64,000 nt of DNA from Halohasta litchfieldiae (GTDB lineage Archaea; Halobacteriota; Halobacteria; Halobacteriales; Haloferacaceae): the NCBI RefSeq assembly GCF_002788215.1, contig NZ_CP024845.1:1426001-1490000 (forward strand), in the 5' to 3' direction. Numbering within the stretch: position 1 is the first letter of the stretch; every line of letters starts with the position of its first letter. Below the pieces are notes generated by a model. It did no database searches, was not told the DNA's origin, and was given only the letters and a program-made list of their open reading frames with translations. Below, piece by piece: positions 1 through 64,000 of the stretch. A program made the translations under genes and the position numbers.

Positions 1-313
1 AGACGCACGTGAGATTCCCCTTGAGGGATCTTCCGGCAGTCCCTTTGGGACCTTCCAATCAACAGCAACTGTCCGAGTAACTGTTATCGAACACGCGCGC
101 CCGATTCCCGCGCGATGTATTCGAAGTACTCGATTCTCGGCACTCAGCACCGTCCTCATTCCTTAGCGTTGTAACTGACTCGACGATCACCAGTCGTCGA
201 TAGTAGTTGCTCTCTTCGACTTCGAGTCCTACGCCCAGTAGCAACGCTGTCCAGCCAAACCGCGATACTTCGCTGGGTATCGAGATCGAATAGCAGGGAA
301 TCGTTATCCACCG
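1..313. other. left-edge stretch without a supported gene
   Basis: I see no reading frame here with convincing haloarchaeal coding character. A long minus-strand frame crosses it but also runs through the real plus-strand gene that follows, so I treat that frame as chance. The segment probably holds the promoter of the three-gene set that starts at 314, but no TATA box stands out. Confidence 0.4.
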
Positions 314-712
314 ATGTTTAACGTTAATCACTACACGCACGACCAGTCGTACGTCCCGCCAATCAACCGCCCGCATGCCATCGATCAGTGGACCGACCGC
401 ACGCCCGCCGAACTCCCGCTTGTAGACGCCTGGAAAGAAGCCATCCCCGTGGACGCCCCCGAGTGCGATGCCGATAGCACTCGCCTCTACGTGCCTTACG
501 ATGCGCTGCTCATCGAGCGAGGAGGTGTTCTCCGAACGGTGCTGCACAACGACGGCCGTATCGACACGGATGGTCTCTCGGTCTGTCCGAGTTGTAAGGG
601 CTTCTACGACCCGCTGCATTCGGATGGTGATTGTCGGTGGTGTAACGCACCGCTCCCCAGCCGACGGTCGACAAGTGGTGTGACCCTGGTCGTGGGAGGT
701 GGGCAGCGATGA
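314..712 (+). CDS. small zinc-ribbon hypothetical protein
   Basis: This is a 132-residue acidic protein of unknown function. The visible feature is a four-cysteine zinc ribbon near the C-terminus, CPSCKGF followed about 13 residues later by CRWC, which suggests binding to nucleic acid or protein. The stop overlaps the start of the next gene in an ATGA arrangement, so the two are probably co-translated. Small zinc-ribbon proteins of this kind are common in haloarchaeal plasmids and proviruses. The first ATG of the frame is used. I do not recognise the family. Confidence 0.7.
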   Translation: MFNVNHYTHDQSYVPPINRPHAIDQWTDRTPAELPLVDAWKEAIPVDAPECDADSTRLYVPYDALLIERGGVLRTVLHNDGRIDTDGLSVCPSCKGFYDPLHSDGDCRWCNAPLPSRRSTSGVTLVVGGGQR

Positions 713-1011
713 GTGGACTCCCGTTTGTCGAACTCGGTGACCTCGACGGCACCCACGGCTGGGTGAAAACGAAGGGGTTCGTCAACTGGACCGAGGACGT
801 CGACTCCCACCAGCCACGCCAGCGTGTGAAACTCGGTGACGATACGACACGAGAGGGTGTGGTCTGTACGGTATGGACCGACGACATCGAACTTGAGGAG
901 GGAGTCGGCTACTACTTCGGCGGCATCGACGACACCTACGAGAAGCGTGAAGAGATTCAACTCAAGCTCATCGATCAGTCTTGGGTGAACGAGTTCTGGC
1001 GGCGAGACTAA
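709..1011 (+). CDS. hypothetical protein, possible OB-fold
   Basis: This 100-residue acidic protein is translationally coupled to the zinc-ribbon gene before it (4-bp overlap). Its pattern of alternating hydrophobic strands and glycines, with a run such as GYYFGGIDDTY, is compatible with a small beta-barrel like an OB fold, but there is no diagnostic motif. Coupling to a zinc-ribbon protein would suit a single-stranded DNA binding or replication accessory role. That is a guess and the family is not recognised. Confidence 0.6.
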   Translation: MSGLPFVELGDLDGTHGWVKTKGFVNWTEDVDSHQPRQRVKLGDDTTREGVVCTVWTDDIELEEGVGYYFGGIDDTYEKREEIQLKLIDQSWVNEFWRRD

Positions 1012-1035
1012 CCGATCAACAGTAACTCATACATC

Positions 1036-1278
1036 ATGCACCACGACAACACAGACGCGAACGGCTGGGCGTACCGAAACGGCGGTGGACACATCATTGG
1101 CGAATCAATGCCCGGAACGGTGGGGGACGCCGAACGGACGCTGCACGACCAACAGGGCCAGACACCTGTAGTGGACGACGAGATCGAGGTTCCAGGAACC
1201 GAAACAGACGTTGGGACCGAGTCGGTCGACACCGGTGGTGTTGAGGTTACTGATCTCGTGAAGCGGCTGCGGGAGTAG
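1036..1278 (+). CDS. small acidic hypothetical protein
   Basis: This 80-residue, very acidic protein starts 25 bp after the preceding gene and is likely the third member of the same transcription unit. Its first half is rich in Gly, His and Asn, and it ends in a short helix (VTDLVKRLRE). It has no recognisable domain. Codon use and acidic composition support a real gene. Confidence 0.55.
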   Translation: MHHDNTDANGWAYRNGGGHIIGESMPGTVGDAERTLHDQQGQTPVVDDEIEVPGTETDVGTESVDTGGVEVTDLVKRLRE

Positions 1279-1464
1279 GGAAAATCACCTCGTAGCCAGA
1301 GTCACTGTCCTCGGGATACGGGTAGAATCAAGATGAGTTACTCAATTCAGGATTTAGGTAACGAATCCAAAATTGAGGAGAATCTTACTAACCACACCAC
1401 GACACGTGTGTGGATTTAGCCACGTTTAATCTCATATTAGAAAAATAGGCTAAACAGCCAACAA

Positions 1465-1638
1465 TTACCCGCCGAACAACCGCGAGAGCAATCCGCTGGA
1501 ATCACTGGTGTCATCTCCATCTTTGCTCTTGCTCTCATTATCTGACTGGCTGATATCACTCCCAGTCTCTGCCGCACCGTTCAGAAGTTCCTCGACAGAA
1601 TAGCCGATCCACTCAGCGAAGTCTTCTGGAGACAGCAC
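1465..1638 (-). CDS. short hypothetical ORF or 3' remnant of a gene
   Basis: A minus-strand frame encodes about 57 residues from a GTG at 1638. It reads PEDFAEWIGYSVEELLNGA near the N-terminus, then a Ser/Asp-rich linker and the terminus LLSRLFGG. This composition is far more protein-like than chance. The frame stays open upstream only to a stop inside the divergent gene at 1679, so it is either a very short gene starting at GTG or the decayed 3' end of a longer one. The rest of the interval 1279-1678 holds no gene that I can support. Confidence 0.45.
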   Translation of the reverse strand: MLSPEDFAEWIGYSVEELLNGAAETGSDISQSDNESKSKDGDDTSDSSGLLSRLFGG

Positions 1639-1678
1639 AGCAAATGCAGATGCGACGACACAGAACTCTGGTGAAGGT

Positions 1679-1936
1679 ATGAAGGCTAGCGCAGAGGATC
1701 AAACGAGTGATCCAGATGATTATACGAAGGGAGAGTATCTACAAGTAGTATTTTCACTTGGACTGGGTATCGGCTTGATCGGCACATCTATTACTTATAT
1801 TACAGGATATCCGGAAGGGTTAGGATGGGTGGACTTTCTGACCGTGTTACCTTACGCAATACCATTCTGGTTACTCGGGTTGCTCGGTTTAGGATTCGTT
1901 GGCATTCTTGTTACCGGGTTTGCCAAGGCAGAATAG
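1679..1936 (+). CDS. small membrane protein, two predicted membrane spans
   Basis: This 85-residue protein has a charged N-terminus of about 20 residues followed by two hydrophobic segments (about residues 22-44 and 52-80). It is therefore probably an integral membrane protein with two spans and a short cytoplasmic tail. Its function is unknown. It stands alone, 160 bp before a convergent gene. Small two-span proteins of this kind are frequent in haloarchaeal accessory DNA. Confidence 0.6.
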   Translation: MKASAEDQTSDPDDYTKGEYLQVVFSLGLGIGLIGTSITYITGYPEGLGWVDFLTVLPYAIPFWLLGLLGLGFVGILVTGFAKAE

Positions 1937-2099
1937 CTTGATTTGACAAAACAATATCTCTTATTTTGGTCAATCGTTTTATCATAAACTCGATTATCTG
2001 CAGAAACGCGATTGTGATTAACACAATGTATCAGTTGGTCGCAAATATTTCATAAGTCACTGTTATCTCAGAACAGAAAAAACACATCGACCAACTATA

Positions 2100-2453
2100 T
2101 TATAATTCGATACTCACTTCATACTGTACCTTCACAGTATCTCTGCCTAATGAAAGTGCTTTGTATGTTTTTCCGTTCTGATCCTGGACAATCAGTGTTG
2201 TCGAACGATCTTTCATCCTAAAGATACCATAGTGGGTGTAGGTATCTGTGTCAAGTGCACGAAGATCAACGGGGAGTGAGTTCGATGACAAACCAATCTC
2301 AGTTATTTTACCTCTTTCAACGGTTGTCTCCCGATTTTTTAAAAACCTAATTGTATATAATATCTCCCCAGATTTACCGTCTCGTTGCTTTTCTTCGGTA
2401 TCTCTCTTTGAATCAATTTGGCTCAAAGATAAACTATCTTCATGTTCGGTCAT
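2100..2453 (-). CDS. hypothetical protein upstream of the deazaguanine operon
   Basis: This 117-residue protein has a charged, low-complexity N-terminal third and a C-terminal part predicted to be mostly beta strands (YGIFRMKDRSTTLIVQDQNG). It has no recognised motif. It is transcribed divergently from the queF operon, with 240 bp between the two starts, so it could share a control region with the operon. The base composition is more AT-rich than the genes to its left, as for the operon, which suggests they arrived together. Confidence 0.55.
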   Translation of the reverse strand: MTEHEDSLSLSQIDSKRDTEEKQRDGKSGEILYTIRFLKNRETTVERGKITEIGLSSNSLPVDLRALDTDTYTHYGIFRMKDRSTTLIVQDQNGKTYKALSLGRDTVKVQYEVSIEL

Positions 2454-2587
2454 CGTCTATCCTAATGTTGGAATATATTAGTAATCTCTGGTGATACCAA
2501 TTCATCCGGCTAATCCAGGACTCACCATAAGATGATTCCGAGTTGGCTCAAACATACATATCAGCACCATATGTTGATTAGATTGGT

Positions 2588-2594
2588 TTTATAA
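2588..2594 (+). promoter_or_regulatory. candidate TATA box for the queF operon
   Basis: TTTATAA lies in the 240-bp divergent intergenic region about 100 bp upstream of the queF start. It matches the archaeal TATA consensus, but no clear BRE purines are seen before it. If it is used, the transcript would carry a leader of roughly 75 nt, whereas many haloarchaeal transcripts are leaderless. The call is tentative. Confidence 0.3.
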
Positions 2595-2693
2595 GGGTAC
2601 AGTAGAGTCATCCTAACCAGAAGAGATACGCTACGTGATCCACTTTGAGTTGTGGATTCGCGTGCGAATATCCTGACCGATCTGTGACAAACT

Positions 2694-3122
2694 ATGAATT
2701 CGCCTAATCCAAACACCCTGGACGTGATCGAAAACGAGTATCCCAACCGAAAAACAAAACTCGAACTTGCTGCGCCTGAATTTTCATGTCTATGTCCAAA
2801 AAAACCAAGCCAACCAGATTTCGCAACGATATTTATTGAATATGTCCCTGACGAACATATTATTGAATTAAAATCGCTAAAGCTCTACCTCACGTCATAT
2901 CGAGATGTCGAGATATACCACGAAGCTGCGACAAATCAGATATTAGATCACCTTACAGACTGTATATCTCCCCACTGGATGCGAATTACTGCACAATTCA
3001 ACACCCGAGGAGGGATCACCACAGATGTAGTTGTTGAATATGGCGATCTCGATAGAGATGAGATCCCCAGTAGTAGCGCCACTCGAAAAGAAAACCTCGG
3101 GAGAATCCCCTCTGAAAAATGA
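2694..3122 (+). CDS. queF: QueF-type NADPH-dependent preQ0 reductase
   Basis: This is a 142-residue unimodular QueF. The family reduces the nitrile of 7-cyano-7-deazaguanine (preQ0) to the aminomethyl base preQ1 using NADPH. Hallmarks visible are PEFSCLCP with the catalytic Cys34, PDFATI with Asp42, the NADPH-binding motif ELKSLKLYL at residues 58-66, and the His76-Glu77 pair in IYHE. The NADPH motif argues against the archaeal QueF-like amidinotransferases, which as I recall lack it. One oddity is that the Cys-Asp spacing is one residue longer than in the Bacillus enzyme as I remember it. The gene overlaps the DpdA-like gene by 4 bp and heads an eight-gene operon. No preQ0 synthesis genes (queC/D/E) are in the window. 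Preq0 presumably comes from the host archaeosine pathway. Confidence 0.9.
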   Translation: MNSPNPNTLDVIENEYPNRKTKLELAAPEFSCLCPKKPSQPDFATIFIEYVPDEHIIELKSLKLYLTSYRDVEIYHEAATNQILDHLTDCISPHWMRITAQFNTRGGITTDVVVEYGDLDRDEIPSSSATRKENLGRIPSEK

Positions 3123-4153
3123 CGCTTACATTCTTTGCTGGGATGAATATTTGTCCGAGCTCTATGCAGAAGCTCTTCGCCCGACTTCAGAATGAACATC
3201 ATACTCTGGCACCGTTAGAGAACGTTATCTTTACTCCGATTGCTCATGGTAACGGGACACATAGTGAAATCGAATCTCTGAGTAAAGAACTTGATCTCAA
3301 TGTTATGTTCGACTCTGGTGGATACGAGGTACAGGTCGGTAACAAGACGTTCGATGAACTTTATGAGTACCTTCTGAATTATTATGATGAAAACAGATGG
3401 GGGCAGCGGTATGTTCTCCCGGATAATGTACCGATGAGTGATGATGACGTTCAGACGGTACAACAGAAAGTTGATGAGACAGTTAGTGCGACTCGAATGT
3501 GTTTCCGCCGTTTACCTGAAAGTGTAAGAAGGGACTCATTGGCCGTCATTCAAGGTCACACACGCGAACAAATTTCTCGGTGTATTGATGAATACAAAGA
3601 ACTTGATGGATTGTCTAAAGTTGGATTTGGTAGCTTTGCAACCGGGGGTGTGAATGGCGGTGTTAATATGATCACATCAGAAGCATTTGAAAATCTCCGG
3701 TGGGCAACCGAACTTGCACATGAACATGGACTTTCAGTTCACGCATTTGGTGTCGGTGGTCCTACAAGTATTCCGTTGTTGTATGAGGCTGGCGTCGACA
3801 GCTTCGATACCACAAGTTGGATGCGAACAAGCGGATATGGAAATGTGTATTTCCCATTCAAAGGTCGGCTCAACGCATCTCACAGAAAGCACCGTAGCGG
3901 GAATATTTTGACGAGGCAAGAACTTCCTCATTTGAAGGCAGAGACCGATCATAGTTGTGCTTTCTGTGAAGATATGTCTCGCTTGAGTAACAGCCGGTGG
4001 GACAGAATTCTCCATAATCTCATCGTCACGCACGAAGTCGTTGAACGTATTGATGATATGAGTCAGCAGGAGGTCATAGACATGATGGATCAATCGTCCC
4101 GATACCGAAAACAGTTGGAAAGTATCACACCCCGAAAAGAGGTGAGTATCTAA
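3119..4153 (+). CDS. dpdA: DpdA/TGT-like 7-deazaguanine base-exchange enzyme
   Basis: This 344-residue protein belongs to the tRNA-guanine transglycosylase superfamily, which swaps guanine for a 7-deazaguanine base. It has FDSGGYEVQ (Asp65, counterpart of the TGT base-pocket motif) and GFGSFATGG near residue 170. HAFGVGGP and GVDSFDTTSW follow, with Asp230 as the likely nucleophile. A zinc site at the C-terminus has the form CAFC (280-283) plus His299 or His305. It lacks the PUA-type extra domains of archaeal tRNA TGT (ArcTGT) and is shorter, and it sits beside queF and ATPase genes rather than tRNA genes. DpdA, which acts on DNA, is therefore more likely than a tRNA enzyme. Start and stop couple it to neighbours (4-bp overlap before, 6-bp gap after). 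The DNA substrate is inferred. Confidence 0.82.
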   Translation: MTLTFFAGMNICPSSMQKLFARLQNEHHTLAPLENVIFTPIAHGNGTHSEIESLSKELDLNVMFDSGGYEVQVGNKTFDELYEYLLNYYDENRWGQRYVLPDNVPMSDDDVQTVQQKVDETVSATRMCFRRLPESVRRDSLAVIQGHTREQISRCIDEYKELDGLSKVGFGSFATGGVNGGVNMITSEAFENLRWATELAHEHGLSVHAFGVGGPTSIPLLYEAGVDSFDTTSWMRTSGYGNVYFPFKGRLNASHRKHRSGNILTRQELPHLKAETDHSCAFCEDMSRLSNSRWDRILHNLIVTHEVVERIDDMSQQEVIDMMDQSSRYRKQLESITPRKEVSI

Positions 4154-4159
4154 ACAACT

Positions 4160-5011
4160 ATGTCTTCAACAAAACTTCACATTGAAGGAGGGACCGGTCG
4201 GCCTGATGCAATCAAGTCATATCTTGATCTAATCGAACGACGAGAGTATAATTCTGCTAGTGCTGTTATGGAGGATGCGTATGTGGAATTCAACCTTACT
4301 CGTCCCAGCAAAACGGATAGGGAAGTAGATACAAAAGGAATGTTGACGACTCTGACAAACCTAGGGCTGGTTGAAGAAAATAACCGCCAACAGCTCACAG
4401 AATTGGGAGAAGAATTTATTGATGTGTTAATTTATAACGAGGATGCGTTCTTTGACTTATTCCACCTCTTATATTCAACAGCATATTATCGCAACCCAAG
4501 TAGTAACACGGGGATTTCATGGTCCTACTTCCAAATCTCGGATGCTTATCGCCGTAGGGCACCGACAAACTTCGCTGATGCACGACAGGAAGTGATAGAA
4601 GAGGTAATGAACAGAGCAGACCGGATGGAGTCACCAATATTTAATGACCCCGGTCCACTGAGCAAACGAAGTCTCAATAGTTATAAGAGATTCGTTGAGA
4701 AACTTGTTCCTCCTGTATTGAAAGACGGAACGTTTGATCTTCGTTCATTTGCTAAGAATGAACTAGTCATCGCCGCAGTTGATTCGTTGTATCGGAGTGA
4801 TATCCTCTTCAAAACCCTACGCTACGGAGATCGTCTGGAGTTATCAAATGAGTCCCGAGAATTCTTGAGCACAGTACTTCTAGTTTATGAGGATGATCTC
4901 CCTGAGTTATTGGAACACACTGCTTCAATGGATGGGAGATTGTCGATTGAATCTGACTACTCTATCAGAATACGGCTTACCGAGGAGGTGAATATCGATG
5001 ACCTCGCCTGA
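4160..5011 (+). CDS. winged-helix-like operon protein of unknown function
   Basis: This 283-residue protein is mostly alpha-helical. Around residues 60-90 the run MLTTLTNLGLVEENNRQQLTELG and what follows reads like the recognition helix and wing of a winged-helix fold, and the C-terminus is beta-rich. I recall DUF4007-type proteins with similar layout next to phosphorothioation genes but cannot assign this one. It starts 6 bp after the DpdA-like gene and overlaps the next gene by 14 bp. It could be a DNA-recognition or regulatory subunit of the system. Confidence 0.75.
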   Translation: MSSTKLHIEGGTGRPDAIKSYLDLIERREYNSASAVMEDAYVEFNLTRPSKTDREVDTKGMLTTLTNLGLVEENNRQQLTELGEEFIDVLIYNEDAFFDLFHLLYSTAYYRNPSSNTGISWSYFQISDAYRRRAPTNFADARQEVIEEVMNRADRMESPIFNDPGPLSKRSLNSYKRFVEKLVPPVLKDGTFDLRSFAKNELVIAAVDSLYRSDILFKTLRYGDRLELSNESREFLSTVLLVYEDDLPELLEHTASMDGRLSIESDYSIRIRLTEEVNIDDLA

Positions 5012-5513
5012 GTCAAATCTTCTTACACGCATGAACACGATAAAGCAGATCGATCTAAAGAAACATCTCACACCATCTCAGGAAGATGCACTCGAAGAAA
5101 TCAGGCAATACCGTAAAAACGGAGAACCGTTCATCAATCTTCATGGACCCAGAAACAGTGGGAAAACGTTCCTCTGTTGGGCTCTACGTGAGTATGGATG
5201 GAAGTACCAGCAGGCAGACTTCCAACGAGTAACTGAACCAGATGTGACTGCGGTAGTGTACGACCATGGGAAACCTGATCGTTCGACTACCCGTCAATTG
5301 CGCAATAATGTGGACCTGAGTGGACTCTCTAACGTGGTGTATGTAACAAAATCGCCTGCTAAAGAGATCTATCCAAGGGTTCACCTTTCAACTGACGAAC
5401 AACACTATCAAACAATAGCTGCCAGCTGGGATACATTGAGCATTGACACAGCAACCCTCCCAGCTGTCGATGCCACTGTCAACACTAATACTAACACCAA
5501 TCAAAACCAATGA
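4998..5513 (+). CDS. small P-loop ATPase of the deazaguanine/BREX-like operon
   Basis: This 171-residue protein has a Walker A motif, GPRNSGKT, with Lys56, after a short helical N-terminus. There is a possible Walker B at VTAVVYD. It is too short for a full AAA+ module and may act as a regulatory or adaptor NTPase for the large ATPase that follows. It ends in an Asn/Thr-rich tail (VNTNTNTNQNQ). The stop overlaps the next start as ATGA. The start at 4998 overlaps the previous gene by 14 bp; an internal ATG at 5031 is an alternative. Confidence 0.75.
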   Translation: MTSPESNLLTRMNTIKQIDLKKHLTPSQEDALEEIRQYRKNGEPFINLHGPRNSGKTFLCWALREYGWKYQQADFQRVTEPDVTAVVYDHGKPDRSTTRQLRNNVDLSGLSNVVYVTKSPAKEIYPRVHLSTDEQHYQTIAASWDTLSIDTATLPAVDATVNTNTNTNQNQ

Positions 5514-8500
5514 GCGAAACAGTAGCTTCATCAAACACTGACGAACTGCTTGACCTGATTAGAAAAGACGAGGGGATCATTTCCACTCACACAGCAAGTG
5601 ATCTTGAGGACTCTGCCGAATCCGTTGAAGAAAAATATCGGACGTATGCAGAGACACACATCTCACTTGGCGATACGAGTGGGTTCGAGCAAAGCGTATA
5701 TGATTCCCTCACGGAAAATGAAAGTTCTACGAAAGGCTACCTCTACGGGCCGTTTGGGTATGGAAAAACAAGCACGTCAGTGAGCATTTGGCACAAGCTA
5801 AATCAAAACGAGATCATTGCTGTTCCTCCGTTTACTGTTAGTTCATTCTCGGATATAATGCGGGCAACATATGGGTGGATGCATTATAAATTACGGACTG
5901 AGGCTCCACCTTATGTTGATAAGTTGGAAGATATTCGCAAGTCGTATCTAGAAAAAGAGATTCGTAGCTATGCTGAAGAAAAAAAGGACGCCCATGATGT
6001 CGGTGTCGATAAGCTGGTCACAATGTTCGAGGAGATGGAACGGACTGGTGAACTTGACCTCAGCATTAATGCGGATACGCTAATTGACTTCTTTGATGAA
6101 TGTACGAAATTAGCCACCGATGCAGGTTTCGAGGGACTTGTGGTTCTTGGAGATGAACTTCAACAGTACTTCAAGAGTGCAGATAACCGACAGGACGCAG
6201 AAGCAAACTTTCGTGACCTGATATGGGACATTCATTCTGGAGCTCAGATAGATAATAAATTCGGATTCTTTGTCTCAATGCCTGCTCAAACTAAGAGTAG
6301 TCTAGATACGCGAGCAGGGGACGTTCTCAACCGATTAGAGAGCGATAACTTGATGCTCAATTTAGAAAATGTCTACGGGCAAGATTTCCCCGCTGAGTTG
6401 TGGAACGAGTACGCTTCACGGTTTGCTTTTGAGGATCAACAGTATGATGTAATTACTAGTCATGCTCTCAATGCAATAGGCCAGATTTGTTCTCGACCAG
6501 AACTCAGCAATGGTCCGCGAACGGTTATCGATCTTTTCCGAATCGCACTTCAAAAATACCAAACTAGCCGTGATGCCTTCACCGCACTTGACCTTGCAGA
6601 GGCATTCTATAATGGTGAAGTACGTTTCCAGGGCAGTTCGACCATTATCCAATCCGCCATTGGCGATGCCCTCGATCACTCTTCAGTCGCAACTGATGAA
6701 CAAAAGACGTTTATTTTGCTCTGTGCAGTTTTCCCTGAACAAGGGATTCCTGAAGCTGCTGTTGAAGAGTATGGGCTTATTGATGCCCGGAGGCACCTTT
6801 CAAAAAAGCTGCATGGGGAAGTTATCAAAGTTATCGATGAAGGCTATACACTCATTGACGTTACACGCAGCGATGGGCCACAAGATGTTGTGCGAGAGTT
6901 GATTCGTGACTTCTGGAGCGAATATGATACGGATCATCCCAACGCAGAATACGCTCACAATGCACTAGCAAACCGCCTTGTTGGTGGTGAGATCTTCAAG
7001 CCCCAGCGCGGGAAACTTGAGGGTTGGGGTGTTGGTGATGGGCTCGACAAGGAGGCACCACAAGTCTATAGAAAGCATGGGATGATCGGCACGTTTGATC
7101 CAACCTATCCCAAGCGTAGCGCGACGGTCTCAGTTACCGATCCAGCTCATGAGGATAACGTCGTTGGTTCGGCTAATATCGGCCCCGGTGAAGCCGATAA
7201 TGACATCGCATTCAATTTCGTCCTCGGATGGGAGAAAGCTGATGAAACGGTTGATCCGCACATTCGGCGGGACTCTTCACGGGAATTCACGTTCATGCTG
7301 AATGGGCGCAAGACGTTTGAGGAACTACCAAATGGGATCGAATTCCTTCGGGATGCGATGGATCCAAAAGCAGTCAATCCGTTCCTGATGCTGGCTTTAG
7401 TCGACTACCTCGATACCACAGACAGAGATCTTGATCCGCAACAGCAACAACGTATCGAGTCGTTCCAAAATAGCCTCCTCAAGCAGGCTATTCAAACGCT
7501 ATTTGGAGAAGAATTAATTGGCAACGCTCCATTCAAAATTCGCCGTGCAGGAAAAATGGCAGTCAGTACTGTATTTAGAGAAGCAATGCAAGATCTCTAT
7601 CCCGATTACAGCACACTCATCACTAGTACACAGTACGAGTCAGTGATGGGTGATTATCTGGACTTCCTAGATTCCTTACAAACTGTATCACTCTGTCGTG
7701 GAATAGAGTCTCTTAAACAACCCAAAGATGAGGTAGCTCAACGGTTTGGTCTCAAGAATACGTCTCCCTTCGATGGACGCATTAAGAAACATTACTCTGA
7801 TCTTCTTACTGTCGAAAATTCGGATAAAGACGAATATGAGGTACGAACGACACTACACCCGTTCGAACAGTTCATTGTAGATGAGTTGGAGTCGGGAGAC
7901 CGGGAAGAATTCCCACTTGAAGAAATTCAGCAAACTGGATATAATAAGGGCTACAAAACGGAAGAACTGGACCTCATATTTGAATTCCTCTCTCGCCGGC
8001 GCATTGTTGGATTAGATGAAGATGACTCCTTGGTCCTGCTTGAAACCGACTATTCGATTGCACAAGTCGAGGAGATTCTTACTACTGGACGAGACCTACT
8101 AACGAAAATCAAAAAGTTAGATCAGGATGCGGTTCCTGACGGTGTAGAAACAGCGTTTAGTGAGGTTGAGAGTGTTCTTGAGGAGACCAATCCAGAAGAT
8201 GGAGAACGGCTAGAGACGCTGTATTATCACGCAAAAGAACAGGTGGAGGGGTTAGAACAACAGGGAGAAATACTCTACACACGTCATCACCAGGCATGTC
8301 AGGATCTTAAAAACCGGATTGAAAGAAAGTCACGTCAGATTGTACCAAACCATCTTGACAACACAATTGAAGGCGGAGTCCAGTTCGTTGGAGGAGTTAA
8401 CGACGCACGTTCGTCAATCCGTGGCGAGTATACTGATATTAATAATAAGTTAACTGAAACTGCCACTAACCTAGAGGGCACCCTCAAGACTCAAAATGGA

Positions 8501-9478
8501 ACTGGGATCGAAGGCGCAGTAGAACTATCCAAGAAGCAAAAAGAGGCGGAATCAGAGTTAGAATCGGTTGATGAGGAGATCGAGAAGCTTGAAGAAGATG
8601 CTGAGAAGCTCAAGGATTGGAAAGCGTTCACGGCTCAAGTTGCGGGAGTCAAAGAGGAAATTACGGACTACGCAAGAACATTTGATGAAGGTACTGTAGA
8701 AGAAGAGGATGAGATCAACCGGTTTATCTCACAAATATCAGAGCGGTTCGCTGAAGATCCAGTCGGTGCTCTTGATAACCTAGAAGGATTTAAAGAGAAT
8801 CTAGATCGAATCGAGAGCCAATATAAAAGCAAGCGAAAAGAACATCAGAAGGTCTTCGATGAGAAGCGCGAACGGCTGAAAGAGATTCTCCAAGAGGCAA
8901 CTGATGGCAAAGCACGTGGACTACGTTCAGCCAATTTCAGCATTCGAAACCCAGAGGAATCACGTCGAAACCTGCTAGAGGAGTTCAAAGACACATATAA
9001 AAAGAGCGTATTGGGACGAGCAGAAGAAAACATCGAGGATGCCCGTCGTGAAATTGAGTATGCTCGTGTCGTCGGAATAGAAAAGACAGTCGATGCTAAC
9101 CATAACGAGGTTGAAGAACGGATACTAACAGCAGAATCAACCCTTCAATCACTTCGATCGGAACTTGATCAATTCTCCTTTACAGATATTGGAGATGTAA
9201 CCAACCTTGGAACTGGGGGAGGGGATCTCGTTGAGACAACTGAAAAAATCAACGAAGATGCGAAGGAATTTAGATATGAACAGGAACCAGATGGGGAGAC
9301 TATCGAAGAGACGTTAAAACGAATTGAAGACCACCGCCGAGTGGATTTCAAAGACCTCCTGATGGAATATCACGATAATGGAGATACGATTGATCCAGAA
9401 GAGTTGTTGGATCGCATTCAGCGACTCTTTGTTCTCAACCAGATTGATATAGAAATCTCACAGCGGCGGGGGCGCTAA
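5510..9478 (+). CDS. BrxC/PglY-like large ATPase with coiled coils
   Basis: This 1322-residue protein has a Walker A motif GPFGYGKTST (Lys86) and a Walker B GLVVLGDELQQY (Asp215, Glu216) in an N-terminal P-loop domain. A long middle region contains several winged-helix-like stretches. The C-terminal half is very rich in Glu/Lys heptads between about residues 860 and 1290, a predicted coiled coil. Size and order match the BrxC/PglY ATPases of BREX systems, which form large DNA-associated complexes. No nuclease motif is apparent. It lies between a small P-loop protein and a PglZ-domain protein. Likely role: the central NTP-driven scaffold of a defence complex. Family membership is inferred from motifs and context. 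Confidence 0.8.
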   Translation: MSETVASSNTDELLDLIRKDEGIISTHTASDLEDSAESVEEKYRTYAETHISLGDTSGFEQSVYDSLTENESSTKGYLYGPFGYGKTSTSVSIWHKLNQNEIIAVPPFTVSSFSDIMRATYGWMHYKLRTEAPPYVDKLEDIRKSYLEKEIRSYAEEKKDAHDVGVDKLVTMFEEMERTGELDLSINADTLIDFFDECTKLATDAGFEGLVVLGDELQQYFKSADNRQDAEANFRDLIWDIHSGAQIDNKFGFFVSMPAQTKSSLDTRAGDVLNRLESDNLMLNLENVYGQDFPAELWNEYASRFAFEDQQYDVITSHALNAIGQICSRPELSNGPRTVIDLFRIALQKYQTSRDAFTALDLAEAFYNGEVRFQGSSTIIQSAIGDALDHSSVATDEQKTFILLCAVFPEQGIPEAAVEEYGLIDARRHLSKKLHGEVIKVIDEGYTLIDVTRSDGPQDVVRELIRDFWSEYDTDHPNAEYAHNALANRLVGGEIFKPQRGKLEGWGVGDGLDKEAPQVYRKHGMIGTFDPTYPKRSATVSVTDPAHEDNVVGSANIGPGEADNDIAFNFVLGWEKADETVDPHIRRDSSREFTFMLNGRKTFEELPNGIEFLRDAMDPKAVNPFLMLALVDYLDTTDRDLDPQQQQRIESFQNSLLKQAIQTLFGEELIGNAPFKIRRAGKMAVSTVFREAMQDLYPDYSTLITSTQYESVMGDYLDFLDSLQTVSLCRGIESLKQPKDEVAQRFGLKNTSPFDGRIKKHYSDLLTVENSDKDEYEVRTTLHPFEQFIVDELESGDREEFPLEEIQQTGYNKGYKTEELDLIFEFLSRRRIVGLDEDDSLVLLETDYSIAQVEEILTTGRDLLTKIKKLDQDAVPDGVETAFSEVESVLEETNPEDGERLETLYYHAKEQVEGLEQQGEILYTRHHQACQDLKNRIERKSRQIVPNHLDNTIEGGVQFVGGVNDARSSIRGEYTDINNKLTETATNLEGTLKTQNGTGIEGAVELSKKQKEAESELESVDEEIEKLEEDAEKLKDWKAFTAQVAGVKEEITDYARTFDEGTVEEEDEINRFISQISERFAEDPVGALDNLEGFKENLDRIESQYKSKRKEHQKVFDEKRERLKEILQEATDGKARGLRSANFSIRNPEESRRNLLEEFKDTYKKSVLGRAEENIEDARREIEYARVVGIEKTVDANHNEVEERILTAESTLQSLRSELDQFSFTDIGDVTNLGTGGGDLVETTEKINEDAKEFRYEQEPDGETIEETLKRIEDHRRVDFKDLLMEYHDNGDTIDPEELLDRIQRLFVLNQIDIEISQRRGR

Positions 9479-9488
9479 ATACGGACCG

Positions 9489-10604
9489 ATGGCATACTTT
9501 AATGAAATTAAGGAGCGTGCTCATCAACAGCCAGTCATAGTTCCTCTACCAAAACTAGCTCAATTCTATCTTGAGGACTTCAATATTTACTCCTCTATAG
9601 ATGACTTTCAAACGGACTTTTATCATCCAGATTTTCTTTTTGAAAATGATGTTATCATCGACGCGGACGAACACCATCCCGATTTTGACAGACTGTCATG
9701 CGATGAGGAGACAGTCGGCCCACGATTGAACACTGTCGTTGATTGGGCTTCAAATACTGATCATCAGCGGCTAAAAGAGGACTTGTTGGTTCAGTCTCAA
9801 ATTAAAGAGCATATTCTAGACGCTGTTTCTACGGAGGACCTAGTTATATTGATCATCGTTGATGGTCTCTCGTATGAATCTGTACGGGGGACAGCTATAG
9901 ACGCAAGACCGGTTTTCGTTGATGGTATTTCTACAACAGAACCGGGGTATCGGCGGGTAATATACGGCAAGGGCCAATACTCTCCCACTTCTGTATATGC
10001 TGACCTTCTTGATGCGAAGAGGTTCTATAATGATCTTTCCTATACATACTGGGAACGCGGTGATGAAGATCTTTCTACCGACCTTCATTCCTCTATGAGT
10101 AGCGTAACCCGGATCAGTAGTTTTAATGAGGTAGTTGATGCCCTCCGCGAAGAGTATCCACTAGAAGAGAAAACGTTCGTTCAAATCACACGTATGGGGC
10201 TTGATCAAGACTCTCATAACAGGAAAGAGGAACCGAATAAGTCAGCAGTTGTCCAGGACATACTCGACGACCTCGGGAAGATGCATGAAACTGCTGATAA
10301 ACTTTCAGACCGATTCCGGATCTTCCTCACGGCAGACCACGGAATTCTTTGGAGAGATCAGTTACCCTCTGAAGACTCAATTGTCTGTGAGGATTATCAT
10401 CCTCATGCGCGATTCGTAGAAGGGGGAATGAATATCAAGGAAGGCCGAACAATTTTCGAAACAGATGGGGTCAAGTCAATCGGTCTTGGCTATCCACATC
10501 TGACGAGGAAATTAGCAAATACGGAGTGGGGAGTACACGGAGGGTTCTCATACTATGAATCCATAGTTCCCCTTATTGAAGTCACCGAGGATAGTGCACT
10601 ATGA
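9489..10604 (+). CDS. pglZ-like: PglZ-domain protein (alkaline phosphatase superfamily)
   Basis: This 371-residue protein carries the PglZ signature of the alkaline-phosphatase fold. It has IIVDGLSY with the metal-ligand Asp125, LTADHG with Asp283 and His284, and VHGGFSYYESIVPL with His350, which is the typical closing motif of PglZ. PglZ proteins are the common core of BREX systems, and metal-dependent phosphatase or nuclease activity has been discussed for the family. This copy is short compared with BREX PglZ (often 600-900 residues), so it consists of little more than the catalytic domain. It begins 10 bp after the large ATPase gene and overlaps the HerA-like gene by 4 bp. Confidence 0.85.
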   Translation: MAYFNEIKERAHQQPVIVPLPKLAQFYLEDFNIYSSIDDFQTDFYHPDFLFENDVIIDADEHHPDFDRLSCDEETVGPRLNTVVDWASNTDHQRLKEDLLVQSQIKEHILDAVSTEDLVILIIVDGLSYESVRGTAIDARPVFVDGISTTEPGYRRVIYGKGQYSPTSVYADLLDAKRFYNDLSYTYWERGDEDLSTDLHSSMSSVTRISSFNEVVDALREEYPLEEKTFVQITRMGLDQDSHNRKEEPNKSAVVQDILDDLGKMHETADKLSDRFRIFLTADHGILWRDQLPSEDSIVCEDYHPHARFVEGGMNIKEGRTIFETDGVKSIGLGYPHLTRKLANTEWGVHGGFSYYESIVPLIEVTEDSAL

Positions 10605-11764
10605 AACTGTATATTGGACAAGAAATCGAAGAGGAAGACGATGTGTATATTGATGCATCAAGTGCCCGTTCAATACTCGCTTGCGGAAAGCGCGGAACGG
10701 GTAAAAGCTACACACTCGGGAATGTGGTGGAAGAGATACATACAGAAACAAATGATGTGGTACCGCTTGTCATCGACCCTATGGGAATCTATTGGACAAT
10801 GGCTGAAGAGAATGATGACCAACGCGACCTGCTTTGGGATTGGGGGGTTACTGAACAAGGATTCCCGGTAAACCTTCTCGTACCCGGCGATCCTGAAGAT
10901 CGATATGGTGACGATATTGTCCGTGAATTCCGGTCTCGCGGCATCGATCTAAATCCGCTCCTACTTAATCCATCAGACATGAGCCCTGATGGATGGTGCG
11001 ACTTATTCGATCTGAATATCAACAAACCGATGGGTATCACTCTATATCGTGCTATAAGAGAGCTCAACGAAGACGATACCCCGTTCTATCTTCCAGACAT
11101 CATTAATAAAGTCGAAATGGATGGATCCTCATCTGACCGTACAAAAGAGGCCCTGCTTAATCGGTTAGAAATGGCACGTGATTGGGATATTTTCGCAGGA
11201 GAGTATCAAGACGTGTGGACAACCTTTGATGAAAATCGGATTAACGTTCTTGATGTGAGTGTTCTTGATCCAGGGCAGTACGGGTTAAGAAATTTAGTGG
11301 TTGATGTCCTTGGAAAAGAACTCTTCAGACAACGGCAGGATGCTCGCCGTCGTGAAGAGATGGGACTAAGAGTCGAGATTCCGAAAGTTTGGCTCTTTAT
11401 TGATGAAGCTCATAATTTCGTTCCGAGTGGATCATCATCCTTAGCGAAGGATATGCTAATTCGGTGGGTGAAAGAAGGTCGTCAGCCTGGCCTCTCAATT
11501 GTCGTTGCAAGTCAACAACCCTCTGCAATCGATAGCGAGGTCCTCTCTCAGTGTGATATCACTCTCTGTCACAAGATTACCACAAAGGAAGATATTAGAT
11601 CACTAGATAAACTGAGTCAAGATTACATGGGGAGCAATCTGAAAACCTATGTCAGACAAATCGATAATGTGGGTGAAGCCGTCTTTGTTGACGATGATGA
11701 AGAGACCGTACAGATGGTAAAGATTCGACCTCGAAAAAGTCAGCATGGAGGCGGCGAAGCTTGA
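10601..11764 (+). CDS. HerA-like DNA translocase ATPase
   Basis: This 387-residue ATPase of the HerA/FtsK superfamily has Walker A CGKRGTGKSYT (Lys35), Walker B VWLFIDEAHNF (Asp268, Glu269), and a downstream IVVASQQPSAID sensor-like segment typical of HerA. HerA relatives form hexameric rings that pump double-stranded DNA, and they act in end resection, conjugation and several antiviral systems with partner nucleases or sirtuins. No such nuclease is encoded next to it, so it probably works with the PglZ and BrxC-like proteins. The start overlaps the PglZ stop (ATGA) and the stop overlaps the GNAT start. Confidence 0.87.
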   Translation: MKLYIGQEIEEEDDVYIDASSARSILACGKRGTGKSYTLGNVVEEIHTETNDVVPLVIDPMGIYWTMAEENDDQRDLLWDWGVTEQGFPVNLLVPGDPEDRYGDDIVREFRSRGIDLNPLLLNPSDMSPDGWCDLFDLNINKPMGITLYRAIRELNEDDTPFYLPDIINKVEMDGSSSDRTKEALLNRLEMARDWDIFAGEYQDVWTTFDENRINVLDVSVLDPGQYGLRNLVVDVLGKELFRQRQDARRREEMGLRVEIPKVWLFIDEAHNFVPSGSSSLAKDMLIRWVKEGRQPGLSIVVASQQPSAIDSEVLSQCDITLCHKITTKEDIRSLDKLSQDYMGSNLKTYVRQIDNVGEAVFVDDDEETVQMVKIRPRKSQHGGGEA

Positions 11765-12246
11765 AATCAAAGCTGGACAAGACTGTCCTTCCAATCCAAG
11801 CTGCATCATCAATCAATGAAGTAGAGGCCATCAATGATTTTTTTAATTCTTCCGAAATCAAGAACGATCTTCATTGGTTCACATATCGAGACACATTAAA
11901 ACGTGCTTTTGAGAGAGGAGATCGAGAACTCTATTATGTTGAGGAAACGTCCGGAACTCTTATTGGAGCGTTGATGGTGTGGTGTGAGTCTAGAATTCTA
12001 GACAAACATGAAGCACAGATTCGTCTTGTCGCAGTCTCCAGGGTTGGCCGTGGTGCAGGGATTGGACGCTATCTGTGTGAAGAGGCAGAAGAGTTTGCTC
12101 GAAGCCATGGAAAGGAACAGATGATTGCAGATGTAGTAAAAGGGTCATCTGCTGTAGAATTTTGGAAATCGATTGGTTACGAGGTGCAATCTGGTTGGGA
12201 AACAAAGAAAGGGACAGAAATGTTAACCGTCGAGAAATGGCTATGA
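11761..12246 (+). CDS. GNAT-family N-acyltransferase, last gene of the operon
   Basis: This 161-residue GNAT enzyme begins at a TTG that overlaps the stop of the HerA-like gene. The acetyl-CoA binding motif A is clear: IRLVAVSRVGRGAGIGRYLCEE fits the R/Q-x-x-G-x-G/A pattern. The segment SAVEFWKSIGYE is the usual motif B. GNATs transfer acyl groups to primary amines. Because preQ1 carries an aminomethyl group, the attractive reading is acylation of that amine on the free base or in DNA. Protein acetylation or an unrelated passenger role are equally open. It ends convergently with the small gene at 12241-12480. Confidence 0.85.
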   Translation: MKSKLDKTVLPIQAASSINEVEAINDFFNSSEIKNDLHWFTYRDTLKRAFERGDRELYYVEETSGTLIGALMVWCESRILDKHEAQIRLVAVSRVGRGAGIGRYLCEEAEEFARSHGKEQMIADVVKGSSAVEFWKSIGYEVQSGWETKKGTEMLTVEKWL

Positions 12247-12480
12247 ATCTTCTCGATCTGAAACTGGTCGAAGATCTCTCCATCGGAGGTATTCGACTGA
12301 GTCATCATCAATCTTAACGCTAAACAGATGGGAGTCACGTGGATCTCCTGTTTCTTGGCCAGCATCATCTTCAAATATTTCGACAATTGTTCCGTGTCTA
12401 CTATGAAGTCGTTCATGATCGAGATCGTCTTTATCTGGAATATCAATCTGAACTCGATCTCCAACCTCAAATCGTCTCAT
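12241..12480 (-). CDS. small SH3/KOW-like beta-barrel protein
   Basis: This small protein of about 79 residues is read from the internal ATG at 12480, giving MRRFEVGDRVQIDIP. It has the look of an SH3-like barrel: a VGDRVQI strand, the turn HGTIVEI, and the closing HLFSVKIDDDSVEYLRWRDL. An upstream ATG at 12549 would add 23 polar residues that do not fit the fold. It converges on the GNAT gene, overlapping by 6 bp, and is probably not part of that operon. Its function is unknown. Confidence 0.6.
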   Translation of the reverse strand: MRRFEVGDRVQIDIPDKDDLDHERLHSRHGTIVEIFEDDAGQETGDPRDSHLFSVKIDDDSVEYLRWRDLRPVSDREDS

Positions 12481-12601
12481 TAGTCTGTTTAGTTTTTTCT
12501 CTGGCCTGTCTGTTACGGTTGATATAGTGGATTTGATCACATGGCTCATTTGATGACGTGCAGATAACCAAGTTATGCTAGAAGGCAGTTACAGTCGGAG
12601 T

Positions 12602-12970
12602 ATGACTCTCGTCAAAAATAGATGATCTGAGAGAGACTATCAACACCGGTGAGCAGGACGACCGGGTCCAAGCACTCAAAAGACGAAAAGAGCTCAAATC
12701 TCAATACGAAGAGGTCGACGCAGAACTCACTGACCTACGCCAGCATCGGGATCAAGAGTTTCCCGAGAAACACTGGAGATCCGACAGAGACATGCTGTCA
12801 ACGTACGTGTGCTCCGCTTAACTGTGACTCATGTCGAGTACGAGCAGGGAGAAATAGTGTTTGAATTTTTTGAGGAGGAAATCACACGGAGTATGACTGT
12901 CGGGTACGGGAGCGGTATTGGAATAACAGATGAAGTAAAGTGTCCACCGTGTAACCAAGCCCTCACATAG
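12602..12970 (+). pseudogene. decayed gene: coiled coil plus zinc-ribbon, two frameshifts
   Basis: Reading frames can be joined into one protein-like sequence. It starts MTLVKN at 12602, shifts into a coiled-coil segment (12612 to about 12795) containing QALKRRKELKSQYEEVDAEL, then returns to the first frame for a beta segment EYEQGEIVFEFFEEE and a C-terminal CPPCNQAL that looks like half a zinc knuckle, with a stop at 12968-12970. Both frame changes are needed to keep it open, so the gene is broken. Its function is unknown. Confidence 0.5.
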
Positions 12971-13112
12971 AATAATCTCAAATCAATAAAAACAGAATTC
13001 AATGCGCCAAGTGCAATTCAAGTACCGATTGATAGGGGTGCTTGGTATACATTGTCATCTGAAACCAGCTTATTGTCTCTGACGATGAGAGTGAACCAAT
13101 GTGTATATTAAA

Positions 13113-13847
13113 TCACGATTTTGAATCAAATTCAAGCGTTGGGACTTCAGATTCGTTCCACATCTCATTCATTTGTATTCTAAGATCAACAGTACTATCA
13201 TATGTTTTTAACATTATCTCTTTTTTAAGAAGGGATGATTTTGATTCTGTTTCGATATATATTTTCCCAAAAATTGTCTCTGTGTAGAATTTATACAATT
13301 CTGCTGCAATTGTATTGTAGAATTCGGCTATCGAATCATCTTTATTGGGATTTGGTAGTTGTTGAGAATCAATCTCTATATCTGGAGAATAGTCTTGATT
13401 AGTTGCGTCTGCTGATACGGAAGTTACTAGTCCATATCGAACCCGTTTATTAAGTACGTATTGAATAACTTTCCCACGTGAGAATGTGTCTTCTCCGTAC
13501 ATATCTAGTACTCTTTCCCAAATTTCCCAGATATACTTGCATCCATCCTCAAACTGTTTCTCTAAGTTGTTTGGCACTCTTCCCTTCTCAGTTAGTCTAT
13601 ATTTTTTCTTTTGACCTCGACGCCAATCGTCTGGTGTTTCAACAATACTTTCTTCTTCGTATTTTTCTAACCGACTTTTTAATGTGTTTCTAGAAATAAT
13701 ATCATTCACTTCTCGCAGTAGCTCATTAAAGCCGATCCCATCAGGATAATCATCTAAGGTCTCAAGAATTTGTTCTTGTTGCTTTTGTTCCAGTGTTCCA
13801 TCACTGGCTAAGTTTTGATGTGGGAAAGGCCCCATATCTTCAGTCAT
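13113..13847 (-). CDS. winged-helix transcriptional regulator-like protein
   Basis: This protein of about 244 residues is read from ATG 13847; an ATG 27 bp upstream also exists. Residues 25-90 form a winged-helix domain: GIGFNELLREVNDI, then NTLKSRLEKYEEESIV and the wing KKKYRLTEKGR. The remainder is helical, with a patch of Asp/Glu/Ser. Such a layout suits a ligand-sensing repressor. It is AT-rich and diverges from the gene set starting at 13942, only 95 bp away, so it may control that set. Confidence 0.65.
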   Translation of the reverse strand: MTEDMGPFPHQNLASDGTLEQKQQEQILETLDDYPDGIGFNELLREVNDIISRNTLKSRLEKYEEESIVETPDDWRRGQKKKYRLTEKGRVPNNLEKQFEDGCKYIWEIWERVLDMYGEDTFSRGKVIQYVLNKRVRYGLVTSVSADATNQDYSPDIEIDSQQLPNPNKDDSIAEFYNTIAAELYKFYTETIFGKIYIETESKSSLLKKEIMLKTYDSTVDLRIQMNEMWNESEVPTLEFDSKS

Positions 13848-13941
13848 TGGTATAGTAGTGGTATAGTGGTTCACTCCCCCATATTACTTATGCAATTGGT
13901 GCGATAGAATTGATGAGGAGGGCATCAAGAGCCGACAACCG

Positions 13942-14217
13942 ATGAGTCGAGTGGAATTTGGAGAGAGCATACAGAGAAATAAGATCCAATTAAGAACAAA
14001 GATGGCAAAATATAGCGTAACATCTGACACGGGACTACAAGTTGACGAACATGGTCCTACAAATGAGAAACCGGAATACACTCTTGATGAGGTGGCGGCC
14101 TTCTTTGCTGGTCGAACACTGATCTACCAAGAGAAAAAACAGCTTCGAACAGCCACGTCCATCTCATCAACTCGTACACGTGAAATACGTCGTATGTTAG
14201 TTCGAAACAATCTATGA
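13942..14217 (+). CDS. small hypothetical protein, first of a four-gene set
   Basis: This basic-to-neutral 91-residue protein contains LDEVAAFFAGRTLIYQEKK and a terminal helix TREIRRMLVRNNL, which may form a helix-turn-helix with the preceding serines (TSISSTRTREI). Its stop overlaps the start of the next gene by 4 bp. The most plausible role is a regulator or antitoxin for the following genes; the family is not recognised. Confidence 0.55.
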   Translation: MSRVEFGESIQRNKIQLRTKMAKYSVTSDTGLQVDEHGPTNEKPEYTLDEVAAFFAGRTLIYQEKKQLRTATSISSTRTREIRRMLVRNNL

Positions 14218-14873
14218 CCAGTGACAGTGATAAGGAATTACATCATCCAGCTGGACTCATTAGTGATAATGAGTCTGAGTGCTTGTTTGATGGAGAAACC
14301 TCACAAAAGGCCCGTGATGAGCTACGTGAGCAAATCAGTAATCGACTCGGACAAACACTCCGTGATTTCGCGGTAGTGTACCCGACACTCCGAGAATGCG
14401 ATATTGAATCTGTATTTGATCCAGACTCTCCCCGGAAAGTCACCGAAGTTCGAGCAGCCACACAGGATGCACTTGCGATGCTTGTCTATGGTATGTTGAC
14501 TAACGGTGATATGCTTGAGATGCGACTCCAGGATGCGATTCAGAACGCGGCAATAAGCTACGGTGAACAAATTGATGTGGAACTGAGCCTCCGTCGTGGG
14601 CCGCTTCCAACCATTGAGCAGTTGATTGTACAAGCTGATGAGGAAGGAATCTCTGAGGGAACACTCACCTTATTGGAGTACTTTTTGTATGAAACAGATG
14701 TAAGCCAAGAAAAATTGATTGAGGCTGCAGAATGTTTATCCATTGACTTCTCAGAAGAGGATATAGTAAGTGCTAATCAGATGGGTCCGTGTGTCCGAAA
14801 ACCACAGATGGCCTTTACTGACGTAACGATATCCGATGAAGAAATTGAAGACAGCACAGAAACTAATAAATAG
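14214..14873 (+). CDS. hypothetical helical protein, second of the four-gene set
   Basis: This 219-residue acidic, predominantly helical protein has no catalytic motif that I recognise. Visible features are a conserved-looking helix around DALAMLVYGMLTNGDMLEMRL and a very acidic tail (ISDEEIEDSTETNK). It overlaps the gene before it (ATGA) and is followed after 7 bp by the ADP-ribosyltransferase-like gene. It may be a partner or immunity protein for that enzyme. The position supports a functional link but the sequence does not prove one. Confidence 0.55.
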   Translation: MTSDSDKELHHPAGLISDNESECLFDGETSQKARDELREQISNRLGQTLRDFAVVYPTLRECDIESVFDPDSPRKVTEVRAATQDALAMLVYGMLTNGDMLEMRLQDAIQNAAISYGEQIDVELSLRRGPLPTIEQLIVQADEEGISEGTLTLLEYFLYETDVSQEKLIEAAECLSIDFSEEDIVSANQMGPCVRKPQMAFTDVTISDEEIEDSTETNK

Positions 14874-14880
14874 TAGCTAA

Positions 14881-15570
14881 ATGAAATTAAAAAATTCTGT
14901 AGGTCGAGATGAGTATATCTCTATAGATACTTCTACAATACTCTACCACGTCGCTTCTGCCACTAACTTACCCTCTATCCTTGAACAAGGAATTTTACCC
15001 GCAGATTCAACGCATCGAGACAATTTAGAAACAAAGTTGTCACATATTGCTGCAGATCATGGGATAGAATTTCCAGTTGTCAGACAAGATTGTGTGTTTT
15101 GTTACCCTTCAATAGACATTGCTCTCATGGGTATACACCCAGACACCGAGTGTGACAATAGCCTCATCTCACATAGCGGAATCGTTCTTGTTGATGCAGC
15201 AAGTACAGAAACCAATCTGTATATGGGTGAATTCCGGTATATTTCTGATGCAATAGATTTCCAATATATGGTGAGACCTGATGAGGCGATGATCTCCCAA
15301 TCTTTTGAAGATGCTTTGGCTCGCTACGCTAAATCATTCACTGAAATAGAAAATATCTCACAAATAGAAAATATCTCAGAGCAGTTCCACACCCCAGAAG
15401 TGGTTATTGAAGGAGGGGTCAAACCAAGTGCAATCACTGAATGTATTTTCTGGAAACAACTCCATACTCAAGGGCTCCCACAACCAGTACGAGCAGGTGG
15501 TATTGAGGAAAAAGGTCTCAGTCGACGATCACGTATTGAGGAAAAATATAGAAATGGGAATTGTAGATAG
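14881..15570 (+). CDS. DarT-like / ART-fold protein (putative ADP-ribosyltransferase)
   Basis: This 229-residue protein opens with ILYHVASATNLPSILEQGI (residues 20-38), the first strand and helix seen in DarT/DUF4433 and related ADP-ribosyltransferase folds (the family pattern is an LYH motif followed by NL.SIL..GI). It ends with PEVVIEGGVKPSAITECIF, similar to the DarT closing strand. DarT enzymes ADP-ribosylate DNA thymidine and act in toxin-antitoxin and phage defence. The antitoxin DarG macrodomain is absent here. An 18-bp tandem duplication encodes ENISQIENIS. The stop is adjacent to the GNAT start. RNA-phosphotransferase-like ART folds are an alternative. Confidence 0.55.
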   Translation: MKLKNSVGRDEYISIDTSTILYHVASATNLPSILEQGILPADSTHRDNLETKLSHIAADHGIEFPVVRQDCVFCYPSIDIALMGIHPDTECDNSLISHSGIVLVDAASTETNLYMGEFRYISDAIDFQYMVRPDEAMISQSFEDALARYAKSFTEIENISQIENISEQFHTPEVVIEGGVKPSAITECIFWKQLHTQGLPQPVRAGGIEEKGLSRRSRIEEKYRNGNCR

Positions 15571-16233
15571 ATGACTAGACCTGACCCGAATAGCACTCAA
15601 GATCAGTTGCGTGTTCGGCCTGCTGAGAGTGAGGAAGACGTCTACTTTCTAGCTCAACAAGAGCATCATTACTTTGGACCTGCCAATGATTGGCCGGAAG
15701 AAATTCCACGCAATTACTTGCCAATTGTAGGGGGGAATATACCCGATAGCTCAGAAAATAAAACCCCACTAGATGCTTATGGTGTGATTGCTGAGCACTC
15801 ACCCTCGAAAACCGACCAGACTGTTAGAATCGGAGGAGGTGTCGTATTACTCTATGATCGAAATGATGCTGCTGATACTTTACCCCCAGTCGGTGGTTTT
15901 CCTCATGCAATAGTCTGTGATGTGAATGCCTATCTATTATTCACTGTCGTTGACCCAGCATGGCAAGGACAAGGAATTGGTCGGAGAATCTTACAGGATC
16001 GGCTTCATTGGATCGACTCAACAAACGCAGAAATGGTCTTTACCTGTGGATGGGAGCGCGACTCTAATGGAAGCAGTCGACCGCTTCTTAGCGATGCTGG
16101 ATTCACCGAAAAACGGACAATCGAAGGTTTCTATTCCGATCATAGCCGACGCTCATGTCCAGATTGCGGTGCTTGGCCAACCAACGATAAAATGTGTCAA
16201 TGTCGTACAACAGTATGGATGAAATATCTATAA
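15571..16233 (+). CDS. GNAT acetyltransferase with C-terminal zinc ribbon
   Basis: This 220-residue GNAT enzyme has motif A at LFTVVDPAWQGQGIGRRIL (acetyl-CoA binding loop GQGIGR). It has an unusual C-terminal zinc-binding tail CPDCGAWPTNDKMCQC, which gives four cysteines. GNAT toxins acetylate aminoacyl-tRNAs, and other members modify proteins or small molecules. The gene abuts the ART-like gene with no gap and closes the four-gene set, so its substrate may be linked to that enzyme. GNAT assignment is firm; the role is unknown. Confidence 0.75.
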   Translation: MTRPDPNSTQDQLRVRPAESEEDVYFLAQQEHHYFGPANDWPEEIPRNYLPIVGGNIPDSSENKTPLDAYGVIAEHSPSKTDQTVRIGGGVVLLYDRNDAADTLPPVGGFPHAIVCDVNAYLLFTVVDPAWQGQGIGRRILQDRLHWIDSTNAEMVFTCGWERDSNGSSRPLLSDAGFTEKRTIEGFYSDHSRRSCPDCGAWPTNDKMCQCRTTVWMKYL

Positions 16234-16474
16234 TCAAGAGCCACAGATTTGTTTACTATATCCACTTAGCCGGGTTATGTCTTTACTCGATTAGATCCCT
16301 CAGAGAATGGCGTCTATAACGACTATATCGAGTCGAAGTGAGTGATTTCTAATCGCCTTCGCTCAAATATCCGCTTACGATTATTCATACAGTCGACCTT
16401 TTTGCCCATATATTGATCACTGGTGGATCGTTGATGAATTAATTGTTTATAGTCAGGGGGATGATCTCTTGATA
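16234..16474. other. intergenic region upstream of the TBP gene
   Basis: These 241 bp lie between the GNAT gene and the TBP gene and contain no supported gene. AT-rich blocks near 16430-16450 (GAATTAATTGTTTATAG) could hold the TBP promoter. Nothing else stands out. Confidence 0.35.
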
Positions 16475-17038
16475 ATGAGTGCAGCCGTAGATACAATCGA
16501 AATTCAAAATGTAGTTGCATCGACTGGCATCGATCATGAACTGGATCTTGAAACCCTCGATGAAGACCTGGTAGGCGCGGACTTCAACCCAGACAACTTT
16601 CCAGGACTCGTGTACAGAACACAGGACCCCAAGGCAGCGGCACTCATTTTCCGGTCTGGAAAAGTCGTCTGCACCGGCGCATCAAGTGTTGATGATGTCC
16701 ATGAGGCGATCAATATCGTGTTCGGAAAACTCCGGGATCTTGGAATACCAATCGATGATTCTCCAGAGATTACTGTCCAGAATATCGTCTCAAGTGCTGA
16801 CCTTGGTGAAGCTATGAATCTCAATGCTATTGCAATCGGTCTTGGGCTTGAGGACGTTGAGTATGAACCCGAACAGTTCCCGGGACTGGTCTACCGGATG
16901 GATAATCCGGAAGTGGTAGTTTTGCTCTTCGGCAGTGGGAAAATCGTGATCACAGGCGGGCAACAACCAGAGGATGCCAGTGTTGCAGTGGAGAATATGA
17001 TTGAGGAACTTGAGGGTCTGGGGCTATTTAGTAGCTGA
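16475..17038 (+). CDS. tbp: TATA-box binding protein
   Basis: This 187-residue TBP binds TATA elements and nucleates archaeal transcription with TFB. The two-fold pseudosymmetric repeat is plain: NFPGLVYRTQDPKAAALIF then SGKVVCTGA in the first half, and QFPGLVYRMDNPEVVVLLF then SGKIVITGG in the second. ATG 16475 is chosen because the alternative upstream start is a TTG two codons earlier. It is acidic, as in halophiles. Haloarchaea commonly carry several TBPs, including plasmid copies thought to give alternative promoter choice. It sits alone, upstream of a convergent Lrp regulator. Confidence 0.97.
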   Translation: MSAAVDTIEIQNVVASTGIDHELDLETLDEDLVGADFNPDNFPGLVYRTQDPKAAALIFRSGKVVCTGASSVDDVHEAINIVFGKLRDLGIPIDDSPEITVQNIVSSADLGEAMNLNAIAIGLGLEDVEYEPEQFPGLVYRMDNPEVVVLLFGSGKIVITGGQQPEDASVAVENMIEELEGLGLFSS

Positions 17039-17158
17039 TGTATCATCCAACACACCCCTGATTCGATCATAGTGGGTCCTCAACGATGAAGTGCTATACA
17101 TAACCGATAGACGGTGTGTAGTGGGTATCTACCAAATCATGACTGAAGACCCACAGAT

Positions 17159-17620
17159 TCACTCCTCGTCGACATCAAGCTCAAACTGTCTATTTTCTTT
17201 CTCTGCGTTGAGTACAACGCTGGTGTTGGATTCTCGAATATCAACGTCGGCCAGCAGTTCTTTGATTTGTGCGTTCATTCCATCTGTGTCACCGAATTTC
17301 CCGAGTGCAATGATGTCGTAATCACCGGTGACCTCGTAGACACTCACGATCTGGTCTTGGTCTTTAAGCCGGTCGACAATTTCTGTGAGTGCGGCTCCTT
17401 CGACCTTCAGCTGCATGATTGCAGTAACGCCGTAGCCTAATTCGCCGTAGTCAATGATCGGCGTATAGCCTTCGATGACGCCTTTAGCTTCGAGATCGTT
17501 GATGTGATTTGAGACAGTAGTTACCGACACGTCAAGCTCTTCTCCGAGACTCCGCAGGCTGGCCCGACCGTCGCCGAGTAGTGCGTTGATTAACTGACTG
17601 TCTAAATTATCGTACGTCAT
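17159..17620 (-). CDS. lrp: Lrp/AsnC-family transcriptional regulator
   Basis: This is a 153-residue Lrp/AsnC protein starting at the ATG at 17620; the upstream 16 codons are unlike the family. The N-terminal winged helix-turn-helix reads [20 protein letters not shown], then [20 protein letters not shown]. The C-terminal RAM domain follows ([16 protein letters not shown]), which typically binds amino acids and drives octamer assembly. Members act as activators or repressors of amino-acid metabolism genes. It converges on TBP. Confidence 0.93.
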
Positions 17621-18002
17621 AGTAATATACTCTCGGTTAAGGGCACTATAACTTAACGAACATTTCATTAGACTTGATCTCAGCTGTCTGCAATGAAATC
17701 AGTCTTCTATCCACCTAGTTGCTCATGTTCAAATCGGGACTGCTGATATGAATTAACCAACACAGGCTGTACAATCCTACATTTGGTCTTTCCGCTTGTA
17801 ATGCAACAGTCGACTCTTCCTCTGAGTCTCTACGAATGGGTGTTGATCAAGCTGAGGATGCCTCTCGCATTGCGTCCCGGAAAGACCAAATTTTGTTGGT
17901 TAATATCATATTCTCGCCTACCGGAACGATTCGTAATTCACCACCGATCTACTGGTTGAACCACAGCAAGGACAAGTACCTTGCCGCCTGTAGATTGATT
18001 CA
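17621..18002. other. intergenic region between the lrp and XPB genes
   Basis: These 382 bp separate divergently oriented lrp and the XPB gene. A plus-strand frame beginning near 17836 continues into the XPB gene in another frame and has non-halophilic composition, so I reject it. The promoter of lrp probably lies near 17630-17660, where ATTTCATTAG and ACTATAACTT occur. I see no repeats. Confidence 0.35.
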
Positions 18003-19397
18003 ATGCAGGTCTCGTTCGATGATGGAACGCTTCTGCTCGAAGATGCTCCTGATACGGTCCCCTACGCTGAATGGGACGACCGTGTCGATGAGTATCGGGC
18101 ACGAGCACAGCAGTACCGTGACATCCGGGAGTGGGCCAATGGAACTGACGGACAAGTCACTCTCTCCGAATCCGCAGCAACTGTCGAATCTTTCACCGAC
18201 GATGCTCGCAGCTATTCTGAGTTCCATTTCAGACCATCTGTAGCCATTGAGCCACGTGATTATCAGCAAGAGGCCCTCGCTGCGTGGCGAGACAATGGGC
18301 GTCGCGGCAGTGTTGTGCTCCCAACCGGGAGCGGGAAGACGTTTCTCGCCGTCCAGGCCATCGCTGATGCTGGTGTCAGCACACTCGTTGTCGTCCCAAC
18401 AATCGATCTGATGAACCAGTGGCACGCAACGCTGACCAATGCGTTCGGTGACCAGCTCCCAGATGGGGTTGGCGTTCTCGGTGGGGGAAGCCACGATGTG
18501 AGCAACCTTACGGTGACGACCTATGACTCTGCGTATCGGTACATCAACGAGTATGGAGATCAGTTCGGCTTGCTTGTCGTCGACGAAGTCCATCACCTCC
18601 CGGCTCCGACCTACCAGCAGATCCCTGAGATGACGATTGCGCCGTATCGACTCGGATTAACTGCCACCTACGAGCGTGCTGATGGAGAACACGATGTCCT
18701 GGAGGACCTTCTGGGGGAAGTAGTCTACAGAGAGGAAGTCGACAAGCTGGCAGGCGAGTACCTCAGCGAGTACGAAACGCTTCATCTCCAGGTTGAACTC
18801 ACAGCTGACGAACGAGAGCGGTACGACGAGGAGTACCAGATCTACCGCGAGTATGTCGACAGTCACGACTTCGATCTGTGGAAAGAAAACGGCTACCAGG
18901 AGTTTCTCAAACGCACGTCGTACGATCCTGAAGGACGTCGAGCTCTAATTGCGAAGCAACGAGCCGAGAAGATTGCCCGCACTGCGGAGAAGAAACTCGA
19001 CACACTCGATAATCTCCTGAAACGCCACTACGAGGACCGAACGATCATTTTCACCGCGAACAACGACTTCGCCTACGAAATCTCCCAGGAGTTCGTTGTT
19101 CCCTGCATCACACACCAGACCGAGACTGACGAACGGACAGAGATCTTGGAGCGGTTCCGTACAGGACAGTACTCAATGTTAGCGACATCCCAGGTGCTCG
19201 ATGAGGGGATCGATGTTCCAGCAGCGAATGTCGGGATTATTCTTTCGGGGAGTTCATCCAAGCGGCAGTATGCACAGCGGTTAGGACGAATCCTCCGTCC
19301 AACCGATGAGAACCAACCAGCCCGCCTCTACGAGATCATCTCCGAGGACACGATGGAAACCTATGTCTCTCAACACCGTCGACAGGGGGTGAACTGA
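18003..19397 (+). CDS. XPB/Rad25-type DNA helicase
   Basis: This 464-residue superfamily-2 helicase of the archaeal XPB (Rad25) type, about the usual length, has N-terminal damage-recognition-like residues 1-80, motif Ia/Q DYQQEALAAW, Walker A LPTGSGKT, DEVHH box (VVDEVHHL), motif III GLTATYERADG, and helicase motifs V/VI (VLDEGIDVPAANVGI and QYAQRLGRILRP). XPB unwinds DNA in nucleotide-excision repair and transcription-related opening. The next gene, starting 1 bp after its stop codon, is bax1, the standard partner, so the two form an operon. Confidence 0.93.
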   Translation: MQVSFDDGTLLLEDAPDTVPYAEWDDRVDEYRARAQQYRDIREWANGTDGQVTLSESAATVESFTDDARSYSEFHFRPSVAIEPRDYQQEALAAWRDNGRRGSVVLPTGSGKTFLAVQAIADAGVSTLVVVPTIDLMNQWHATLTNAFGDQLPDGVGVLGGGSHDVSNLTVTTYDSAYRYINEYGDQFGLLVVDEVHHLPAPTYQQIPEMTIAPYRLGLTATYERADGEHDVLEDLLGEVVYREEVDKLAGEYLSEYETLHLQVELTADERERYDEEYQIYREYVDSHDFDLWKENGYQEFLKRTSYDPEGRRALIAKQRAEKIARTAEKKLDTLDNLLKRHYEDRTIIFTANNDFAYEISQEFVVPCITHQTETDERTEILERFRTGQYSMLATSQVLDEGIDVPAANVGIILSGSSSKRQYAQRLGRILRPTDENQPARLYEIISEDTMETYVSQHRRQGVN

Positions 19398-19398
19398 C

Positions 19399-20742
19399 GT
19401 GCTGACAGCTGATCTAGCCCGCTCTCGACGTTCTGACGGTCAGATTCGACCGTCATTCATTGATCCAGACGAGCAACGATACCGGGAGACAGCCGCAGAA
19501 CTGATTGGCATCTTTGAAGAGCATCTTGGCGAGCCGAAAGGCGAGTTAGAGGACACAATTGATGAGTTGACTGTCTCGGACACGGACTACAAAATTGTCC
19601 AGGGACTGGCGAAGCTACTCACAGACGAGTGTGAATTCGAGGTGATTGCTCCCGTAGAGCCACGAGAGATACGGCAGGAACTCTTCGAGGTAGCAAATGG
19701 GAACCAACCGATAGTCCGCCAACCAACGTTAGGAGATGATACTAACTCGCTGTGGGTCTACAGCACAGTTGCTGATCGACTTGGGATTTCACTCGAAGAC
19801 TGCTATCGGGGGATGTACGCCGACTTGGAGGAAAACAAACGGCTTGTTCGGTTTGGTGATCTCGTTTTCGATGATCACCACCAAACCGACGATTCGTCGA
19901 CAACCACGCGACTCACCGGTGACAGCGAAGAATCCTATGCGGACGATACGATCAGCGTTGAGTGGCTGTTGACTCGCTATAATCTCGCGTTGGCACAAGC
20001 TGTGCTGTATGATGCGACTGAGATGCGGGTACGGGTCTGGGATTCATTTGCGACAGTGTTCAGCTACGTCAAGTTGTTCGGCCTGATGCATCGTATCTAT
20101 CCAATCGACAACACTGGAGCACGTGTTGGGAGTACAGACCTTGCCGATGGCTACGAAGCGCGCCTGGATGGCGCCGCATCGCTGTTTTCGAAGTCACGAA
20201 AATACGGCATTCGAATGGCGAATTTTCTGCCTGCTCTCCCGCTGTGTGATCGGTGGGAAATGGAAGCAGACGTACTCACAGATGAGGGAAAATCATCTAA
20301 TTCGACGCTTTCGTTTGAACTTGACCATACCGAAGGGTTGTCGTCGCATTACTCGGCCCAAAGTGATTTTGACAGTGATGTTGAACGAACGCTCGCAAAG
20401 AAGTGGGACCGAGCTACGACCGATTGGGAACTCCGACGTGAGGATGATGTCCTGGATTTGGGCGCAGAAGTGATGCTGCCCGACTTTGCGATTGAACATC
20501 CTGATGGTCAACGAGCGATGTTCGAGATCGTCGGCTTTTGGACGCCGGAGTATCTCGAAGAGAAACTGGCGAAGATACGGGCTGCCGACCGCGACAATCT
20601 CATTGTTGCCGTTTCAGAGCGACTCGATTGTTCGGCAGAGGATTTTGAGGGGATAGACAACCGTGTTCTCTGGTTCAAATCCGGTATTCACGTCTATGAT
20701 GTTGTAGAGTTAGCTGAAGAATACGCTGTAGAGGCCTCTTAG
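19399..20742 (+). CDS. bax1: Bax1-like XPB-binding nuclease (DUF790)
   Basis: This 447-residue protein starts at GTG 19399, one base after the XPB gene. Its position and C-terminal segment identify Bax1/DUF790: DLGAEVMLPDFAIEHPDGQ followed by FEIVGFWTPEYLEEKLAKI carries the Asp/Glu/Lys pattern of a restriction-endonuclease-like (PD-(D/E)XK) fold. Archaeal Bax1 binds XPB and cleaves DNA near bubble junctions, like an XPG substitute. The acidic composition is halophilic. The pair is a plausible repair cassette carried on the plasmid. Confidence 0.9.
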   Translation: MLTADLARSRRSDGQIRPSFIDPDEQRYRETAAELIGIFEEHLGEPKGELEDTIDELTVSDTDYKIVQGLAKLLTDECEFEVIAPVEPREIRQELFEVANGNQPIVRQPTLGDDTNSLWVYSTVADRLGISLEDCYRGMYADLEENKRLVRFGDLVFDDHHQTDDSSTTTRLTGDSEESYADDTISVEWLLTRYNLALAQAVLYDATEMRVRVWDSFATVFSYVKLFGLMHRIYPIDNTGARVGSTDLADGYEARLDGAASLFSKSRKYGIRMANFLPALPLCDRWEMEADVLTDEGKSSNSTLSFELDHTEGLSSHYSAQSDFDSDVERTLAKKWDRATTDWELRREDDVLDLGAEVMLPDFAIEHPDGQRAMFEIVGFWTPEYLEEKLAKIRAADRDNLIVAVSERLDCSAEDFEGIDNRVLWFKSGIHVYDVVELAEEYAVEAS

Positions 20743-20812
20743 TATCAGTAGTTCGGCTGAGAGCGATCAATATCACACAGACTCGATAGACCATAATAAG
20801 GTTAGATTGTTT

Positions 20813-20892
20813 TCTTAGATTCGAAGATGTATTTCTAAGATTTGTGTCTAAGATAAGTGTCTTAGACAGGTGTCTTAGATAAGTGTCTGACA
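20813..20892. repeat. 13-bp iterons upstream of parA
   Basis: The core TCTTAGA or TCTAAGA starts at 20813, 20834, 20847, 20860 and 20873, and a partial copy (TCTGA) starts at 20886. The last five are spaced at exactly 13 bp, with the fuller unit GTGTCTTAGATAA. The core is almost palindromic (TCTWAGA). The array ends 35 bp before the ParA start, so it is a candidate partition centromere (parS/parC) or an autoregulatory operator for the ParA operon. Confidence 0.7.
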
Positions 20893-20926
20893 AAACTTCA
20901 TTAGCAATCACGTGTAGAGTAGTAAT

Positions 20927-21805
20927 ATGCTGGCATACACAGTCTACTCAGAAGCAGGAGGGGTAGGCAAAACATCGCTTGCTTCAAATCTGGCAGTAGC
21001 ACACGCTCGGGCAGGGCTCAATGTCTTAGTCGTTCCTCTCGATCCACAAGATGGTAATCTCAGCCGACTATTTGGGGTCGACGAAGATCGAACAAACAGC
21101 AAGGCCGATAGCCTTGTTCGACACTTGGTCAAGAGTCCCGGAGGTCCATTTGATGATCTCATCCAAAGCGTCGAAGGGATCGATATTATTCCCGAACACA
21201 ATACTCTCGCAGATCTCTCAGACCATCTCAATCGAGAACAACAAAAGGCTACAGATCTGGGCGATAGCTACAACATCTACGCACAGTTGCGTCGTGTCCT
21301 CGATGAGGCCGATGTTCCAGACAGATATGATGTCCTAATATGTGACCCACCTGCGACTGAGTCAGATCATCTGTACAACGCAATCTATGCGACGCGAAAC
21401 CTCCTAATTCCGGTCGAGCCATCATGGAAGGGACAGGCGTCAATTGATGGGTTGGAACAGATGGCGACCAACTTTGCAGATGAACTTAACATTGATGTTG
21501 GTGTGCTTGGAGCTGTACCACTGGGCTACAAAGACACGATTGACCAGCGAGAGATGATTGAGAACGTACCGTTTTCCATCCCAGAAGTAATTGGAGAACG
21601 TGCAGCCCTAATGGAGGGCTGCTGGAAACAGCAGTGTTCTGCCTTCCGCTATGTTCGTGATCACCGAGCTCAACGACGTGACTACGAAATAGACACATTA
21701 GCTCAATTCGATAAGATTGCTCGACACCTCGAAGAATCAGCTGGTATTGAAGCTTCAAATCCACCTAAGCCAGGCGAGATCAACGAGGCAGAGGTAAAAC
21801 AATGA
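20927..21805 (+). CDS. parA: ParA/Soj-family plasmid partition ATPase
   Basis: This 292-residue ParA ATPase has a deviant Walker A with signature lysine (EAGGVGKTSLA), motif A' DPQDGNLS, and Walker B DVLICDPPA. These proteins form dynamic DNA-bound patterns that segregate plasmids. It is followed, with a 4-bp overlap, by a small partner gene and preceded by 13-bp iterons, giving a complete type I-like partition cassette. It is one of two ParA genes in the window (the other at 49672), and the two are divergent in sequence. Confidence 0.92.
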   Translation: MLAYTVYSEAGGVGKTSLASNLAVAHARAGLNVLVVPLDPQDGNLSRLFGVDEDRTNSKADSLVRHLVKSPGGPFDDLIQSVEGIDIIPEHNTLADLSDHLNREQQKATDLGDSYNIYAQLRRVLDEADVPDRYDVLICDPPATESDHLYNAIYATRNLLIPVEPSWKGQASIDGLEQMATNFADELNIDVGVLGAVPLGYKDTIDQREMIENVPFSIPEVIGERAALMEGCWKQQCSAFRYVRDHRAQRRDYEIDTLAQFDKIARHLEESAGIEASNPPKPGEINEAEVKQ

Positions 21806-22188
21806 CTGGGTTCAAAGACGGTGCTGTAGGTTGGGACGATGATGACGAGGAGGAATCTAAGGATACTCACACTACGGATAGTATTGAGAATGAACCCGTG
21901 ACCGAAACAAAAGATCAAACAACAAACGTCTCTGCAGGTTCATCACAGCCTCGTCTGCCATGGATTCACGGCCGCAACAGTATCACCGATGGCCGTCAAA
22001 AGACAGTTCAGCTTCACCTCCAAGAATCGACTATCGACCGAGAAAGAGAGGGAATGTCAGAGGTTCAACGGATCCTCGACGAAAATATAAAAAAAGCGGA
22101 CCTGCGGGAGGCAGCACTTCTTATAGGACTGAGCCATCTCGGCGAGGTCTCAGATCAACTTAGGGAGTGGGGATACGATTATGAATAG
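21802..22188 (+). CDS. small partition partner protein downstream of ParA
   Basis: This 128-residue protein has an acidic, disordered N-terminal half (DDDEEESKDTH) and a C-terminal helical part with QRILDENIKKADLREAAL. It overlaps ParA by 4 bp. Position and length fit a centromere-binding adaptor (ParB/ParR analogue), with the iterons upstream as the likely target. There is no recognised ParB motif. Confidence 0.7.
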   Translation: MTGFKDGAVGWDDDDEEESKDTHTTDSIENEPVTETKDQTTNVSAGSSQPRLPWIHGRNSITDGRQKTVQLHLQESTIDREREGMSEVQRILDENIKKADLREAALLIGLSHLGEVSDQLREWGYDYE

Positions 22189-22417
22189 TATAGCAACATA
22201 GAATATACGGCCGAGAAAAACCTGTGAGGACAACACGGAAGTTGGAACGCGACGTGTATGGATAGGCATTGGTCTTGCGTCGATAGTGAGAAGGATGTAG
22301 TGCCAACCAGTTTGACCGTCATTCAGGCATCCTCCGCAAACAGTCATGTGCCCACGTTGGGTACACAACGTGGTCGTATCCACTATGGTTATACGTATAG
22401 AGCAAGTACCGTTAGTT

Positions 22418-22768
22418 ATGAGCCGAGAACGAACTGATTCCGGGCAGTACGCTGAAACGGTCACAATCGACCGAGTACGGCAGGTTTTCAGTACCGTCGC
22501 TGGCCCAGCTGTGACCAGTGCTGATATTGCATCAGAACTCGGCGTGACGGCAGAAGCTGCTCGCCGGAAACTGAATGAGTTTCATGGTCGGGGGATGCTC
22601 GGTAAACGGAAGACAGCTGGACGGAATATCTACTGGCTTCAGCCGGCGGGCGATGTCACAGATATCAATCCAGAAGATCCCGTCTGGGGAACAGAGCCAA
22701 TAGCCGGTGATGAGACAGTGAGTGAAGCCGATATCGACGACGTGCTGTATGGCGAAATCAATGGGTAG
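22418..22768 (+). CDS. winged-helix antitoxin-like regulator
   Basis: This 116-residue protein from ATG 22418 (an ATG 72 bp upstream lacks family-like sequence) has a winged-helix: VTSADIASELGVTAEAARRKLNEFHGRGMLGKRK, with the wing AGRNIYWLQP. Its 3' end overlaps the PIN-domain gene, the usual layout of antitoxin before VapC-type toxin in archaea. Likely role: repressor of its own operon and neutraliser of the PIN RNase. Confidence 0.75.
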   Translation: MSRERTDSGQYAETVTIDRVRQVFSTVAGPAVTSADIASELGVTAEAARRKLNEFHGRGMLGKRKTAGRNIYWLQPAGDVTDINPEDPVWGTEPIAGDETVSEADIDDVLYGEING

Positions 22769-23216
22769 TGCTGTCCAGAGATCTCCAGCTATCGTGGATA
22801 CGGGGATGTTCTTCGCGTATTATTACGAGCCTGCGGAGCAGCACGCGCGTGCACGTGAAACACTTGATAGCATTGTAGATGGAGATCTTCCGTTTGGTCC
22901 ACTGTTCACTACGCAGGCGGTGCTTTCGGAACTCGCAACGTTACTACTCCGGAAGAGTACTCACAACGAAGCGGTTCGGGCGGTCACTGAAATCCGTAAC
23001 AGCGAGAGCTTCAACCATCTCGTGGTTGATCGAATTACCTTTGATACGGCATTGGAGCAATTCGAGCAGTACGACGATCAAACAATCTCGTTCGTCGATC
23101 ACACGACAGCTGTGCTAGCTACAGAGCGCGATATTGACCACGTATTGGGGTTCGATAAAGACTTCCAGACGCTGGGTTTCACACGTGTACCAGTCGACAC
23201 TGGGTTGAACGTCTAA
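22749..23216 (+). CDS. vapC-like: PIN-domain RNase, VapC-like toxin
   Basis: This PIN protein of about 155 residues is taken from ATG 22749; ATG 22761 is an equally possible start. The metal-binding acids are visible: AIVDTGMFFAYYY (first Asp), ELATLL (Glu) and SFVDHTTAVLA with the final GFDKDFQ. VapC toxins cleave tRNA or rRNA. It overlaps the upstream winged-helix gene, its presumed antitoxin. A short integrase is convergent 6 bp downstream. Confidence 0.85.
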   Translation: MAKSMGSAVQRSPAIVDTGMFFAYYYEPAEQHARARETLDSIVDGDLPFGPLFTTQAVLSELATLLLRKSTHNEAVRAVTEIRNSESFNHLVVDRITFDTALEQFEQYDDQTISFVDHTTAVLATERDIDHVLGFDKDFQTLGFTRVPVDTGLNV

Positions 23217-23222
23217 CACACA

Positions 23223-23828
23223 TCACTGCAGTGCAGTTCGCATCGATTCGATTATGTTCTGTTCAGTTGGAGCAGCGAGATAGGGTTCAATAGCATCGTA
23301 GGAACTCCAGCCTCCAAGAGCCATGACGATCCGCGGGCTGACGTTCTCTTCGACAAGGAGGTGATTGGCCCAGCATCGGCGGAGGTCGTGCGTTGAGACA
23401 CGTCGATAATCATCGTCTCCAGTTTCTTCGGCTGCTTTCTCGGCTGTTTTCTCAACCCAATACTGGACGGTTCGTTTGGATTTTGGAACCAGGCGTTCCT
23501 CGTCGTTGATCCCAGTCTGCTGTATGTAGCGATTGATCGTTGCCTCAACGTCACGTGGAAGCCATGTCTCGCGGTACTTACCCCCGGTATACTCACCGGT
23601 GGTGTCCTTTCCACCGACGACCTTCAGCTCAAAGTGCTTGCCATCGCTCATTCTGGAGACGTGTTTGGGCTTGACGTCGAGTACTTCCTGCACACGGAGC
23701 CCGCAATCACCCATCAGCCGGATAGCCACTTCCTGTTCGAACGTCTCTGCTTCCCGAGGTAGCACTTCGTATTCGCTCCGTGAGAGCCAGACGTTCCAAG
23801 AGCTATCTTTGTTCCGTTCTGTTCGCAT
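23223..23828 (-). CDS. short tyrosine recombinase (integrase-like)
   Basis: This 201-residue tyrosine recombinase catalytic domain lacks the usual SAM-like N-terminal core-binding domain. Catalytic residues: Arg in CGLRVQEVLDV, Lys region VVGGKDTTGE, His-x-x-Arg in STHDLRRCWA, and a final MALGGWSSYDAIEPYL with Tyr. Similar minimal recombinases are common on haloarchaeal plasmids and often pair with ParA genes. A paralogous gene is at 51591-52193. A palindrome 85 bp upstream of the start may be its operator or recombination site. Confidence 0.85.
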   Translation of the reverse strand: MRTERNKDSSWNVWLSRSEYEVLPREAETFEQEVAIRLMGDCGLRVQEVLDVKPKHVSRMSDGKHFELKVVGGKDTTGEYTGGKYRETWLPRDVEATINRYIQQTGINDEERLVPKSKRTVQYWVEKTAEKAAEETGDDDYRRVSTHDLRRCWANHLLVEENVSPRIVMALGGWSSYDAIEPYLAAPTEQNIIESMRTALQ

Positions 23829-23912
23829 TGCGTGTTACTCATGAGTATCATGCACTTAGCGATAGTGATTTCGGCCTTCGATAGGGGCTATTCCCAGTAT
23901 AGGGCGAAATTT

Positions 23913-23938
23913 TTGCACGTTACTGTACAAACGTGCAA
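23913..23938. repeat. perfect 9-bp inverted repeat upstream of the short integrase
   Basis: TTGCACGTT at 23913-23921 is mirrored by AACGTGCAA at 23930-23938 with an 8-bp loop ACTGTACA that is itself nearly palindromic. It lies between the divergent integrase (start 23828) and the gene at 24098. A regulator-binding operator or a recombination site are both possible. Confidence 0.6.
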
Positions 23939-24097
23939 TATAGTTGTCCTCCACGATTCGAAAAGACCGTGAGCAAGCCAGCGATTTTGTTATCCATCTA
24001 GTAAGTATGCCAGTGAAACACATAGAGGATATCTCAGAGTAGTTCTGTCAGTTAACTCGAAGCAAGTCTAAAGTACGTGAACTTCGGACTAATAGGT

Positions 24098-24805
24098 ATG
24101 GACGATCAACCCGACACGCCACCTCGCCCAGATGGGGGCACTTCGGCCCTCCATACGCCACCGAGAGACATCTTGAACCAGGAGACGCTCAAGCCGGAGC
24201 TCCTTGCCGAGAATGCACCGGGCCTCGAAACACTCGTGAAGCTCCTCAACCAACCGGCTCTCGCTCGCGTCTACGTCTACGTTTGTTACTGGGGACCAGT
24301 TTCGCCACCAGAGGTTATGGACGATCTTGATCTCTCGAAATCGACAGCCTACGATTACGTCGACCGGTTAGTCGATTTAGGCCTCGTCGAGCGTGACGAT
24401 TCGACTCGTCCACAACAGCTCACTGCAGAGCCTGTTATTCTCGTTGAGCCGTACACCCCGATCATCATTACGCCGACGGTCCTCCACGCATTTGCTCTTC
24501 AGGAAGTCGATGAGGACGTCGAATACTTTCTTGATCGATATGGTATCGGTAAGCTCGTGGCGGCACTCCGTGGTGCTGGCCTCCACCACGCGGGAAACAT
24601 GACTCAGCGGATGGTTGCCAGTGAGATCGACGTTCGAGATACCGAGGCGATGATGATCATCTACGCACTCGTGCCCGCCCTCGCCGTTGGTCGGGAACAG
24701 GACCCGTATTTCGAGTATCTATTCCCAGACGTCCACAACCAGATGGATCTCCCTGATCTCGACGAGCAGGAAACATCGCCAGCACAGCCAGATGATGTCG
24801 AGTGA
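24098..24805 (+). CDS. winged-helix protein, probable antitoxin to the PIN gene
   Basis: This protein of about 235 residues starts at ATG 24098. Its winged-helix is VSPPEVMDDLDLSKSTAYDYVDRLVDLGLVE (residues about 67-97), followed by a longer regulatory domain and an acidic tail. It lies 9 bp before a PIN-domain gene. Larger wHTH proteins of this kind with a downstream PIN gene form toxin-antitoxin-like pairs in halophiles. Expected: DNA-binding repressor. Confidence 0.7.
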   Translation: MDDQPDTPPRPDGGTSALHTPPRDILNQETLKPELLAENAPGLETLVKLLNQPALARVYVYVCYWGPVSPPEVMDDLDLSKSTAYDYVDRLVDLGLVERDDSTRPQQLTAEPVILVEPYTPIIITPTVLHAFALQEVDEDVEYFLDRYGIGKLVAALRGAGLHHAGNMTQRMVASEIDVRDTEAMMIIYALVPALAVGREQDPYFEYLFPDVHNQMDLPDLDEQETSPAQPDDVE

Positions 24806-24814
24806 GGTCGCTAG

Positions 24815-25345
24815 ATGAGTCAAGAGTCACCACTATCCGGGGGGAAGGAGGTCATTGTCGACGCGAATATCTTTATCGCGATAGGTGACCCGTCGAACAC
24901 CAAATTCGTACAGTTTCGCTCTGCCGTACAGACCGCTGGCGTCGTACTGAAACTCCCTCGGCGGGTCATCGGTGAGGTTGGTGGACGAGACACTTACCGT
25001 GTTCAGACAGCACTCGACGAAGGATGGGCCGAGATCATCGATGCGCCAGACCCAACCGATGGAGATGCTGTTGCAGCGAGCGACATCGCCAGACGGACAA
25101 TCGCGAACATGACTGACAAACCCGAACACGAAGTCGAAAAGACAGACACGATTCTTGCAGGGCTCGCGATCCAGTACGTCAGAGACCGCTCAACTTCGGG
25201 TGTGATCGTTCTCACCGATGACAAGCCAGCCAAAGAGGGCATCCAGAATGCCGTCACTGCACAGGGGTATACAGGGACAATTGAGGTATACGGTCTAGCC
25301 GATATCATTGGAGACGAACCTGGTGGCTCAATGCGACTGATTTGA
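24815..25345 (+). CDS. PIN-domain protein, toxin-like
   Basis: This 176-residue PIN domain has EVIVDANIFIAIGDPS with the first catalytic Asp, EVEKTDTILAGLAI with the second, and GVIVLTDDKPAKEGI with the paired third acids. It follows the winged-helix gene closely, so it is probably the toxin of a type II pair. Substrate RNA is unknown. Confidence 0.82.
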   Translation: MSQESPLSGGKEVIVDANIFIAIGDPSNTKFVQFRSAVQTAGVVLKLPRRVIGEVGGRDTYRVQTALDEGWAEIIDAPDPTDGDAVAASDIARRTIANMTDKPEHEVEKTDTILAGLAIQYVRDRSTSGVIVLTDDKPAKEGIQNAVTAQGYTGTIEVYGLADIIGDEPGGSMRLI

Positions 25346-25552
25346 TCGCTTGTCGGCAGAGCTCCTCTTAGAACTGTAGACCGTTCCGTAGAATGGAGCA
25401 GCTGCAAGATAACTCAACGACCACCACTTGAGCTGAACAGCAAAACACGTCTGTTACGGGTTAGGAGGGACGGTCGTTTAACCGGCCTTGCCGGGTCTCA
25501 CCCGATGCATCACCCAACATCAATAACCCGACCTACTCTACCGGAACACAAC
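25346..25552. other. intergenic region before the protease gene
   Basis: These 207 bp lie between the PIN gene and the protease and show no gene. A GC-rich imperfect hairpin AACCGGCCTTGCCGGGTC sits near 25478-25496. It may be a terminator-like structure or part of the protease promoter. Nothing more is visible. Confidence 0.3.
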
Positions 25553-26323
25553 ATGAGCTTACCGAACAACCCTTTAGACCCGCTATTCCTATGCGTCACA
25601 CCGATCAAACTACCGGGCGGCGGTCACGCAACAGGCACACTGTTCCGATACGAGCAGGAAGGCGAGGAGACAGACTACCTAGTCACGAACCGGCACGTCT
25701 TCGTTGAGGAGAACGATGACGGCGAAGAAGAATTCGTAGCCGAGGAAGCCCGGATTTATCTGCGAGACAACGCGGACACACCGATGCTCCGTATCAGCCG
25801 CCCGCTGGACTTAGTGAAGGATGGCGAGCGGCAATGGATGGAGCACTCCGCTGAACCGCAACCCGACCTGGCAGTGCTCGAACTGTACGACAACTTGGAT
25901 GATTACATCAATCAACCGATCGGCCCGCCGAACTTTCTCCCCGATGAACGACCGATAACAGCAGGTGAGGAAGCGATGATTGTCGGGTACCCAGTGATCG
26001 AACCGAATGACTATATGCCGATAATCCGGAGTGCCCTGATATCCAGTCATTACGGCGGCGGGTTTATGGGGAATCTCGCGTTCGCAACAGACGCGAATAC
26101 GCACTCCGGGATGAGCGGAAGCCCGATCTTCACAACACCGTCGATAATCGATCAGATGGATGGCGGGCCTGTCGTGTATAAGCAGCCGCAGCGGTACTTC
26201 CTCGGAATTCACTCATCGACTCTGCAATCGCCCACGCATTCGATAGAGGAAGGCCCGCTGAATGTTAATTTCGCGTTCTACCCGGAGCAGATCATTGAGA
26301 TTATCGAAAACAGTGAAGAGTGA
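25553..26323 (+). CDS. trypsin-like serine protease domain protein
   Basis: This protein of about 256 residues starts at the internal ATG 25553, because the upstream 16 codons are unlike the fold. It has a chymotrypsin-fold catalytic triad: VTNRHVFV (His), PDLAVLELYD (Asp) and HSGMSGSPIF (Ser in GxSG). No signal peptide is visible, so it is probably cytoplasmic. Trypsin-like proteases of this sort are found as effectors in prokaryotic defence gene sets. It has no sensor domain, but the PIN pair is adjacent. Mature activity and targets are unknown. Confidence 0.87.
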   Translation: MSLPNNPLDPLFLCVTPIKLPGGGHATGTLFRYEQEGEETDYLVTNRHVFVEENDDGEEEFVAEEARIYLRDNADTPMLRISRPLDLVKDGERQWMEHSAEPQPDLAVLELYDNLDDYINQPIGPPNFLPDERPITAGEEAMIVGYPVIEPNDYMPIIRSALISSHYGGGFMGNLAFATDANTHSGMSGSPIFTTPSIIDQMDGGPVVYKQPQRYFLGIHSSTLQSPTHSIEEGPLNVNFAFYPEQIIEIIENSEE

Positions 26324-26433
26324 ACGCGTCCTCAGCCTCACAGTCAGACCTTCTCGTACCAGTTTCACACGATTCCGAGCGCGTTCTGGCCGCGCCGCTC
26401 AACCAACGATAGGAGCAGTACGATCGTTACGAA

Positions 26434-26619
26434 TCACGACCCGATACCGGCCCGGTACCGGTACTGTCGGATCAGCCACGTCCCGAAGATACCCATCAAG
26501 ACAGCGAAAAGCAGGGTACGGGAGTATCGAGGACGTCGTCGTAAATCCGTGCGAGACGGAAATTCATCACGCTGTATCGACCAATTTGACAACCGCGATT
26601 TGAGCAGGCCGTCATGCAA
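26434..26619 (-). CDS. small membrane protein (one span), uncertain
   Basis: This 61-residue minus-strand frame has a basic N-terminal half and one hydrophobic segment (TLLFAVLMGIFGTWLIRQY). Its pattern resembles small single-span haloarchaeal proteins. It is convergent with the protease gene. A long opposite-strand frame over the same DNA is less protein-like. The rest of 26324-26851 shows no other supported gene. Confidence 0.4.
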   Translation of the reverse strand: MHDGLLKSRLSNWSIQRDEFPSRTDLRRRPRYSRTLLFAVLMGIFGTWLIRQYRYRAGIGS

Positions 26620-26851
26620 GACTCGCGTGTTGTATTCAGCACGTAGCTGGTGTCAATATTACTGATCTGATTGTTTCACTGGATTCGGTAAGAGCCTTGA
26701 TTGCTTGTATATCGGACGATACGAAATGGTATCGACCGGTGTGTTCGTAGAGGATTGATCTACATTGATTGAGAACAGACTACATCAAAACTCGACCGAT
26801 TACCGGTATCGCTCGGGCGGGTAGAAGATGACCTGTACTGCCGAGATTGTA

Positions 26852-27339
26852 CTAGGACTTCTCAAGGATGCTGACTTCGAGGCCCCACTGGGCGGCAAAC
26901 TCGAAGAGGTCAAACCACTGGTTGTACGGCGGCTCGGCGGCATCGAGCCGTTCGATGTTACCCCGATAGACGTGCATCGAGTAGACGGAAGGTTCGCCGT
27001 CATCGAGCCAGAGTGTTGCGTGGTCGTTGGCTGGTGGCTTGTGAGGCGGGCCTGTCGGGTCGTCATCGGCTTTGAGCGGGCTGTGGGGGACTCGTCATCA
27101 CCTGTGATGGGCCATCGAATACAGGTTGTCTCGGCTGGCTCATCGAGGTCGAACGCCTCGACGAACTGATCGCGCTGATACTCCCCCATGATCGCGGCGA
27201 GTGCCCGCCAGATGTCGTTCCATTTGGGATCGTCTGGGTCGTGATCGAGGTAGTCATGGATAGCCTCACGTAGCTGCTCGTATTCTGGCCACGACGGTAT
27301 CGGCTCGTTCGGACCTGGGGTTGGCAGGTCGTCAGTCAT
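26852..27339 (-). pseudogene. hypothetical protein, broken by one frameshift in a G-run
   Basis: The gene starts at ATG 27339 with MTDDLPTPGPNEPIPSW, 8 bp overlapping the integrase gene upstream. The reading frame is convincing to about codon 84 (TCIRWPITGDDES), then turns into low-complexity residues. Adding one base in the five-G run at 27085-27089 restores a natural sequence (HATLWLDDGEPSVYSMHVYR, then FEFAAQWGLEVSILEKS) that ends at 26852. The intact protein would be about 160 residues. Either a real frameshift mutation or a homopolymer sequencing error explains this. Confidence 0.65.
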
Positions 27340-28495
27340 AGATGCCGAACTTGTAAATGGCGTCGAGGTACTGTTCACGAACCTGATCGCCCCAGTCGTG
27401 CGTGTAGACTTCCATGATGTCGTCTTCAACGTCGCCCCGGATGTATTTCACCAGTGACGGTGCTATCGAGTCGTCGTGATGGCCTCGTCCCGGTTTCATA
27501 TTGGTCGTGAAGAAGTGACGGAACCAGTGGGGGGTGAACTCTCCTGTATCTCCGTCGTCGAGGAGGCCAGTTTCTTCAGCCCAGTAGTTCGTCAACTTAT
27601 CATTCGGATTCATTTTCCCAATTCGAGTTGGTTTTCCGGCGGGCTTTACCCACAGGGGATGTGGGTAACTCGTCTCTGGTCGGACAGCAAGCCAGTCGAG
27701 TAGTGCTTTCTTCAGTTCTTCGTCGATTGGGATTTTCGTGCCACGTTTCCGTTTGTTACCGAGCTTTCGTTTCTCACCTTGGAATGTCTCATATCCTGTC
27801 GGTTCGCTCGGAATGTAGAGCGTATCTGGGTGATCGGCAACCTCGTCAACGAGCGTCACGTCGTGCTGATCGAGAATGGTGTCGTAGATTTTGTGGTCGA
27901 GATGCAGGAATGGGAGGTCGATATTGTAGTTCTCTCCTAGTCGCATACCTGTCTTCGCAAACATGACGCCCATCGCCCGCTGCTGAAGGTTTGGAATGGC
28001 TCGCAGATACTTTCCAATTTCATCAACTGTTAGGTCGCTTTTATTGGGGTCGTCATGGTCGAACTCTGTCTCGTCCAAGACGTAGGCGACTGGATTCGAT
28101 TCAATCACGTCACGTTCCAGTAACTCCATCAAAAACGACTGGACTATTCGCAAATTTCCTTCGACAGTTCGAGACCCCAACCCAGCGTCTTCGAGCTGTT
28201 GCTTGAACGCTCGTGCATCGGCAATGGTCATCTCATCGCGCCAGATACGGACGACGTTTCCTTCGTCGTCTTCTTCTCTAACGAACTCATCCCATGCCTC
28301 CCACTTTACTGACGGTTCGCCAAGTTCTTTTAAACACTCCCAATCGTATCTTTCGGGATTTCCGACGAGGATACGGGCGATGTCGCCAAATCGCGTGTCT
28401 GTCACGTCATCGACGTTCTGCTTGTGTTCGAGGTACTTTTTTAACGGTTCGCTGTACCACTCCTCCTCAAAATTGAGGTTACCGTATTTACTCAT
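27332..28495 (-). CDS. int: tyrosine recombinase / phage-type integrase
   Basis: This 387-residue integrase starts at ATG 28495 (MSKYGNLNF), 8 bp overlapping the preceding gene. Its N-terminal SAM-like domain is followed by a catalytic domain with FAKTGMRLGENY (Arg), the beta-hairpin region, HWFRHFFTTN (His-x-x-Arg) and MEVYTHDWGDQVREQYL (Tyr). It may be the integrase of an integrated plasmid or provirus covering part of this window. I cannot identify its attachment sites. Confidence 0.88.
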   Translation of the reverse strand: MSKYGNLNFEEEWYSEPLKKYLEHKQNVDDVTDTRFGDIARILVGNPERYDWECLKELGEPSVKWEAWDEFVREEDDEGNVVRIWRDEMTIADARAFKQQLEDAGLGSRTVEGNLRIVQSFLMELLERDVIESNPVAYVLDETEFDHDDPNKSDLTVDEIGKYLRAIPNLQQRAMGVMFAKTGMRLGENYNIDLPFLHLDHKIYDTILDQHDVTLVDEVADHPDTLYIPSEPTGYETFQGEKRKLGNKRKRGTKIPIDEELKKALLDWLAVRPETSYPHPLWVKPAGKPTRIGKMNPNDKLTNYWAEETGLLDDGDTGEFTPHWFRHFFTTNMKPGRGHHDDSIAPSLVKYIRGDVEDDIMEVYTHDWGDQVREQYLDAIYKFGIYD

Positions 28496-28865
28496 TGGTG
28501 GGGATCTTGAGATATCCGCCCTTTGAGCGGCGATACTTTGCTTTTTGTTCGTCGCAGAGTTCGTCTGCGAGTGTGGCGAGATCGTCTTCGAGAAGGTCAA
28601 CGAGATCATCTACATCCTGTGCATCGTCAGTAGAGAGATTCGCGTGTATCCAAGCTTTGAGTTGGGTTTCAATTTCGGACCCTGTACTCTCGTCTAGTTT
28701 GAGTGTGTTTGGAGTCGCTGGTGTTTCGTTCGGCGCATAGTCGTGACCGAATTGTCGACGCCCTCCACGGATCATGCGTTTGGCATATTCGCTCCGCGAT
28801 AGATTCCGTTCATCAGCCTCTTTCAGCCACTCGTCAGGTACGTCGCTTATCTGTATGAATGCCAT
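28488..28865 (-). CDS. small RHH-like protein preceding the integrase
   Basis: This 125-residue protein has an N-terminus IQISDVPDEWLKEADERN followed by SRSEYAKRMIRGG, which resembles a ribbon-helix-helix DNA-binding domain. It is followed by a linker and an acidic helical tail. It overlaps the integrase by 8 bp and is co-transcribed with it. As I recall, many haloarchaeal integrases are preceded by such a protein, possibly an excisionase or regulator. Start ATG 28865 is followed upstream by AT-rich promoter DNA. Confidence 0.72.
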   Translation of the reverse strand: MAFIQISDVPDEWLKEADERNLSRSEYAKRMIRGGRRQFGHDYAPNETPATPNTLKLDESTGSEIETQLKAWIHANLSTDDAQDVDDLVDLLEDDLATLADELCDEQKAKYRRSKGGYLKIPTNE

Positions 28866-29101
28866 ACGTAATTATGAACTCAATACATAAACAAGTAAGT
28901 TTTTCTGATTTAAAGAATTACAAAGAGTGTAACACCACTAAACATAATTATTATTACTATTTTTGTCTGATAAGCAGACGGCTCCGCGATGTGTCTTTAG
29001 ATTTCAAAGAGTGTCCTGTGCACTCTTTACAAATTTTTGAATTCGCTCCGTCTTGCTGTCCCAAAAACTTAATACCGGACCTGATACACTATCTTGAATA
29101 A

Positions 29102-29278
29102 ATGAGTGGATCAGAAAACCCGACGATTTCGTTCAGCAAGAAGGTTGATGACAAAGGGCGGCTCGTCATACCAAAAGAGCATCGTCAAGCACTCACCATT
29201 GAAGGGCGGGAAGCACTTGTCGAATTCGAGGCCAAGAAGGTAACCTATCTCGACGAAGACACCGGGGGTGACGCCTAG
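29102..29278 (+). CDS. AbrB/SpoVT-type small regulator
   Basis: This 58-residue protein has the swapped-hairpin motif of AbrB proteins: FSKKVDDKGRLVIPKEHRQAL. Such proteins often act as antitoxins or repressors. The gene stands alone and follows an AT-rich stretch. Its partner, if any, is not recognisable. Confidence 0.7.
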   Translation: MSGSENPTISFSKKVDDKGRLVIPKEHRQALTIEGREALVEFEAKKVTYLDEDTGGDA

Positions 29279-30024
29279 AGCTGACGCTCTGTGCGGCGAG
29301 GAAAGGGGAACAAAAGTATGGTTGTTGTTCCCCGTTCGATGGACATCTTGGCCGGATGGTCCATCTACTCCTTGCTTTCCTGAGTATTAGGGTCTTACTC
29401 ATCCCGAAGCTACAGGTTGCACTTGCTGAATATCGTGTTATCGGCGGTGATGAGCCATGAGCGTCGATGATCTCGACGTGGACTGTCTCACTAACTACTT
29501 CTATCAACCCGCCCCAGAATGTTCTAACCCAGTTGAACCTGTCACACAACTACTAGCCAATAATTTAAGTCAATCCGCTGCACAAGACAAGCTATCAGCT
29601 AACGAAAGAAGATCCACTAAAAGGGGCAGGTGCCTAGACAACTCCTGCTTCTGTACGAAACGACATAAGCGTTTGCCTTCAGAGAGCCTCAGCTCTGTCT
29701 CTCACGGTAGAGATCGGAGTGGAACAAACTCGCTGAGCAACGAGAGTGTCGGCTACACCAACAGAATCCACGACAACAGAAACTGAAACACGATACATAT
29801 GACTCAAGAGCGTAGTTCCAAACGACAGTCCGGGTGTGAAGTTCCCACGCCTCGCCCCGGATGTCGTTCTGCAGTATTCCTCAAGCGGATCAGTGAAGTG
29901 ATCCTGCAAGGAGCGTGTGACTGAATGCTCCTATTAGTAGTGCCAACGTTGGTACTATTGATTCTTTCGCCGTCTAGCCGCAGGTCCATCTTCACTACAT
30001 CCGCTTTATCGAAAGGCGGACAAA
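29279..30024. other. noncoding or decayed region with inverted repeats
   Basis: No intact gene is supported. A frame from 29457 begins reasonably (MSVDDLDVDCLTNYFYQ) but loses protein character after about 35 codons, so it is probably a gene fragment. Inverted repeats are present: GGGGAACAA (29305-29313) with TTGTTCCCC (29325-29333), and GATGGAC (29338-29344) with GTCCATC (29359-29365). They may be terminators or operators. A near-palindrome ahead of the RepH-like gene is listed separately. Confidence 0.45.
29938..29957. promoter_or_regulatory. near-perfect 20-bp palindrome upstream of the RepH-like gene
   Basis: TAGTGCCAACGTTGGTACTA is palindromic except for one pair. It lies 68 bp upstream of the start of the large replication-like gene. 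It could bind the replication protein (autoregulation) or another dimeric regulator. Confidence 0.5.
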
Positions 30025-33000
30025 ATGACGGTATCTTACGATAGAGAGAAACAACACTCGAATATTCGAAAGGTAGCTCCTGATGGATCCCTTTCGCCAT
30101 CTGGTATCGTTGTCAACGATATCACGCCGAGAGTCACTGAGTGGATTCCGAAGCTGCTTGACGAACTACTTCCGTCTAGTCTTCACACAATTCGGAAGTT
30201 CATCTGCGAGATTGATCCACAGATCCTCAGACACGGACGCTATGGGTCGGTGTTGCCCGTTCTCCACGACAAGACCCTCGGGTACGGGCGACGAAGATCG
30301 AACGACCCCACGCAGGTATGGAGCGATAGCGAGGCAGAAGCTGTCGACTACCAGAACTCGCTGGTTGAGTTCGCAACCAAATACGCTGAGCCGTCAAAGG
30401 ATGATCTCTCGACGTACCATCAGCAGCGATATCAAAAGCTCAAACAGCTACTGACGACTGTTGGGACTGGTAGAGGATCAATGAATGGTGGCCTCGAGTC
30501 ACTTGCCAAGGGGCCTGTGCGTGTTCATCAGGAACTCGATGAGACTCCACAATCCATTACATTGATTCTTGACGGTGAATCGTGGACAGATCTCAGTGAT
30601 CGTTCTACTGGTGTGCGAGCTCTCGCAGCGATTGTTGTCCTGGGGTCCGCATTTGATGTTCGATTAATCATCTCTCCGACTCTTGATGCTACCCTTGAGC
30701 GAGACTATCCAAACTGGTATGATGCTCATCTCAGTCTTACTGAGCGTGCTGATGGGTCCTGTATGGAGACTGTCTCTGATGGTGAGGAGACATTGGATAA
30801 ACAACTCAAGCAGGTATGGGATATTATCAAAGAGCTCCCTGAAGTGTCTGGTCGACTCCGGCTCCTAGGGAACCTTCCTGTTAACGGAGAACGCGAATAC
30901 CGTGATCTCAAGCAGGACGATGAGATCGGTGTCAAGTCGGGGACTATCGGACGCTACATTGTCGATCTAGAAGAAAGAGGGCTCGTAGACATTGATCGTC
31001 GAGGGCGGTACAATAGTGCGTCTCTCACGTCACTTGGCCAGCTTGCTGTCGAGGAGTTTCTCACTGCTGACTACCGGCTGATTCACCCCTCCCAGTCGAC
31101 GTTGGAGACGGCTCTTACGCTGACCCCTCAGTCCGATGCAGGTACAGTGTATAGGGCGCAGGCAAGCACGGAAGGGGGGGATGGATTACCTCCGACAGCA
31201 ACCGCCGAGGAGTGGCTCGCGACAACCGGCTCTCCAGCGAACGGCAACAGCTACGTCCAGTGGCTCAACGGCCCATCTGATGTCCTCGACGCTTGGGGAA
31301 TGCACCAGCGATACGGTGCTAGCCGCCGAAACCCCGGGGTAAACCTCGCCGATGACCTCCTCTCGAAGTTCGACGACGGTCGAGTTTCCTATCTCAGCTG
31401 TTTCGACGACGATCTCCTCGTTATCTCTCAGTGGGGTGGGCCACTTCCCACACTAGGACGTATCGCGGGAGCCTTACTGAGCAACAAAGCACTGAGTAAG
31501 ATACTCTCTCCGTCTGCCCTCGGTAACGAGTTCGAGGAGATCGATGATGCCGTGGTCGACAAACTCGACGAAAAGGCAGGAGATATTCTCCGGTGGGGCC
31601 ATCAGATCGGGTGGTTCAGCGAGGACGAAGAACAGTATGATGACTGGAAAGACCGCATCAGCACTGTTCGGAGCCTCTGCCTCGAGAAAGTTGGAGAACT
31701 CACCAACAGCGACGATGTTGAGGCTCGAACTGAGTTGTTCCGAGACCTCCAGGGACTGATCGCTTCAGCAACCCAGCTGTACTACACCATTGACGTCGAC
31801 GTGACGATCAACGTCCGAATGCCGGATACTGGGATGTTGGTTCGAGACGACAAACGCCTGAATGACTTCCTGGATTTCGCTCGGTACACGGTTCCCAAAC
31901 AGTCTGTCTACGGGATCCACTCGGGATACCGAATGCTCCTGGAAGATCGCGAGCAGAAACTGAAAATGCGGCTGCCGTATGATGTTGATGAGGCCGATCC
32001 AACGATGCACCTGACCGCCTCATGGGTGTTTTCGGGGCCGACGATGACGGATCTCAAAGCAGACATAGAGGAGGCCATCGAACGGGAAGCAGGTGAGATT
32101 CGAGAAGCCATCGCTGACGGAACAGAGACTGCACCGGTGATGGAAATCCCAGTGCAGATCTCGAACACCTACACCGCAACTCGTGAGCTCATTGAGGAGT
32201 TCGCGACCTCGAAAGGCTACGAGGTGTCTTATCGCGGCGATATCCATGAGCGAGACGACGACCTAGAGCGTCTGACTCGGCTCTTTCTCCGGGTCTTGGG
32301 GACCGCTGATCGGCCTCATCGAGCGTGTCCTTCGGACGTCGCCGAAGCGATGCTGCATATTGCTCGGTCGACTCGGAGCTTCGATTTCATCAGCATCAAA
32401 GACATCTCCTACGGGCTGTCACAGCTCCCAACAGATCGGTTGCTTCCCGAACTCCCACCGACAGCGACGAAACTGCTGAAAACACTGCTCAATTCTCCGG
32501 ATCCACTGGGCCGATCAGCAATCATCGAGAAGGCTGGAATCTCTGGGAGTAGCTACGATCGGTACATCAACGAACTGGCTGCGTGGGACATCATCGAACC
32601 GACCGAATCCGGGGGTCGACGGCAGTGGGAAGCCCACTTAGAGCCGTGGTGGAGTCCACAAAGCCATCACGAGGAGCCGTTTGGTGAACCAGATCCAGAC
32701 ACAGCGATCATTGACGCAACGTTCGCTCGTGATATTGGGAGTCGAGTGTTGTGCCACTACATTTCACACTACGATCTTCCAGAGTTAGAGGAGGTGTATA
32801 TGAGTGGTTTATGCCCAATTAGTCCGGATGACGACATCCGGGTGTTATTCACACGCCATGCTCGGTTATCCCGGTGGTGGGCGTTCCTGTGGGGAGCGTA
32901 TGCCGATGAGAGTGAACTCAAGACTGGTCCTTCAGAGGTCTCACCATCGTCAACAGGTATGATCCGTTTAGGTCGATTGGAAGTCGACACTCCTCAATCG

Positions 33001-33036
33001 CATCTCCGAGAAGTTTCATCGATGCCGTCTGACTGA
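30025..33036 (+). CDS. large plasmid protein, RepH-like replication candidate
   Basis: This 1003-residue acidic protein has no catalytic motif. It contains two segments that look like winged helices: GTIGRYIVDLEERGLVDIDR (around residue 311) and SGSSYDRYINELAAWDIIEP (around residue 848). Haloarchaeal RepH replication initiators are of similar size and acidity, as I recall, and are followed by AT-rich or repeat-rich origin DNA, which is the case here (33.1-34.9 kb). I therefore propose a replication initiator or accessory protein. Other long plasmid hypotheticals would also fit. It stands as a single gene. Confidence 0.5.
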   Translation: MTVSYDREKQHSNIRKVAPDGSLSPSGIVVNDITPRVTEWIPKLLDELLPSSLHTIRKFICEIDPQILRHGRYGSVLPVLHDKTLGYGRRRSNDPTQVWSDSEAEAVDYQNSLVEFATKYAEPSKDDLSTYHQQRYQKLKQLLTTVGTGRGSMNGGLESLAKGPVRVHQELDETPQSITLILDGESWTDLSDRSTGVRALAAIVVLGSAFDVRLIISPTLDATLERDYPNWYDAHLSLTERADGSCMETVSDGEETLDKQLKQVWDIIKELPEVSGRLRLLGNLPVNGEREYRDLKQDDEIGVKSGTIGRYIVDLEERGLVDIDRRGRYNSASLTSLGQLAVEEFLTADYRLIHPSQSTLETALTLTPQSDAGTVYRAQASTEGGDGLPPTATAEEWLATTGSPANGNSYVQWLNGPSDVLDAWGMHQRYGASRRNPGVNLADDLLSKFDDGRVSYLSCFDDDLLVISQWGGPLPTLGRIAGALLSNKALSKILSPSALGNEFEEIDDAVVDKLDEKAGDILRWGHQIGWFSEDEEQYDDWKDRISTVRSLCLEKVGELTNSDDVEARTELFRDLQGLIASATQLYYTIDVDVTINVRMPDTGMLVRDDKRLNDFLDFARYTVPKQSVYGIHSGYRMLLEDREQKLKMRLPYDVDEADPTMHLTASWVFSGPTMTDLKADIEEAIEREAGEIREAIADGTETAPVMEIPVQISNTYTATRELIEEFATSKGYEVSYRGDIHERDDDLERLTRLFLRVLGTADRPHRACPSDVAEAMLHIARSTRSFDFISIKDISYGLSQLPTDRLLPELPPTATKLLKTLLNSPDPLGRSAIIEKAGISGSSYDRYINELAAWDIIEPTESGGRRQWEAHLEPWWSPQSHHEEPFGEPDPDTAIIDATFARDIGSRVLCHYISHYDLPELEEVYMSGLCPISPDDDIRVLFTRHARLSRWWAFLWGAYADESELKTGPSEVSPSSTGMIRLGRLEVDTPQSHLREVSSMPSD

Positions 33037-33613
33037 GTATGTCCGGGTACACTCTCTGTCCAGGGTGGTACTAGAGAATCTGAAACGGTTGGTGCTGCTC
33101 TTTGCCAGTGAATTATACTGAGCGTAGTTTGTTGGCTCATCCAATAAGAACAGCGGAAGCAGTGGTGTGTGGCTCTATCAAAAAGCCAAAAATTCCGGCT
33201 CGAGAAGCCAGCTAACTGCGTTCTTCTCCGGAAGTAGTGGTGTGGTAGAGTACTCCTTATACAATTCACACACACCTAACCACGTTATTTAAAACCAAGA
33301 AGTAACGTTGATAGAAAACTCGGTTACGGGTGTGCAAGACTGTGAGTGTATGTGTTTCATTAGTCTAAGAGAGATAAGACCTCCTAGATGGGCAACACAC
33401 CCCTCATATCGAATGTAAATGTGCTGATTACGAGTATTAGAAACGCTGTATAGTAGATCTTCTATGATTGTATAGACATTTACCCACTGATTCAAGATAT
33501 GTTTCTCGCTTGATTATATGTTTATGAAGAAGAATTGTTGGTAAGCGCGTCTGGTATCGGAAGTACGGCTACTGGGGTGACCTACTCTCTTTGAGGATGG
33601 GGATTTTGTCTAT
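33037..33613. other. AT-rich region downstream of the RepH-like gene
   Basis: These 577 bp carry no supported gene. They contain the first two copies of the degenerate GGAAG repeat (listed separately) and an AT-rich block from about 33400 to 33530, as might be expected at an origin. A minus-strand frame at 33289-33495 is not protein-like. Confidence 0.4.
33155..33243 (+). repeat. degenerate GGAAG.AGTGGTGT repeats, left pair
   Basis: Two copies of GGAAGYAGTGGTGT occur at 33155-33168 and 33230-33243. The first is embedded in a longer segment repeated near 34658, with both preceded by GAACAGC and a CAAT tract. The second continues as GGTAGAGTACTCCTTATA. Confidence 0.6.
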
Positions 33614-33772
33614 CTAATCGGCATACTGTTCTTGAACCTCATGCTCTTCGGCGACCAATTTTTCGACCCCCGTTTTGATATCATGAGTAAGGACAGTGTG
33701 GCCGAGGTCGGTCAATATATACTCCATGAGTGTATTCCTTAGTACCTCTTGTTCACTGATGGTTGTTCGTGG
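33614..33772 (-). pseudogene. remnant of a regulator gene, 5' end missing
   Basis: A minus-strand frame gives LMEYILTDLGHTVLTHDI then KLVAEEHEVQEQYAD, which reads like the C-terminal helix and wing of an ArsR/HxlR-type regulator. An in-frame stop at 33773-33775 and the lack of a helix-turn-helix before it suggest a fragment. Confidence 0.35.
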
Positions 33773-33838
33773 CTATATCATGGCAAGCTGCGTTCACCAC
33801 TACATTTATCCATGGTTAAGACGTGACTTTAGACACGC

Positions 33839-33967
33839 ATGGCCACAGAAAAACCACGCTCTGACGAACCCCTCGATGATGAAGACCGTGTTATCGAAGA
33901 GCGTGCAGAGAAACTCGACGATGAAAATAATCTCGTCGACGTCGAAGACTTTCTAGACGATATCTGA
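33839..33967 (+). CDS. antitoxin-like small protein upstream of the RelE-like gene
   Basis: This 42-residue, highly acidic protein (RVIEERAEKLDDENNLVD, then DVEDFLDDI) is encoded 63 bp before a RelE-type toxin. Short acidic proteins in this position are typical neutralisers. A second pair with the same layout is at 59786-60276. The start ATG 33839 gives the only sensible frame. Confidence 0.7.
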   Translation: MATEKPRSDEPLDDEDRVIEERAEKLDDENNLVDVEDFLDDI

Positions 33968-34030
33968 GATCTATTTTCCGGGCCCTAATTGAGATTTTTT
34001 ATACCCTCTCCGAGAAGATAGCAGTAATTG

Positions 34031-34393
34031 ATGGGCATCTCGGAGTTCAAAGTTCTTGATGAAGATGTGTCGCAGGATCTTGCAGGATTCCAAGCCCACG
34101 AAGTCGACCGGATTAAATCGAAAATACAGGACATCAACACTGCTTGTGTTTTAGGTTCACGAGATCCACGTTTTCATCACGATTACACGAAGCTCGCTGG
34201 TGGCAGTGATAAATACACGTTCTATCGGAAGTGGGTTGGCCGTGATAAGTTCCGCCTCATCTTCGAAGTTTCTGGTGAGCGAATGGTGCTGGTCGCAGTC
34301 CTAAAAAAGGATGATCACGCCTACAATCCATCAGAGTACGCTCAAAGAATGAGCGAATTCGAAAGTGGAGATAGACAAGGCGAAATACCTTGA
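34031..34393 (+). CDS. RelE/ParE-like toxin
   Basis: This 120-residue protein starts at ATG 34031. The RelE fold pattern is visible: FKVLDEDVSQDLAGFQAHE, a central LAGGSDKYTFYRKWVGRDKF, then RLIFEVSGERMVLVAVLKKD with the basic/acidic catalytic surface and the terminal DHAYNPSEYAQR. RelE proteins inhibit translation by mRNA cleavage on the ribosome. It pairs with the small acidic gene upstream. Confidence 0.78.
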   Translation: MGISEFKVLDEDVSQDLAGFQAHEVDRIKSKIQDINTACVLGSRDPRFHHDYTKLAGGSDKYTFYRKWVGRDKFRLIFEVSGERMVLVAVLKKDDHAYNPSEYAQRMSEFESGDRQGEIP

Positions 34394-34657
34394 TCTGGCG
34401 AGAATGTGTGTAGTCGGTCTGATTTGCTCAACAGACGACGGAAACGTGGGGTGGGTTCCCTGATACTAAATAGGTGGTATGACAATTATAGCACCCAATA
34501 TTAGCACTCTAACAGCGGAAACGTGCTCTTCTCTCCCAACTCAAATTCTCATTGTACGTGCGTGAGATGTGATATTTCATTTCGGTAATCACAGCGCCCA
34601 CACACCACATCCGAAGTGTATCTGCTGACATATTTTGGTCCGCTCAATGAGAACAGC
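34394..34657. other. intergenic region between toxin and repeat cluster
   Basis: These 264 bp hold no gene. A partial match to the repeat (AACAGCGGAAACGTG near 34509) precedes the main cluster. Two similar blocks, GACGGAAACGTGGGGTGG (34438) and the 34509 copy, suggest decayed repeats. Confidence 0.3.
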
Positions 34658-34842
34658 GGAAGTAGTGGTGTCCCATCTGTGAGAAAAAATACTGGAAGTA
34701 ATATGGTGTAGGTGATCGCGAAAGCACTGGAACCAGTGGGGTAGATTACTTATAAAAGAATGGGAGCATAGGAAACATTGGAAGTGGTGGTGTAGTAGAT
34801 CGCTATAAGAACCTATCACTCTAGCAACGAAAATAGTGGTAT
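34658..34842 (+). repeat. degenerate GGAAG.AGTGGTGT repeats, main cluster of five
   Basis: Copies of the same unit start at 34658 (GGAAGTAGTGGTGT), 34694 (GGAAGTAATATGGTGT), 34729 (GGAACCAGTGGGGT), 34780 (GGAAGTGGTGGTGT) and 34829 (GAAAATAGTGGTAT), 35-51 bp apart. Most are followed 10-20 bp later by a TATA-like CTTATA/CTATAA element. They end 15 bp before the next gene. They are candidate iterons of a replication origin or regulator sites. Confidence 0.6.
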
Positions 34843-34856
34843 GTATTTCTTATATT

Positions 34857-35060
34857 ATGACCGACACCGACTGCGATAACGTCGCTGGTGTCGAAGATCC
34901 TGATATACACAAGCGATATCTATCGATCTCGCGCGTCCGGAACCGAATCAACGAAGAACTAGCTAGGGATGTCGAGATCCTCGAAGAGCATCACTCTGAG
35001 CTCCTGGAAGAACTGAAGGATGTCGTCTGCCTCGAAACAGATGGCGAAAATGATGACTGA
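34857..35060 (+). CDS. small acidic coiled-coil protein
   Basis: This 67-residue protein from ATG 34857 starts directly after the repeat cluster. A coiled-coil region ARDVEILEEHHSELLEELKD fills the C-terminal half. It overlaps the following gene by about 20 bp in another frame. Its function is unknown; it could be a small plasmid-maintenance protein. Confidence 0.55.
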   Translation: MTDTDCDNVAGVEDPDIHKRYLSISRVRNRINEELARDVEILEEHHSELLEELKDVVCLETDGENDD

Positions 35061-35289
35061 GATTATCGAAGAGCACGCCCACGGTGTAAGATTGTTCGCG
35101 AGCCCTGTCGACGGTGACGAGGTCCGTTATCACTACGAGGGTCTGATGGATCGAATCAAGAGTTTCTATACTCCCGACAAGGCGCGGCTGTTTGCCGATG
35201 TGCAGACTGCTGTCGGCGACTTCCGAGAGGAGAAACCGGTGAACGGGGTGTACTACCCTCTGTTGCACAGTCCCGCAAAGATGTGCTGA
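35041..35289 (+). CDS. small hypothetical protein coupled to the preceding gene
   Basis: This protein of about 82 residues starts at ATG 35041, overlapping the previous gene. It contains FASPVDGDEVRYHYEGLMDRI and the mid-section YTPDKARLFADVQ. The next 250 bp hold small frames such as one starting MSIQWILRQFDLPEERV (about 35315), which look like decayed coding DNA, so the C-terminus may be truncated. Confidence 0.45.
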   Translation: MAKMMTEIIEEHAHGVRLFASPVDGDEVRYHYEGLMDRIKSFYTPDKARLFADVQTAVGDFREEKPVNGVYYPLLHSPAKMC

Positions 35290-35554
35290 TGACCTACTAC
35301 ATGCCCAACCTACGATGTCAATCCAGTGGATCCTCAGACAATTCGATCTCCCTGAGGAGCGGGTTCGAGAGTACTAGCCTCACTTCGAGATCGTGCCGAG
35401 AAGCACTGAGAGAATGCTACCGATGAGTAACCGATCTGCTTCGGGGCAAATGTATCTCAGACAAAGAAATAGCTGAGTCCGACGCCGGTGTGTGATTTCT
35501 AGAAGAAACTTGTTACCGGGAAAGTTTATTTGCCTTTCATGTGAATGTTAACAT

Positions 35555-35707
35555 ATGTCTGAGGACACACAAAACCTCACAGACGAAATAATCTGGAATG
35601 CCTTCGACCGGATTGAGGGGTGTGTCCCTGATGGTGCCAAACCGAAAACGGAGGCTATAATCAGGCAGGTTTTTGGTCGTGTCGCAAAGTCCTCTAGAGT
35701 TCAGTAG
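35555..35707 (+). CDS. short hypothetical gene truncated by an ISH6-like insertion
   Basis: This 50-residue frame (MSEDTQNLTDEIIWNAFDRI onward) has coding character to about codon 39, then runs into the left terminal repeat of the adjacent insertion sequence and stops there. The 3' part is not found to the right of the element, so a deletion accompanied the insertion or the element has rearranged. Confidence 0.5.
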   Translation: MSEDTQNLTDEIIWNAFDRIEGCVPDGAKPKTEAIIRQVFGRVAKSSRVQ

Positions 35708-37120
35708 TAACTGACTCCCGTGAAGGCGGGGTTGCCTCTGGTGTCCAAACCGAGGTACCCCATGCACGCCACAATCGACGTGCGGTTCGAACTGAGTATC
35801 GACGACGACAAAACGCTACCGCTCGCCACGCTTGCCGAGGCCGTCACTGACCAGAACCTCGAAGCAGTCCTTCTCGAATCGCTGGTCGAGAGCCTCGACG
35901 CCGCCAGCGTCGAGGCGCTCTGTGGTGAGAAACACGCACATGGCAACGGTGACCAGCGCTTCCAACGCGCCGGCACCGACACCCGCACAGCTGTCACAAC
36001 TGCCGGAGAACACGAGTTCTCTCTCCACTACGTCGAAGATACAGCCGCTTCCCCAGACGAATCCAGCTACTTCCGGCCCGTCGAAGACGTTCTCGACTTC
36101 GACGGGCAGAACCGCTATCAGCAGGACATCGCCGCCAAAAGCGTCGATCTCGCTACCTCGCTCAGCTATCGAGACGCTGCCAATCACGGCGACAGCTTCG
36201 TCTCGATGCCGTCGCCGACCACCATCAACCGCCGTGCCAAGAAATACGGCCACAAGCTCAAACAGTTCCTTCCAGACTGTGTCGCTGGCACAGACGCTGA
36301 CGCCGTCATTCCTGACGGGACAAAGTGCCACAGCCAAGACGACGACCGCTCGTCCCACTCCGTCCAAGCAACGCTCGGCGAAGACACCGCCGAAGAGTCA
36401 CGCTCCCTGCTGGATCTGTCGGTCAACGCTGACTGGGACGAAACTGCCGCCGAACTCGATGATATCGGCGCAGTCACTGACGACGCGACGGTCGTCAGTG
36501 ACGCTGATAGCGGCATCGTCACAGCCTTTACCGACGAAAACCGTGACCACCAGCTCGATCTCGTCCACGTCGGCCGAACGCTGGGTAACACCCTCTGGGA
36601 CGATGGCGTCTTCTCCTTGGACCGTCGGAAGGAGATCGTTTCGGAGGTGATCGACGAGGTGTTCCATCTGAAGAACTCTGTGGCGAAGCATCGTCCAGCG
36701 GAGGAGTTCGCGGCGATCCGCTCGCGGATCGCGCGAACGAGAGAGCGATTAGAGAAGACAGCGTGGCAACTGGAGCAGTTCGGGTCAGCAAAGGCTGCAG
36801 GGTATCTTCGGCGGTGGCTGCCGTCGATTGTGACGTTCGCCGAGCACGCTGTCGAGGGGTTCGAGGTTCCGTGGACCTCGAACCCCGTCGAACGACTGAT
36901 GGGCGAGGTCAGCAAGCGGTGCAAGAACCAGTGGATGCGCTGGACAGCAGAGGGATTGGAAGCGATACTCCAACTTCGGTTGGTGAAGTACGCCGACCCC
37001 GAGTACTACCAAGCGTTCCTCGACGAACTGCTCCAACGTTCGACCAAAACAGCAATCAACTGTGACCTCTCAATTGAGAGTACCAGCGGCAAAGTCTAGA
37101 CCGCTTTGCAACACGACCAA
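35673..37120 (+). mobile_element. ISH6-like insertion sequence
   Basis: The ends are imperfect inverted repeats: the left end begins TTGGTCGTGTCGCAAAG and the right end, read on the minus strand, begins TTGGTCGTGTTGCAAAG, both continuing to a TCTAGA. The element is 1448 bp and carries one transposase gene. I do not find an obvious target duplication at the two flanks (GCAGGTTT versus CAATTTGT), so the element may have recombined. Confidence 0.8.
35762..37099 (+). CDS. ISH6-family transposase
   Basis: This 445-residue transposase from ATG 35762 begins MHATIDVRFELSIDDDKTL, characteristic of ISH6 transposases. It has a long acidic N-terminus and a cysteine/histidine-containing catalytic core. 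An ATG 42 bp upstream gives a leader lacking family similarity. It mobilises the surrounding element. Confidence 0.9.
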   Translation: MHATIDVRFELSIDDDKTLPLATLAEAVTDQNLEAVLLESLVESLDAASVEALCGEKHAHGNGDQRFQRAGTDTRTAVTTAGEHEFSLHYVEDTAASPDESSYFRPVEDVLDFDGQNRYQQDIAAKSVDLATSLSYRDAANHGDSFVSMPSPTTINRRAKKYGHKLKQFLPDCVAGTDADAVIPDGTKCHSQDDDRSSHSVQATLGEDTAEESRSLLDLSVNADWDETAAELDDIGAVTDDATVVSDADSGIVTAFTDENRDHQLDLVHVGRTLGNTLWDDGVFSLDRRKEIVSEVIDEVFHLKNSVAKHRPAEEFAAIRSRIARTRERLEKTAWQLEQFGSAKAAGYLRRWLPSIVTFAEHAVEGFEVPWTSNPVERLMGEVSKRCKNQWMRWTAEGLEAILQLRLVKYADPEYYQAFLDELLQRSTKTAINCDLSIESTSGKV

Positions 37121-37150
37121 CAATTTGTACTTGGTGTATGTGTGGACTAT

Positions 37151-40100
37151 ATGAAGAGAATATTGGCAGTATTGTCTGTTTTGATTGTCATCCTATTCAC
37201 TGTCGGAGGAATGGGTATAGTCACTGCAGACGGAGGCGGCAATGAAACTGGAACTCCCGAAGAGACCAGAGTCATTGTACAGCTAGCGGAGATCGAATCG
37301 TTCGACTCGAAAGAGGATTTGAAACAACAAACAAGAGATCGTCAGGAGCCGGTTCTAGATCACCTCGAGACCGTCGACGGGGTGACCGTCCAAGATCGAT
37401 TGTGGATCACGAATACGATCCTAGTGACTGTCGACACAGATCGGGTGTCACTTGACCAACTCCGCCAGATCCCCGATGTCGAAAGCGTCGAACTGGATGA
37501 GAAGGTCAGCGGTGGAGACCCCATCCCGACAGTGAGCTCGCAAAGTACACCAGATGCAGAGACTACCTATGGTCTCGATCAAATCAATGCCCCCGAGACG
37601 TGGGAGCGGTTCGATACGAGAGGAGATGGAGTGACTATCGGAGTTATCGACGGTGGTGTCACCCCAGATCACGTCGCGATTGAACTCAATGGAGGCAATT
37701 CGGCGAACAACTACGAGGGCGGATGGCACACGCTCTATTACCCCAATGGATCGTTTACTAGTCTTGGTGAACGTGAAGGCGTGTCTGCACCTGCCCCATT
37801 CGACAGTAGTGGTCACGGCACTCACGTCTCAGGCACGGTTGTCGGTGGGAATCAGACCGGAACTGCAATCGGAGTTGCACCCGATGCTAAGCTCATTCAT
37901 TCAACCGCGCTGTACAACGGTGATGGATATGCGTTCAATGTGCGTAAGTCATTGCAGTGGATGGCTGAGGAGGAACCCGATATCGTCAGTATGAGTCTGG
38001 GCCTAGATAGCCCAATAAGTACTCACATTGAAGCAATCGACACACTCCGATCGTTGGGTATTACAGTAGTTTCGTCGTCCGGCAACAGTGGGAACGGCCA
38101 CATAGGTTTCCCTGCAGGGTACGAAACAGCCATTGCAGTGGGCGCAACGGATAGCTCAGGGCAGATTCCGTACTTTTCGAGCGGTGGAACATACCAACTC
38201 AGTGAGTATGAGAAAACAGCCGCGAAGGTCGGTGAATGGGACGACACTCAACTGACCCCTTACGTTGTCGCACCAGGGGATGGTGTTTACAGTGCGGATT
38301 ACCAGAACCCGAACAGCCTCACACTGAAGTCCGGGACGAGCATGGCCGCACCACACGTTAGTGGAATCATCAGCCTCATGCTCTCAAACAACCCCAATCT
38401 CACTCCTGCACAGGTCCAGGAAGTACTACGACGGGGGGCCATTGACGCAGTCGGAGTGCCCGATGGGAGAAACACTCGATCTGGATACGGAGTAGCCAAT
38501 GCATACACCTCACTAGCACTCAGTAATCCAGATGGCTTCGTGGGAGTCGAATCAGTCAATACGAACGATACTGTCGAGTATGGAGACACAATCGTTACGA
38601 AGGCCAATGTGACTAACGTGAACATCGTCGGGGATGCAGCGAGTCGGACGGTGACCTACTCCGTCAATGGAACTCAAATCGGATCGGAAAACGTCAATCT
38701 CGGTTCTGAAGAATACAAGGAACTGATCTTTGAATATCAGACCAGTGAGGCGGATACCGGCGTCAACGAAGTCGTCATTGAGACAGGGGACGTAACTAGA
38801 ACGGTCAACGTAACGGTCGCAGGGCCAGCCGAGTTCGAACCGACTCTCAATACTTCAGATGTCGCTGGTCCGTTTGTCATCGGCGAAATAGCTGAGTTCA
38901 ACGTCTCGGTCGAGAACGTCGGAGATATCGCTGATACGGGCAACCTCAGCCTCTACATCAACGATTCGCTCGTCGTGAGTGGTAATTCGAATATCCCTTC
39001 ACTTGCTCCTGGAGAAAGCACAGATATCGAGTTTGATTACACGCCAATCGAGGCAGACCAACCACAAATAAACGTTACAGCAGCAACCGACACGAGACAA
39101 TCCGAGCAGTGGGTCGAGGTAGCCAAACCTGCGGCGTTCGAGCCAACAGTCAATACGGTAGCCACAAGCGACTTCATTGCCGGTGACAACGCAACGGTCA
39201 GCGTTGATGTTCTCAATACCGGTGGAGTCGCCGGAACTGGTGATCTCGACCTCTACATCAACGAGACTCGAATCGTGGATGGATCTTCAAACATCCCTGA
39301 AACCGACGCTGGTGCAACGTCGACAGTGAACTTCACCTACAAGGTGACCGACGATGATTACCCTGTTCTGAACGTCACTGCGAGTACGCCATCGGCTCAA
39401 AATGAGACGATGATCGACGTATTGCGACCAGCGGAGTCAGTCACTAAGATCACCTCAGTAAACACGCCCGTTGAATCTGAGGATGTCAACGTGACCGTCG
39501 AGGTCTCCAACCGGGGCGACTTCGAGCTATCACAGAACGCTACGGTCAGCGTAGACGGGATTGGGTCGAACTCAACGCTCGTCGATGTTGCAGGGAGAGA
39601 TTCTGCTGTGGTCTCGCTTACGATCCCGACCAGCACGGGTGACTATGGAAGCTATACAGTCAACGCTTCAACGCCGAACAGCACCGATTCACTCCCACTG
39701 ATCATCGACCGACAGGCAACGTTCGATGCCAAGGTTGAGAGCATCAATACCTCTGTGAGCGCCGGAGAAACCATTGTCGCAGAGATTGATGTCGAGAATA
39801 TCGGGGACGTCTCCGATACACAGACCGTCTCGTTCTCGGATGAAACGAGCGGAGTCCTTGAGTCGGAAGATGTGACACTCGCAGCCGGAGACAACAGTAC
39901 CCTCACGTTCGAGCGAGAGACTGGTATCAATGACATTGGCGACGTGAAGCTCACGGCCGCTACTGACTACACAAGCGTCTCCAAGACCGTCACGGTCAAC
40001 GATCCGAACCCGGCGACGATCACAGCTGTCGAAGCCGAACAGGACACCGCAAACGATGTAGTCGTGGTCAATGGAACGGTCGAACCGGGGAGTCTCCCGG

Positions 40101-42031
40101 TCGACAGTGTACTTCTCGGAGTAGAGGCGACATTCACATCCTACAGCACCGAAAAGGCTGTCAATGGTGATGTGAGCGATGGCGGAGAGTTCAGCACTCA
40201 GATCCCAACAAGCGACCTCGTAGGCGACGGCAATTACACGGCTATCGCGATGGCAGTCGACAACGTCAGTTACGAAGTCACAGCCTCTGGATCGGAAGTC
40301 GCCGTCGATACCACCCCACCGAAGGTGCAACTCGACACAGACAGTCTTTCGACAGGCAACGGAGACCTGCTAATCGAAGCTAACGAAGCCTTCGAGATCA
40401 CGGATGTCGTGATCGAAGCAGACGATCAGACAGACCGAAGCCCGTCGGCCAGTGCGGTCCCCGATGGGCTCAACGCTAAAGAGAATACGGTCAGAATCAC
40501 CTTCGACAGTAGCCAGTCGGCGACTGCCGGAATCAGTATCTTCAACGTTACAGTCGATGCGAAAGACGGCAACAATAATACCGTCACAGAAACGCTCAAC
40601 GCCACCATCGACAACTACCAGATCATCAACGGGGAGGGAACAGTCAACCCCGGTACTACGAGTCAGATCGATGTACTCGGCAATACAACGCAGATTGGTA
40701 GTACGACGAGTCGAGATGCAACAGTCAGTAGCAGCCGAACGTCACCCATTGGAACAGAGCTCGCAGCGAATCAATTCAGTGGCGGGTTCGTCAACGTCAA
40801 CGATATCGGCCTCAGTGACTCGGAGCTTGAGAACGCGACTATCACAATCCCAGTCTCCGAACTCAACCAGAACACCATCAGCGGCTTCGACAAAAACGAG
40901 CTGGTGATCCTGAAATCCGAAGACGGTAGCTCAGATTACCGCGAGATCAATACCGAATACAACGCGACCTCAAACGAACTCGTTGCAGTCGTTGATGGAT
41001 TCAGCCAATTCGGTGCGGGTGGAGTGGATACCACTGCACCAACAGTCGACACCATCGACGTTTCACCAAGTACCTCCGTTGAAGCCAACGAGGGTCCAGT
41101 GAACATCAGTTTCGAGTACACTGATCAGCACTCGTCGATCAACGTCAGCGAGACAAGCATCTCTGCCGACGTTAGCAACAGCCGTTATACGACGAGTATC
41201 ACCGCCGGAAAGGGAACGTTCAACGTGAGTGGCCTATCGGCCGGTGAAACGATCGTCGTCACACTGACCGTAGCCGACACAGCCGGGAACTCGAAAGAGC
41301 AAGAAGTGACCATTGAGGTTGCCAGCAACAACAATGGGGGTGGCGGTGGCAGTGGCGGAAGTGCCAGCGGAGGCGGTGGGGGCGGCGGAGGCGGCGGAGG
41401 CAGTGGTGTTCCGTCTGCACGGCCAACGCCGATCCCGGACGACGTCCACACCATCGTCAGAGCCAAAGGCAAGATCAATGGCGGCGAAGAGGTCAGCGTC
41501 TCTGAACCGGGTGATTTCGTCACCAACCCTGTCATCGAGACCGTGATCTTCAATGAGCCGGGTCTGGCCGGAGTGATCGAAGTACGAGACTACAGTGATG
41601 TACCATCCAGAGCAGGTCGGCCGCCGGGAGACATCATCTCTGCCAATGAGGTCATGGTTCCGTACTCGCTCAGAGACAAGCAAGCAACACTCAGATTCAA
41701 TCTGATGAAGCTCGAAAATCCAGGGTTCGATCTGGACGAACTGGATCGAGATACGCTGACTGTGTGGTACGAAGAAGACGGTGAGTGGAGCGCACTGGAG
41801 ACAACGGTGGTCGAGGACACCGAGGACAGTTTCGTAGTCGAAGCTGAAACTGACGGGTTCTCGCACTTTGCAGTGACAAACGCTCTTGCAGAGGAAGGCG
41901 AAATCGTAGAGGAAACCGAGACCAGTCAAGAAGAAGAAGAGACTAACGACGACACACCAGGGTTCGGATTCGTGGCCGCCATCATCGCGCTGTCGTCACT
42001 CGGTGTCGCACTGCGACTAAAATCACCGTAG
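37151..42031 (+). CDS. giant secreted subtilisin-like protease with PGF-CTERM anchor
   Basis: This cell-surface S8 serine protease is about 1626 residues from ATG 37151 (MKRILAVLSVLIVILF signal peptide). The subtilase triad is present: IGVIDGGV (Asp167), SGHGTHVSG (His222) and KSGTSMAAPHVSG (Ser397), with an oxyanion Asn near 312. Repeated beta domains of CARDB type (NTGGVAGTGDLDLYIN and relatives, residues about 460-930) follow, then a poly-glycine linker of two Gly-Ser stretches. A PGF-pre-PGF-type domain and a PGF-CTERM sorting signal (TPGFGFVAAIIALSSL) complete it. Archaeosortase A would anchor it to lipid. It starts 31 bp after the ISH6-like element, which probably lies in or has replaced its promoter. 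Confidence 0.93.
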   Translation: MKRILAVLSVLIVILFTVGGMGIVTADGGGNETGTPEETRVIVQLAEIESFDSKEDLKQQTRDRQEPVLDHLETVDGVTVQDRLWITNTILVTVDTDRVSLDQLRQIPDVESVELDEKVSGGDPIPTVSSQSTPDAETTYGLDQINAPETWERFDTRGDGVTIGVIDGGVTPDHVAIELNGGNSANNYEGGWHTLYYPNGSFTSLGEREGVSAPAPFDSSGHGTHVSGTVVGGNQTGTAIGVAPDAKLIHSTALYNGDGYAFNVRKSLQWMAEEEPDIVSMSLGLDSPISTHIEAIDTLRSLGITVVSSSGNSGNGHIGFPAGYETAIAVGATDSSGQIPYFSSGGTYQLSEYEKTAAKVGEWDDTQLTPYVVAPGDGVYSADYQNPNSLTLKSGTSMAAPHVSGIISLMLSNNPNLTPAQVQEVLRRGAIDAVGVPDGRNTRSGYGVANAYTSLALSNPDGFVGVESVNTNDTVEYGDTIVTKANVTNVNIVGDAASRTVTYSVNGTQIGSENVNLGSEEYKELIFEYQTSEADTGVNEVVIETGDVTRTVNVTVAGPAEFEPTLNTSDVAGPFVIGEIAEFNVSVENVGDIADTGNLSLYINDSLVVSGNSNIPSLAPGESTDIEFDYTPIEADQPQINVTAATDTRQSEQWVEVAKPAAFEPTVNTVATSDFIAGDNATVSVDVLNTGGVAGTGDLDLYINETRIVDGSSNIPETDAGATSTVNFTYKVTDDDYPVLNVTASTPSAQNETMIDVLRPAESVTKITSVNTPVESEDVNVTVEVSNRGDFELSQNATVSVDGIGSNSTLVDVAGRDSAVVSLTIPTSTGDYGSYTVNASTPNSTDSLPLIIDRQATFDAKVESINTSVSAGETIVAEIDVENIGDVSDTQTVSFSDETSGVLESEDVTLAAGDNSTLTFERETGINDIGDVKLTAATDYTSVSKTVTVNDPNPATITAVEAEQDTANDVVVVNGTVEPGSLPVDSVLLGVEATFTSYSTEKAVNGDVSDGGEFSTQIPTSDLVGDGNYTAIAMAVDNVSYEVTASGSEVAVDTTPPKVQLDTDSLSTGNGDLLIEANEAFEITDVVIEADDQTDRSPSASAVPDGLNAKENTVRITFDSSQSATAGISIFNVTVDAKDGNNNTVTETLNATIDNYQIINGEGTVNPGTTSQIDVLGNTTQIGSTTSRDATVSSSRTSPIGTELAANQFSGGFVNVNDIGLSDSELENATITIPVSELNQNTISGFDKNELVILKSEDGSSDYREINTEYNATSNELVAVVDGFSQFGAGGVDTTAPTVDTIDVSPSTSVEANEGPVNISFEYTDQHSSINVSETSISADVSNSRYTTSITAGKGTFNVSGLSAGETIVVTLTVADTAGNSKEQEVTIEVASNNNGGGGGSGGSASGGGGGGGGGGGSGVPSARPTPIPDDVHTIVRAKGKINGGEEVSVSEPGDFVTNPVIETVIFNEPGLAGVIEVRDYSDVPSRAGRPPGDIISANEVMVPYSLRDKQATLRFNLMKLENPGFDLDELDRDTLTVWYEEDGEWSALETTVVEDTEDSFVVEAETDGFSHFAVTNALAEEGEIVEETETSQEEEETNDDTPGFGFVAAIIALSSLGVALRLKSP

Positions 42032-42150
42032 AAGGCCGTTACACCTTCAATTCCATTTTCTAGGATAGGTAGTTGGCGTCGGACCAATACCAATGCGCTT
42101 CTCTATATATTCTGCGAGAAAGAACCACGCCGTTTACAGCTGAGAGGAAG

Positions 42151-42708
42151 TCACTCGATATTTAGTGCGATTACCGTCTTCGTATCCTCATCTTTGTTTT
42201 TAGGCGAACAATGCCAGAGATAGGCCGGGAATATAATCACATCTCCCTCAGTGGCGTTTGGCTCTATAACAGCTCCATCATTCGTTTGGAATAGTGTCGG
42301 TTTAGAATCCTCTGGCAGTTCGACATAATATACAGCGGCCCAACCGCACTTTTTGTGGATATGCCAATCGTGGGCGTTATTTTTACTGTACCGTTGAAAC
42401 CACGAATCTTTGATTTCAAGCTCTACGTCCTGATCGCTGTCCTCATGTAAGACTATTTTTTCAAGTCCTGCAGCAAGACACTTGGCTAAATCCTCACCTA
42501 TGAAATCCATATATTCTCCCTTATGCTGGTCAGCTATATGATAATCTGTAGAAAGGAGGTTTGAACCATCCATCGCATCTTGTGCAGCAATAGAATTATC
42601 CAGGATTTCCAGTAATTTTTCTTTGCGCTGATGATGCCCCTCAAAAGGCACAATTACATAGGGCATTTCAATACTGTGGACTTCAATCTCGCTTGTCTTT
42701 TGTGACAT
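42151..42708 (-). CDS. 2OG-Fe(II) oxygenase-like protein (phage type)
   Basis: This 185-residue protein has the HxD/H...H pattern of non-haem iron dioxygenases: HDWHIHKKCGWAAVYYVEL provides two His ligands, and DVIIFPAYLWHCSPKNKD provides the distal His. Similar small oxygenases occur in cyanophages and hydroxylate unknown substrates. It is convergent with the giant protease. Substrate unknown. Low GC relative to its neighbours suggests recent transfer. Confidence 0.72.
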   Translation of the reverse strand: MSQKTSEIEVHSIEMPYVIVPFEGHHQRKEKLLEILDNSIAAQDAMDGSNLLSTDYHIADQHKGEYMDFIGEDLAKCLAAGLEKIVLHEDSDQDVELEIKDSWFQRYSKNNAHDWHIHKKCGWAAVYYVELPEDSKPTLFQTNDGAVIEPNATEGDVIIFPAYLWHCSPKNKDEDTKTVIALNIE

Positions 42709-43024
42709 TGTGATTTTACGATCTCCGTTTGACTACATCTAATTTGATTAAAGTAGTCTTACTGTCGTAATATATCACCACTATGTATAAGTTTTTTCTC
42801 CCGCATTTCCATACAAGCAGGTTGTCGACTCCCAAACGCTTCGCAAGGGGAAAATAAAAATGCCTCTACAGTGATGCGAATTCACAGAAATTTTATTGCG
42901 TAGTGTGTGGCGCTCGGTGTCGCACTTCGACTGAAGTTCTAAAACCAATCACTGGTTCCATTTTTGCCCTGATATGTGCGGCGAGCGGTAGTGCCAGCTA
43001 TTCAATCGCCGGAGAGTAAAACAG
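42709..43024. other. AT-rich intergenic region with a protease tail remnant
   Basis: These 316 bp separate the oxygenase promoter from the methylase-like gene. No gene is supported except the vestige listed next. A TATA-like TATGTATAAGTT occurs at 42783-42794 and may belong to a lost or small gene. Confidence 0.35.
42907..42942 (+). pseudogene. vestigial PGF-CTERM tail
   Basis: The last codons read VALGVALRLKF and a stop, closely matching the tail GVALRLKSP of the giant protease 900 bp upstream. The region before it has no open frame. It looks like a leftover 3' end of a second surface protein gene, perhaps the recombination partner of the giant protease. Confidence 0.4.
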
Positions 43025-43738
43025 GTGAGCAAAGCAAATTCTAGTTCGAGCAGCGACAGTGAAAGCATAGAACCGATTGTAGGGTGTCTAAAATCCGCAA
43101 GTCGCGTTACAGGGTACGGATTGCCGAAGATCTTCATCGGGTGGGTCGATATGGTCCTACTATCCTTCCAAGGAAACAGTGGCGAGTATGTGGAGGCTCT
43201 CGACGATATTGTCCCGGATCACTGTAGCGATGAGGATCGAGAGATGGTTGCGATGGAGTTCGCCAAAGCGTTTGGGCATCTACTGTCGGTAACCTGCGAC
43301 AAGCAGAGACCAGTGATAGGGGACATCTATGAGGCCGTAGGAGCGAACTCGGATCGGTTGGGACAGCATTTCACACCGTGGAGGCTCTGTGAATTGACGG
43401 CTGGGCTTGATATCAAATCGTCCGATATAGAGGCGGCCACTCCTGACAACCCAATCGAGTCTCACGACCCAACCTGCGGGAGCGGTCGGATGCTGATAGC
43501 CCACGCGAAGGCCATTCACAAGAGAGACCCTACAGCACCGGTCTTCGTGACGGGCGTCGACATAAGCCGTGTCTGCGCTCAGATGGCGGTCATCAATCTG
43601 ATTCTCGCAGGAACGTCAGGATCGATTATATACGGAGACTCGCTGACAATGGAGTATCACACGCAATGGGTGGTCAACTTCCGAGGAAATGAAGCGAGTG
43701 TGAGCCGTATCGACGATCCGAAAGGGGACTCTGAATAG
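43025..43738 (+). CDS. orphan N6-adenine methylase-like protein lacking the NPPY motif
   Basis: This 237-residue protein starts at GTG 43025. It contains an SAM-binding motif, HDPTCGSGRMLIAHAKAIH, preceded by GQHFTPWRLCELTA, both typical of HsdM-like type I methylases and phage orphans. No NPPY/NPPF catalytic tetrapeptide is visible, and the protein ends shortly after GDSLTMEYH where that motif would normally follow. It is either a truncated methylase or a DNA-binding relative without activity. Confidence 0.65.
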   Translation: MSKANSSSSSDSESIEPIVGCLKSASRVTGYGLPKIFIGWVDMVLLSFQGNSGEYVEALDDIVPDHCSDEDREMVAMEFAKAFGHLLSVTCDKQRPVIGDIYEAVGANSDRLGQHFTPWRLCELTAGLDIKSSDIEAATPDNPIESHDPTCGSGRMLIAHAKAIHKRDPTAPVFVTGVDISRVCAQMAVINLILAGTSGSIIYGDSLTMEYHTQWVVNFRGNEASVSRIDDPKGDSE

Positions 43739-43856
43739 AACCAGTTTGTAGCTAACAAAATTTCGAGCGTCCAGAGGAGTTGCGAATGGTGGGTTTCACA
43801 TTCATGACCTTAGACAGCATTTTGAGAGGCTGGAAGAAAGTCTTATATTGTTGGTT

Positions 43857-44441
43857 TTAGATTATGTCATCAACAGACAGGTGGACGAATATACCGCCTA
43901 CAGCAGCCAATGCAACGATCACACCAAGCTCACCAGATAAGAAGCTCAACTGGGGGACAAATCCCTTGAGCAGGCCAAGAGAAAAATAGGATACAATGCC
44001 GACAAAGAACGCAAAAGCTGGTGAGTGTGTGAATCCTCTATGAGTCAAAGAATTATCGAACAGATCTCCTCCGAAAAGAAGTGCTACGACTCCTCCGATA
44101 AGGATAACACCACTCCCTAATACGCTGGGGTCCCCTGAAATAGCAATACCGACAACCCTTCCAATCCCATCAACAAAACGAGGAGCTACCGTAGGAAGTA
44201 GTAAGATCAACGCAATAATACCTATACTAGCGTACTTTCCAGCAGTCTGTCGTGGTATCGAGTCTTGATGATCTATATCTGGGACCAACGATGTTAACAA
44301 CGCGTAAGCCGATGCTACAAGTGCTGTAAGTATGATATAGTCAGTGGGCGCACGTAGTTGGAACGCGGTAAAGCTACTGATGACAATAACAAACAGTGCG
44401 TACTTTTTACCAGCCGAGAGGTGTTGGTCGAAATTCCCCAT
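43857..44441 (-). CDS. membrane metal-dependent hydrolase-like (DUF457/YdjM)
   Basis: This 194-residue integral membrane protein from ATG 44441 (the upstream 64 codons lack membrane or conserved features) has about five hydrophobic segments. Family marks are LVPDIDHQDS and LTHRGFTHSPAFAFF, a conserved histidine pair in the DUF457/YdjM membrane hydrolase family. The substrate is unknown. It stands alone between the methylase-like gene and the integrase. Confidence 0.75.
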   Translation of the reverse strand: MGNFDQHLSAGKKYALFVIVISSFTAFQLRAPTDYIILTALVASAYALLTSLVPDIDHQDSIPRQTAGKYASIGIIALILLLPTVAPRFVDGIGRVVGIAISGDPSVLGSGVILIGGVVALLFGGDLFDNSLTHRGFTHSPAFAFFVGIVSYFSLGLLKGFVPQLSFLSGELGVIVALAAVGGIFVHLSVDDII

Positions 44442-44701
44442 ATCAGGACTTAGAACCGACCATACATAAGATGTCGAGACGGTTGACATTACCAACGAAT
44501 GGTAGACTGAGTCCTCTGAGATAATTCCACACAAACTGCATCTCGAAAAGAGGTCATGAACGTTTCCTGTCGTTCGCAACTTAACTCCAGATCTCCGTAT
44601 AGCAACATACAATATACAATCTCCAAAAAGCACCTGAACGCGAGGTAGACAACCTCTACGACACGTTGAGCGTGTGGTGGTTTCCGATGATTAGAACGGA
44701 G
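44442..44701. other. intergenic region between membrane protein and integrase genes
   Basis: These 260 bp lie upstream of the membrane gene and downstream of the integrase. Short frames on both strands are not convincing. No attachment-site duplicate is recognised. Confidence 0.3.
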
Positions 44702-46174
44702 TCAGTTTCCGAATACTTGTGCCAACTCCTCTCGCATGGCACGGCGACCCTTTCGGCGGTCTTCTTCGGAGAGGTAATTCGAGTAGACAATCTCGGCGCT
44801 CGACGAGCCCTGATCAGAAGCAATGCCGCCCAGTTGTTCGACGAACGCTTCCGTCGCGTCACTGTAGATCGAATACCAAAACCTACGGCCCATCTTCGCC
44901 GTCGGTGTCGCTCCGTCGACGGTCGCACCAGCATCCTCTGCCAGTTTCTTGAACCGGTTATTGACTGTCTCGGCGGTTATATGCCCACTGCTGGATCGCT
45001 TCGAGGGGAATAGATATCCGTTCCAGTCCTCCGTGGCAAGAGTCTCGATACGCTGTTCGAGGACATCTTGACCGAATAGCAGCGAGACAGATCCCGGCCC
45101 ATTCTTCCGCTCATCGAAGGTGATGTGCGGGTCGACGGCATCATCTACTGCGTCGAGGTCTCCATCTTCAGCTGCGTACACGACAGTCTGGGTGGTTCGG
45201 TCGGCCGTCACTTGGACCTCTACTGCAGGGCGACCGTCGAGGGGAAAACGGAGCCGGCCATCGTAGTCTGTGGTCCCGATCTCTTCTCCGTCAACCGATA
45301 CCGTCGCGTTCTCGACAGCCGTACCGTCGGTGGTCACAGCCAGCAGCACGATTCCGTTATCCAGTGTTGCATCCAGGGAGAGGTCGCCGGAGCCGAGAAC
45401 GAACTGAGATACGTGGGCAGACCCCACCTCATTAGGACGTAAACCCCATGCTCCGAGCGCGAGAACCAGCAGTCGATCCTCGTTCGAGCCGGTCGACTCG
45501 TAGATATCACGCATACCAGCCCGATCAACCGTGAGGTTGTCGCTGTCCTTTCGCTCCCAGTCGTACTGCTTCGAGACGCGATCAATCGGGTTGAACTCCG
45601 CCCCGAAGAACTCCACGAGATGCTCGTAGAACTGCCGGACCACGTCGCAGTACTTGAGTTTCGTACCGTTGGTTGAGAGCTCATCGTTGAACTCATCGAA
45701 CACCTGCATACAGCGGCGGAGTTCGTCTGACTCGTTATCTGGATCGTCCAGGTGTTCCAAGAGATCGGCCGACCCGTGATGTTTCTCGTACTTTCGAGCG
45801 AACTGGGCCAGCTTGTACTTCCGGCTGCGGGTGGTGCTGTCGGCGAGGTTTCGCCGATCGGCCTTCGCTTCGAGGAACTCTTGAATCGCGTCGACGGTTG
45901 GCTCGTGGCAAATACCCCAGTCGTAGCCGTCTCCTTCGTCGTCATCAACGTCTCCGACGACCTCGACAAAGAACTCGTTGAGCGAGAGGTCGTGATGCTC
46001 GCGAAGGGCGTACGCCATACCGGAGTAGCCTTGCTCAGTGAGCCATTCGTAGGTTGGAGTCGTTTCAGTGGGGTCGAGATCGTCCTGAAGCATCTCCGGG
46101 TAGATCGTCCCGCGATAGAAGCCGAGGAACTCGTCGAGAGACATCTGACTCCAATTGTGACGATTTTGGCTCAT
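44702..46174 (-). CDS. tyrosine recombinase with an inserted beta-sandwich domain
   Basis: This 490-residue integrase has an N-terminal SAM-like part (residues about 85-200), Arg246 in GAWGLRPNEVG, then an inserted segment from about residue 271 to 337. That segment reads like a carboxypeptidase-regulatory/PEGA-type beta-sandwich (TAVENATVSVDGEEIG then TTDYDGRLRF). The catalytic domain resumes at DPHITFDERKNGPG and ends with KMGRRFWYSIY (in place of a canonical HxxR) and EIVYSNYLSE (Tyr464 or Tyr467). The missing His and the insertion make activity uncertain. The gene is AT-poor and isolated. Confidence 0.82.
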   Translation of the reverse strand: MSQNRHNWSQMSLDEFLGFYRGTIYPEMLQDDLDPTETTPTYEWLTEQGYSGMAYALREHHDLSLNEFFVEVVGDVDDDEGDGYDWGICHEPTVDAIQEFLEAKADRRNLADSTTRSRKYKLAQFARKYEKHHGSADLLEHLDDPDNESDELRRCMQVFDEFNDELSTNGTKLKYCDVVRQFYEHLVEFFGAEFNPIDRVSKQYDWERKDSDNLTVDRAGMRDIYESTGSNEDRLLVLALGAWGLRPNEVGSAHVSQFVLGSGDLSLDATLDNGIVLLAVTTDGTAVENATVSVDGEEIGTTDYDGRLRFPLDGRPAVEVQVTADRTTQTVVYAAEDGDLDAVDDAVDPHITFDERKNGPGSVSLLFGQDVLEQRIETLATEDWNGYLFPSKRSSSGHITAETVNNRFKKLAEDAGATVDGATPTAKMGRRFWYSIYSDATEAFVEQLGGIASDQGSSSAEIVYSNYLSEEDRRKGRRAMREELAQVFGN

Positions 46175-46439
46175 AGAAGGCCACTCGCTGTGTTCCGGGG
46201 TAATTCTAAATCTCTCATTTTCAGTACAGAGAGACTATCTTACAATTTTATAATGTTTTTGCTTATTCGTGAGTCCTATACTAGACTCTCGATCCAAGTA
46301 ATCTCAAAAGGGGCCGTAGAATGCCTCTGACCGGCGATTAGATTATTAACACGAATGGTTGATTTATTTTGCTATTCTATCTGTCCTGTCTGTATAATGA
46401 CTAAGCAATATTGAAGCATCTCCACGTCCTACAACGATT
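46175..46439. other. AT-rich divergent promoter region
   Basis: These 265 bp lie between the integrase (minus) and the winged-helix gene (plus). AT-rich tracts such as TTTATAATG at 46245 are likely promoter elements for one or both genes. No repeats are seen. Confidence 0.35.
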
Positions 46440-46703
46440 ATGGAACACCGGGCTGCCGCTGTAGCCAGTCGTGGAATAGAGCTCGCACTGCAGCGGGAAC
46501 CGTTCACTGCCGACGACGTCCGCCGCGGCGTCGACGATCCGCCCTCGAGGGCGACCGTCTACCGAGTGCTTCACCAGCTCCAGGAAGACGAGTGGATTGA
46601 GCAGCGGGGCAATGGCTGGCACCCAGACGTGAAGGCTCAGATGCTGTCGGGAAAAGAAAAGCGAGATCGTGGGTTCAGTATCGACGTCGACGATATCCTC
46701 TGA
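46440..46703 (+). CDS. winged-helix repressor-like protein
   Basis: This 87-residue winged-helix protein has the recognition segment PSRATVYRVLHQLQEDEWIE followed by a wing. Such proteins are typical of proviral or transposon-linked regulators. It is convergent with the TnpB gene, 26 bp away. Confidence 0.68.
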   Translation: MEHRAAAVASRGIELALQREPFTADDVRRGVDDPPSRATVYRVLHQLQEDEWIEQRGNGWHPDVKAQMLSGKEKRDRGFSIDVDDIL

Positions 46704-46729
46704 CGAACTCGCCTCGACCACGATGATGC

Positions 46730-47899
46730 TTATTCGGCGTATCTCTTCGCGATGTTGATCGCGGCGTTCACATCGGCGTGGACTTCATATCCACATCGTC
46801 GACAAGAAAACTCAGTTCCATCTCGAAATTCCGGTATTGCTTGACCACACTTCCGACAGGTGATGCTCGTGTCCTTGGGGTCGACGGTCTCGACGGGAAT
46901 CCCTTCGGCAGTTGCCTTGTAGCAGATTTTCTCCTGCAGGTCAGCAAACGGCCAATCGTGAATCGGATCGTCGGCCGTCTCGCGGTAGTGAGTGAGATCC
47001 TCAAGAACCAACACCGAAGGTTCGTGCTCGACGGCAAACTCAACGACACGCCGAGAGGCCGTATCGAGTGTCTGTTCGGTGTATCTACGATGTTCATCCC
47101 GACACTGGCTGAGAGCGCGGAGATCACCTTTTTCCATGAGGCTGGTACGTTTCTGCTTGAATTGCTCGCGGTAGTGTCGGAACTCAGCACCAGACTCCAT
47201 TTCAACGCTTTCTACATCACTGTCGCCGTCGACTGCTGCAACGCTGTATAGCACGTTCTCACCGATGTCCACGCCGATCACTGTCGACACGTCCTCTGCC
47301 TCATACACCTCAACCTCCCACTTGATAGCAACGTGGGCGCGGAGGTCGCCATCATCGGACAAGTGCAACTCGCACGATCCTGTTTCTGCTTCATCCTCGA
47401 ACACCCGTCGAAGGTATTTCTCGGTGTGTGGGTTCAATGAGATACCAAACCAGACTGCGTCATATGGGATGAAACTCGCTTTCAGGCCGTATCCAGATCC
47501 ATTATCGGCAATCTCGAAATCTTGGCTACACAACTGCATGAACGACCCATTACCGAGGTCGGGCCGGTCACCCGCCGATCCGTTTGAGCTGTGGGAATCG
47601 TACATTGCGATTGCATGGTAAGCCGCATCCCGGGCTACGCTACTCTTGATTGCTGAGTCGGCAAATTCACGCTTGACAAGGTTGTAGAATGCTGGATTGT
47701 TCCGTGTCCGTTCGTACTCCGGGATAGACGGCATGATATCTCCAAAGAACCCCGCGATTCTCTGAAATTCCTCAATGCCAATTGTGACTTTCTTGTTTTT
47801 CGCCTCACTCGTTTCGAGATCCAATACCACTGTCTGAACGACCGTTTCAGTATGTGTATCCGCAGAGAAACTGTTTATTGATCTCTGTCCGTCAGTCAT
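46730..47899 (-). CDS. tnpB: TnpB-like RNA-guided nuclease (IS200/IS605, lone)
   Basis: This 389-residue TnpB has a full RuvC triad: VIGVDIGEN (Asp211), VLVLEDLTH (Glu300) and HADVNAAINI (Asp376). A zinc finger, CRKC then CRRC (Cys348, 351, 366, 369), lies between the last two. TnpB proteins are omega-RNA-guided DNA nucleases and ancestors of Cas12. No TnpA transposase is adjacent. The omega RNA would normally overlap the 3' end, but here a convergent gene ends 26 bp away, so the guide region is either very compact or lost. It is about 550 bp from the CRISPR array. Confidence 0.9.
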   Translation of the reverse strand: MTDGQRSINSFSADTHTETVVQTVVLDLETSEAKNKKVTIGIEEFQRIAGFFGDIMPSIPEYERTRNNPAFYNLVKREFADSAIKSSVARDAAYHAIAMYDSHSSNGSAGDRPDLGNGSFMQLCSQDFEIADNGSGYGLKASFIPYDAVWFGISLNPHTEKYLRRVFEDEAETGSCELHLSDDGDLRAHVAIKWEVEVYEAEDVSTVIGVDIGENVLYSVAAVDGDSDVESVEMESGAEFRHYREQFKQKRTSLMEKGDLRALSQCRDEHRRYTEQTLDTASRRVVEFAVEHEPSVLVLEDLTHYRETADDPIHDWPFADLQEKICYKATAEGIPVETVDPKDTSITCRKCGQAIPEFRDGTEFSCRRCGYEVHADVNAAINIAKRYAE

Positions 47900-48448
47900 T
47901 GCTTGTTATTGAGTCAACATATGGAAAAGTTTATTGTAGGTGCTCCAATACAATGAGAGCAAGCGGAAGTGGGTATATCTCACACTTCGCAACGGGGCAC
48001 TTCGCCCCGCAGTCCGGTTGATGTTACCGGATGAAGCCTGCCCGCCGTCAAGCTCGGCCAGTGCGCGACTGGCTTGAATGCATGGACACGGATCATTTGT
48101 CCGCGTTGCCACGCCGAGATAGGCGAAAAGAACTGCATAGACAGCAGTCGGCTCAAGGTAGTACTATACCAACAACGGTTGAGGCACAGGGATCACAACC
48201 CAACGCGGCCTCGGAAATTACAAACCGTGTGCCCAGTTCTCCTGGGGGGAAGGAACACGTCACGCCATGAGCAGGCACCCCACCGTATTACAGGCTGGTA
48301 CTTCAACCGGCCGAAAAACGGAAAAAGAAAATCATACTCATACAAACTCTGTAGTCGACCCCCACACCTTTGAGGTGTATTGATGGTCGACTGAGTTGTC
48401 AACCTATTACTCCCTGGTAGAGAGGTTGAAACCGCCACTTTAGGCATG
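47900..48448. other. TnpB upstream region and CRISPR leader side
   Basis: This stretch holds no intact gene. Two stem-loops are visible: CGGGGC with GCCCCG (47993-48009) and CCGGT with ACCGG (48014-48030), which could be ends of an IS200/IS605-type element or its RNA. A short frame with CPRCHAEIG is not supported further. The last 100 bp abut the first CRISPR repeat and are the probable leader. Confidence 0.45.
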
Positions 48449-49581
48449 GTTTCAGACCAACCCTCGTGGGGTCGGAGGCTCCGAGCTTCGGACTGCGATA
48501 TGACCCGCGTTAGTTTCAGACCAACCCTCGTGGGGTCGGAGGTAAGTTACCGTCAACGAGATAATCAATGATATGAAGTTTCAGACCAACCCTCGTGGGG
48601 TCGGAGGCGCTTCCTGCGGGGTTTCACGACGGGTCGCTGGTAGTTTCAGACCAACCCTCGTGGGGTCGGAGGGTGAACAAAGCCGCCAACTACGCAACCA
48701 TCAGTGGGTTTCAGACCAACCCTCGTGGGGTCGGAGGAGATTCCGATGGTGATGGCACAAGTGGCGTAATAGTTTCAGACCAACCCTCGTGGGGTCGGAG
48801 GGAATAATAGACACTAACAGCAAGGTCCACCGTCTTGTTTCAGACCAACCCTCGTGGGGTCGGAGGACCGGGAGTTTGTGGTACTTCGCGGGGCCGTCGC
48901 CGGTTTCAGACCAACCCTCGTGGGGTCGGAGGGGTGAGTGTTGCGTCCGTGGTAGCGTTACCCAATTGTTTCAGACCAACCCTCGTGGGGTCGGAGGCAT
49001 CGCACCGTCGACGTCGCCCATCACCGCAATCGAGTTTCAGACCAACCCTCGTGGGGTCGGAGGCTGCATGATATCGTCAAACCGAGTGACGTACCGACGC
49101 GTTTCAGACCAACCCTCGTGGGGTCGGAGGTGCAATGGGTTGCCGGCGACGTCGGCTGCATCCCCGTTTCAGACCAACCCTCGTGGGGTCGGAGGGGACC
49201 ACCGCGTTGCGACGTCGGCGTCCGTCGTCGGTTTCAGACCAACCCTCGTGGGGTCGGAGGGGTCGAATTGGAGTCATTTGCCACTCGGTAGAAATGTTTC
49301 AGACCAACCCTCGTGGGGTCGGAGGGATCATTACCAAGACTGGGAAAAGGCCCTGATCGTTTCAGACCAACCCTCGTGGGGTCGGAGGGTCCATTGCTAC
49401 ATAACTACCAACGGGCTACCACTGTTTCAGACCAACCCTCGTGGGGTCGGAGGATCCCAGCCACAAAACAATTGTGGAGCAAGCTGCGTTTCAGACCAAC
49501 CCTCGTGGGGCCGGAGGATGAACAGCCGAAGGGGTTATAATACAGTCAGTCACGTTTCAGACCAACCCTCGTAGGTCGGAG
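48449..49581 (+). CRISPR. CRISPR array, 18 repeats and 17 spacers, no cas genes nearby
   Basis: The 30-bp repeat begins GTTTCAGACCAACCC and ends GTGGGGTCGGAGG. Exact copies start at 48449, 48513, 48578, 48643, 48708, 48772, 48837, 48903, 48968, 49034, 49101, 49166, 49231, 49296, 49359 and 49424. The copy at 49488 has one change and the last copy (49554) is degenerate and shortened, so the leader lies on the left. Spacers are 33-37 bp. The first half matches the style of haloarchaeal type I-B repeats. The final eight bases (GTCGGAGG) differ from the usual TTGAAGC-type ending. No cas gene is in the window. Confidence 0.97.
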
Positions 49582-49671
49582 TTGTTATTGTCTGACGTAG
49601 ATTTATTTGACCCGGATAACCTGTATAACACGTATGATTCATAAAACCCGCATTGCACAGGTGGTGACCTG

Positions 49672-50472
49672 ATGCGGATCAACGTCGCGATGCAGAAAGG
49701 AGGTGTCGGTAAAACCACCACAAGCATCAACCTCGCCGGTGCGCTCGCCGATCGAGGCCACGACGTACTGGCAGTCGACGCTGACCCACAAGGCGGCCTC
49801 ACACTGAAGCTCGGCTATCGCGATCATTACCGAGAAGCAGAGTTCGCGCTTTACGATGTCCTCTCTGACATCGGGCAGCTCACGTTGAACGACCTGGACC
49901 AATTGATCGTTGAGGGTTCTGAATTTGATATAGTCCCCTCTCATTTACGCAACTTCCGGCTTGAGAAGCACCTCTACTCAGAGGCACGCGGCGTCGAAGC
50001 CCTGGGGATCGCGTTAGACCGCCTCGAAGAAGAGTATGACTACGTCGTCATTGACTCGCCTCCGAACCTCGGGCCACTCGCTGACGGCGCTCTGCTCGCC
50101 GCAGAGAACGTCGTGTTCCCGAGTCATCCGAATACTATCGCCCGCGAGTCGTTGGAGATCCTCTTCGACGAGATCGATACGCTCGAAGACAAGTTCGACG
50201 ACGTCCAGATCACTACGGTCGCGGCGGTGTTGAACGAGGTCAGCCACGATGGGCTGAGTTCAGAAGTGCAGCAATGGTTTGTCGACACATTTGGCGAGGA
50301 GTACGTATTCGAGATCCCCGACTGGGCGGTGATCGAGCACGTGATCGAATATCGTACATCAGTGTTTGCGTATAACCCGGATGATGCGGGTTACCCGTGG
50401 GATGCGGATAAGACGGAAGCACTACGCGACAAGTATACTGAGATTGCGAAGCACGTGGAGGAAATAGCATGA
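49672..50472 (+). CDS. parA: ParA/Soj-family partition ATPase, second copy
   Basis: This 266-residue ParA has the deviant Walker A KGGVGKTTTSIN, DADPQGGLTL, and Walker B YVVIDSPPNLG. It is distinct from the ParA at 20927. It starts 90 bp after the CRISPR array and overlaps its partner gene by 4 bp. It partitions a plasmid or integrated element; having two sets suggests fused replicons. Confidence 0.94.
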   Translation: MRINVAMQKGGVGKTTTSINLAGALADRGHDVLAVDADPQGGLTLKLGYRDHYREAEFALYDVLSDIGQLTLNDLDQLIVEGSEFDIVPSHLRNFRLEKHLYSEARGVEALGIALDRLEEEYDYVVIDSPPNLGPLADGALLAAENVVFPSHPNTIARESLEILFDEIDTLEDKFDDVQITTVAAVLNEVSHDGLSSEVQQWFVDTFGEEYVFEIPDWAVIEHVIEYRTSVFAYNPDDAGYPWDADKTEALRDKYTEIAKHVEEIA

Positions 50473-50849
50473 GCGACCCGAAAGACGAACTTGGGGCCCG
50501 GTTCGGCGACCGCAAACCCGGGGAAAAGAAGCCGAAAGACGACACCGACAAACCGCATAACACGGATAATACAGATAACATGCAAACTACGAGTGACACA
50601 AGTGACGCAGGTAGCAAGCCCGGCCCCGACCGAGACGAAGACGCGACTCGGCACCGCCGACAAGTGCCAATGTATCTCTCCGACGAGCGAGCCGAGGAGC
50701 TCAACAATCTGTATGAGCAGCTCGACGCAAGATCGAAGATCGCGGGGAACGGTGGGATCGAGAAACACCGGGATTTCATGGCCGAGTTGGTCGACTTCGC
50801 CATAGAACACGAAGACGAGCTCGCCGATCGGTTGGGCGTTGAGAACTGA
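50469..50849 (+). CDS. small ParA partner protein
   Basis: This 126-residue protein has a disordered, charged N-terminal half (DDTDKPHNTDNTD) and a C-terminal helical part (QVPMYLSDERAEELNNLYEQ). It is coupled to ParA by ATGA overlap. Likely it is the centromere-binding component, with the C-terminal part as a ribbon-helix-helix-like fold. Confidence 0.72.
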   Translation: MSDPKDELGARFGDRKPGEKKPKDDTDKPHNTDNTDNMQTTSDTSDAGSKPGPDRDEDATRHRRQVPMYLSDERAEELNNLYEQLDARSKIAGNGGIEKHRDFMAELVDFAIEHEDELADRLGVEN

Positions 50850-50926
50850 GAGATTCAGAAACTCACCGACTTCTAAGATTCTCGTTGCGCGTGGGTATTT
50901 ATTTTCGATGGGGAGAACAGTTCAGT

Positions 50927-51127
50927 ATGGTTTGGGCCAAAAAAATTTTGGCGAGTAGTGTAGGCGCTTGTCTGATTGTTGTCTTATTTTTGTTCACATG
51001 GCCACGTCTGCCAAAAGAGGGGCCGTTCTCAGAGATCAGTTTTCTTCTCATGCCCGTGGTGGGTGTCATTGTCGTGTGGATCGTCGTCAGTCCTGGAGAG
51101 GTTGCTATGAGCTTTTTCGAGGACTGA
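50927..51127 (+). CDS. small two-span membrane protein
   Basis: This 66-residue protein from ATG 50927 has two hydrophobic segments (SVGACLIVVLFLFTWP and SFLLMPVVGVIVVWIVV). Its function is unknown. It follows the ParA pair after 77 bp. Confidence 0.6.
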   Translation: MVWAKKILASSVGACLIVVLFLFTWPRLPKEGPFSEISFLLMPVVGVIVVWIVVSPGEVAMSFFED

Positions 51128-51177
51128 GTGGCTGATACTCCCACTGATACGATTATCTTGACTGTTGAAGATGGGTC

Positions 51178-51594
51178 TTATTCATAATCGGTGAACCAAT
51201 CCGGAGCGCCGGTGTACTCCGCCCAACAACGTTTGTGACACGGCTCACCGCGAGGGTTGGGAATTGCACGTTCCATGTCGACAAACTCACCGCAGAGGTC
51301 ACATTCAGCGCGGTGTCCCATCTGCCGATCTTGTGTACCGATGTCCTTCACCTCGATGTATAGCTCGTGCAACGCACGGGGCGTCAGGCGGACGAGAACC
51401 TTCTCCCGGTCCTCTGAGTCTCGTTTCTCCGGCGTGTACGTCAGGACCCAGTCTTGGCCCTCCTCGCCGTCACCTCCAGGACCCAGCGATATCGTCTGTG
51501 CGAGTTCGTCCGGAATGTAGTGCCATTCGTTGTCCCTGAACCGGGGATAATGTCCCTTGGGACGTGGGTTCTCCGGGTCGACATCGTCGGTCAT
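51178..51594 (-). CDS. zinc-ribbon protein coupled to the short integrase
   Basis: This 138-residue protein has a C-terminal zinc-binding region CDLCGEF, followed by HKRCW. It overlaps the recombinase start side by 4 bp at 51591-51594 and is co-transcribed with it (recombinase first). It could be an accessory DNA-binding factor. Confidence 0.65.
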   Translation of the reverse strand: MTDDVDPENPRPKGHYPRFRDNEWHYIPDELAQTISLGPGGDGEEGQDWVLTYTPEKRDSEDREKVLVRLTPRALHELYIEVKDIGTQDRQMGHRAECDLCGEFVDMERAIPNPRGEPCHKRCWAEYTGAPDWFTDYE

Positions 51595-52193
51595 AGATCT
51601 GCCTCCTCGAAAGCGCGGTTCACGACGTCCTCGCTGGGGCTGTTCAAATACGGCTCAATGGCCTGGAAAGAGTCCCACCCACCGACCGACATCACCACGC
51701 GGGGGTTCATCTGATTGTCGACGAGCAAACGCTGTGCATACCGACGACGGAGATCGTGCGCTGATACATAATTGAAATCTTCGACTCCGGTCTGTTCGGC
51801 AGCTCGTCGAGCCGTCCGTTTCACGATCGCGCGGACAGCCCGCGGTGTGAGATCGACAATCGGCTCAGAACGATCAATCCCTTCAGAGTTGATGAACCGA
51901 TGGATGTCAGACTCGACAGGACCGGGAAGATAGGCGTCTCTCGGCTTTCCACCGTTGCCAGTCGTATCTTTCCCCTCGGGGATCCGGAGCCGATAGTGGT
52001 CGCCGTCAGAGGTCCGTTTGACGTGCTGAGGTTGCACCTGCGGTATCTCGAAAGCACGGAGGCCGACATAACCGCCCAGTTGGAGAATGATATCGTCCCT
52101 GTGGTTCTTGGCATGTCGACGGAGTTCCTCGAGCTCGTCGTCAGTCATCCAGATCTTGTATTGGTCCTCTTTCTGGGTCGCTTCCTTTCTCAT
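51591..52193 (-). CDS. short tyrosine recombinase, paralogue of the one at 23 kb
   Basis: This 200-residue recombinase is taken from ATG 52193; an upstream in-frame start at 52247 adds a poorly conserved extension. Features: GYVGLRAFEIPQV (Arg), SAHDLRRRYAQRL (His-x-x-Arg), and VVMSVGGWDSFQAIEPYL (Tyr). The same DLRR-, GGW- and IEPYL-type signature and length as the gene at 23223-23828 mark a shared family. Both are next to a ParA module. Confidence 0.85.
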   Translation of the reverse strand: MRKEATQKEDQYKIWMTDDELEELRRHAKNHRDDIILQLGGYVGLRAFEIPQVQPQHVKRTSDGDHYRLRIPEGKDTTGNGGKPRDAYLPGPVESDIHRFINSEGIDRSEPIVDLTPRAVRAIVKRTARRAAEQTGVEDFNYVSAHDLRRRYAQRLLVDNQMNPRVVMSVGGWDSFQAIEPYLNSPSEDVVNRAFEEADL

Positions 52194-52468
52194 GTAACCT
52201 TCTACGTACAAGTTTGCATTAAAAGCATACTTCTCCATGCCGATCACGCCGAATAGACCCCTATTTTAGCTCTGTTCGTGCCGACTTCTTATACAAGTAG
52301 GAAAACACTAAAGACCCCAGAGTATAGACTGGTTAGTAAGCGCGGAGATCGGCTTCCAGAGAAAGCCGCCCGAGTTGAGGCTCGGACGACGCGCTGCCAC
52401 GTATGACAGCAATCGAAGATACGAGCGCCGCCCGACTTGAGGGTGACGCACCGACAGCAGCACAGACT

Positions 52469-53867
52469 CAGTACTTCACAAAGCCGCTTAGTTAGAACGT
52501 CTGCTTGCTGAAGGTGTGTCTAAAACCAAACAAGCAGACGGTGAGATCCACGAGGACCAGCTTCTTAACTTTCTCGTCAACCGCCTTGACGAGGAAGTTT
52601 CGCTCTCGTTAGCCAATAACGCTGAAATCACTGCTGAAGACATCTATGAGGTCCTCGTCGGCGCTTGCGCCGACGGGACCTCTGTCTCTACGCTCTGTGC
52701 GTCGAGCCAGAACTCACCCGCTGGGAACACGGTCCTCTACCATCTTCGGACGAAGTTCGAGCCGGAACGGCTCGAACGAGTCGCTAACACGCTCCTGCGA
52801 AAGGATCTCGATGAATTGCTCCCCGAACAGGTGGAGGTCTGCGCAGACCTCCACCTGCGGCCCTACTACGGTGACGAAGACGACACAGACGGCCTCTATC
52901 ACTCGGTAGCGAAGCGTGGAACCACTGCGTTCCACGCCTATGCCACACTCTACGCGCGTGTGAAGAACAAACGCTACACGCTGGCGGTACGCCGTCTCAA
53001 AGACGGCGATACCGCAAGTAGTGTCCTCGCTGAGTTCTTCGGTGTCCTCGACGGCCTTGACGCCGGGGTCAAGGCCGTCTACCTTGATCGCGGATTCTAC
53101 GACAGTAAGTGTCTCACGCTGCTTCAGGCGCACAATTACGCGTACGTGATCCCGATCATCCGGTGGGGTGAGGCGATTCAGCAAGAGCTCTCGGAAGGAT
53201 GGAGTCGCGTCATTCAGCATGATCTGACGGGGAAACTCGACGGTCACAGCTGGACCGTCGATTTTCCCGTCTACATCGACTGTACGTACCTAAATGGGAA
53301 GTATGACGAGAACGGTGTGGCGCGTCACGGCTACGCCGCTGACGCGCCGTTCATCGACTCACCACGGGACGCTCGATACCACTACTCGAAACGCTTCGGT
53401 ATCGAGTCAAGCTATCGCTTGTTTGAGCAAGCGATAGCGACAACGACAACACGAGATCCAACGGTACGGCTGCTGTACGTGGTGGTGAGTCTCCTCTTAC
53501 AGAACGTCTGGCGGTACCTTCACTACGAGTATGTGGCGACGCCCCGCCGAGGCGGGCGTCGCCTCTGGTGGTGGCCGTACAAGGAGTTCGTCAATATGAT
53601 TCGACGAGCTGCGTGGACGGCCCTCGCGGTGCGTCGGGCCGTCCCCGCGAATCGGCCACCTGACGACCGATTCCACCGCTAACCACCGACCGAGCAAGCC
53701 AGCGGAGTGAGTGGCGACGCTGTCGCGTCGGCGGCTGACCGCCGCCGACAGCGACAGCTCTCCGTCGATCCGTCCGTAATTCTCTCGTCGAGACCGTCAG
53801 TACAACCGCTTCGACACAGAACTCAGGCCGCAGAAACAGCTAGCCGAGGATGCTTTGTGAGGTACTG
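52469..53867 (+). mobile_element. ISH3-like insertion sequence, copy A
   Basis: This 1399-bp element has terminal repeats CAGTACTTCACAAAGC at the left and CAGTACCTCACAAAGC at the right read inward. It carries one transposase. It is the left arm of the composite element. Confidence 0.9.
52516..53682 (+). CDS. ISH3-family transposase, copy A
   Basis: This 388-residue transposase starts at GTG 52516. Its DDE/DDD-type core includes VCADLHLRPYYGDEDD, VYLDRGFYDSKCL and FGIESSYRLFEQA (His/Asp/Glu pattern of the ISH3 group). Identical in sequence to the copy at 57611. It mobilises the element. Confidence 0.93.
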   Translation: MSKTKQADGEIHEDQLLNFLVNRLDEEVSLSLANNAEITAEDIYEVLVGACADGTSVSTLCASSQNSPAGNTVLYHLRTKFEPERLERVANTLLRKDLDELLPEQVEVCADLHLRPYYGDEDDTDGLYHSVAKRGTTAFHAYATLYARVKNKRYTLAVRRLKDGDTASSVLAEFFGVLDGLDAGVKAVYLDRGFYDSKCLTLLQAHNYAYVIPIIRWGEAIQQELSEGWSRVIQHDLTGKLDGHSWTVDFPVYIDCTYLNGKYDENGVARHGYAADAPFIDSPRDARYHYSKRFGIESSYRLFEQAIATTTTRDPTVRLLYVVVSLLLQNVWRYLHYEYVATPRRGGRRLWWWPYKEFVNMIRRAAWTALAVRRAVPANRPPDDRFHR

Positions 53868-53868
53868 A

Positions 53869-55161
53869 CCCTTCGTCGACGAACCTGGAACACTCGCCGT
53901 TCTCGCGACGTTGAGCGCAGTCTGCGTCAAGGCGCACCCGAAGTTCGAGCACGCCCCACCGCGAACGGTGCAGGTCCTCTACGATATTCGCGAGCTCTAC
54001 GTCAACAATCTCGCCTCTCTCCTTCGAGAATTCGGTGACGGGAGTCTCCAACAGGATATCGCAGAGGTGCTGTACGCGAAAGACCCTGGAGAGGACGGAC
54101 CACACCCCGGTCGCGTTTGTACGGGGATCAAAGAGATGCCCGAGTTCGGTGACGGATTGTATCTCGAAATCCCGATGGCCGCAGCATCGAGGAAGTGCCT
54201 CGTTCACGCCGATACTGAGACCGGAGAAGCCGGGGAACTGCTCACTCGCGTCAAGAACAACTGCCTCTATGTGCCCGTCGGTGATTTCGACACGAAGTAT
54301 CGCGAGTACGCCAGACGTGCGTTCAAGAAGCTCCTGCGGGTCCAGGAGGAGAACCTCTCTGAAGACCAGCTGACGTGGCTAACGACGAATGAGTCGGCCA
54401 TCACAGAGCGTATCGATCGCTTCATCGAGACGGGACACCACGAACGAATCTGGAGAGATTGGAACCCCGGTGAACGGACCATCCGTGTGCTCCGGGACGC
54501 GATTCGAGACGCTCCAGACGAGGTCGTCTCACTAGGGGAGTTCCACTCGGCGAAGGAGCTGTTTGAAGCAGTGGAGGCGTACGATCCAGAAGCGGGCTGG
54601 AAGCGAGACGTGTGTAATCGCATCTCAAGTCCTCGAAGTCTCGGGAATCTCCTTGCATCTCAACGCGATCACCGGAATCTCACTATCCGACAGCACGGAA
54701 ATACGAACCACTACCGGATTCAGGAGTCTTCGCGTGGCGTCCAGCCCCTCGACGTCGAGGCAATCGAAGACCTATTCGAACTCCCCTGTATGGCGAATAT
54801 GGCCGAACGCCTCCACGAGAAAAAGCCAGTCCGAAAGGACCTGTACAACTTCGCCCGGATGGTGATGTGGCTTCCCCAGTACCAGGATAGTGAACTCGAA
54901 ACGATTGTCACAGACCTCAAGGACGTCTTCTCGCGATGGCCTTGGTACGACGAGCAGGTCACCGATTACCAGATTCGCTACGAGTTCTCGAATACGATTT
55001 GGGGCGACACCCCGCTTCCGATGAACTGCGACAACGACGATATACAGCGGTACTGCATCGGTCAGGAGCAGTGCCCCTACTCGATCTGGGGGAGCCTTCC
55101 ATTCCCGGATGAGATGTATGACCAATTGGATAAAGACGGCTCTACGGGGGAAGAATTCTAA
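53869..55161 (+). pseudogene. primase-associated protein, 5' end removed at the IS border
   Basis: The frame stays open from the IS end (53869) with coding-like residues EPGTLAVLATLSAVCVKAHP but has no start codon before a TTG at 53911, so the gene is truncated by copy A. The C-terminal part has four Cys, one in LPCMANMAERL and three close together in PMNCDNDDIQRYCIGQEQC, reminiscent of the 4Fe-4S domain of primase large subunits. It also has the motif GSLPFPDEMY. A role in replication priming of a plasmid or virus is likely. Remaining length is about 430 codons. Confidence 0.6.
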
Positions 55162-55284
55162 TCCTTCTGGGGGAATCATCAGGAGTTAGGACTGACGAAG
55201 CCTGTATTGAAGTTCTCAGTGTATAAAATCAGGGGACGAAATTGATCATGCAGTCCTTCCCGCAAGGCGCTGGCTAGTCTCTCC

Positions 55285-56979
55285 GTGACACACGAGGTGC
55301 CAATATTTCGTCGGGGCAACTGTTTTTACACTGTGACGAGTTGGAGTGAGCAGGGTATGACAGGATCTGAATTCCTCGATGTCGGCAATCTATTTCTAGC
55401 AGAACCCATTCAGATTTCGAAAGGGCAAGTCAAAGTGAATGCGTCACGTTGGCCTGAAGCTAAAACCATTTCTGTAACGCATCACGAGGACGGCGCTCTC
55501 ACTAATTCTTTCATCGCGGAGGTCACGACCATATCGAACGGGAAAATCCGAGCAGAGAAAGTTTCACCTCAGGGACAGCGTTTGGTTCTCCCTGGCGATG
55601 AACTCTCTGTAACAATCGACACCATCACATCAAGGGATACGCTTGTTGCAGACGTCTCTACAGCAGCCAATATCAACTGCGTTTACCCCATATCTCATCG
55701 CAATCTAGGTGCTGCCTTACAGGTTCAGATTTTTCAGATTTCTAACTCAACTGCCTATGCAGATGTGGTATCAATACTTGACCCAGGTGTTAATGTCAAC
55801 GACCGCGTTGATGTTCAACTTACACGTGGATCTTCGATTGCTGAGTTTATTGACGATAATCTTGCACCATTTGGGTGCAGGCTGGACAGGGAACCTACAG
55901 CGGGTGGCCCTGGAGTCGCTCGTGTGACTGGATATTCAACCCAAGGTACCGAATGTGATCTGGAGGAAACGGTGTGCCAGCTTCAAATCGGTGATCGATA
56001 CGAAATGATGGTCAACCGAGGGATAAGTGAGGCCATTCCTTCATGGGATGAGGCTATCGGAGTAGAATCCGTAGCTTTGAATGAACCGTCAGCTGCTTCC
56101 ACAACAGCGACGGTTGAGCTTACGGAAGTAGAAGATTCTGTTACTGGAAAAGTTACCGAGTACCAGAATGTGCCGGAGGTAGGCACTTACCATCGGCTTC
56201 CGGTAGAACGTAGCCAAAAGACTGTATTTCTCGATGGAATCCCAATCCAATTAGTGTCTAAATCGGAGGTCACGGGAGAAGCAACAATCGAAGTGACTGG
56301 CGGTGAGGTGCCGCGTGCTGGCCGAATCACCGAATACCACGGTCTTCCTGACGTAGGGACCTCCAAAATGGTAACAATGCGTCAGGGACAGGATTTCGTG
56401 ATTATTGACGGCGTTCCAATTGAACTGGAATCACAATCTGAAATCAATGGGAAAGTATCTCTAGAAATCGTTGAAGGAGGCCTTCCGTTCATCGGACAGA
56501 TTACTGAGTATCACGGACTACCAGATGTCGGAGAGATAATTGACTGTCGTGTCGATCGTGGGACATCGCAAGTTACTATCGATGGTGTCCCGGTCCAGTT
56601 CTCACCACCAAGCTTAGTTGGAGAATTAAAATCTCGACTTAGAGTCCTTGATGTAGGTCCCCCAGTACGGGCAGAGCTAATCGATTACCCCACCCTTCAG
56701 GAAGGAGAAACTGTTAGGGCAAAAGTAGATAGTAATAATTTCACCGTTGCTCATGCCGACAAAGGAAATTACAGAATAGACCTAGTTGAACAGGCAAAGA
56801 AAGCGGCCGATGTAAGAGTGAGGCTAGTTTCCGTGACCGCGAAACAAATCCTCGGCAAAGTGAATGGATACCTGAGTCTGGGTTCAACTGGTCAAAACAT
56901 CGGTCGAAGTCACACTGGCAATTCACCGTTCACATCAGGAGATTCGAAGAACAAAGAGATCACCGGAAAGAAACTATAG
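55285..56979 (+). CDS. beta-rich repeat protein with TRAM-like units
   Basis: This 564-residue protein starts at GTG 55285; an internal ATG at 55357 is an alternative. Its C-terminal half has four copies of a unit with a 58-residue period, beginning near residues 288, 346, 404 and 462. The first three share the pattern G-x-I/V-T-E-Y-x-x-x-P-x-V-G and a later IDGVPIEL-like strand; the fourth is more diverged. The period and strand pattern suggest TRAM or S1-like barrels, that is, RNA or DNA binding, but this is uncertain. It is transposon cargo, separated from the previous gene by 123 bp. Codon use is less GC-rich than in the primase-like neighbour. Confidence 0.72.
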   Translation: MTHEVPIFRRGNCFYTVTSWSEQGMTGSEFLDVGNLFLAEPIQISKGQVKVNASRWPEAKTISVTHHEDGALTNSFIAEVTTISNGKIRAEKVSPQGQRLVLPGDELSVTIDTITSRDTLVADVSTAANINCVYPISHRNLGAALQVQIFQISNSTAYADVVSILDPGVNVNDRVDVQLTRGSSIAEFIDDNLAPFGCRLDREPTAGGPGVARVTGYSTQGTECDLEETVCQLQIGDRYEMMVNRGISEAIPSWDEAIGVESVALNEPSAASTTATVELTEVEDSVTGKVTEYQNVPEVGTYHRLPVERSQKTVFLDGIPIQLVSKSEVTGEATIEVTGGEVPRAGRITEYHGLPDVGTSKMVTMRQGQDFVIIDGVPIELESQSEINGKVSLEIVEGGLPFIGQITEYHGLPDVGEIIDCRVDRGTSQVTIDGVPVQFSPPSLVGELKSRLRVLDVGPPVRAELIDYPTLQEGETVRAKVDSNNFTVAHADKGNYRIDLVEQAKKAADVRVRLVSVTAKQILGKVNGYLSLGSTGQNIGRSHTGNSPFTSGDSKNKEITGKKL

Positions 56980-57563
56980 GTCGCGAACATGGATTTCTTC
57001 TCTTGGAGATATACTTACGGACGGTATCTATATCGGACTGTGTCCGAATTCCCACATTAAATTAGAGTCAATCCAGATAGCTCAACTGGTGACATTAGAG
57101 ACCTCCGTCGCGCAGTTTTTAGACCCTGAACTACTGATTTTGGTTAAAATCGGAGGAGAATACACGAATATCGACACTGTTTCGAACGCTCATTGTCAGC
57201 AACGGTTTATCAATATCAACTACCACGTTACCCTCAGACAGTGGATTTCGAGGTTTTCACTACCCCGTCGAACACAATTCTATCCAATTACCGATCTTTG
57301 AACTCGTCGAGGACATTAGTAACGACTGAGAACAGCCCGACGGAACTCTTACCAAATCTAAGCCTGTTTCAGTTCACTCTGCACCTCCAAAACCATCCAA
57401 AGGAAGGCTAGGGTACACAGGTGCAAACGCCGCTGGCTCTCTCCGGCAGAGGGGCCATCAAACGACGAGTGTCTTTAACCGATATATCAGGATTCACTCA
57501 TTGGCTGACGATGCGATCCGCGGTGGAGTTTGTCGCCCCCGAGAGGGGCGAGGCAGCTATCCT
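56980..57563. other. noncoding stretch inside the composite element
   Basis: These 584 bp separate the repeat protein from copy B. Several small frames occur on the plus strand (57089-57301, 57193-57411, 57421-57606), but they overlap in different frames and lack halophilic composition, so none is supported. A GC-rich hairpin GCCCCCGAGAGGGGC lies at 57535-57549. Confidence 0.4.
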
Positions 57564-58962
57564 CAGTACTTCACAAAGCCGCTTAGTTAGAACGTCTGCT
57601 TGCTGAAGGTGTGTCTAAAACCAAACAAGCAGACGGTGAGATCCACGAGGACCAGCTTCTTAACTTTCTCGTCAACCGCCTTGACGAGGAAGTTTCGCTC
57701 TCGTTAGCCAATAACGCTGAAATCACTGCTGAAGACATCTATGAGGTCCTCGTCGGCGCTTGCGCCGACGGGACCTCTGTCTCTACGCTCTGTGCGTCGA
57801 GCCAGAACTCACCCGCTGGGAACACGGTCCTCTACCATCTTCGGACGAAGTTCGAGCCGGAACGGCTCGAACGAGTCGCTAACACGCTCCTGCGAAAGGA
57901 TCTCGATGAATTGCTCCCCGAACAGGTGGAGGTCTGCGCAGACCTCCACCTGCGGCCCTACTACGGTGACGAAGACGACACAGACGGCCTCTATCACTCG
58001 GTAGCGAAGCGTGGAACCACTGCGTTCCACGCCTATGCCACACTCTACGCGCGTGTGAAGAACAAACGCTACACGCTGGCGGTACGCCGTCTCAAAGACG
58101 GCGATACCGCAAGTAGTGTCCTCGCTGAGTTCTTCGGTGTCCTCGACGGCCTTGACGCCGGGGTCAAGGCCGTCTACCTTGATCGCGGATTCTACGACAG
58201 TAAGTGTCTCACGCTGCTTCAGGCGCACAATTACGCGTACGTGATCCCGATCATCCGGTGGGGTGAGGCGATTCAGCAAGAGCTCTCGGAAGGATGGAGT
58301 CGCGTCATTCAGCATGATCTGACGGGGAAACTCGACGGTCACAGCTGGACCGTCGATTTTCCCGTCTACATCGACTGTACGTACCTAAATGGGAAGTATG
58401 ACGAGAACGGTGTGGCGCGTCACGGCTACGCCGCTGACGCGCCGTTCATCGACTCACCACGGGACGCTCGATACCACTACTCGAAACGCTTCGGTATCGA
58501 GTCAAGCTATCGCTTGTTTGAGCAAGCGATAGCGACAACGACAACACGAGATCCAACGGTACGGCTGCTGTACGTGGTGGTGAGTCTCCTCTTACAGAAC
58601 GTCTGGCGGTACCTTCACTACGAGTATGTGGCGACGCCCCGCCGAGGCGGGCGTCGCCTCTGGTGGTGGCCGTACAAGGAGTTCGTCAATATGATTCGAC
58701 GAGCTGCGTGGACGGCCCTCGCGGTGCGTCGGGCCGTCCCCGCGAATCGGCCACCTGACGACCGATTCCACCGCTAACCACCGACCGAGCAAGCCAGCGG
58801 AGTGAGTGGCGACGCTGTCGCGTCGGCGGCTGACCGCCGCCGACAGCGACAGCTCTCCGTCGATCCGTCCGTAATTCTCTCGTCGAGACCGTCAGTACAA
58901 CCGCTTCGACACAGAACTCAGGCCGCAGAAACAGCTAGCCGAGGATGCTTTGTGAGGTACTG
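57564..58962 (+). mobile_element. ISH3-like insertion sequence, copy B
   Basis: This 1399-bp element has the same terminal repeats and the same encoded transposase as copy A, and as far as I can follow the nucleotide sequence is identical too. The recent duplication fits its role as the right arm of the composite element. Confidence 0.9.
57611..58777 (+). CDS. ISH3-family transposase, copy B
   Basis: This 388-residue transposase starts at GTG 57611 and is identical in translation to copy A (52516-53682). It encodes the DDE-type core described there and could act on both ends. Confidence 0.93.
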   Translation: MSKTKQADGEIHEDQLLNFLVNRLDEEVSLSLANNAEITAEDIYEVLVGACADGTSVSTLCASSQNSPAGNTVLYHLRTKFEPERLERVANTLLRKDLDELLPEQVEVCADLHLRPYYGDEDDTDGLYHSVAKRGTTAFHAYATLYARVKNKRYTLAVRRLKDGDTASSVLAEFFGVLDGLDAGVKAVYLDRGFYDSKCLTLLQAHNYAYVIPIIRWGEAIQQELSEGWSRVIQHDLTGKLDGHSWTVDFPVYIDCTYLNGKYDENGVARHGYAADAPFIDSPRDARYHYSKRFGIESSYRLFEQAIATTTTRDPTVRLLYVVVSLLLQNVWRYLHYEYVATPRRGGRRLWWWPYKEFVNMIRRAAWTALAVRRAVPANRPPDDRFHR

Positions 58963-59346
58963 AGACTCACCAACTACCGATGAGTTAGGGTCGTGGTTCC
59001 CGAGCCGAATCGCCGGATCGGTGAGCTCGATGGCTTCGTTTTGGTGGTGGATGGCATGATTGCGTTCGAAATCATCTTCCTGACCGAGATGGAACGCGAA
59101 TAGTTCGGCCATCCGACCACCATTCCATGTGTCATCTTGTAGAGTTGCCGCACAGATCACTGTCGCTGTCTCTCGGAGGAGCTTATGGGCGATGATCTCT
59201 GCTGGATCGTTTGGATCAGCACAGTCGACTTCCTTGCGGCGTTCGTCCTCTGTTCGAGGGTCGCCCCACCAATCCTCGCGGCTGCCGAGGTCTTGGTCGT
59301 CGGACAGTGCTTCAGCTACACGGCTGTTGGGTGCTGATTGGGACAT
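58918..59346 (-). CDS. hypothetical protein whose 3' end is inside the ISH3 copy
   Basis: This 142-residue minus-strand frame starts at ATG 59346 (MSQSAPNSRVAEALSDDQD) and has good haloarchaeal composition up to SSVVGES at the element border (58963). The last 15 codons are encoded by the IS end, so the gene was interrupted. Joining the outer flanks across the composite element keeps a minus-strand frame open, which is consistent with a single interrupted gene. Function unknown. Confidence 0.6.
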   Translation of the reverse strand: MSQSAPNSRVAEALSDDQDLGSREDWWGDPRTEDERRKEVDCADPNDPAEIIAHKLLRETATVICAATLQDDTWNGGRMAELFAFHLGQEDDFERNHAIHHQNEAIELTDPAIRLGNHDPNSSVVGESQYLTKHPRLAVSAA

Positions 59347-59785
59347 GGGTGTGAAGTAGAGAAGGTGTCGCAGGTGGCGGTATAGAGCAGACGCTGGTGT
59401 CTAGACTATACCGCCGCGCCGGTCGAAACCGGGATCCAATGCGAGAACCACGATATGTGGTTTCACAGCAGCGTCGGAGTGGCGGTTCCATCCCACGACC
59501 CTGCTGTTATATCCGCGTGTGCGGTCGCCTGCGACGAACTTATTAGATTAATTTTCATTCAGCATATTAATCCTTGTGCTGGCAAGTGCTCGCTGTATGG
59601 TGATTTGAGATTTTAAAAAGTAGATTCTGACAGGTTTAGACATGGAATTTAGAGGGTAGAGGTGATTAACCTGACTAACTAAATAACCCTTGAAAACAGC
59701 ACTTTAGCAGACGAATCTTGGTAAGTGAGATTAGAGCTGCAACACGACCTAATGACTTATGTCTATAGAGCCTTAACCTACGAAT
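59347..59785. other. intergenic region with an inverted repeat
   Basis: These 439 bp hold no gene that I can support. A perfect inverted repeat is described separately. An AT-rich tract at 59545-59575 and the sequence TTTTAAAAAG near 59613 may be promoters for the toxin-antitoxin pair. Confidence 0.4.
59376..59415. repeat. 10-bp perfect inverted repeat
   Basis: GGCGGTATAG at 59376-59385 is mirrored by CTATACCGCC at 59406-59415 with a 20-bp centre. It lies 30 bp upstream of the minus-strand gene's start, so it could be its operator. Confidence 0.55.
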
Positions 59786-59917
59786 ATGGCAGTCGAGCAC
59801 ACAGAAGAAGGCGAGTTAGCCAACGGCGACACTATTCAAGACCGATTGGAAAAGCTCGACCTCGAAGAAGACGAGACGTGCTCAACAGACGAGATGCGCG
59901 AGCGCCTCGGCCTATAA
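59786..59917 (+). CDS. small acidic antitoxin-like protein
   Basis: This 43-residue, acidic protein (IQDRLEKLDLEEDETCSTDE, then MRERLGL) is encoded 14 bp before a RelE-like toxin. It mirrors the layout of the pair at 33839-34393, though the sequences differ. It is the likely antitoxin. Confidence 0.72.
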   Translation: MAVEHTEEGELANGDTIQDRLEKLDLEEDETCSTDEMRERLGL

Positions 59918-59931
59918 CGGTTTTTTGATTG

Positions 59932-60276
59932 ATGGGCGAGATCGAGAATGTTGAACTCGTCGAAAAGTGGGTATTCCGCGACCTGTCTTCTTCGGCATTT
60001 AGCACAGACGAAAAGCGGCGCGTACTAGATGACCTTGACGAAATGGAAGAAAAGCTCGTTACGTGGGATCGGTCGTTGCACAAATGCGTCGACCAACTTC
60101 GCGGATTTGAGTCGGTTACAGTTTACCGCCGCCGGGCAGGCGATCTCCGGAGCTACCTGATTCGAGATGGTGCTACACTGTACTGTATCGGTGTTGGAAA
60201 ACGCAAAAAGACATATGATCGCGATCTCAGCACAATTCAAGAGCGCGCAACAGAACATTCGGCTGGCCAGTCGTAG
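59932..60276 (+). CDS. RelE/ParE-like toxin, second pair
   Basis: This 114-residue protein starts at ATG 59932. RelE fold pattern: WVFRDLSSSAFSTDEKRRVL, then LRGFESVTVYRRRAGDLRSY, and the C-terminal YCIGVGKRKKTYDRDLSTIQ. It is likely an RNase toxin acting on translating mRNA, or a gyrase-type ParE. It follows its acidic partner closely. Confidence 0.75.
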   Translation: MGEIENVELVEKWVFRDLSSSAFSTDEKRRVLDDLDEMEEKLVTWDRSLHKCVDQLRGFESVTVYRRRAGDLRSYLIRDGATLYCIGVGKRKKTYDRDLSTIQERATEHSAGQS

Positions 60277-60426
60277 TCGACGGATGGGTCAATCCGACCT
60301 CTGAGTTTACTAACGAAAAAGAGGTGTTTTCAGGTAGTAATGTTGGTTAGTGAGTCCAAACCCTGTCGACCCAGATCAGACGACTACCAAAAAATAGCGA
60401 GTATTGTACGACAGCCAAGCCAACGA

Positions 60427-60579
60427 TCACTCGTCAGTCGACTTGTCGGCCTCGAACGAGAAGACCCAAAATTTTATTTTCAGGTAGTTCCATTCGTTAG
60501 GTGTCAGGTGTAGCATTAGGACTACACTTGCGATGGTTACGGCCATCGCCGCCACATACAGAGAGATAGAACCGAACAT
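60427..60579 (-). CDS. small single-span membrane protein
   Basis: This 50-residue protein (MFGSISLYVAAMAVTIASVV then MLHLTPNEWNY) has one membrane helix and a basic/aromatic cytosolic tail ending DKSTDE. Its start is in an AT-rich promoter region. Function unknown, but composition is very protein-like. Confidence 0.55.
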   Translation of the reverse strand: MFGSISLYVAAMAVTIASVVLMLHLTPNEWNYLKIKFWVFSFEADKSTDE

Positions 60580-61140
60580 AATCTGCGGTGCTGGAACACC
60601 GCATTGTGTTCTATCTTTCTACATTTCATAAATCCCTAAGTTATAGGTGTGATGTCCAGGGTAAGGTGTTTCGTATTATATATACTTTTTATACTCCTGA
60701 CGAGCTGGACGAAGGCCGAGACGTAGGCGCGTAGGTTCGACCCTACAGCGATTCGGAGAGTGGGTATGTCGACTCTCATTATATTTTGAACCCCTCTATG
60801 CATTCCGTGATTTTCTCGAAGTGCATACCCCTGTGTCGTGATTTTGTTGTATTATATGTAGTTAAAATTTTGATATAAGATATGTGGTGATGTTATTGAT
60901 ATTTGAATATTATTTCTGATGGCAACACCACATATATTTATAATATCATAAGCACAAACCATAATTTTATATAATTCATTTCTGATTTTTGTTACGTTCC
61001 TGCATATTTGGATAAATTATGCAGATTTTTTGATTATTAGAATATTATTAGAATATACTTAATTTAATGTTAAATATTTTGTTTTTATGTTGATACCCAT
61101 TAATCAAAAACGTTATATCTATACTATATAGAATGAACCT
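60580..61140. other. AT-rich noncoding stretch before the AbrB/M48 pair
   Basis: These 561 bp are unusually AT-rich (especially 60880-61130) for this replicon and hold no gene. Promoter-like TATA elements are abundant. A motif GTAGGTTCGACCCTAC at 60731-60746 resembles a T-arm stem-loop, but no tRNA body surrounds it. The AT-rich DNA probably came in with the protease module on the right. Confidence 0.45.
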
Positions 61141-61596
61141 ATGCCACCACAGATAGACTTCATACAGCAGAATACAGTTCGTAGTCAATACAAGGTGACT
61201 CTACCAAACAAGGTTGCAGACCGTCTGAGTGCTGATCAAAAGGGAGAGGCACTGCAAGCACGTTGGAACCTCAATGAAGACAATAAGGATGTTGTGATAT
61301 CAACGGAAGACATGGAGGAGAATACTACAATAGTCAAAGATTTTACCAAAATAAATGAAACAGAGACAAGTGTCGTAATCCCAGAAAGGGTTCGGAATTT
61401 GCTCAACATAGAGAATGCGGAAGATAAGGAAGAGAATAATGAGGAAGGAGATGATGTATACTTTATTGGAATGTCAGATGGAGAGTATCCAATCTCTGCA
61501 GTATTATTTTGGACATTAGAACGTATGGAAGAGATACTCATAGGCGGAAACAAGGACCAATCATACGATTACCTACGGGTTCCAGAGTTTGTGTGA
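61141..61596 (+). CDS. AbrB/SpoVT-like regulator coupled to the M48 protease
   Basis: This 151-residue protein carries two swapped-hairpin-like motifs: TVRSQYKVTLPNKVADRL at residues 12-29, and TETSVVIPERVRNLLN in the middle. It then has an acidic segment (DKEENNEEGDD) and a C-terminal SAVLFWTLERMEEIL. It overlaps the GTG start of the M48 gene by 4 bp. A sensor or regulator that controls, or is controlled by, the protease is suggested. Confidence 0.62.
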   Translation: MPPQIDFIQQNTVRSQYKVTLPNKVADRLSADQKGEALQARWNLNEDNKDVVISTEDMEENTTIVKDFTKINETETSVVIPERVRNLLNIENAEDKEENNEEGDDVYFIGMSDGEYPISAVLFWTLERMEEILIGGNKDQSYDYLRVPEFV

Positions 61597-63317
61597 AAAT
61601 TTACCAAGCACACTACGAGACCCAAGAAGGACTCGGGCCCAAACCGGCTCTAGAATACGAGTGTGAACAGTTACAAACACAAGGTGCCTTAGAGATCTTC
61701 ACCAAAGACTACAGTTACTATGGAGGAAAAGCATACATACTTGATACTGACACTAACGAAATTATAGAAATATACGTAGCACATCCACTCTACACGCTTA
61801 GTTCAGTGTTGTTAGTGAGTTATGCAGCAATCCTCTTGTTGACTGGATTTGAAACAAGTCTAGCCGATCTCTTTGGAGAGTTGTTCGCTACAGTACTACC
61901 GGTTTCAGCAATAATAGTTGCGTTTGTACCAGAAATGATAATTAATAGGCAGCCCAACGGGTTCCGAACTGCGAATTATCCAGATAATAAATTACCGGAT
62001 ATGCAACCAGTTGCATTTCTGAACAAGGTTACATTCTCAAAACTGGTCTATCTGAATTATATTTCCGCAGGGATATTATTGCATAGTGAAATATTTAATA
62101 GCATACACATTCTTAGCCCTGTTTACTTTCTCGGAATCGGAGCCATTATTTTACTTCAAAAAAACGCCCATGACCCAGCAACGGACAAAACCGTATTTTT
62201 ATCAGTATTCGCATTATTCCCGTATGGAATCACAACACTGAATCTTCTAATCTATTCACAGTGGGAAAGGATGATAATCGATGTTATTGATGTCTGGGTG
62301 AGAACTATACAGTTAACCAATGAGTTGGTGGCCAAGATAGTCCAGGTCTCGCTGATAGGCCTCAATACAGACCAAGGCAAAATAATAGCTGAATTTACCA
62401 GAAATTTGATAGCAAGTTTGCGGTTTGTGAGTGAGTTACTCGCAGCAATATCTCAAACTCCGCTAGTAGGACTCATTATAACAAATTTGCTGATATTATA
62501 TGTTTTGACCCACCTCAAACAAAATCTTGATTCGCCGAGCGACCCGTTCGGGATGTACACTCACCCACCAAATATTACCGATAAAAAATATTTACGAATC
62601 GGTATGTCACTGATATTATGCGTATATATCATGACTTCGCTTGGGATTTTACTTTCACAGCTGTTTGGGTATCCATTCATTCCAATCGGTGCAGTGACCA
62701 GTGGAATATTGATTTTCTGGCCATTAGGTATAATTCTCCCAGCAGGCATTGCCGTGTGGTATCGACATCGCAGCGATCGTACAGCAATCAATGATATTGA
62801 CGTGGGTAATCATCAGTTTGAAATTGAGAGCATTCCCGTAGTAGTCAAAGATATTATTAAAAAAGGAAAATTAGCGTTTGTGTTACCGAATTCGGGCAAA
62901 CCAGTGATTATAGTAGACCAACAACTCTGTAATAAACTGTCCGATGACGAAATGAAAGCAATCTGTTATCACGAATTGTACCACGTCAACCACGACTCAA
63001 TCAGGTACCAGACTCGAATTGAGACCCCAATAATTGGAACCCTGTTGTTCTTTTTATTCACAAATCTTGAGAAAATCTATAACGATGAGTACCGTGCAGA
63101 TGAGTTTGCTGCCCAGCAGGTCAGTGCTGAGACGGTCATAGATGCACTTCGAAAGGCAGAGTCATTGAAGCAAACCAACGATAAGTCAAAAATAAAAGCT
63201 GAAATCGACCAAGGGTGGTGGGGTTATCTTGAATTATTCTGTTCGCCCCCTGTGCTATCAATATATTCACCACCAACAAAGGATCGAATCATGCGATTAG
63301 AGGCACTGTCTATTTGA
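61593..63317 (+). CDS. M48-family membrane metalloprotease
   Basis: This 574-residue protein starts at GTG 61593. An upstream in-frame ATG at 61509 would overlap the previous gene by 88 bp and gives a non-protein-like leader. It has several membrane segments between residues 60 and 410, and a C-terminal zinc peptidase domain with the HExxH motif ICYHELYHVNHDS (His460) and a third ligand in DEYRADEFAAQQ (Glu). M48 proteases such as HtpX are membrane-anchored. This one is longer than HtpX and its partner is an AbrB-like protein, so it may be a regulated quality-control or toxin-like protease. GC content is low for the replicon. Confidence 0.85.
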   Translation: MKIYQAHYETQEGLGPKPALEYECEQLQTQGALEIFTKDYSYYGGKAYILDTDTNEIIEIYVAHPLYTLSSVLLVSYAAILLLTGFETSLADLFGELFATVLPVSAIIVAFVPEMIINRQPNGFRTANYPDNKLPDMQPVAFLNKVTFSKLVYLNYISAGILLHSEIFNSIHILSPVYFLGIGAIILLQKNAHDPATDKTVFLSVFALFPYGITTLNLLIYSQWERMIIDVIDVWVRTIQLTNELVAKIVQVSLIGLNTDQGKIIAEFTRNLIASLRFVSELLAAISQTPLVGLIITNLLILYVLTHLKQNLDSPSDPFGMYTHPPNITDKKYLRIGMSLILCVYIMTSLGILLSQLFGYPFIPIGAVTSGILIFWPLGIILPAGIAVWYRHRSDRTAINDIDVGNHQFEIESIPVVVKDIIKKGKLAFVLPNSGKPVIIVDQQLCNKLSDDEMKAICYHELYHVNHDSIRYQTRIETPIIGTLLFFLFTNLEKIYNDEYRADEFAAQQVSAETVIDALRKAESLKQTNDKSKIKAEIDQGWWGYLELFCSPPVLSIYSPPTKDRIMRLEALSI

Positions 63318-63619
63318 GCACCTCTCCAACAGGAGTTCGACTATCTAACGCTTGGTTCGGTCGATCATTGTTATAATGATGTATAGCATATATTGGAAGT
63401 TCGCGTATTGTCAAAATATAAACTAGTGGAGGTCCAATCGTCGACTTGTAGGTGTACGAAGTCGACATCATCGGCGAATCCTGTACCTGTTCCGATTGAC
63501 AACAGCGAGCACCAGAGAGTGACTACAAGCACCTGCGCCGCGTCGACCATGAGATCAAGCAGGAATACATTCTCCGGCCGGATGGTCGACTTCCCTCAAC
63601 ACAAGAGTCGAAAACAAAA
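63318..63619. other. intergenic stretch with a possible gene remnant
   Basis: No intact gene is supported. A short plus-strand run reads DYKHLRRVDHEIKQEYI then LRPDGRLPSTQES (about 63511-63600) with no start or promoter, and may be a degraded gene. Confidence 0.35.
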
Positions 63620-64000
63620 TTACTCAACCAGACTGACTGTGTCACCATCTCGGCGTACCCGGTCAAATTTTGCAAGATACGCGATCCGATCGTGAACCTC
63701 ATTCGTATCCAGCTCCAGTTCAACGACCAGTTCGTCGACGGTCATCGGTTCGTCGAGTGCCTGTAGAACTTCAAGCCCCCGGTAATACCTATTCGTGAGC
63801 TCCTGAACGCGGGCCTCAATTGGCGTGGTCACCCCGTACCGCTCCTCAAGTTCGACCAAGGCTTCGTTCGCGAACGTGGCGAACTGATCGTCGTCTAGGC
63901 GTTCGATCTGGGCTTCGAGTTCATCCCGGACGACGTCATAGTCGAGGCCAGCCTGTACAAGCATATTCATATCCTCAATGTCGTCGTCGCGGCCTGCGAT
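63620..64000 (-). CDS. winged-helix/helical protein, partial at the right edge
   Basis: The frame encodes at least 126 residues and stays open to the window edge (reading IAGRDDDIED before the ATG at 63970), so it is probably 5' truncated by the window. The C-terminal part is a winged helix: PMTVDELVVELELDTNEVHDRIAYLAKFDRVRR with wing DGDTVSLVE. The N-terminal region is helical. Likely a transcriptional regulator. Confidence 0.65.
   Translation of the reverse strand: MAGRDDDIEDMNMLVQAGLDYDVVRDELEAQIERLDDDQFATFANEALVELEERYGVTTPIEARVQELTNRYYRGLEVLQALDEPMTVDELVVELELDTNEVHDRIAYLAKFDRVRRDGDTVSLVE

Follow-up and report, generated by a model that had tools for sequence, protein, structure and literature searches.

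Eight co-directional genes occupy positions 2694 to 12246 on the forward strand of the window, the 64,000-nucleotide stretch of Halohasta litchfieldiae DNA analyzed here (Table 1). Each junction is an overlap or a gap of at most 10 bp; from the first pair to the last, these are an overlap of 4, a gap of 6, overlaps of 14 and 4, a gap of 10 and two further overlaps of 4 bp. These ORF coordinates agree exactly with the tight same-strand packing described in an earlier sequence-only reading of this DNA, which had correctly recognized QueF and a TGT followed by five BREX- or HerA-type genes, but had left unnamed the eighth gene, a GNAT acyltransferase that proves to be a core partner. The eight-gene set is kept in seven further haloarchaeal loci; thus, the arrangement is not due to chance, and the predicted module of QueF, TGT and BrxC/PglZ/HerA proteins exists and is conserved in haloarchaea. 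The small protein encoded upstream on the opposite strand matched nothing in Pfam, and its homologues adjoin QueF or the operon in five of eight haloarchaeal loci, the window's own included. GC content is 0.41–0.47 over 2–18 kb of the window and mostly 0.47–0.58 downstream, and the AT-rich part fits, as would be expected, an acquired island.

Table 1 Genes of the operon and a neighboring gene, with the basis of each assignment
Feature	Position	Strand	Length (aa)	Basis
p1, QueF-II, NADPH-dependent preQ0 nitrile reductase (to preQ1)	2694..3122	+	142	TIGR03139, PDB profile, residues
p2, single-domain TGT-fold base-exchange enzyme	3119..4153	+	344	PF01702, AF2 fold, own clade
p3, DUF4007/SspB-fold DNA-binding protein	4160..5011	+	283	AF2 fold
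p4, small P-loop NTPase, BrxB/STAND position	4998..5513	+	171	Walker A, block co-occurrence
p5, BrxC/SspC-like AAA+ ATPase	5510..9478	+	1322	PF10923, Walker residues
p6, PglZ, alkaline-phosphatase-superfamily effector	9489..10604	+	371	PF08665, PADLOC, motifs
p7, HerA/FtsK-type DNA translocase	10601..11764	+	387	DUF87, PADLOC
p8, GNAT acyltransferase	11761..12246	+	161	PF00583, TGT linkage across phyla
Small conserved protein, possible accessory	2100..2453	-	117	Homologues at haloarchaeal loci

Relation to BRC and other modification systems

As judged from its protein sequences, the operon has the architecture of BREX-Related Capture (BRC; Rakesh and Krishnan, NAR, Jan 2026, PMC12839542) and is neither Pbe-like nor a Dpd system. 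With BRC it shares a short PglZ, a DUF4007/SspB-fold protein, HerA, GNAT and TGT in one operon, beside candidates for the BrxC-type ATPase and the NTPase. It is solely the modelled fold that settles p3 as SspB type, over its full length (AF2 pLDDT 88.3; top structural match SspB 6juf, 251 residues aligned at Z 15.9); Pfam, DUF4007 included, and a PDB sequence search gave no match, and DUF4007 is equated with SspB in PMC12839542. The large ATPase scored 20.2 bits against PF10923 (BrxC_BrxD), under the 22.2 cut-off, and its Walker A/B residues are invariant across nine relatives. Its size, position and Walker motifs agree with the DUF6079/BrxC-type ORC/Cdc6 ATPase of BRC; in a Pfam search DUF6079 (PF19557) was matched nowhere in this genome, and the PDB returned only coiled-coil chance matches, mostly apolipoproteins.

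BRC includes an active STAND NTPase, a BrxB homologue (PMC12839542); p4 has a conserved Walker A (GPRNSGKT) with only marginal P-loop HMM matches, and co-travels with PglZ and HerA. The likeness of p6 to the short BRC PglZ is based on its 371 aa, which leave out the large extensions of BREX PglZ, on a PADLOC match (PglZ, 8e-5) and on conserved catalytic motifs (VDG, T150, DHG and HGG); its PF08665 score of 19.2 bits is under the cut-off of 25, and one copy (L015) has lost metal ligands. Profile searches were positive for HerA/DUF87 (41.3 bits; PADLOC mad8 3e-24, HerA 1e-22; mean column identity 81% over eight loci), and scores stayed under the Pfam cut-offs for BrxC and PglZ and under the cut-off for DpdA. 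The published BRC PglZ carries an inactive Swi2/Snf2 N-terminal part, GNAT and TGT occur in a subset of loci, and HerA in all of them (PMC12839542). The haloarchaeal loci add QueF, on which that paper is silent, and across our loci the GNAT-TGT-DUF4007-BrxC core is also found without NTPase, PglZ and HerA in reach. The earlier statement that no such system had been described has therefore been overtaken by the BRC publication; what is new here is the QueF association, the GNAT-TGT linkage and a second reductase pair described below.

Among older systems, Ssp (SspABCD-E) and BREX type 4 likewise place an SspB/DUF4007-fold protein and an SspC/BrxC-type ATPase beside a DNA-modifying enzyme, and BREX-4 also has PglZ. 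However, the TGT here replaces their PAPS reductase, HerA, QueF and GNAT are added, BrxL is missing, and HMM searches found neither BrxX methyltransferase nor BREX-4 PAPS reductase among the eight proteins. The suggested parallel with Pbe, a haloarchaeal multi-gene module likewise paired with a DNA modification (Dnd), does not hold: PbeABCD is defined as an HKD nuclease-helicase, a small protein, a CxC ABC-ATPase and a DndE cognate, none of which matches PglZ, HerA or TGT, and HMM searches of the operon found no HKD nuclease-helicase or CxC ABC-ATPase domain. Ssp and BREX type 4 are closer, and homology to Pbe is rejected.

QueF and the predicted supply of preQ1

The first protein is a QueF (TIGR03139, 144.2 bits, cut-off 86.9), and the PDB profile search rules out the QueF-like archaeosine synthase QueF-L (40 bits versus 118 for QueF). 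C34, D42, E77 and RGG do not vary, and the NADPH motif, here ELKSLK, retains K60/K63; we take the residue roles to be those of B. subtilis QueF and the motif to be E(S/L)K(S/A)xK. Among 293 haloarchaeal genomes, QueF occurs in 7/7 with a p2-type TGT versus 2/286 without (Fisher p ~1e-12). The two exceptions are a QueF missing the NADPH-motif lysines (G006) and one akin to the second form of QueF seen at BRC loci (G289). QueF accompanies all eight haloarchaeal copies found, lying upstream, downstream or on the opposite strand and belonging to two divergent forms (~31–42% identity between forms), and a Haloplanus plasmid copy brings queC, queE and queD too. QueF is missing from all 35 haloarchaeal genomes that encode a Dpd-type DpdA, a family known to use preQ0. 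The one other archaeal copy, G618, has no QueF (0/112 genomes in its family), but the end of its operon encodes a reductase of the 2-hydroxyacyl-CoA dehydratase type (HGD-D) together with a BcrA-type activator; no other genome of that family has this HGD-D. A literature search for a double-cubane/nitrile precedent gave nothing useful, and one for QueF joined with BREX gave no such paper among those searched, only one unrelated text match.

In bacteria, QueF was absent from the inside of every locus examined, and it is encoded by the host in most cyanobacterial carriers of the TGT. Many Chloroflexi have a tRNA Tgt without QueC/QueF, which suggests salvage. Three bacterial carriers (G298, G302 and G311, all MAG assemblies) have QueC with no QueF found, and thus preQ0 may be used there. 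This last observation is in keeping with BRC as published, in which dPreQ0 made by the TGT is proposed as the sole mark and QueF is unmentioned (PMC12839542), so that QueF would be incidental or serve another use and the GNAT would act on proteins or another substrate. We consider this improbable, as the QueF distribution of 7/7 versus 2/286, its absence beside preQ0-using DpdA, its varied placements and forms, and the GNAT-TGT fusions described below all speak against it.

The TGT, the GNAT and the predicted modified base

The second protein is a TGT (PF01702, 45.7 bits, cut-off 26.3; AF2 pLDDT 92.9, TGT fold Z 25–28), of a fold that does not discriminate DNA from tRNA substrates; D65, D102, D230 and the HCCH zinc ligands are invariant across 28 relatives. 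The name DpdA given to it earlier is too specific, since DpdA models scored 12–22 bits (NF041059 equivalog 21.7, cut-off 200), which together with the opposite QueF pattern rules out membership of Dpd. Dpd also has a TGT-fold enzyme presumed to place 7-deazaguanine in DNA, but the TGT here is small and distinct, and DpdB/DpdC are missing. Profile-profile scores are equivocal and do not bring p2 nearer to DpdA than to tRNA TGT (E 6e-9 versus 1.6e-12). In the tree, p2-type TGTs form a third clade, separate from both DpdA and the tRNA TGTs, so that the earlier reading is not refuted by a firm placement in the tRNA clade, although the three-group tree alone cannot place p2 nearer to either, as long branches meet there. 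Phage records held no relative, and IMG/VR gave one GNAT-TGT pair without the remaining genes and one weak match; a match in G149 was rejected as a TgtA-type paralogue.

A TGT/QueF pair modifying tRNA, for example by a queuosine-like change on infection to which the other genes respond, would suit the fold and Pfam scores of p2, which are closest to tRNA TGTs. We regard it as distinctly improbable, because the p2 type lies outside the tRNA TGTs, a canonical arcTGT candidate of ~500 aa is kept in the same genome for tRNA, the constant partners of the TGT are SspB- and BrxC/SspC-like proteins, and the top PDB profile match, weak at E 0.003, is the DNA-guanine transglycosylase 7ui4. Insertion of preQ1 into DNA is the function that we predict for p2.

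The last protein is a GNAT (PF00583, 42.6 bits), and in 23 of 27 bacterial loci a GNAT occurs with the TGT or fused to it (10 fusions). Since it is repeatedly fused to the TGT itself and present even without PglZ/HerA, the GNAT is tied to the base-making step; we predict that p8 acylates the aminomethyl group of preQ1, GNAT substrates not being readable from sequence. Our literature search for a GNAT acting on an aminomethyl base gave nothing useful. Protein acetylation is common among GNATs, and the mark could instead be unacylated dPreQ1, with the GNAT regulating the complex, for instance through acetylation of the TGT, PglZ or the ATPase. It would also accord with dPreQ1 in the DNA of halovirus HVTV-1 (~30% of G) and phage Dp-1, where it was measured without a reported acyl group (PMC6884629). 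The GNAT-TGT linkage makes this unlikely in our view. Both viruses share a QueF-type enzyme with our operon; there, however, the modification is viral self-protection, HVTV-1 has no DpdA, and a PglZ/HerA/GNAT module is unreported.

A possible preQ1-based self-mark

We consider it reasonably probable that the operon is a haloarchaeal BRC system that uses preQ1, perhaps acyl-capped, as the basis of its self-mark. Host QueC/D/E would make preQ0 for tRNA archaeosine, and the operon would bring the QueF that reduces it to preQ1, a base that these archaea do not otherwise make. The TGT, in place of a PAPS reductase, would then replace guanine in DNA with preQ1, the SspB-fold protein and the BrxC/SspC-like ATPase selecting the sites as an Ssp/BREX-4-type scanning pair. 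The GNAT may acylate the exposed primary amine to N-acyl-dPreQ1 or an equivalent, and the NTPase-PglZ-HerA block may capture, translocate and cut or block unmarked DNA as a putative anti-viral effector. A 7-deazaguanine mark replacing phosphorothioate, as first proposed, is the best reading. The preQ1 mark draws on QueF co-occurrence and its varied placements and forms, its absence beside Dpd-type DpdA, the Haloplanus queC/E/D genes, the host QueF of most cyanobacterial carriers and the Chloroflexi Tgt, the G618 HGD-D, the GNAT-TGT fusions, the SspB fold and the HVTV-1 precedent; the equivocal TGT profiles, a fold common to DNA and tRNA enzymes, the QueF-less bacterial carriers, the unreadable GNAT substrate and the PglZ ligand loss in L015 count against it. 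More tentatively, we speculate that the mark is N-acyl-7-aminomethyl-7-deazaguanine, and that archaeal hosts are given nitrile reduction in two non-homologous ways, by QueF in haloarchaea and by an ATP-driven HGD-D/BcrA-type reductase in G618.

These results turn the base identity and GNAT role of BRC from an open guess into a specific prediction that mass spectrometry can test in harmless, culturable haloarchaea, among them the carriers Halogeometricum limi and Halorientalis regularis, and which hosts need QueF offers an independent genome-based reading of the modification pathway. If the prediction is true, cellular genomes bear a base modification of which we know no report in DNA, and 7-deazaguanine would join methylation and phosphorothioation among the marks that can be exchanged for one another on a shared SspB/BrxC scanning platform.

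Gene content and relation to BRC systems

The eight genes that the sequence-only reading had described as a tightly packed run were confirmed, with overlaps of 4-14 bp and gaps of 6-10 bp, in a host genome (3.33 Mb, single contig) whose same-order relatives are haloarchaea. HMM scans identified QueF (144 bits), a single-domain TGT (45.7 bits), a small P-loop protein, HerA and a GNAT absent from that reading, together with a 1322-aa BrxC-like ATPase slightly below cut-off (20.2 bits) and a PglZ that scored below cut-off (19.2 bits) and has complete motifs. These scans placed the 283-aa protein in no family; its structure model, built with 26 relatives (pLDDT 88), has the SspB fold along its full length (Foldseek E 4e-4, Z 15.9, 251 residues), and the DUF4007 of the literature is SspB. 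The TGT model (pLDDT 92.9) contains the whole TGT catalytic domain (Z 25-28), and the three aspartates that in TGTs serve catalysis or recognition, together with an HCCH zinc site, are invariant across 28 relatives. A conserved 117-aa protein adjoins QueF or the operon in five of eight haloarchaeal loci, and downstream lies an AT-rich cluster, not common to the other loci, of unassigned proteins, a second GNAT-like protein and a TATA-binding protein.

BREX-Related Capture (BRC) systems were described in 45 taxa by Rakesh & Krishnan (NAR, January 2026; PMC12839542), with PglZ, DUF6079/BrxC, a STAND NTPase, DUF4007 and HerA as components and GNAT and TGT in a subset; dPreQ0 was suggested, perhaps as the sole base, and the substrate of GNAT was left open. 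The earlier proposal that QueF, a DpdA-like enzyme and BrxC/PglZ/HerA may form a new defence system therefore fails as regards novelty, because its outline had already been published as BRC, and the comparison with Pbe was not borne out. BRC membership is well supported by architecture, with two of seven components having sub-cut-off or marginal HMM scores, and an anti-viral function would follow from family membership. The novel element is the QueF component, not the system as a whole: the main text of PMC12839542 does not mention QueF, and our literature search found no paper joining it with BREX.

QueF and the supply of preQ1

Seven complete haloarchaeal copies were found beyond the window, and QueF lies inside the locus in 8/8, window counted. 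In five of them its end runs 4 bp into the start of the TGT gene; it lies 55 bp upstream in L016, comes after GNAT in L009 (a Haloplanus plasmid) and is convergent, beyond GNAT, in L015; L014 has an additional, divergent QueF, which places two different forms inside 1.6 kb by one operon. The QueF proteins fall into two main forms with a mutual identity of about 31-42%. Such varied placement indicates that one arrangement was not simply inherited, with the reservation that the window and L011 are closely related (TGT identity 94%). Among 293 haloarchaeal genomes, QueF occurs in nine, namely all seven with a window-type TGT and two of the 286 without (Fisher p 1e-12, phylogeny ignored). As a control, Dpd-type DpdA occurs in 35 of the 293, none of which has QueF; Dpd-type systems use preQ0, and archaea do not produce preQ1 for archaeosine. 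The natural reading is that window-type TGT would require preQ1, for which co-occurrence makes a strong case. On the Haloplanus plasmid, queC, queE and queD adjoin the operon and are a self-contained supply of preQ1. The haloarchaeal Dpd-type DpdA genes are common and large, mostly open frames of 720-1060 aa.

A TGT profile scan of 84,980 genomes returned 27 bacterial and two haloarchaeal loci, and QueF lay within none of the 27. One would predict this were preQ1 a house metabolite of those hosts: most cyanobacterial carriers have QueF elsewhere in the genome, and a tRNA Tgt is present in many Chloroflexi carriers that lack both QueC and QueF, pointing to salvage. The main evidence counting against the preQ1 reading is three genomes (G298, G302 and G311, all MAG assemblies) with QueC present and QueF not detected. 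GNAT accompanies TGT in the locus or is fused to it (n = 10) in 23/27 bacterial loci; of the other four, three are on short contigs and one belongs to a distant relative. The usual acceptor of a GNAT is a primary amine, which preQ1 has and in place of which preQ0 bears a nitrile; as a reasoned hypothesis, GNAT may acylate preQ1. Sigma-70-type proteins adjoin the GNAT-TGT loci L037 and L036, the latter protein also matching PADLOC MzaA.

One further archaeal copy was found in the phylum sampled, in G618 (GC 36%), which we tentatively take to be a Methanosarcina-like methanogen. Its locus, L106, holds an entire GNAT-TGT-DUF4007-NTPase-BrxC-PglZ-HerA operon, and QueF is absent from it and from all 112 genomes of the family. 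HerA is followed there by a 2-hydroxyacyl-CoA dehydratase D-type protein (HGD-D; overlap 38 bp) and then by a BcrA/BadF-type ATP-dependent activator (overlap 4 bp); within the family, both a close HGD-D match and the TGT occur only in G618. Such pairs (double-cubane-type reductases) perform difficult reductions, and this single instance suggests a non-homologous replacement of QueF, possibly a preQ0 reductase.

Core, probable effectors and putative substrate

Across 36 loci, GNAT-TGT-DUF4007-BrxC forms the shared core, while the NTPase, PglZ and HerA go together: 15 loci have all three, and 21, some of them truncated, have none. In cyanobacterial L044, L048 and L055, the core has a GNAT-TGT fusion, and after it come a 285-aa protein, an AAA ATPase and PRTase-CE (retron III-A type), a variant that the published definition of BRC apparently does not cover. 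Four Chloroflexi loci (L030, L033, L034, L046) have GNAT-TGT and then two tandem DUF4007-BrxC pairs, with no PglZ or HerA in reach. This pattern of core, block and other effectors argues for a split in which GNAT, TGT, DUF4007 and BrxC look like writer and scanner and the remaining proteins like exchangeable effectors. The layout mirrors Ssp/BREX-4, where SspB/DUF4007 and SspC/BrxC work with PAPS reductase. In the PglZ of L015, residues that act as metal ligands are missing (DHG to GHG, VHGG to VSGG), and this effector may be dead or altered.

Coordinates of the loci and features discussed
Feature	Position	Remark
Eight-gene operon	window 2694-12246 (+)	
117-aa protein	window 2100-2453 (-)	
AT-rich cluster	window 13942-17038	
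Second GNAT-like protein	window 15571-16233	in AT-rich cluster
TATA-binding protein	window 16469-17038	in AT-rich cluster
queC, queE, queD	L009:8893-10914	
Two QueF forms	L014:13993-15536	
PglZ	L015:15414-16523	
HGD-D and BcrA-type activator	L106:17931-19627	overlaps end of BRC operon
Variant genes after core	L044:16121-19382, L048:15915-19351, L055:15942-19225	in place of NTPase/PglZ/HerA
Sigma-70-type proteins	L037:8148-9947, L036:18699-20048	

Window-type TGT, tRNA TGTs and DpdA formed three separate clades with 100% bootstrap each, in a three-group tree that is unrootable and in which long branches come together. The HMM scores point both ways, as TGT models outscore DpdA models on the window TGT and the reverse holds for L036 and L038; the best PDB profile match is DpdA 7ui4 (E 0.003), and profile-profile comparison places the enzyme slightly closer to tRNA TGT. 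Since this placement is equivocal, the case for DNA as the putative substrate rests on the partner proteins, not on the TGT sequence. For the base that BRC would write, a specific and cheaply testable prediction now exists.
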